The translations under genes and the position numbers were made by a program. This document shows, piece by piece, positions 1-19,987 of a stretch of 19,987 nt of DNA. The DNA comes from an uncultured Nitrososphaera sp. (GTDB lineage: Archaea; Thermoproteota; Nitrososphaeria; Nitrososphaerales; Nitrososphaeraceae), in assembly GCA_946480575.1 (NCBI GenBank), contig CAMLKF010000030.1, positions 1 to 19,987 of the forward strand. The letters run 5' to 3'. Numbering within the stretch: position 1 is the first letter of the stretch; every line of letters begins with the position of its first letter. A model generated the notes under the pieces. That model was not told the DNA's origin. It saw only the letters and a program-made list of their open reading frames with translations, and did not search any database.

Positions 1-63
1 TTCCGCTCAAGATCGCCTGCAACCAATCTGTACGAAAAGGGGGTGTCAAAAGAGCATGTATAG
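1..63 (+). CDS. 3' end of an unidentified gene
   Basis: Frame 1 is open from the first base to a TAG at 61-63 and reads as 20 residues ending in KGVSKEHV. The composition is ordinary for a protein tail, with charged and small residues and no rare codons. The gene's start lies outside the window, so no function can be given. A 20-codon open frame can occur by chance, hence the moderate confidence. Confidence 0.4.
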   Translation, partial: FRSRSPATNLYEKGVSKEHV

Positions 64-382
64 CTCGCAGCTTGACTCTTTTAGAGAGGCAATCTCTAAT
101 GCATTTGTCAAAGCCTTTTTCCTCCTGATAACAAAATTAATTGCAATCTGGCACGAAGTTTATCTATGCATAATGTTATACTGTAAATGTTTTTCGATGC
201 AAAAGGCACGATTGTCGATGCAGATAGCCTTATTCCAAATTTTTAGCATAAAAGGGTGTGGCATATACAAGATATAATGTAGAATTTATACTGTTTTTGC
301 TGTCATTTTAGAAAATCCATATCAAGAAACTATAATAGCCAGCCGACGAAATCTATCCTGTTACGTAAACAAGTGAAGTTTT
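64..382. other. AT-rich intergenic region before phaE
   Basis: This stretch is distinctly more AT-rich than the genes around it. A 73-codon open frame (56-277) exists, but its residue mix of many Ile, Phe and Cys looks like translated AT-rich noncoding DNA. Apart from the promoter near 331 I see no repeat, RNA gene or convincing coding sequence. Confidence 0.5.
329..338 (+). promoter_or_regulatory. TATA element of phaEC
   Basis: ACTATAATAG is centred about 50 nt before the phaE ATG, so the transcript would carry a leader of roughly 20-25 nt. That leader contains GTGA at 373-376, six bases before the ATG, a plausible Shine-Dalgarno match. Most other genes here have the TATA about 26 nt from the start codon and look leaderless, so this would be one of the leadered messages. 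Confidence 0.45.
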
Positions 383-970
383 ATGGCAGAAAGCGATAGT
401 AACAATAAGGATTTACAGCTGGGATTTTCCTCAGAGCAGGAGGTAAACAAGATGTACAACTTTTGGGCCGAGGTATTGAAGATGCCCACCATAGGCCCGA
501 TGTACGCGTTCTCAAAAGACCTAGACGCGTACGCCAACGATTTCATGAACCTAGGCAAGATAATGTGTGAACTGAAGATCCACAACGACAACTACTGGGC
601 GCTTGTCAACGCTGCCTACGCAAGGGCGACAAAGGACACTGCCGAGCGTGCGCCTAAGCAGTTTCTCACAAAGGACGACTTTGAAAATTATAGGCGGGCC
701 GCTATAGAGGCGTTTGAGGACGTGTTCACCGACCTTTTCTCGTCGTCAGAATTTTCCGCCGCCTACGGCAATCTATTCAGCGCGCAGCTGGACTTTTCCC
801 GGGCTCTTCAGGGCATCGCGGAGAAGAACCTCAAGGTGCTGAATATGCCGACGAGAGGCGAAGTCGACGAAATGTTGAAGGACATTCACGAGCTCAAGAA
901 GAATGTCCGCGAACTGAAAAAGAGCATCGAGATGATCAAGAATGACCGGTCAAGAAGCGCTACCACCTGA
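383..970 (+). CDS. phaE: PHA synthase subunit PhaE
   Basis: This 195-residue protein is the accessory subunit of a class III polyhydroxyalkanoate synthase, which polymerises hydroxyacyl-CoA into storage granules together with PhaC. The C-terminus carries the most recognisable PhaE signature, a MPTRGEVDEM segment (residues about 156-165), followed by a Lys/Glu/Leu-rich coiled coil (about 167-190). The N-terminal part is helical and rich in Tyr, Phe and Trp. It is short compared with many bacterial PhaE proteins (around 350 residues), as expected for archaeal forms. The stop lies 29 nt inside the start of phaC, so the two are translationally coupled and likely made in a fixed ratio. PHA synthase genes are known from Nitrososphaera. 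The alternative, an unrelated coiled-coil protein, is unlikely given the neighbour. Confidence 0.85.
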   Translation: MAESDSNNKDLQLGFSSEQEVNKMYNFWAEVLKMPTIGPMYAFSKDLDAYANDFMNLGKIMCELKIHNDNYWALVNAAYARATKDTAERAPKQFLTKDDFENYRRAAIEAFEDVFTDLFSSSEFSAAYGNLFSAQLDFSRALQGIAEKNLKVLNMPTRGEVDEMLKDIHELKKNVRELKKSIEMIKNDRSRSATT

Positions 971-2087
971 TCAGCAAAAGCAGCAGCAGCAGCAGCAGGA
1001 ACAGCTGCATCAGCCTAAGGCTCAGCAGAAAGAGCAGCAGCAGCCAAGCGTCGCGGAGGAGGTGCAGGAGATGTGCCGCAAGCTCGAAAAGGCAAGATCA
1101 GTCCTGCACACTGCCGGTGACATCGAAGTGGGCCAGACCCCGTGCGAGATATTGCACGAGACAAGGGCGTACAGGCTGCTCCACTACCAGCAGATGGTGA
1201 GCAAGACTGACAAGACGCCCATACTCGTCGTCTACGCGCTGATAAACAAGTCTTATGTCCTTGACCTGCAGTCAGACAAGAGCTGGGTCCGCAGCCTGTT
1301 GAGCCAGGGCTTTGACGTCTACCTATTAGACTGGAAGACGCCCACGACAGCAGACAAGTACGTCTCATTTGACGACTATGTCAACGAATACCTAAACGAC
1401 TGCGTCGACATTGTGCTGAAAAAGACCAAGACTGACAAGCTCACCCTCCACGGCTATTGCATGGGCGCTTCAATGTCTGTCATGTACACCACACTGCACC
1501 AAGAAAAGGTGCGCAACCTTGCAGTGATTGCGCCGGTGATAGACACCGAAAAGGACACTACGGTCATCGGGAATCTGGCAAAGAACATGGATGTCAACAA
1601 GATGCTGTATGTCATCGGGAATCTGCCGGTAGAACAGCTGTACTCGTGTTATTCCGTCCTCAAGCCGTTCAAGCAGGGCGTCAACAAGTACTTCAATTTA
1701 GTTCAAAATATCGATAACGACCAGTTCGTCGGCAATTTCCTGCGTATCGAGAAGTGGCTCTACGACACCCCACCGATAGCGGGCGAGACGTTTAGGCAGT
1801 GGATCTCAGACATTTATCAGAAGAACCTGCTCGTGAAAAACGAGTTCAAGCTTGGAGACGAGCTTATTGACCTTACAAAAATCAAGGTGCCGCTGCTCAA
1901 CATCGTGGCTGATGAAGATCATCTCGTGTCGCACCAGTGCAGCGCTCCGCTCAACGACATGGTGTCAAGCACTGACAAGCGCCTCATGCGCTTCCACACA
2001 GGCCATGTGGGGCTCATCGCCAGCCTCTACTCGCAGAACAACGTGCTGCCAAAGGTAGGGCAGTGGCTCAAGGCAAGATCACAGTAA
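942..2087 (+). CDS. phaC: class III PHA synthase catalytic subunit PhaC
   Basis: This alpha/beta-hydrolase-fold enzyme transfers 3-hydroxyacyl groups from CoA onto a growing polyester chain. The lipase-like box HGYCMGAS holds the nucleophile Cys173. Asp326 in ADEDHLVSH and His355 in TGHVG complete the triad. The Cys-Asp and Cys-His spacings (153 and 182) match those I recall for the Allochromatium enzyme. The DWKTP motif near residue 131 is also typical. Residues 12-35 are an unusual glutamine-rich stretch encoded by CAG repeats, absent from normal class III enzymes and probably disordered. The ATG at 942 lies inside phaE. The catalytic domain begins near residue 38, so a later start would also give a functional enzyme, but no better one is visible. 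Confidence 0.93.
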   Translation: MTGQEALPPDQQKQQQQQQEQLHQPKAQQKEQQQPSVAEEVQEMCRKLEKARSVLHTAGDIEVGQTPCEILHETRAYRLLHYQQMVSKTDKTPILVVYALINKSYVLDLQSDKSWVRSLLSQGFDVYLLDWKTPTTADKYVSFDDYVNEYLNDCVDIVLKKTKTDKLTLHGYCMGASMSVMYTTLHQEKVRNLAVIAPVIDTEKDTTVIGNLAKNMDVNKMLYVIGNLPVEQLYSCYSVLKPFKQGVNKYFNLVQNIDNDQFVGNFLRIEKWLYDTPPIAGETFRQWISDIYQKNLLVKNEFKLGDELIDLTKIKVPLLNIVADEDHLVSHQCSAPLNDMVSSTDKRLMRFHTGHVGLIASLYSQNNVLPKVGQWLKARSQ

Positions 2088-2096
2088 GTTATTTTC

Positions 2097-2114
2097 GTCG
2101 TCTTCATAGACGAC
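2097..2114 (+). terminator. hairpin downstream of phaC
   Basis: A perfect 6-bp inverted repeat, GTCGTC-TTCATA-GACGAC, begins 10 nt after the phaC stop and is followed by an alternating TA run (about 2119-2133). Archaeal termination mostly relies on T-rich tracts, so this may instead be an RNA-stabilising 3' hairpin. Position and symmetry support a role at the transcript end. Confidence 0.4.
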
Positions 2115-2198
2115 AGATGTATATATATATATATAATCATGGCCAAGCACCAGGAATCTGGAGCCAGTTACCTTCTCTTCCCAATGCCTATGAGATTC

Positions 2199-2208
2199 TA
2201 TATATATT
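2199..2208 (+). promoter_or_regulatory. TATA element of the C2H2 mini-gene
   Basis: TATATATAT sits about 26 nt before the ATG at 2230, the spacing expected for an archaeal leaderless transcript starting at or next to the start codon. This is the main support that the tiny downstream frame is a gene. Confidence 0.5.
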
Positions 2209-2229
2209 TCCTCAGTGCCATAGTGATAT

Positions 2230-2373
2230 ATGAGCAAATTGTGGCTTGGCTGTCCGGAGTGTGATTTAGCCTTCTCCAGCGAACGAGAATACAAACACCA
2301 TTTTGGAATAGAACATCCAAAACGAAAATTCAGGCACGCAGAGCAGATAAGGCCAGAAAGCGAACAGTACTAA
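2230..2373 (+). CDS. 47-residue C2H2 zinc-finger protein
   Basis: This small frame is easily missed by gene callers. Residues 8-29 form a single C2H2 finger: CPEC, then 12 residues including a Phe at the usual core position, then His and a second His about five residues later (HHFGIEH). The N-terminus (MSKLWLG) precedes the finger directly, and the tail is basic, then acidic. A well-placed TATA element at 2199-2208 predicts a leaderless message. Single-finger mini-proteins in archaea are thought to act as nucleic-acid or protein binders, but the target here is unknown. A decayed relative with a similar start (MSDLWFG) lies at 2570, and another C2H2 frame lies at 17222-17410, so it belongs to a small local family. 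Confidence 0.65.
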   Translation: MSKLWLGCPECDLAFSSEREYKHHFGIEHPKRKFRHAEQIRPESEQY

Positions 2374-2432
2374 ACAATACCGATATATACAGACAAGCGG
2401 CCAACAACGCGGCGGTAAGGTCATCGCTAGAG

Positions 2433-2476
2433 TTGCTGCTGGTAGCGGCTGCTGCTGCTGTTGTTGTTGTTGTTTT
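2433..2476. repeat. GCT/GTT triplet repeat
   Basis: A run of GCTGCTGCTG followed by GTTGTTGTTG and then a T-rich tract lies in noncoding DNA. It resembles the CAG/CTG runs inside phaC and the phosphodiesterase gene, suggesting replication slippage is common in this genome. Confidence 0.7.
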
Positions 2477-2569
2477 TTAATTTTTTACAGAACCCAAAGT
2501 AGAACAGGTAGAAAAAAGATAGCCAAGATTTAATTTACAATTCTGTGACACCATAAATAATACAGGTAT

Positions 2570-2617
2570 ATGAGCGATCTGTGGTTTGGCTATCCCTGCT
2601 ACGCATGCGGGGGTTAA
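2570..2617 (+). pseudogene. decayed copy of the C2H2 mini-gene
   Basis: The frame reads MSDLWFGYPCYACGG and stops. It parallels the first residues of the intact mini-protein at 2230 (MSKLWLGCPEC), and the DNA context TATATGAGC is the same. The finger's His pair is missing and I could not find it in another frame downstream, so the copy seems truncated. The match covers only about 13 residues. Confidence 0.4.
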
Positions 2618-2698
2618 CGACGAATCAAAATAATATGCAGGCCAACCGTCATATGTCATTCTAGCAATAATTTTTCGCAATACTGTAGAAGAAGAGTC

Positions 2699-3556
2699 CT
2701 AGACAGAAACCGCTGTGCTGCGGCACATAGTTGCCTCTTCTAATCCCTTGAGAAATTCAAGGCCGCCTTTTGTGTAATCTTCATAATTTCTGTCAGTCAA
2801 GCTGGGCTCAAAGCTGACATAGCCGTCATAGCCGATCTTTTGGAGGCTCTTTACAATTGAATGAAAGTCAATGTGCGCAAACCCCGGCATCTTTCGGTTG
2901 TTATCGGCAAAATGGGTATGTGCAAGGAAATTGTGGCAGGAGAGTATCGCGCCTTCAAAAGAGTCCTCTTCGATGTTCATGTGAAATGTGTCTAGCAAAA
3001 TCCCAAGGTCGTCTATTTTGTGTGCGATGGCAAGGGCATCTTGCGCTGTAGCGCAGTACGGCGTGCTGTACCGATTTAGAGGCTCTAGTACGAGCTCAAC
3101 GCCATTGTCTGTCGCTTCCCTGCAAAGCCTTCTCAACAGTGGCAGCGCTTTTCTTGTCATGCGATCTTTATCTTCAAGCTTGATTGTTCCATGGTTCCTG
3201 TCAAACTCTTGCAGGTCGTCTGAAAAGAGGCAGATATTCATTACGTTGCCGCCAAGCTGGTTGCACATCCTGATGCAATCTCGAACATACTTTTCAGACG
3301 CCGCTGCCAGGCTCGCGTCTGTGCTCAGGAGCTTGCGCTTCCACCCATGCTTGCTTACTTGCCCCCACATGCCTGTTATGCCGCAGACTGCAAGCCGGTT
3401 TGTACTCAGCGCGTCCTTTACTTTTTTGATATCTACCTCCTCCGGCTCGCCATACATCTCGACGGCACTGTAGCCCTGATCCGACAGCCTTGCCAGTGTG
3501 TCCTCAAGTGGCTCCACCTTCCTAAATGACACAAGAGTGATCGAATACTTGAACAT
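2699..3556 (-). CDS. D-tagatose/D-psicose 3-epimerase-like TIM-barrel protein
   Basis: This member of the xylose-isomerase-like AP-endonuclease-2 family has about 285 residues from the ATG at 3556. A TTG at 3562 would add two residues. The metal site is complete and of the ketohexose-3-epimerase type: Glu in LVLEPLNRYST, Asp and His in LLDTFHMNIEE, His in HTHFADNNR and Glu in VSFEPSL. The LLDTFHMNIEE string is characteristic of D-tagatose/D-psicose 3-epimerases, so epimerisation of a ketose or ketose-like polyol is the best guess. The true substrate is unknown. It is the last gene of the ebo-like operon, starting 9 nt after the phosphodiesterase stop. Canonical ebo clusters have one protein of this superfamily; this operon has two. 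Confidence 0.85.
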   Translation of the reverse strand: MFKYSITLVSFRKVEPLEDTLARLSDQGYSAVEMYGEPEEVDIKKVKDALSTNRLAVCGITGMWGQVSKHGWKRKLLSTDASLAAASEKYVRDCIRMCNQLGGNVMNICLFSDDLQEFDRNHGTIKLEDKDRMTRKALPLLRRLCREATDNGVELVLEPLNRYSTPYCATAQDALAIAHKIDDLGILLDTFHMNIEEDSFEGAILSCHNFLAHTHFADNNRKMPGFAHIDFHSIVKSLQKIGYDGYVSFEPSLTDRNYEDYTKGGLEFLKGLEEATMCRSTAVSV

Positions 3557-3565
3557 GCCCAACTG

Positions 3566-4939
3566 TCACACACCAGCTCCACTACTTGCAAAGCACTTTA
3601 TGACATCAACGCATTTTGCGACGCCTCCGGGTTTTGCAATGCCATGCTTTTTGCTTGAAGCGTAAAATGCATAACCTTCTCCTGTTTCAATGTCCGGCGG
3701 CCTTCCATGCGAGCCTCTCACCAAGGATGCGTCAAGAGGTATCGACCTTGTCTTTGGGTCAAAAAACAGCTCTACAGGGTCATAGCCAGGCTTTCTGTGT
3801 ATGTCCACCTTGCGGGCAAAGCTGGGCGCCATGCTTTCGTCATGCCACCAGTAGTAGCTGAACCATTTGTCTCTGTCGGCTATGGCGACGAGCTCGCCGC
3901 TGCGCTCATGATCTATCCCAAGCCTTTTCTTTCCCTCGGCATCAAGCACTTTGTCTACTCCAGCTGTTGCTTCGAGCACTTTTCTCGCTTCCCTTTCAAA
4001 GCCGCTCTTGGCAAAAACATGCGCCACCTGGTGGTCAACCATTGCAAACGCCTTGCTAAACTCGTAATCCAGGTACTCTTTGCCATGTATTGTCCGAACC
4101 TCTAGGAGGCCGGCGTCTCTAAGCACAAGGTTCAGCGGTATGGCGACGCTCACGTCATTGAACCCATATTCAGACATGATGACAAACTGCGTTTCGTCCA
4201 TGATTCCAAGCTCTGACGTTTTCTCGACAAGCCTCCCTACTATCTCGTCAGCCTTTTTCAAATCGTCTCTGGCCTGAGCGCTTGCCTTGCCAGCTCTCTG
4301 GAGAGAATAATCAGTATGAGGGATATATGCAAAAAGGTAGTTTGGCCGCTGCTTTTCGAGCGTATATTCGGCGGCGTTTGCTATCCACTCGCTTGACTTC
4401 GGCGACGCAAGCGGCCCCCAATAGCTTGCAAGGTCAAACTCGCCGAATTTTTCTTTCAGCTCTTCATAGTATCCTACTGGCTTGGAGTAGCACCACATCA
4501 CCATTCGTTCGTCAAGGTGTATTGGTCGTGGAGTGACAACGATGTCAGAGTTGGCGTACATCGTGTTTTGCCAAAAGAGTACAGCTGACTTGCTGCTGCT
4601 GCCGCCATTCTGCTGCTGCTGCTGCTGCCTAGTGTTGTTGTTGTTTTTGTCCCATATTCTTTCTGTCCTGACAAGCGAGCTTGGCTGCTCCCAGAAAGAT
4701 ACCGTATATGTGCTCCTGTCGTAAAGCCCGTTTGCCACTATCCCATGCTCGCTTGGGTACTTGCCAGACAGTATGCTGGCCTGGACCGTGCAGGTGACAG
4801 CAGGGAATACCGGCTCGAGCCTTGCCGACTCGCCCGTTTCGGCAATTTTTTCGATGTTTGGAAGAAGGCCGGAACCTAGATGCTCATGTTCGAGGCCGAC
4901 GACATCAAGCACAATCGAGTATTTCGGGGCTGCTACCAT
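3566..4939 (-). CDS. eboF: type I phosphodiesterase/nucleotide pyrophosphatase family protein, EboF-like
   Basis: The 457-residue protein belongs to the alkaline-phosphatase superfamily (NPP branch). The nucleophile region is clear: FPAVTCT with Thr49, then SGKYPSEHGI. Two-metal ligands are seen at the N-terminus (VLDVVG), in HTDYS, SEYGF and DHQVAH, and in GSHGRPP near residue 430. It should hydrolyse a phosphomonoester or phosphodiester. Residues about 99-117 form a poly-Asn/poly-Gln/Ser insert coded by CTG/TTG repeats on the plus strand, a surface-loop expansion. No signal peptide is seen, so it is probably cytosolic. It sits between the UbiA prenyltransferase and the epimerase, as EboF lies in the ebo cluster. 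A generic phosphonoacetate-hydrolase-like role is the alternative. Confidence 0.85.
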   Translation of the reverse strand: MVAAPKYSIVLDVVGLEHEHLGSGLLPNIEKIAETGESARLEPVFPAVTCTVQASILSGKYPSEHGIVANGLYDRSTYTVSFWEQPSSLVRTERIWDKNNNNTRQQQQQQNGGSSSKSAVLFWQNTMYANSDIVVTPRPIHLDERMVMWCYSKPVGYYEELKEKFGEFDLASYWGPLASPKSSEWIANAAEYTLEKQRPNYLFAYIPHTDYSLQRAGKASAQARDDLKKADEIVGRLVEKTSELGIMDETQFVIMSEYGFNDVSVAIPLNLVLRDAGLLEVRTIHGKEYLDYEFSKAFAMVDHQVAHVFAKSGFEREARKVLEATAGVDKVLDAEGKKRLGIDHERSGELVAIADRDKWFSYYWWHDESMAPSFARKVDIHRKPGYDPVELFFDPKTRSIPLDASLVRGSHGRPPDIETGEGYAFYASSKKHGIAKPGGVAKCVDVIKCFASSGAGV

Positions 4940-5007
4940 TCTTTGCTCCTATCTCTCTCTGTTCTGCCCGTTCATATTGCTTAAATGAGTTATAGAATCT
5001 AACATCA

Positions 5008-5949
5008 TCAGGTCACATACAGCTTTTTTGCCAGCAGTATTGCAGGCGCAATGAGAACCAGAGTTGCCATCCCATACGGAAAGCCAGCCATCCCGCTGAC
5101 AAATACAGAATCCAGTATTATTATCGAGATAACCATGTTTTTGATGGCCTGCTGTACAGGGTTTGAGTCTGGCGATGATTCAGTTATTATTAGTCGTTTA
5201 TAGGTAGCAACAATGACGGCGGCAAATATCATCAGGTTGATCAGAAATACCCACTGCAGCTGCAGCAGGAAAATCCCTGCCAAGGCTATCGATGCAATCA
5301 TTGCAAAGATGATTGAAAATGCTGCAGAAGTGTTTGGTTTTTCATTGCCAACCTCTTTTTTACTTAATATCATTATTGCAATGATGTATACAAAGAGCGA
5401 CGTAGCAGCAAATATTGCTGCTGCCCATATCCCAGGTACAGGCACTGCCCTTCCGCCGGATGCAACTGCGGCAGATAGCGCAGGGCTTGCTCCCAGAATT
5501 ACGTTAAGAAACCTCGTGGAGCCCATCGCAAATGGGCCGGCAGGACTTCGCTTGAGCCGATAATCGTATGCAATTATGGCCGCGGTGAGCGCTGCAGATA
5601 CAGCCAAGCTTGCAGGGCTTACAGCCAGCGCAATGGCGTTGGCAGCAGCCAACGCTATGAGAGCTATGGACATGGCGCGCTCTTTTGAGATGCTGCCAGA
5701 GGCAAGCGGGCGGGATGGGCGCTCTCGCCTATCTACCTCCACGTCAAAGTAGTCATTCAGCACGATGCCGGCAATGTAAAGCAGCCCTGAAGAGACCATC
5801 AGGGCGGCAAGATGAAAGCCGTTTGCTTCAGCAGGCGGAGTTGTTGCGAGATATCCTACCAGTATGTTGGAAGGCGTCGTGAATACGTTCGGGAGCCTTA
5901 CCAGCAGCAGGTACTGTCTCAGCTTGCCGATTCTTCCATGATTCTGCAA
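5008..5949 (-). CDS. eboC: UbiA-family prenyltransferase, EboC-like
   Basis: The integral membrane enzyme has 313 residues and about eight or nine hydrophobic helices. The first Asp-rich motif is NDYFDVEVD (residues 65-73), followed by RRERPSRPL, which binds the prenyl diphosphate through Mg2+. The second motif is AYDYRLKR near residue 135-145. The family transfers a prenyl chain to an acceptor at the membrane; acceptors range from aromatic acids to glycerol phosphate. Here the neighbours suggest a sugar- or cyclitol-like acceptor, which is inference. Archaea carry other UbiA enzymes for lipid synthesis (DGGGP synthase); the operon context argues against this being that one. Its start overlaps the end of eboE by 31 nt, indicating translational coupling. 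Confidence 0.88.
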   Translation of the reverse strand: MQNHGRIGKLRQYLLLVRLPNVFTTPSNILVGYLATTPPAEANGFHLAALMVSSGLLYIAGIVLNDYFDVEVDRRERPSRPLASGSISKERAMSIALIALAAANAIALAVSPASLAVSAALTAAIIAYDYRLKRSPAGPFAMGSTRFLNVILGASPALSAAVASGGRAVPVPGIWAAAIFAATSLFVYIIAIMILSKKEVGNEKPNTSAAFSIIFAMIASIALAGIFLLQLQWVFLINLMIFAAVIVATYKRLIITESSPDSNPVQQAIKNMVISIIILDSVFVSGMAGFPYGMATLVLIAPAILLAKKLYVT

Positions 5950-6779
5950 AGGTAGTGGTACGCCTCTTTAGCTGCCGGCACTGGGCAGTCCTGGTACGGG
6001 TAAAGCTCGACTGTGACAAATCCGTCGTAGCCGATGTCGTCCATTGCGGCAAAAACAGGGCGGAAGTCAATTTCGCCCCTGCCAGGTATCAGGTGGTTGT
6101 GCACCCTGTTTTCTATGTCAGCCAGATGGAAATGCTCGATGTAGTCTGCGAGCTCGTAGACCAGCTTTGCAGGATCCTCGTTTACGCAGTAAAAGTGGCC
6201 GATGTCAAAGTTCAGCCCGATATAGTCAGAGTTGACATTCTTGATGAGCCGCTTGAACTGGCTTGAATTTTCGATAAGCAGCCCCGGCTCTGGCTCGACT
6301 AGCACCATGACGCCCTCTCTTTCTGCAACCTCTGCGGCTTTTTTCAAGCCGTCCAAGAATACCTTTTCAAGCTGCCTTGTATTGGCAGAAGACGACGAGG
6401 ACGCTGGCATAGGCCCTCCGGGCTCTGTTGAAAGATTCCTCGCCCCGATTTTTCTTGCAAGCCTGATGCAGTCAATAGTATGCTGTATACGCGTCTGCCT
6501 TGATTGTTTGTCATTTTCTATCCATGAAGGATGGTAAACGTCGCCGACAGCATAAAGCGTGAACGCGTTGAGGTTGGAGATCTGCACCCCGCACGACGAA
6601 ATGGCATCTTTGAGCGACTGAACCTTTCCGTCTTCTACAAAATCAGCAGCAGGGTATGCGTGCGGCGTGTCGCAGAGGATCTCTACCCCGCGATAGCCTA
6701 TCTTTGCTATTTCTTTTATAGAGTCCTGCAGCGAATACCTCTTGAAGGCATTGGTGCTAAACGCGATTTTTATAGCCAT
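5919..6779 (-). CDS. eboE: sugar phosphate isomerase/epimerase-like TIM-barrel protein, EboE-like
   Basis: This xylose-isomerase-like TIM barrel has about 286 residues from the ATG at 6779 (MAIKIAFSTNAF). A start at 6806 would add nine residues and overlap eboB, so the internal ATG 14 nt after the eboB stop is preferred. Likely metal ligands are Glu in VLVEPEPG, Asp and His in FDIGHF, His in HFHLADIE and Glu in VTVELYPY. The C-terminal HNHLIPGRGEIDF segment is typical of EboE and related bacterial proteins. Substrate unknown. It differs strongly from the paralogue at 2699-3556, so the two are not a recent duplication. A Ser-rich insert (ASSSSSA) near residue 135 is another small low-complexity expansion. 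Confidence 0.85.
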   Translation of the reverse strand: MAIKIAFSTNAFKRYSLQDSIKEIAKIGYRGVEILCDTPHAYPAADFVEDGKVQSLKDAISSCGVQISNLNAFTLYAVGDVYHPSWIENDKQSRQTRIQHTIDCIRLARKIGARNLSTEPGGPMPASSSSSANTRQLEKVFLDGLKKAAEVAEREGVMVLVEPEPGLLIENSSQFKRLIKNVNSDYIGLNFDIGHFYCVNEDPAKLVYELADYIEHFHLADIENRVHNHLIPGRGEIDFRPVFAAMDDIGYDGFVTVELYPYQDCPVPAAKEAYHYLCRIMEESAS

Positions 6780-6793
6780 GCTGCTTCTTGTCG

Positions 6794-7609
6794 TCAAGGC
6801 TTCCATGTGAAGTGGGGCGACTGCTTGAAGTATTCGTAAGCGTTATAGAATGTCACGCGCTCGATTTCGTTGGTGCTAAAGCCAGCCCTTCTCATCTCCC
6901 TTGCAGTGAGCGCAACGCTCAGCGGATCCGATACCCCCCAGTCTGCTGCGCTGTGTATCATTATCTTCTCAGTGCCGTATTTCCTGATGATGTTGATTGC
7001 GCGCTCGGGCGACAGTTTGGTGATGGGGTACACAGAAAGGCCGGCCCACATCCCCAGCTCGAGTGTTTTTTCTATTGTCTCTTCGACGTTATGGTCAACC
7101 AGTATCTTGTGTCTTTTGTACCGCCTCCTGCCGGTTTCGCTGTTTACGATGCGCTCTATCCCTTTCATGCCTTCCGGCTTGTTGTTGTGAGGCAGGTGCA
7201 CTGTCATCAGCATGTCCTTATCTGCCGCAATATCCATCTGTTTTACAAACACCTCTTCTTCTAGATCGTTTATCAGGTTATAGCCGAGCTCGCCTACCGC
7301 CACCACCCTTTCTCTGTCAAGGTATTTCTTCATGGCCTCGACTGCGTCAAGGGCAAGTGGCCGCTCCATAGCTTCCTTTGGGTTGACAGAGATGCAGACA
7401 AAGTGCTCTATCCCAAAATCCTTGGCCCTCTTGGTCTCAAAAGTTATCATGTGCTCCCAATAGTCCTCAAATGTGCCCACCGACGTCCTCGGGCTGCCAA
7501 GCCAGAACGACGGCTGGATTATTACCTCTATCCCGGCCTTGGACATGGCGTCATAGTCATCCGTGGTACGGGAATACATGTGTATATGAGGCTCAAACAA
7601 CCTAGTCAT
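6794..7609 (-). CDS. eboB: TatD-like metal-dependent hydrolase, EboB-like
   Basis: This amidohydrolase-superfamily protein has 271 residues from the ATG at 7609. A longer frame to 7672 exists, but the conserved domain begins exactly at MTRLFEPHIHMYSRT, and a TATA element lies 28 nt before that ATG. Ligands are His8 and His10 in the HxH motif, Glu in VGELGYN, His in VHLPHN and DHN, and Asp in SAADWG. The PHIHMYSRTTDDY start is the EboB type rather than that of classical TatD DNase; a separate classical TatD gene lies at 15617-16372. It is the first gene of the operon and divergent from the dehydrogenase at 7720. The reaction is not known for this branch. Confidence 0.87.
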   Translation of the reverse strand: MTRLFEPHIHMYSRTTDDYDAMSKAGIEVIIQPSFWLGSPRTSVGTFEDYWEHMITFETKRAKDFGIEHFVCISVNPKEAMERPLALDAVEAMKKYLDRERVVAVGELGYNLINDLEEEVFVKQMDIAADKDMLMTVHLPHNNKPEGMKGIERIVNSETGRRRYKRHKILVDHNVEETIEKTLELGMWAGLSVYPITKLSPERAINIIRKYGTEKIMIHSAADWGVSDPLSVALTAREMRRAGFSTNEIERVTFYNAYEYFKQSPHFTWKP

Positions 7610-7631
7610 TATGGTGTTATACTGCTGCAAA

Positions 7632-7642
7632 CCCTTTTTAGA
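7632..7642 (-). promoter_or_regulatory. TATA element of the ebo-like operon
   Basis: On the minus strand the sequence is TCTAAAAAGGG, centred 28 nt before the ATG at 7609. This fits a leaderless message and supports the shorter eboB start. The 110-bp gap (7610-7719) must also hold the promoter of the divergent dehydrogenase, for which I see no clear TATA. Confidence 0.5.
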
Positions 7643-7719
7643 TTTGCGGACAAACTTACAGTAGTAGTACATCCAAATTGGGTATCAACCAGCGCCATGG
7701 CGATCTGCCGGTAAAGAAC

Positions 7720-8763
7720 ATGATGGCGGCAGTATTTTACGGCCCAAACGACATTTCTCTGCAAGCGGCTCCCCTTTTGCGCAGCCAGTTCACGCTCAAA
7801 GTGAACGCCTGTGCAGTGTGCGGTTACGACGCCCGGGTTTTCAGGAATGGGCACCGCAAGGTCAGCCCACCGGTAATTCTAGGGCACGAGATATGCGGCG
7901 AGACCCTGCAAGATGTCACGATGCAAGATGGCGCAACGATAAGGGCTGGCACCAGAGTTGCTTTATGCCCTATAATCCCCTGCCTTGGCTGCCATTACTG
8001 CAATGCCGGCCAATATAACCTCTGCATGCATTTGAAAGAGATAGGTTCTACTCTTGATGGAGGCTTTGCTCAGTACGTCAGCGTGCCAGAGCAGACAATT
8101 AGGATAGGTGGCCTTGTCCCTGTGCCTGACAACCTTGGCGACGAGGAAGCCTCGCTCCTTGAGCCGCTTGCGTGCTGCCTGAACGGCTTTTACCAGCTAA
8201 ACCCGGCTGTCGAGGAAAGGCCTGTTGTCGTAATAATAGGCGACGGGCCAATAGGCCTCTTGCACCTACAGCTGCTCAAGAATCTGGCAGGCGCAAGGGT
8301 AGCAGTTGTGGGCAGAGTCCAGTCGCGGATGAAAAAAGCAAAGTCAATTGGAACAGATGCCGTGTTTGAATACAACGATACTGATAAAACCGCCTCTGAT
8401 GTGCTGGATTTTACCGGCAAGGCTGGCGCTGGTATTGTTGTAATTTCAACGAGCAACCCGTCTGCATTCGAGCTTGCGACAAAGGTTGCCGGCAGGAATT
8501 CCAAGATAAACATGTTTGCAGGGATGCCCGCCGGCCAGAGGTTTTCTCTTGATGCCAACTGGCTGCACTACAACCAAGTCTCGCTCATGGGCGCCTTTAG
8601 CTCCACGCCGCCAATGCTCAGAGAAGCTGCCAGGATTGCGGCAGAAGGAACAGTCAATCTGTCAGAGATCGTCACCCATAGGTACCCTCTGGCAGAGATT
8701 GAAAAAGCAATTCTTGTTACTGAAAGGTACAGCGGCCTGCGAGCGGTCATTAACAGGTTCTAA
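7720..8763 (+). CDS. zinc-dependent medium-chain alcohol/polyol dehydrogenase
   Basis: The medium-chain dehydrogenase/reductase has 347 residues from the ATG at 7720. The catalytic zinc ligands Cys34 (CAVCGYD) and His56-Glu57 (GHE) are present, as are all four structural-zinc cysteines Cys88, Cys91, Cys94 and Cys102. The nucleotide-binding turn is IGDGPIG. The family oxidises secondary alcohols such as threonine, sorbitol or inositol derivatives with NAD(P). The sequence does not settle the substrate, but the divergent ebo-like operon with two sugar-isomerase barrels suggests a polyol or cyclitol. A longer frame from 7678 lacks conserved residues, so the ATG pair at 7720/7723 is preferred. 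Confidence 0.87.
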   Translation: MMAAVFYGPNDISLQAAPLLRSQFTLKVNACAVCGYDARVFRNGHRKVSPPVILGHEICGETLQDVTMQDGATIRAGTRVALCPIIPCLGCHYCNAGQYNLCMHLKEIGSTLDGGFAQYVSVPEQTIRIGGLVPVPDNLGDEEASLLEPLACCLNGFYQLNPAVEERPVVVIIGDGPIGLLHLQLLKNLAGARVAVVGRVQSRMKKAKSIGTDAVFEYNDTDKTASDVLDFTGKAGAGIVVISTSNPSAFELATKVAGRNSKINMFAGMPAGQRFSLDANWLHYNQVSLMGAFSSTPPMLREAARIAAEGTVNLSEIVTHRYPLAEIEKAILVTERYSGLRAVINRF

Positions 8764-8841
8764 ACTAGAATTGCTTGGCTAGAATAGAGGTTGTCGCGGC
8801 AGCAGAGGTGAAAATTATCCGCTAAGGCCTGCCTCGTTGAG

Positions 8842-9135
8842 CTACACGGCGGTATACGGCACACACCGGTTTGACAACATTTGGGGATGGACAAGCTCCA
8901 AGGCTTCAGACGATTGCTCCGTCGTAGTCCATTTAGAAGTATATAGAGCATTGTCGTTATAGGTGGAGGCTGCTCCCATAGGGATTTGACTTATTACTAC
9001 TACTTTTCTTTGGCCATCTGCCCAACCCCCCTGCACAACGGGCGCGCGCTCTCGGACGATGCTGTAATCACTATCCACTTCATCGTGGACCACACGGCCG
9101 CTCAAGAAGCTCATCATTTTATTCATCATTATCAT
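8842..9135 (-). CDS. hypothetical protein, about 90 residues
   Basis: An open frame of 97 codons has codon use similar to the real genes nearby and a balanced residue composition, unlike the shadow frames. Several ATG codons occur in the first eight residues; the one giving MMSFLSGRVVHDE is a reasonable start, with a weak T-rich TATA-like tract about 26 nt upstream. There is no recognisable motif, membrane segment or repeat. It is convergent with the dehydrogenase gene and ends 78 nt past its stop. It could still be a chance frame in intergenic DNA. Confidence 0.35.
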   Translation of the reverse strand: MIMMNKMMSFLSGRVVHDEVDSDYSIVRERAPVVQGGWADGQRKVVVISQIPMGAASTYNDNALYTSKWTTTEQSSEALELVHPQMLSNRCVPYTAV

Positions 9136-9406
9136 TTCATTAAAAACATCATCCCAGATCTGCTGACGTGAGATTGGTCTCTATACAAACATTATGATGA
9201 CTGCAGCCATCGTGATGAAAATAATGAATCACGGATATTGACGTAATGCGATTTGGTGAAATACCATATACATACAAGCCTGCCATGCTACACGGCGGCC
9301 CCAACGATTATAGAAGTAACAAAACTGAAAGATACACCTATACAATGTAATACTAGAAGATTACCGGCAACTGTCATCCTAAAAGGTTATAAGCCACAGT
9401 TATCTA
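9136..9406. other. AT-rich intergenic region
   Basis: I see no gene here. The stretch contains simple ATC/ATT-rich sequence (about 9107-9150) and the 11-mer CTACACGGCGG (about 9290), which also occurs near 8842. Nothing else stands out. Confidence 0.4.
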
Positions 9407-9417
9407 ACTTTAATATA
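9407..9417 (+). promoter_or_regulatory. TATA element of the HTH/coiled-coil gene
   Basis: ACTTTAATATAG is centred about 20-26 nt before the ATG at 9431, so the transcript is predicted to be leaderless. A second candidate, GGTTATAAGCC, lies about 25 nt further upstream. Confidence 0.5.
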
Positions 9418-9430
9418 GAACAAAGTTACT

Positions 9431-10945
9431 ATGACAAAAACTCCGATCTCTGAAGAGCTGCAAAGGCAGGTCGTCAAGATGTGGCTCGATAGAAAGACGT
9501 GGAAGGAAATGATGCAAGCCACTGGCCTGTCTTCGGGTTCGATCAGCAACATCCTCTCGCCTTGGAAGAAAAAGCTTGACGACCTTGACCCGGAGGCGGT
9601 TCGCCAGTTTATTTCAACGACCAAGAAAGAAGGCATGCCCACGCTTTCTCAATGCGCGGAGGGGTTTAGGATGGCAAACATGCTCGCAGAGCTGGGAATG
9701 GCAGACAATCAAGACGGCCAGTTCCTCAAAGACCTAAGGGAATGCCTGGGAGCCGATATCCCGCCTCAACACTTGGCAAGGCTCCTCAAGGAGGTTGTGG
9801 ACTTTTCGAGGAATGAAGGTTTCCCACTCTCGCAGCTAGGACTGCACCTAAAGAGCAGGCAGGAAGCAATGCAAAGGCTCGAGTCCTGCGTTTCAGAGTC
9901 AACAGAGCGCAAGAAGAAGGCCGACCAAGGAGCAAGGCAGGCACTTGAGAAAGCGAGAACTACGCTGCAGGAGATAGAGTCTTTTAAGCCCCTCAAGGAG
10001 GGCCTTGCAAGGCACGGGGTCAATCTTGACGAGGCAATGGCGGCTATCGACAAACTCGACGACATGGAACGAAAGGGACTTTCAGCGACACAGATTCTGT
10101 CGGTGAACACGGATGTCGAGTCCTTGAAAGCCAAGAAGCAGAGGCTCGAGAGGGACTGCGGCGTCACTGAAAAAAAGTTAAAGAAATACGAGTTTAGTGA
10201 GGAGCTATGCGATCTCGCAGACTATTACAACATCGGACCTGGTGAGATCAGGGTATTTGGCGAGGCGATTGAGAAAATCTCACGGGCACGCGGCATCAAG
10301 TACTGGCAGGCAGCGCACATCTTATTCGACGAGGTCCAGCGTTACAAGGATAACGAGGGCCTGGTACCAAAGTATCGCAGGATGGACATCGCAATACAGA
10401 CCCAGCAGCGGGAGCTGGACCGGTTATCACAGCTAATAGACGCAGGCAGGCTAGCGCAAACGGCTTACATAACAGCTGCATCGAGAGGTGTAGATGAGAA
10501 TGAGGTCAGGCGCTTTGTCCACATCATTGCCGACTACGGCTTGAATATCAAGAAGATAAACGACAACGCCGAGAGGGCTGGCAGGGTAAAAATGCTTCGG
10601 AGGAAATTGCAAGCAGAAAATATGGCAGCTAATGCCGCGCCGCAGCAAAAGCCCGCTTCTGCCGAAACTGTGCCGGGAGCACAAAAACAAGAACAAGAGA
10701 CCCAACAGAGACCGAGCGCTACATCGCCGCAACCTGCGCCACCAGCATCGGCATCTCAGCCCAAGTCTCAAAAAGGAGTAGCTCAAAATACCCATTCCTC
10801 ATCCGATGCAAGAGGATCATTGGCTGCTGATGCTGAACCTGCAAACCATGAGAATGAGGAACATAAAGAAGAAGAATCGCAAGAAGATGGGCAAACAGAG
10901 GCAGAGGGTGACAAAGACGATAGCCTAGAACCACGTCCGGCCTGA
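9431..10945 (+). CDS. HTH plus coiled-coil protein of unknown function
   Basis: The 504-residue protein has four visible parts. Residues about 5-48 look like a helix-turn-helix of the transposase/resolvase type (VVKMWLDRKTWKEMM, then GLSSGSISNILSPWK). Residues about 60-140 are helical with two similar LAELG/LSQLG segments. Residues about 145-250 are rich in Lys, Glu and Gln and form a long coiled coil. A helical domain follows (about 250-395), and residues about 405-504 are a disordered Gln/Pro/Ala then Glu/Lys-rich tail. The layout suggests a DNA-binding, self-associating structural or regulatory protein rather than an enzyme. There is no transposase catalytic motif. It stands alone with its own promoter. 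I recognise no named family. Confidence 0.8.
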   Translation: MTKTPISEELQRQVVKMWLDRKTWKEMMQATGLSSGSISNILSPWKKKLDDLDPEAVRQFISTTKKEGMPTLSQCAEGFRMANMLAELGMADNQDGQFLKDLRECLGADIPPQHLARLLKEVVDFSRNEGFPLSQLGLHLKSRQEAMQRLESCVSESTERKKKADQGARQALEKARTTLQEIESFKPLKEGLARHGVNLDEAMAAIDKLDDMERKGLSATQILSVNTDVESLKAKKQRLERDCGVTEKKLKKYEFSEELCDLADYYNIGPGEIRVFGEAIEKISRARGIKYWQAAHILFDEVQRYKDNEGLVPKYRRMDIAIQTQQRELDRLSQLIDAGRLAQTAYITAASRGVDENEVRRFVHIIADYGLNIKKINDNAERAGRVKMLRRKLQAENMAANAAPQQKPASAETVPGAQKQEQETQQRPSATSPQPAPPASASQPKSQKGVAQNTHSSSDARGSLAADAEPANHENEEHKEEESQEDGQTEAEGDKDDSLEPRPA

Positions 10946-10999
10946 CATTTTTGAATTTGGCCCTTAGGCGCATAACCCTTTTTCTTCTTCCTATTATTA

Positions 11000-11155
11000 T
11001 TATGCTGTCATGGAGGAAGAACGAGACTGTTCGTTTGTTCTGCTTGTTCGTTTCTGCAGCCGCTGCTGGTGCTGCTCCTGTTCTTTGCGTATGTGCCTGA
11101 CCGTTCCTCCTCCTACCGCTAGCCTGACAGCGATAAGGACCAGGTTCTTTACCAT
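11000..11155 (-). CDS. possible 51-residue basic protein
   Basis: A frame starting MVKNLVLIAVRLAVGGGTV has a short hydrophobic N-terminus, followed by a Gln/Arg/Lys/Ser-rich basic tail. A TATA-like GTTATAGA lies about 33 nt before the ATG on the minus strand. It is the best coding candidate in the 320-bp gap between the coiled-coil and hydantoinase genes. No family is recognised, and the low-complexity tail weakens the case. Confidence 0.3.
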   Translation of the reverse strand: MVKNLVLIAVRLAVGGGTVRHIRKEQEQHQQRLQKRTSRTNEQSRSSSMTA

Positions 11156-11214
11156 GACCCTATAATTGACTGCCTTCACTGGGATCTATAACTTGACAGG
11201 ACCACTAAGAACAT

Positions 11215-11226
11215 GGTTTAAATTAC
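11215..11226 (+). promoter_or_regulatory. TATA element of the hyuA-tsaC-THUMP operon
   Basis: GGTTTAAATTAC lies about 45 nt before the ATG at 11266, implying a start of transcription near 11246 and a leader of about 20 nt. The predicted start falls inside the palindrome at 11239-11254. Confidence 0.5.
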
Positions 11227-11238
11227 ATTCTCCGCGCT

Positions 11239-11254
11239 GTTAGGCTTGCCTAAC
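11239..11254. promoter_or_regulatory. 16-bp palindrome, candidate operator
   Basis: GTTAGGCTTGCCTAAC has two perfect 7-nt arms around TT. It sits between the TATA element and the start codon, over the predicted transcription start, a position where a bound repressor would block transcription. The DNA-binding protein is unknown. A small RNA hairpin in the leader is the alternative. Confidence 0.4.
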
Positions 11255-11265
11255 GGTTTTGGAAA

Positions 11266-13392
11266 ATGCAGCAGAGGAGAATAAGGGTTGGCATCGACGT
11301 GGGAGGCACGTTCACCAAGGCCGTCGCAATCGACATGCTGCGGGGGAGAATAATTGGCAAAGTCACCGTCCCTACGACCCACTCTTCCATCGAGGGCGTC
11401 TCTACGGGCATAGTTCAGGCGCTGAAGTCGCTGATGCAGAAATACGAGATCCAGAATCCTGAAATCGAGCTGATATCGCATAGCACGACCCAGGCCGTGA
11501 ACGCGCTACTCGAAGGCGACACTGCAAAGGTAGGCATAATAGGGATGGGAGTAGGGCTTGAAAAATCAAACGTGATCAAGCGCACAAATGTCAAGGACGT
11601 CGAGCTGGCACCAAACAAGTACCTGCATACCTGCTACAGGTTCCTGGACACTTCAAAGTACCTTGACGACAGGGAAGTGCAAGAGGCGATAGCGGGGCTC
11701 AAGTCAGAGGGCGCAGAGGTCGTCGTTGTGAGCGAGGCGTACGGGGTCGACGACCCAAGCAACGAGCAGTTCGTGATGCAAAAAGCAGACATACCGGCCA
11801 CAGCAGGCCATGAGCTGACCGGCATTTATGGATTGGAGATAAGGACACTTACAGCCGCTATCAATGCAGGCATTCTGCCCAAGGCAACCGCCACAGCAAG
11901 GTTTGTCGAGTCGGCTGTTCGCAACGAAAGCATTGCCGCGCCAGTGCTCATAATGAAGGGCGACGGCGGCGTCACCGACATGAGCACTTTTCGAAGCAAG
12001 CCCATCATCACAGTCCTGTCCGGGCCGGCGGCAAGCGTTGCAGGCGCGCTCCTGCACCTGCGTGTGATAGATGGCGTGTTCATTGAAGTGGGAGGCACCT
12101 CCACGAACGTCTGCGTCATAAAGGACGGCAGGCCCGAGGTGCGCTACGTCACGATAATGCAGCACCCGACCTGCATCCGCTCGTTAGACGTCAGGGTCGC
12201 CGGCGTAGCAGGTGGGTCGCTCGCGCGCTGGTCTGGAAGAAAGATAACCGACGTCGGCCCGAGGTCTGCTCACATCGCCGGCCTTCCATACTCATGCTTT
12301 GTCTCGTCGGAAGAGCTGGAAGGCGGCCAGATAATCACGTTCCGACCAAAGGACGGCGACCCAATTGACTATATCGCAATCGAGTCGGCTGGCGGCAGGC
12401 GCTTTGCGATAACAAACACATGCGCGGCAAACGCGCTTGGGATGGTGCCTGAAGGCGACTATGCCCGGGCAAACCAAGAATCTGCCAAGATGGCGCTCTC
12501 TATCCTTGCTGAAAGGCTTGGCACGACGATGGAGCAGGCAGCCGCAACGATCCTTGAAATTTCTGCAAGAAAAGTGCTCGACATTGCCGAGCCGATGATA
12601 AAAGAGTACAAGCTAAAGAGGGAGCGCATCATTTTAATTGGGGGCGGCGGAGGTGCGTCGGTGCTGGTGCCGTTCATAGCGCGCAGGCTGCAACTGCAGC
12701 ACAGGATAGCCGAGCATGCAGAGGTGATCTCGTCTATCGGTGTCGCGGCTGCAATGATACACGAAGAAGCAGAAAAGACTGTTACAAACCCTATACCAGA
12801 AGACATCACCGTGCTGGCAGAGCAGGTGAAAAAAAGGACGCTAGACCGCGGCGCGCTGCCGGAATCGATCACTATCCAGTCAGAATTTATCAGCGAGCGG
12901 TCGCTTTTGCGCGTGACTGCCATGGGCAATGTGTCGCTTGACATCGGCACTACGAACGCGCAAGAAATAAACGAGGAGGAGGCTCACGTCCTTGCGTGTG
13001 AGCTGTTTGGCATCAACGAGGGCGTGCAGCGTGTCTTTGACATGAAGAATTACCATATATTTGCGTGTGAGATGAGCAAGAAAAAGCTGTTCCTGAAATC
13101 GAGGAAGCAGCCGGTGCTGGTGCTGGACAAGTACGGCAGAGTCAGGCTCTCCGTGCAGAATGCTGCAATATTTAATGGGTCGCCAGAGGAGGTGGCCGAC
13201 AGGGTCGACTCGTTTCTAAAACAGCACAGAAACGGCGGGAACGAACTTGCACCGCAGGTGCACATACTCGACGGCGTCAAGCTGATGGACTTTTCAAGCC
13301 TTACCGCGCCAGAGCATGTTTCAAAGGCAGTCCGCGACGAATTGAAAAAGGCCGCGACCAGGGAAGTCGCCGCAATAGTAAGGCTTGGCTAG
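11266..13392 (+). CDS. hydantoinase/oxoprolinase family protein (HyuA-like ATPase)
   Basis: The 708-residue protein has an ASKHA-type nucleotide-binding fold with phosphate-1 motif [15 protein letters not shown] (residues about 9-23), phosphate-2 motif [14 protein letters not shown] (about 274-287) and an adenosine motif [14 protein letters not shown] (about 457-470). Family members include N-methylhydantoinase A, 5-oxoprolinase and the acetone carboxylase beta subunit. They couple ATP hydrolysis to opening or carboxylating an amide or ketone. These normally pair with a HyuB-type subunit, and none is encoded next to it. It leads an operon with tsaC and a THUMP gene, which hints at a different or additional role. 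The C-terminal 170 residues do not resemble HyuA as far as I can see. Confidence 0.85.
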
Positions 13393-13399
13393 CAAAAAA

Positions 13400-14008
13400 A
13401 TGCAACTTTTTAGCTGTTCCGATGCAGAGAAATGTGCGTCCATTGTCAAGCGCGGAGGTGTGGTCGTTTTTCCGACTGACACTATCTATGGCATCGGCTG
13501 CGACCCATACAATGATGCCGCAGTCAAGCGGATATTCAGGATAAAGGGACGCGACGAGAAAAAGCCGCTTCCGGTGCTTGCGTACAGCGCGCAGGACGCA
13601 GAAAAGCTCATCGCGCTTGGCAGGACAGGAATGGCGCTTGCCAAGAAATACTGGCCCGGTGCCCTCACCATCGTGGCGCCTATTACGGACAACAGGATAT
13701 CGCCCATCGTCACTGCCGGGAGCATGAACTTGGCAGCAAGAGTCCCAGCCAACAGATGCGTGTTATTATTGCTGAAGCACTGCAAGTATCTTGTCGGAAC
13801 AAGCGCAAACCTGTCAGGACAAAAGTCGTTGAAGAGCGTGAAGGAGGTTCTTGGTTCCGGGCTGGCAGGATTTGACGCGCTTTTGGACGGAGGCGCTGTT
13901 GAAAAGGGGGTCGAGTCCACAATAGTGGATGTGGCAGGCGCAACTCCAAAAGTGGTGAGGGAAGGGGCGATAAAGGCAGAAGAAATCTACAGGTCGCTTG
14001 AAACATGA
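13400..14008 (+). CDS. tsaC: L-threonylcarbamoyladenylate synthase (TsaC/Sua5, YrdC domain)
   Basis: TsaC makes threonylcarbamoyl-AMP from threonine, bicarbonate and ATP, the first step of t6A synthesis at position 37 of ANN-decoding tRNAs. The YrdC signatures are present: GGVVVFPTDTIYGIGCD, IFRIKGRDEKKPLPVL, TSANLSGQ and ESTIVDV. With about 202 residues it is the single-domain TsaC type without the C-terminal Sua5 domain. The ATG at 13400 lies 8 nt after the hyuA-like stop; a TTG at 13385 would overlap that gene and add only five residues. It overlaps the THUMP gene by 4 nt (ATGA). The KEOPS subunit Cgi121, which acts later in the same pathway, lies 0.5 kb away in convergent orientation. Confidence 0.93.
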   Translation: MQLFSCSDAEKCASIVKRGGVVVFPTDTIYGIGCDPYNDAAVKRIFRIKGRDEKKPLPVLAYSAQDAEKLIALGRTGMALAKKYWPGALTIVAPITDNRISPIVTAGSMNLAARVPANRCVLLLLKHCKYLVGTSANLSGQKSLKSVKEVLGSGLAGFDALLDGGAVEKGVESTIVDVAGATPKVVREGAIKAEEIYRSLET

Positions 14009-14529
14009 GCGAGTTCAACCTTATTGTGTCGACCTACAGGTTCAGAGAGGAGGAGGCACAGGATGAGATACATGACCTGCTTGAGGCGTTTGGCGACTCA
14101 GATGCCGAATCCGAGATCACTGACATCAAGGGAATAATCCTCGCGCAGACATCGCTCGATCCTTTTCAGGTTGTCAGCAGGCTGAAGAAGCTCGTATCTT
14201 CAGAGCCGTGGCAGCTGCGCTACATCCTGCGCGTCCTGCCAATAGAGGTCGTTGTGCCCACTGACCTTGACTCCATCAAGGACGCCGCAAAAGAGCTGGC
14301 TTCAAGGATGGAGGAAGGCGACACCTTCAGGATAACTGTGGAAAAGAGGCACAGCTCGCTTGCCTCGATGGAAATAATCAACGCAATAGCAGGACAGATC
14401 GACAGGAAGGTCAACCTTGAAAACCCTAGCTGGGTCATACTCGTACAGATACTTGGCGGCCAGGCTGCTGTGTCCGTTGTAAAGCCCGGCCAAATATTCA
14501 GCTCAGTCGTGGAAAAGCGCATGCAGTAG
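14005..14529 (+). CDS. THUMP-domain RNA-binding protein
   Basis: This 174-residue protein consists mainly of a THUMP domain (about 50-165), recognised from the WQLRYILRVLPIEVVV strand, the TFRITVEKRHSSL segment and the C-terminal PSWVILVQILGGQAAVSVV strand. THUMP domains bind the tRNA acceptor end and help modification enzymes. Stand-alone versions resemble Tan1, the partner of the ac4C tRNA acetyltransferase. No catalytic domain is present. Overlap with tsaC by 4 nt ties it to tRNA modification. The stop is the first of five consecutive TAG triplets. Confidence 0.85.
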   Translation: MSEFNLIVSTYRFREEEAQDEIHDLLEAFGDSDAESEITDIKGIILAQTSLDPFQVVSRLKKLVSSEPWQLRYILRVLPIEVVVPTDLDSIKDAAKELASRMEEGDTFRITVEKRHSSLASMEIINAIAGQIDRKVNLENPSWVILVQILGGQAAVSVVKPGQIFSSVVEKRMQ

Positions 14530-14550
14530 TAGTAGTAGTAGCAGTAGTAG
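14527..14550. repeat. TAG triplet repeat between convergent genes
   Basis: Five TAG triplets, a CAG and two more TAGs fill the whole gap between the THUMP stop and the end of the cgi121 fusion gene. In the THUMP frame every TAG is a stop, so readthrough is blocked several times over. The tract is probably a slippage product. Confidence 0.75.
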
Positions 14551-15345
14551 TTACTTTACTAAGATGGCTGCCCTTTCCAGAAGGTACTGAAGGAATTGAC
14601 TCTCGCTGAACCTGTCATCATCATCATCATCATCAGTAGTTATGCTGAGCAACTCGGACAGCCGCGCTCTTTTCTGTTTTGTTGGATGCAGTAAAGAGTC
14701 GTCCAGCTCGAAATTTTTCATAGCGTAATCTTCAAATCTGCGCACAGCCGTGCCGTCTTGGGAAAACGCGATCAAGCATCCGGATGCGTCTTTTTTCAGG
14801 CCGGCCCTCCTGATTGCCTCCGAGATCTGGTCGGTGCAGGCAAGCCTCAGCAAAAGCTCTGCCTCCCGCCTGTTCGCAAGCATGATCCCTCTCTTTTCTG
14901 CCTCGAGCGTTATCTGCAGCACCCCAAGCACATGATCGGTGCCATAGACAGCATCGGCGTTTGCAGCCTGTATTGAAACGCCCCTGTTGTCGCTGCGCAG
15001 CCTGTCAACGAGCTCGCCTGCATCCGCTGCGACCTTGCGAACTCCAATTATCAAAACTTGGTTGCCGTCAAGAGCTGTTGTTATTATCGTGCCGCCGTGA
15101 ACCACCGTGACGATGGTAACAGTATCACCGTCCCTTGCGACGGTGCTTTCCCCCTGCAGCGCTGCAGAATCTACGCCATTTACCGCGATTATCAAGTTGT
15201 TTGGCTGCAAGAGCCTGGGCTCAGCTGAAATATTTTGTAAAAACTTCAAAATTTCAAGGACGGACGCCTGGTGCCTGTCAAAATTGACAGCTGACGTGCT
15301 GCCGACTGCCTTTCTTGCTCCCCCAAGCAGCCGTATTGTTATCAT
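14551..15345 (-). CDS. cgi121: MoaD/ThiS ubiquitin-like domain fused to KEOPS subunit Cgi121
   Basis: Two domains are visible in 264 residues. Residues 1-85 have the MoaD/ThiS beta-grasp pattern: MITIRLLGGARKAVG at the start, IIAVNGVDS, DGDTVTIVTVVHGG at the end, closing with Gly84-Gly85, which in free proteins is the activated C-terminus. Residues about 95-225 match Cgi121: VSIQAANADAVYG, then an A..A...R..MLANRREAELLLRLA segment and TDQISEAIRRAGLK. Cgi121 is the tRNA-binding accessory subunit of KEOPS, which transfers threonylcarbamoyl to A37 of tRNA. The C-terminus has a run of seven Asp coded by ATC repeats. It is last in the tatD-rps17e operon and overlaps rps17e by 4 nt. Domain assignment is from pattern reading only. 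Confidence 0.78.
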   Translation of the reverse strand: MITIRLLGGARKAVGSTSAVNFDRHQASVLEILKFLQNISAEPRLLQPNNLIIAVNGVDSAALQGESTVARDGDTVTIVTVVHGGTIITTALDGNQVLIIGVRKVAADAGELVDRLRSDNRGVSIQAANADAVYGTDHVLGVLQITLEAEKRGIMLANRREAELLLRLACTDQISEAIRRAGLKKDASGCLIAFSQDGTAVRRFEDYAMKNFELDDSLLHPTKQKRARLSELLSITTDDDDDDDRFSESQFLQYLLERAAILVK

Positions 15346-15587
15346 TCCTTTTCTTCTTCTTCTTCTGTCTCTTCTTCTCCGCCGGCGGCAGCAGCCATCG
15401 AAGCCTTTTCCTGCGCCGCCTGCCTGCGCAAGTGTGAGGTGATATAGCCGGCCAGCTCGTTCCTCAGGACCTTGGACCTAACTATGGCCAGATCATTGAG
15501 AGCCTTCTTATTAGCGTCAAATTCAAGCCCGAACCTGTCTGGGTGCTTTTGCAGGAGCTCGGTAGAGATGCGCTTTATCCTGTTCAT
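15342..15587 (-). CDS. rps17e: 30S ribosomal protein eS17
   Basis: The 81-residue protein matches eS17 in ISTELLQKHPDRFGLEFDAN, LNDLAIVRSKVLRNELAGYI and the following basic TSHLRR. It is a small-subunit protein shared by archaea and eukaryotes. The C-terminal extension after residue 62 is Ala-rich, then nearly all Glu (about 70-81), coded by a TTC repeat on the plus strand, and is longer than in most archaeal eS17. The gene sits between tatD and the cgi121 fusion on one transcript. Confidence 0.92.
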   Translation of the reverse strand: MNRIKRISTELLQKHPDRFGLEFDANKKALNDLAIVRSKVLRNELAGYITSHLRRQAAQEKASMAAAAGGEEETEEEEEKE

Positions 15588-15616
15588 CCAGAAGAGAAAG
15601 CAAATTCAAGGCTATT

Positions 15617-16372
15617 TTATCTTTGCCAAAGGTATGCTTTTGCGTTCTTTTGGAGCAAGCTGGCAGCCTCCTCGTAGGTAATGCCAAGGACATCTGCAGC
15701 AGACGAGACGACGCTAACGAGGAACGAGCAGGAGATGGCAGGAAGGTTTTCAAAGCACCGGGAGTACCTCACAGGCCCGTCGGTCTCTACCAGAAACCGG
15801 CTGCTGTCAGTGTTTTTCAGAAGCACCTTCTTGTCGTCCGAATACACCAACGCCGGGCCGTACGAAACATACAGCCCCATATCCATCGACTTGGCAAGCT
15901 GCTTTTTATTGCCTGCAAACCAATGCAGCAGGGCGCTTTTAATCTTGTACGATGGCAGCATCTGCAGTACATCGTCAAGTGCTTTCCTTGAATGAATCGA
16001 CACCGGCTTGCTTTCTGACTCGGCAAGCGCAAGCATTGCGCCAAAGACCTGCTTTTGCTGCGCGTACGGAACGTCGTAGGTGCCGTCAAGCCCGATCTCA
16101 CCGACACCGTCTATCGATTTCAGGTTGGCCTTGAAAATTTCCCGGAACTTGTCTAGGTCTTCCCTTGCGGCCGCCTCCGGGTGTATCCCGACAAACTGCT
16201 TGACGACATCGCGGTGTGAATTGAAAAGGTTGAAACTCTTGATCGTGGTTTCAACGTCGACAGTGACAGAGCATGCCACCATCTGCATCGCCCGTAGGCT
16301 GGCCAGAATGTGCTGTATGTATCCAGAATACTCGCTGTCGGTGAGGTGGATGTGTGCGTCTAATAGCTGCAA
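15617..16372 (-). CDS. tatD: TatD-family metal-dependent hydrolase
   Basis: This 251-residue TatD-type amidohydrolase, probably a DNase or RNA/DNA quality-control nuclease, has all the metal ligands: His7 and His9 in LDAHIHL, Glu in VGEIGLD, His in SIHSRKA, His in LLHWFAG and Asp in VETDGP. The start must be TTG: a stop codon lies directly upstream, and the next ATG would remove the HxH motif. A TATA element 28 nt upstream fits a leaderless message beginning at this TTG. It heads the operon with rps17e and the cgi121 fusion. Confidence 0.9.
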   Translation of the reverse strand: MQLLDAHIHLTDSEYSGYIQHILASLRAMQMVACSVTVDVETTIKSFNLFNSHRDVVKQFVGIHPEAAAREDLDKFREIFKANLKSIDGVGEIGLDGTYDVPYAQQKQVFGAMLALAESESKPVSIHSRKALDDVLQMLPSYKIKSALLHWFAGNKKQLAKSMDMGLYVSYGPALVYSDDKKVLLKNTDSSRFLVETDGPVRYSRCFENLPAISCSFLVSVVSSAADVLGITYEEAASLLQKNAKAYLWQR

Positions 16373-16394
16373 TTATTGTAAACATTTCGCAAAC

Positions 16395-16409
16395 AGAAAA
16401 TAAACTTTT
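16395..16409 (-). promoter_or_regulatory. TATA element of the tatD-rps17e-cgi121 operon
   Basis: On the minus strand the sequence is AAAGTTTATTTTCTG, centred about 28 nt before the TTG start at 16372. It supports the non-ATG start and a leaderless transcript. Confidence 0.5.
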
Positions 16410-16494
16410 GTCATTCATTCACTGCTAAACCTAGACCCTGCAGAATCTGAAAATTGGCAACCGATAATTACAAATTTTCGTACTCCGTTATATC

Positions 16495-16958
16495 ATGCAA
16501 GGGGGTCCTCTCCTCTGCCCAGCAAGATAAGAAATAGCACTGTCTTGAGCGGGGGGATTGGCATCCTGATAAAAGTCGAGATCAGCCTGGTTATCATTGG
16601 CTTTGGCTTGCTGGCATACTTTGAATCGCAGTCAACGCTGATAGGCAATTCCATCAATATTGCAGGCAAGAACAGGTTTCTCACATCTAACGTCATTCTT
16701 GAAGCTGAGAGGTACCTCGGCGGACTTTGGGAAGTTTCAAAACTGAATGAAGCAATGGCCGAGCTTGATTCCAATATACGCACGCTCAGAACAGGAGGCG
16801 TCATAGCAGGGACAGAGCTCAGGCCGCTTCCAAGCGAATATGGCCCCTATTAGGAGGCCGTTGATAGAAGATGGCAAGAGCTGCAAGGCTACATAAACAT
16901 GAATATCGAATCCTACGCAAGAACGCTCTTGTCATCTTTCTTAAAAATAAACTTTTAA
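16495..16958 (+). pseudogene. broken membrane sensor gene (PilJ/nitrate-sensor-like N-terminal part)
   Basis: The clean frame from 16500 to 16850 shows a short cytosolic start, one membrane helix (ILIKVEISLVIIGFGLLAYF) and an extracellular helix with INIAGKNRFLTSN, the type found at the start of PilJ-like sensor domains of kinases and chemoreceptors. Two lesions are seen. An ATG at 16495 with a TATA-like element about 26 nt upstream is out of frame by one base at a run of five G. An in-frame TAG lies at 16851-16853, after which the same frame continues sensibly (EAVDRRWQEL) to a TAA at 16956. The rest of the receptor is missing. The surviving internal start would be TTG at 16545, giving 102 residues. 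Confidence 0.6.
16940..16954 (+). promoter_or_regulatory. TATA element of the histone gene
   Basis: CTTAAAAATAAACTT lies about 22-26 nt before the histone ATG, again a leaderless arrangement. It sits inside the last codons of the decayed sensor frame, so the sensor's 3' part was lost right up to the histone promoter. Confidence 0.5.
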
Positions 16959-16966
16959 CGTGGTAG

Positions 16967-17218
16967 ATGGCAGATCACCTGAATAATAATATGTCTTCCT
17001 CCGGTCCGGAATTCGGCCTTGCCGCAATGTACCGCGTAATGAAAAAATCAGGCGCAGAGAGGGTTAGCGACGACGCTGCAGACGAGCTGAGAAAGGTGCT
17101 AGAAGAGGTTGCCGAGCGAATCGCCAAGCAGGCAGTCGACCTGTCGGCGCATGCGGGCAGGAAGACCATCAAGGCGGAGGACGTGAGGTTTGCTGCCAAG
17201 AATGTGATAAGGCTCTAG
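16967..17218 (+). CDS. archaeal histone (HMf-type)
   Basis: The 83-residue protein is a single histone fold that wraps chromosomal DNA as dimers and higher multimers. Residues about 14-83 cover the fold: YRVMKKSGAERVSDDAADEL (helix 1 and loop), a long central helix KVLEEVAERIAKQAVDLSAH, then AGRKTIKAEDVRFAAKNV with the conserved KTIKAEDV. An N-terminal extension of about 13 residues rich in Asn and Ser precedes the fold, longer than in euryarchaeal histones. There is no C-terminal tail. An inner ATG (MSSSGPEFG) could also start a full fold, but the TATA position favours 16967. Confidence 0.95.
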   Translation: MADHLNNNMSSSGPEFGLAAMYRVMKKSGAERVSDDAADELRKVLEEVAERIAKQAVDLSAHAGRKTIKAEDVRFAAKNVIRL

Positions 17219-17221
17219 CTT

Positions 17222-17410
17222 TTATTCGTGCTCAGCGTCCCTGAACGAGTTGGGCTGCGGCAGGTCGTATTTTCGGATGTCAGCGTGGCCCGTCAATACC
17301 ATGTGCGCTTTGACATCTGAAGGGAACGCAAAAACCAGCTTGCATTTTTGGCAGACCCAGATATTCTCTTGTACTATTTTCTATCGAGATCGGATCCGGC
17401 TTTCATTCAT
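17222..17410 (-). pseudogene. C2H2 zinc-finger mini-gene interrupted by an in-frame TAG
   Basis: On the minus strand the frame from the ATG at 17410 reads nine codons (MNESRIRSR), a TAG at 17383-17381, then 52 codons to a TAA at 17222. The second part contains a clear finger: WVCQKCKLVF, a 12-residue spacer, then HMVLTGH, followed by an Asp/Glu-rich tail. No ATG, GTG or TTG lies between the TAG and the first Cys, so the finger can be made only by readthrough or from an unusual start. A TATA-like TTATTTCT lies about 24 nt before the ATG. It may be a recent pseudogene, a sequence error or true readthrough. The gene ends 4 nt from the histone stop, convergent with it. Confidence 0.55.
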
Positions 17411-17436
17411 TTAAACGCTGACAAAAAAGAAATAAG

Positions 17437-17673
17437 ATGCAAAAAAGTGGAAATGCCGTCTTTTTTTTTGTGGGAGCATTCCTCTATTACCTGACTATAG
17501 GCTTTTACTGTCAGAGATGTAGCGCACTACCTTTTTCACGTCGTGCTATGGTTGACGCGGGTAATCGTTGTGTGGCTTGTAGTGGCTGTGGTTGTGATCG
17601 TGGTGGTTGTCGTCGTCGTTATGACGACGCTCTGCCTCTGAATGCATATATTATAATGGTGCTCTTCGGATAG
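17437..17673 (+). CDS. doubtful 78-codon frame
   Basis: The frame starts with a hydrophobic segment (AVFFFVGAFLYYLTIGF) and continues into a Cys/Arg-rich low-complexity part translated from GTGGTTGT/GTCGTCGTC-like DNA. A TTTAAA element (17410-17415) is well placed upstream. The second half looks like simple-sequence DNA rather than protein, so this is probably not a functional gene. Confidence 0.2.
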   Translation: MQKSGNAVFFFVGAFLYYLTIGFYCQRCSALPFSRRAMVDAGNRCVACSGCGCDRGGCRRRYDDALPLNAYIIMVLFG

Positions 17674-17686
17674 TTTCTTCCTTAGC

Positions 17687-17791
17687 TTGTCTAAAAAGCC
17701 TATTGAGGTTGAGGGATTCTATGCCTGCTCCTATAAGGAGGCTGTTGAAGTGAGAAGTGACATATACATAAAGCCTAAATCGGGGCTATAA
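17687..17791 (+). CDS. short frame, possible gene fragment
   Basis: From a TTG, 34 codons read MSKKPIEVEGFYACSYKEAV and on to YIKPKSGL. The composition looks protein-like. Part of its DNA (CCTATAAGGAGGCTGTTGA) resembles the region around the premature stop of the sensor pseudogene (CCTATTAGGAGGCCGTTGA), and both read YxEAV in that frame, so it may be a fragment of a related gene. There is no good promoter. Confidence 0.25.
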   Translation: MSKKPIEVEGFYACSYKEAVEVRSDIYIKPKSGL

Positions 17792-17800
17792 AAGGCGATT

Positions 17801-17886
17801 CGGCAGGCGCAGTGCCTGCCGGGAAAATTGAGAAACGCCCTGCCAGAAAGTGTCTCTAGCGCTGAACAGAGACCGTTGGCAGGGCG
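17801..17886 (+). ncRNA. candidate structured RNA with two strong hairpins
   Basis: Two GC-rich hairpins follow one another. The first is CGGCAGGC/GCCTGCCG, an 8-bp perfect stem with loop GCAGT (17801-17821). The second is CGCCCTGCCA/TGGCAGGGCG, a 10-bp perfect stem (17836-17845 with 17877-17886), enclosing a further GTCTCT/AGAGAC stem (17852-17857 with 17868-17873). A TATA-like CTATAAAAGG lies at 17786-17795. I could not match it to RNase P RNA, SRP RNA or tRNA. A GGCAGG motif recurs in both hairpins. It could also be a mobile-element end or an unusual terminator. Confidence 0.45.
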
Positions 17887-18432
17887 GTAAAGGGATTACG
17901 GGTTGATACGTTGGGCATTTGGTCCCGCCGTGTTGGTCTGGTCTTATGACCTAAGCATGCTAGGTATCCGGAGAATAAAAGGCTCGTTGAGCAATTATCT
18001 ATGGGCAAGCTCTATAGCAAAAGATCAAGCTGTGAGAATAGCTTTCTTGGGATCGTAGATCAGGTAAAAATTCTTGCGTTTGACACGCCTCCATCCTTCG
18101 AGCGTTCCTAGAAAAGAGTAAAAGAGTATATTCGATATGCCAGACGAGCTCGCAGCCATGTTCAAGGCAGTGAAGTACGTGAGCAGCTTGGCTGTGGGAG
18201 AGATAAGGTGAAATGAGAATTCTTACAGAAGAATCCTAGTCGCTGCTAATAAGCCAGTAAGAGCAGAATATAACTCCCGTGGATGAAACGGGATGTGTCG
18301 TGTATCAGGTTTAGGCTTGGTATACGCTCCGCAATCCGGAGTAATCTGCGGGATTTTCCACATCCATGCTATCACCACGGTATAGGATGCAAATAAGAGG
18401 ATCCTGAGACAGCAAAAAATAATGATGATAAT
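17887..18432. other. 545-bp region with only short frames and hairpins
   Basis: There is no confident gene. Short frames include 18001-18111 (36 residues from ATG, MGKLYSKRSSCENSF...) and 18137-18211 (MPDELAAMFKAVKYV...), which read like pieces of protein. Small hairpins occur at about 18222-18237 (ATTCT/AGAAT), 18277-18295 (TCCCGT/ACGGGA) and 18328-18342 (CTCCG/CGGAG). The mixture suggests remains of a lost gene or insertion element, but I cannot name one. Confidence 0.4.
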
Positions 18433-18819
18433 ATGACATTGCCAACAACAACATGTTATAAGCAAGCTCGAACAAAGATTCCTTGTCGGGAATTGGATGA
18501 AAATACCAAGCGGTTCATGATGCAGACGCTGATGTGGATCGGCATCTACTTTGGGATATCTCTGGTCGTTTCGTTCTTCGTGCCATTCCCGTATTCTCTC
18601 ATGGTCATAATTGCCGTCGTAATCGGCCTTGGATTTTACAGGAGGAGGCGGTATTTTCGTGGCATGGGCGGCAGCGGTCAATCAGGCTCTTACTTTGGAA
18701 GCATGTTCGGCGGGCAGGAAAGGAATAATGTCAACTATTACTGCATGAACTGTGGAACCAAGCATAACGAAGCTGCATGCCCAAATTGCGGATCGAAGCT
18801 AAAGAAAGCAGGCTTTTAG
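18433..18819 (+). CDS. small membrane protein with C-terminal zinc ribbon
   Basis: The protein has up to 128 residues. Two adjacent membrane helices (about 32-48 and 51-67) are followed by the Arg-rich YRRRRYFR, a Gly/Ser linker and a zinc ribbon with CMNC and CPNC (about 103-122). The Arg cluster after the second helix predicts that both termini are cytosolic. Such proteins are common in archaea, often without known function. The first 28 residues look less protein-like, and an ATG pair at 18517/18520 could be the true start, giving about 100 residues. No TATA decides between them. Confidence 0.7.
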   Translation: MTLPTTTCYKQARTKIPCRELDENTKRFMMQTLMWIGIYFGISLVVSFFVPFPYSLMVIIAVVIGLGFYRRRRYFRGMGGSGQSGSYFGSMFGGQERNNVNYYCMNCGTKHNEAACPNCGSKLKKAGF

Positions 18820-18846
18820 TGTGTATATCAAAAATGACGGCCTGAA

Positions 18847-19116
18847 TTATCTTATCAGCGCAGTATAGTATACTTGTTCCTTTCCGTCATGCCAGATTTT
18901 TCTGGCGTCGACGACGTTTGTCTTGCTCAATTCAGTCAATGCGATTGACAACATTATGATGTCATCTGGCTCAAGCTTGGCGTCTGGAAACAGGTTCTTG
19001 AATATCTCTGCCCGGGTATACGCTGCGTTATTATTTTGCTTGAGAAAGTTCTCAATTCTGGAAGTAAGGGACTCTGCCAGCTCTGCCCTTTCAAATTCTT
19101 CTCTGCTGATCGGCAT
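18847..19116 (-). CDS. small winged-helix-like protein
   Basis: The 89-residue protein is mostly helical, ending in ALTELSKTNVVDARKIWHDG and a KEQVYYTALI strand, a pattern like a winged helix with its beta wing. The TRAEIFKNLFPD and DDIIMLSIALTEL segments would be the first helices. It may be a DNA-binding regulator, but no named family is recognised. A TATA-like TCTAAATATAG (19136-19149 region) lies 26 nt before the ATG, supporting a leaderless message and the chosen start. Confidence 0.7.
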   Translation of the reverse strand: MPISREEFERAELAESLTSRIENFLKQNNNAAYTRAEIFKNLFPDAKLEPDDIIMLSIALTELSKTNVVDARKIWHDGKEQVYYTALIR

Positions 19117-19222
19117 GGGTTGAGTGGAGTCGTCAATCTATATTTAGATAGTAGATACTTTTTCTGAAAGTAAAATCGCTCTGTGCCATGTGATGACCGA
19201 TATAAACCACCTGAAGAAAAGA

Positions 19223-19300
19223 GCGCCAAGAGTGGATTCGAACCTAGTGCCTCGACATGTGGGTTTATAGACCCACTGTCAGGCATATAATATTTGGCAA
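19223..19300 (-). other. tRNA-like relic
   Basis: On the minus strand the sequence ends with GGTTCGAATCC, the classic T-arm string, and TTGGC lies 74 nt from a matching GCCAA, close to tRNA length. The T-stem beyond two pairs does not form, there is no D-arm box A, and the central stem GTGGG/CCCAC has an eight-base loop. It is therefore not a normal tRNA. It may be a degenerate tRNA, or the likeness may be partial. Confidence 0.3.
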
Positions 19301-19363
19301 TCAATGGCATTATTTAAAAGGGTGCTGCTTCAGTGTTGTGTTCTGTTAACTCGGCGTTTGCTC
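19253..19363. repeat. left arm of an inverted repeat flanking the ABM gene
   Basis: This arm matches the reverse complement of 19880-19987. The inner 37 nt (19327-19363) differ at one base. The middle part, including TTTAAA and TTGGCAAT, differs by a few small indels. The outer part has diverged more. The arm contains an outward-facing TATA-like TTTAAATA (about 19310-19317) and a long hairpin at 19249-19284. Confidence 0.85.
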
Positions 19364-19415
19364 AAAGATATATCAAATGCACTGCATGGCATTAGATTCT
19401 AGCTAGCTTATTTCG

Positions 19416-19423
19416 CTTATATC
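19416..19423 (+). promoter_or_regulatory. TATA element of the ABM gene
   Basis: CTTATATC is centred about 28 nt before the ATG at 19447, predicting a leaderless transcript. It lies between the two inverted-repeat arms. Confidence 0.45.
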
Positions 19424-19446
19424 TGACACAGGGTAGTCATGTCTCA

Positions 19447-19827
19447 ATGTTAAAGCGCGTTGAAATGGACGAGAGAGTGACACTCACAGCGCAAACGGAA
19501 GAAGTAAAAGACAACGAGCCTGTAATCCTGATCAACAAATTGAACGTCAAGCCCGAAAACGTGGACAAATTCCTTGAGGCTTGGGCTTCGGATGCAGCAT
19601 ACCTGAAACAAAAGCCGGGATTCATTTCTACACAACTACATCGTGGAATAGGAGGCAGCTGTGTATTCATCAATTACGCAGTATGGGAATCTATAGCGCA
19701 TTTTAAGCGAGCGACCCTCGATGATCCCACTTTTCAATCCTCGCTTGAACGTTATCCAGACAGCACCGTAGCATCACCTCACCTCTTCAGAAAAGTTGGG
19801 GTACCAGGCATCTGCGTTGACCGTTAA
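19447..19827 (+). CDS. antibiotic biosynthesis monooxygenase (ABM) domain protein
   Basis: The 126-residue protein carries an ABM-type ferredoxin-like domain: VILINKLNVKPENVDKFLEAW (first strand and helix), YLKQKPGFISTQLHRGIG, then FINYAVWESIAHFKRA. Family members include small cofactor-free monooxygenases and IsdG-like haem-degrading enzymes. The sequence does not decide which, or whether it is an enzyme at all. The N-terminal 25 residues precede the domain; an inner ATG (MDERVTL) is an alternative start. It is the only gene between two long inverted repeats, so it may be part of a mobile or duplicated unit. Confidence 0.82.
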   Translation: MLKRVEMDERVTLTAQTEEVKDNEPVILINKLNVKPENVDKFLEAWASDAAYLKQKPGFISTQLHRGIGGSCVFINYAVWESIAHFKRATLDDPTFQSSLERYPDSTVASPHLFRKVGVPGICVDR

Positions 19828-19879
19828 GTCTGTGTACAGCGGCTGTGACGGTGTCGTTGACAGGAAGAATTTTTAAATC

Positions 19880-19987
19880 GAGCAAACGCCGAGTTAACAG
19901 AATACAACACTGAAGCGGTAGAGCCTTTTAAATATGCCATTAATTGCCAATATTATGCCTGATAGTGCGCGCATAACCCACACGTCG
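19880..19987. repeat. right arm of the inverted repeat, cut by the window end
   Basis: This is the reverse complement of 19253-19363, with one mismatch in the inner 37 nt (19880-19916). It has its own outward-facing TTTTAAATA (about 19926-19935). The region matching the left arm's hairpin reads ATAGTGCGCGCATAACCCAC, so the central stem is not conserved. The sequence beyond 19987 is not available. Confidence 0.85.

Follow-up and report, generated by a model that had tools for sequence, protein, structure and literature searches.

A conserved His-Gly-Gly between a ubiquitin-like domain and the KEOPS subunit Cgi121 in Nitrososphaeria points to a probable precursor cut after Gly85

The window, a stretch of 19,987 nucleotides from an uncultured Nitrososphaera sp., carries on its minus strand (positions 14551-15345) a reading frame of 264 amino acids plus a stop codon that joins a ubiquitin-like (Ubl) domain to Cgi121. 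A plus-strand reading of the same interval is ruled out by stop codons, and a chance reading frame by 387 homologues (E <= 1e-3); each of the best 120, as listed, aligns over the whole query, with 57-97% identity. The N-terminal domain, a ThiS/MoaD/Urm1-type beta-grasp (residues 1-85; 15091-15345), matches Pfam ThiS over residues 4-85 (30.9 bits, cut-off 22.5) and closes with His83-Gly84-Gly85 (HGG; codons at 15091-15099), the ending typical of Urm1. It is followed by a variable, probably disordered linker (residues 86-94; 15064-15090) and then by the Cgi121 domain with the stop codon (residues 95-264; 14551-15063), which matches Pfam CGI-121 over residues 108-196 (33.1 bits, cut-off 25) and the NCBIfam Cgi121 equivalog PRK14886 over residues 110-263 (73.7 bits, cut-off 40). 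Because the NCBIfam Urm1_like cut-off of 70 bits is missed both by the window protein (19.0 bits) and by two relatives (21.0 and 27.7 bits), the Ubl is labelled Urm1/SAMP-like rather than Urm1.

The gene for ribosomal protein eS17 lies directly upstream on the same strand (15342-15587; Pfam Ribosomal_S17e, 52.9 bits), and its end overlaps the start of the fusion by four bases (ATGA). A preliminary description of this DNA had placed eS17 upstream on the same transcript; the adjacency is confirmed by the overlap, and the two genes are presumably co-transcribed. On the other side stand two convergent plus-strand neighbours, a predicted THUMP-domain protein (14005-14529; Pfam THUMP, 48.4 bits) and Sua5/YrdC (13385-14008; Pfam Sua5_yciO_yrdC, 174.4 bits). 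We take THUMP to be a domain of the tRNA-binding type, and Sua5/YrdC is presumably the enzyme making the intermediate that KEOPS uses for t6A. Synthesis of t6A is served by both Sua5 and KEOPS, and the convergent arrangement of Sua5 and the stand-alone THUMP gene (13385-14529) with the Ubl-Cgi121 frame clusters genes of the t6A pathway. Elsewhere in the window, positions 383-2087 of the plus strand encode a class III polyhydroxyalkanoate synthase pair, PhaE, which exceeds its Pfam cut-off, and PhaC, whose NCBIfam score of 445.7 bits is likewise above the threshold. Positions 2699-7672 of the minus strand encode two xylose-isomerase-like TIM barrels, a type I phosphodiesterase, a UbiA-type prenyltransferase, whose best NCBIfam match, EboC, is under cut-off, and a TatD-type hydrolase, a set that we take to resemble Ebo clusters.

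An AlphaFold2 model of the protein, built from 56 sequences with a mean pLDDT of 81, has a beta-grasp domain up to residue 80 and a Cgi121 fold from residue 95. Between these two folded domains, residues 81-90, including His83-Gly84-Gly85, fall below a pLDDT of 50, so that in the model HGG appears to sit in a disordered and accessible linker. Foldseek searches of the PDB return archaeal Cgi121 of KEOPS as the top matches (7kjt, E 5.7e-10; 8unk; also 3enh), and the first domain matches Urm1 of Trypanosoma brucei (2k9x, E 1.5e-4) and MoaD (1fm0, E 8e-4). The preliminary description had read this frame as a Ubl domain whose 85 residues end in HGG, followed by Cgi121, and Pfam, NCBIfam, AlphaFold2 and Foldseek agree with it, the C-terminal domain aligning with Cgi121 by both profile and fold. 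As a family role, the Cgi121 encoded in the window is predicted to bind Bud32 and tRNA within KEOPS.

The HGG triplet is present in all 121 aligned close relatives (the query and the best 120 listed of the 387 homologues). A class-wide set of 124 distinct loci, with identical rows dropped, comprises 71 fused loci, one fused locus cut by a contig end, 43 split loci, five with the Ubl only and four with Cgi121 only; since apparent splits were taken first among the 30 automatic and 60 fetched loci analysed, and the Ubl matches listed are incomplete, the ratio of fused to split loci is no census. Among the 120 loci of this main set that have a Ubl, HGG closes the domain in 72/72 fused and 48/48 separate cases. 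In the 71 full-length fused proteins the tree sums to approximately 28.7 changes per column, yet H83, G84 and G85 never change and make up three of the seven invariant columns among the 85 of the Ubl. Column entropy is 0 at residues 83-85, averages 1.5 bits over residues 1-82 and reaches 1.8-3.5 bits at residues 86-100. The linker next to HGG varies in both sequence and length among the fused proteins. Its first position, 86, is occupied by Ser, Ala, Thr or Gly in 61 of the 71. Both glycine positions use all four Gly codons in the fused set; the codons thus vary freely, and selection therefore acts on the protein.

This pattern bears on whether the Ubl could instead be a fixed accessory domain of KEOPS that aids partner or tRNA binding, with the Gly-Gly as a relic or a hinge. 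A hinge would tolerate other residues, so an HGG unchanged in 71 fused proteins (about 29 changes per column) while the linker varies counts against that explanation, which we consider unlikely. In its favour, database proteins are predicted at full length, and the fusion is retained in most fused lineages. The gene history of relatives, in which the two domains are often encoded separately, weighs against it further.

Separate Ubl genes of the main set stop exactly at Gly-Gly in 27/48 cases and one to nine residues further on in 20/48; pooled with a later check of further genomes, the stop falls at Gly-Gly in 32/54 and within nine residues of it in 21/54. In two loci (L007 and L008) Cgi121 lies in another frame and overlaps a Ubl that terminates precisely at HGG. 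Gaps between the two genes measure 284-469 bases in five loci (L009-L012 and L014) and elsewhere range from -1 base upward. The longer gaps raised the possibility that an intron separates the two coding parts at the split loci; it was set aside, separate genes being the simpler explanation in view of gaps that start at -1 base and of cases in which the genes are unlinked. Sequencing frameshifts are likewise an unlikely cause of the splits, given the 27 Ubl genes that stop exactly at Gly-Gly; such an artefact is possible for L056 and L058, each of which stands alone among fused rows. In one further locus (L142, genome G288; frame ending at 1454), an HGG-ended Ubl is fused to a phosphoribosyltransferase and Cgi121 is the next gene, and the partner of the Ubl can therefore change. 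Five split loci (L061, L065, L138, L143 and L146) form a single five-row clade, and in these the short Ubl tail after HGG begins CL, CI or GCL and so bears a cysteine.

A search from the Cgi121 side was made to avoid bias towards loci favoured by the Ubl model, and it found Cgi121 in 272/300 genomes. The 30 best loci among 57 weak-match genomes, two of which (L136 and L141) repeat L061 and L065, comprise 23 split loci, three fused loci and four in which Cgi121 has no Ubl nearby; HGG ends the Ubl in all 26 of the 30 that have one. In the Cgi121 tree the four that lack a Ubl nearby group together as one clade, and in all four of its rows the Ubl lies elsewhere, ends exactly at HGG and shares its locus with eS17, with no Cgi121 there. 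The Ubl of this clade, being unlinked from Cgi121, therefore works there unjoined, which also speaks against a fixed KEOPS domain. Some further genomes also have the two genes apart, at a distance of 184 kb in G084 and on different contigs in G127 and G013.

The tree of 118 Cgi121 domains, a quick tree with long branches in which the number of changes is approximate, implies seven changes between the fused and the separate state, at least five of them forced by starred branches. One large clade is fused in 61 of its 63 rows, and joining itself may be selected there. A profile scan placed eS17 immediately before the Ubl, on its upstream side, in 105 of the 118 loci with enough upstream sequence (62/70 fused, 38/43 split and 5/5 Ubl-only); by these counts the link of the Ubl with eS17 is no looser than its link with Cgi121.

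The later check covered ten more genomes, six of them picked because they had no match to a JAMM protease. Three of the loci it yielded are fused; L177 and L180 carry HGG, and L185 lacks it. Six are separate Ubl genes, all with HGG, which forms the very end of five and is followed by two more residues in the sixth. The tenth is an unrelated Ubl. The last (L184, genome G047), another Ubl that ends in GGG and has neither Cgi121 nor eS17 in its locus, was excluded from all counts. HGG was thus present in 2/3 fused and 6/6 separate loci of this check, and in 74/75 fused loci and 54/54 separate Ubl genes when pooled with the main set, so that the Gly-Gly holds across nearly all relatives in a comparison of the kind that the preliminary description had proposed. 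In the exception, L185, the Ubl runs straight into Cgi121 and the Gly-Gly is absent; its ThiS match is over the Pfam cut-off, and its Cgi121 was found by a custom profile and is under the Pfam cut-off. The genome of L185 (G277) measures 0.8 Mb and has no JAMM protease match. As a fused relative without any Gly-Gly, L185 favours the fixed-domain explanation, and it indicates that a fixed fusion can also exist. Cutting may have been lost in this fusion, with the Ubl fixed or decayed, but it is a single case in a small genome.

Taken together, the natural splits, the unlinked Ubl genes of one clade, the disordered linker of the model and the conservation of HGG favour cleavage. A near-invariant HGG beside a variable linker, at the point where the genes of relatives break, is best explained by a cut after Gly85. 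The preliminary description had left open whether the protein is cleaved or is a fixed part of KEOPS; the comparison leans towards cleavage, with L185 as a reminder that a fixed fusion is possible. The window protein is thus likely a precursor from which a cut behind Gly85, with a JAMM protease as the probable enzyme, gives a free Urm1/SAMP-like Ubl and Cgi121. This reading appears well supported by comparison among relatives; that the protein is cut, which protease cuts it and what the freed Ubl is used for are inferences.

In the proposed mechanism, the gene would encode a two-protein precursor consisting of a Urm1/SAMP-type Ubl (residues 1-85) and Cgi121. Cleavage behind Gly85, for which a JAMM/MPN+ metalloprotease of the cell is the most likely enzyme, would release the Ubl, and its mature HGG end would be activated by an E1-like enzyme for sulfur transfer to tRNA, protein conjugation or both. 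Cgi121, from about residue 86, would be freed for KEOPS. Once released, the domain would in our view act as a Urm1/SAMP-like sulfur carrier, as a modifier or as both. In Ubl proteins the C-terminal Gly-Gly tail is not part of the fold; it is conserved for activation and as a recognition site for other proteins. In two tested systems JAMM enzymes do not strictly depend on it: CsRpn11 still cuts a Gly78Ala variant (PMC6043591), and HvJAMM1 does not need the Gly-Gly on linear fusions (PMC8832034), as far as the available texts of these reports go. Since Gly-Gly is not strictly needed for cutting in these systems, its conservation speaks more for activation of the freed end; it might also be kept for use inside the uncut protein.

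JAMM-family proteases were found in 281 of 300 genomes of the class, and the eight best JAMM loci all carry the catalytic-type motif HSHP...PS..D. In a first comparison of 114 genomes, which left out six Ubl rows lacking a JAMM-searched genome, a JAMM protease was found in 87/87 genomes whose Ubl would need processing versus 23/27 whose Ubl ends at HGG (Fisher p 0.003). Nineteen genomes were without a JAMM match; ten of these had a Ubl among the matches listed, an incomplete set, and six were added in the later check. They include two fused genomes (G203 and G289), one with a two-residue tail (G065) and one whose Ubl ends at HGG (G197). The p value became 0.018 after these four were added and 0.032 with G277 as well, the added genomes having been chosen for lacking JAMM and the genomes, being MAGs, incomplete and related. 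As evidence for processing, the co-occurrence with JAMM is weak.

By analogy, cleavage could also act as a switch rather than as plain maturation; the Ubl, while attached, would keep Cgi121 away from KEOPS until split off by a JAMM protease. Such a role would fit the wide distribution of JAMM proteases and the reported inhibition of MPT synthase by covalent linkage, described for SAMP1 and HvJAMM1 in Haloferax (PMC4443979), and regulation of KEOPS by SAMPylation has been suggested by Makarova and Koonin (PMC2948915), in the available text of both papers. Relatives with separate genes, however, manage without the joined form, which leaves the switch quite improbable.

The wider Ubl inventory was surveyed in 40 hand-picked genomes, mainly with long contigs, to which split and deep lineages were added. 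An E1-like protein exceeds the cut-off in 39/40 of these genomes, and TIGR00269, which we take to be a tRNA thiolation family, is present in 38/40. In 26 of the 40, including the two without a TIGR00269 match (G058 and G193), only two ThiS-type domains were found, both in long frames: the Cgi121 fusion and a frame with the length of the E1 frame. No free Ubl gene was found in these 26 genomes with the Pfam ThiS model, so any free Ubl must come from a fusion unless it is too divergent for Pfam. MoaE is present in 9/40 genomes and absent from 31, including all 26 with both ThiS-type domains in long frames, and a general molybdenum-cofactor (MoaD) role for the Ubl is ruled out by its absence in 31/40.

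The second ThiS-type Ubl precedes the E1-like enzyme in one frame in L021-L024, L154-L165 and L167-L175. An internal Gly-Gly is present in 25 of 28 rows (23 genomes), the other three rows being E1 without an in-frame Ubl. These fusions also keep Gly-Gly and therefore form a parallel to the Cgi121 fusion, not a contrast; their Gly-Gly may be processed likewise. A MoaD-MoeB fusion of Thaumarchaeota was reported in a 2024 survey of archaeal fusions, the main text of which, as available, contains neither Cgi121 nor KEOPS (PMC11237513). As a doubtful but conceivable extension, every ThiS/MoaD-type Ubl in many archaea of the class would be made only as a cleavable fusion, to Cgi121 or to its own E1, with JAMM proteases as obligatory maturases and each Ubl supplied one-to-one with its partner. 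If this is true, each Ubl would be born in equal number with a t6A subunit or an activating enzyme, and a shared operon together with a single protease step would couple tRNA thiolation or protein conjugation, t6A synthesis and the supply of ribosomes (eS17). The archaea with both Ubls in fusions are probably ammonia oxidisers. Ammonia-oxidising archaea have a major part in the nitrogen cycle.

The fusion itself is known. The preliminary description could not say whether it had been described, and Makarova and Koonin had already reported it in 2010 for Thaumarchaea, with the S17 gene adjoining in Nitrosopumilus maritimus and some other marine genomes (PMC2948915); it is the same fusion as here. 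The available text of that paper states the fusion as conserved in all then-available Thaumarchaea genomes, which fails for today's genomes of the class, many of which have separate Ubl and Cgi121 genes. It also places Urm1 homologues near S17 in Sulfolobales, and it does not discuss the internal Gly-Gly or processing, whereas the present comparison finds splits at the Gly-Gly. What is new here is the conservation of HGG beside a variable linker and these splits. They turn the fusion of 2010 into a precise prediction of where the cut falls (after Gly85), which class of protease makes it and how the mature Ubl ends (in HGG). A literature search, with most subscription journals outside it, found no work on processing of the Cgi121 fusion or on its internal Gly-Gly, and no experimental study of ubiquitin-like proteins of ammonia-oxidising archaea. 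Experiments on an archaeal Ubl-Cgi121 precursor are not known to us.

A close likeness is to MoaX and MoaD-MoaE, in which a ThiS/MoaD-type Ubl is likewise joined at an internal Gly-Gly to another protein. According to the available texts, MoaX is cut between Gly82 and Ser83 and its function depends on that cut (PMC4326299), and DRJAMM cuts MoaD-MoaE (PMC8832034). Cleavage after Gly-Gly is thus demonstrated for MoaX, and it is predicted for the window protein. The partners also differ: in MoaX and MoaD-MoaE it is MoaE, the working partner of MoaD, and here it is a KEOPS subunit. Cgi121 is not known to need a Ubl. The HGG ending is shared with Urm1 of Sulfolobales, which has a His before its two C-terminal Gly, as do nearly all Urm1 homologues, and is conjugated to 330 identified proteins (PMC12625751, in the text available); that Urm1 is stand-alone, unlike the fused Ubl here.

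Eukaryotic fusions of ubiquitin to ribosomal proteins are precursors of ubiquitin. Should cleavage hold, their logic, in which a tag is first made in one piece with a component of translation, would extend to archaea with a tRNA-modifying partner. In Caldiarchaeum subterraneum, as described in the available text of PMC6043591, Rpn11 cuts a ubiquitin precursor after Gly-Gly, a short linker enables it to cut a fusion to a folded partner, and CsJAMM cuts SAMP precursors, so that archaeal JAMM enzymes process such precursors in vitro. Ubiquitin-ribosomal fusions, the Caldiarchaeum ubiquitin precursor (CsUb-pre) and SAMP precursors therefore have the same arrangement as that proposed here, a Gly-Gly followed by a partner or tail that a protease removes: nine residues in CsUb-pre, and Cgi121 in the window protein.
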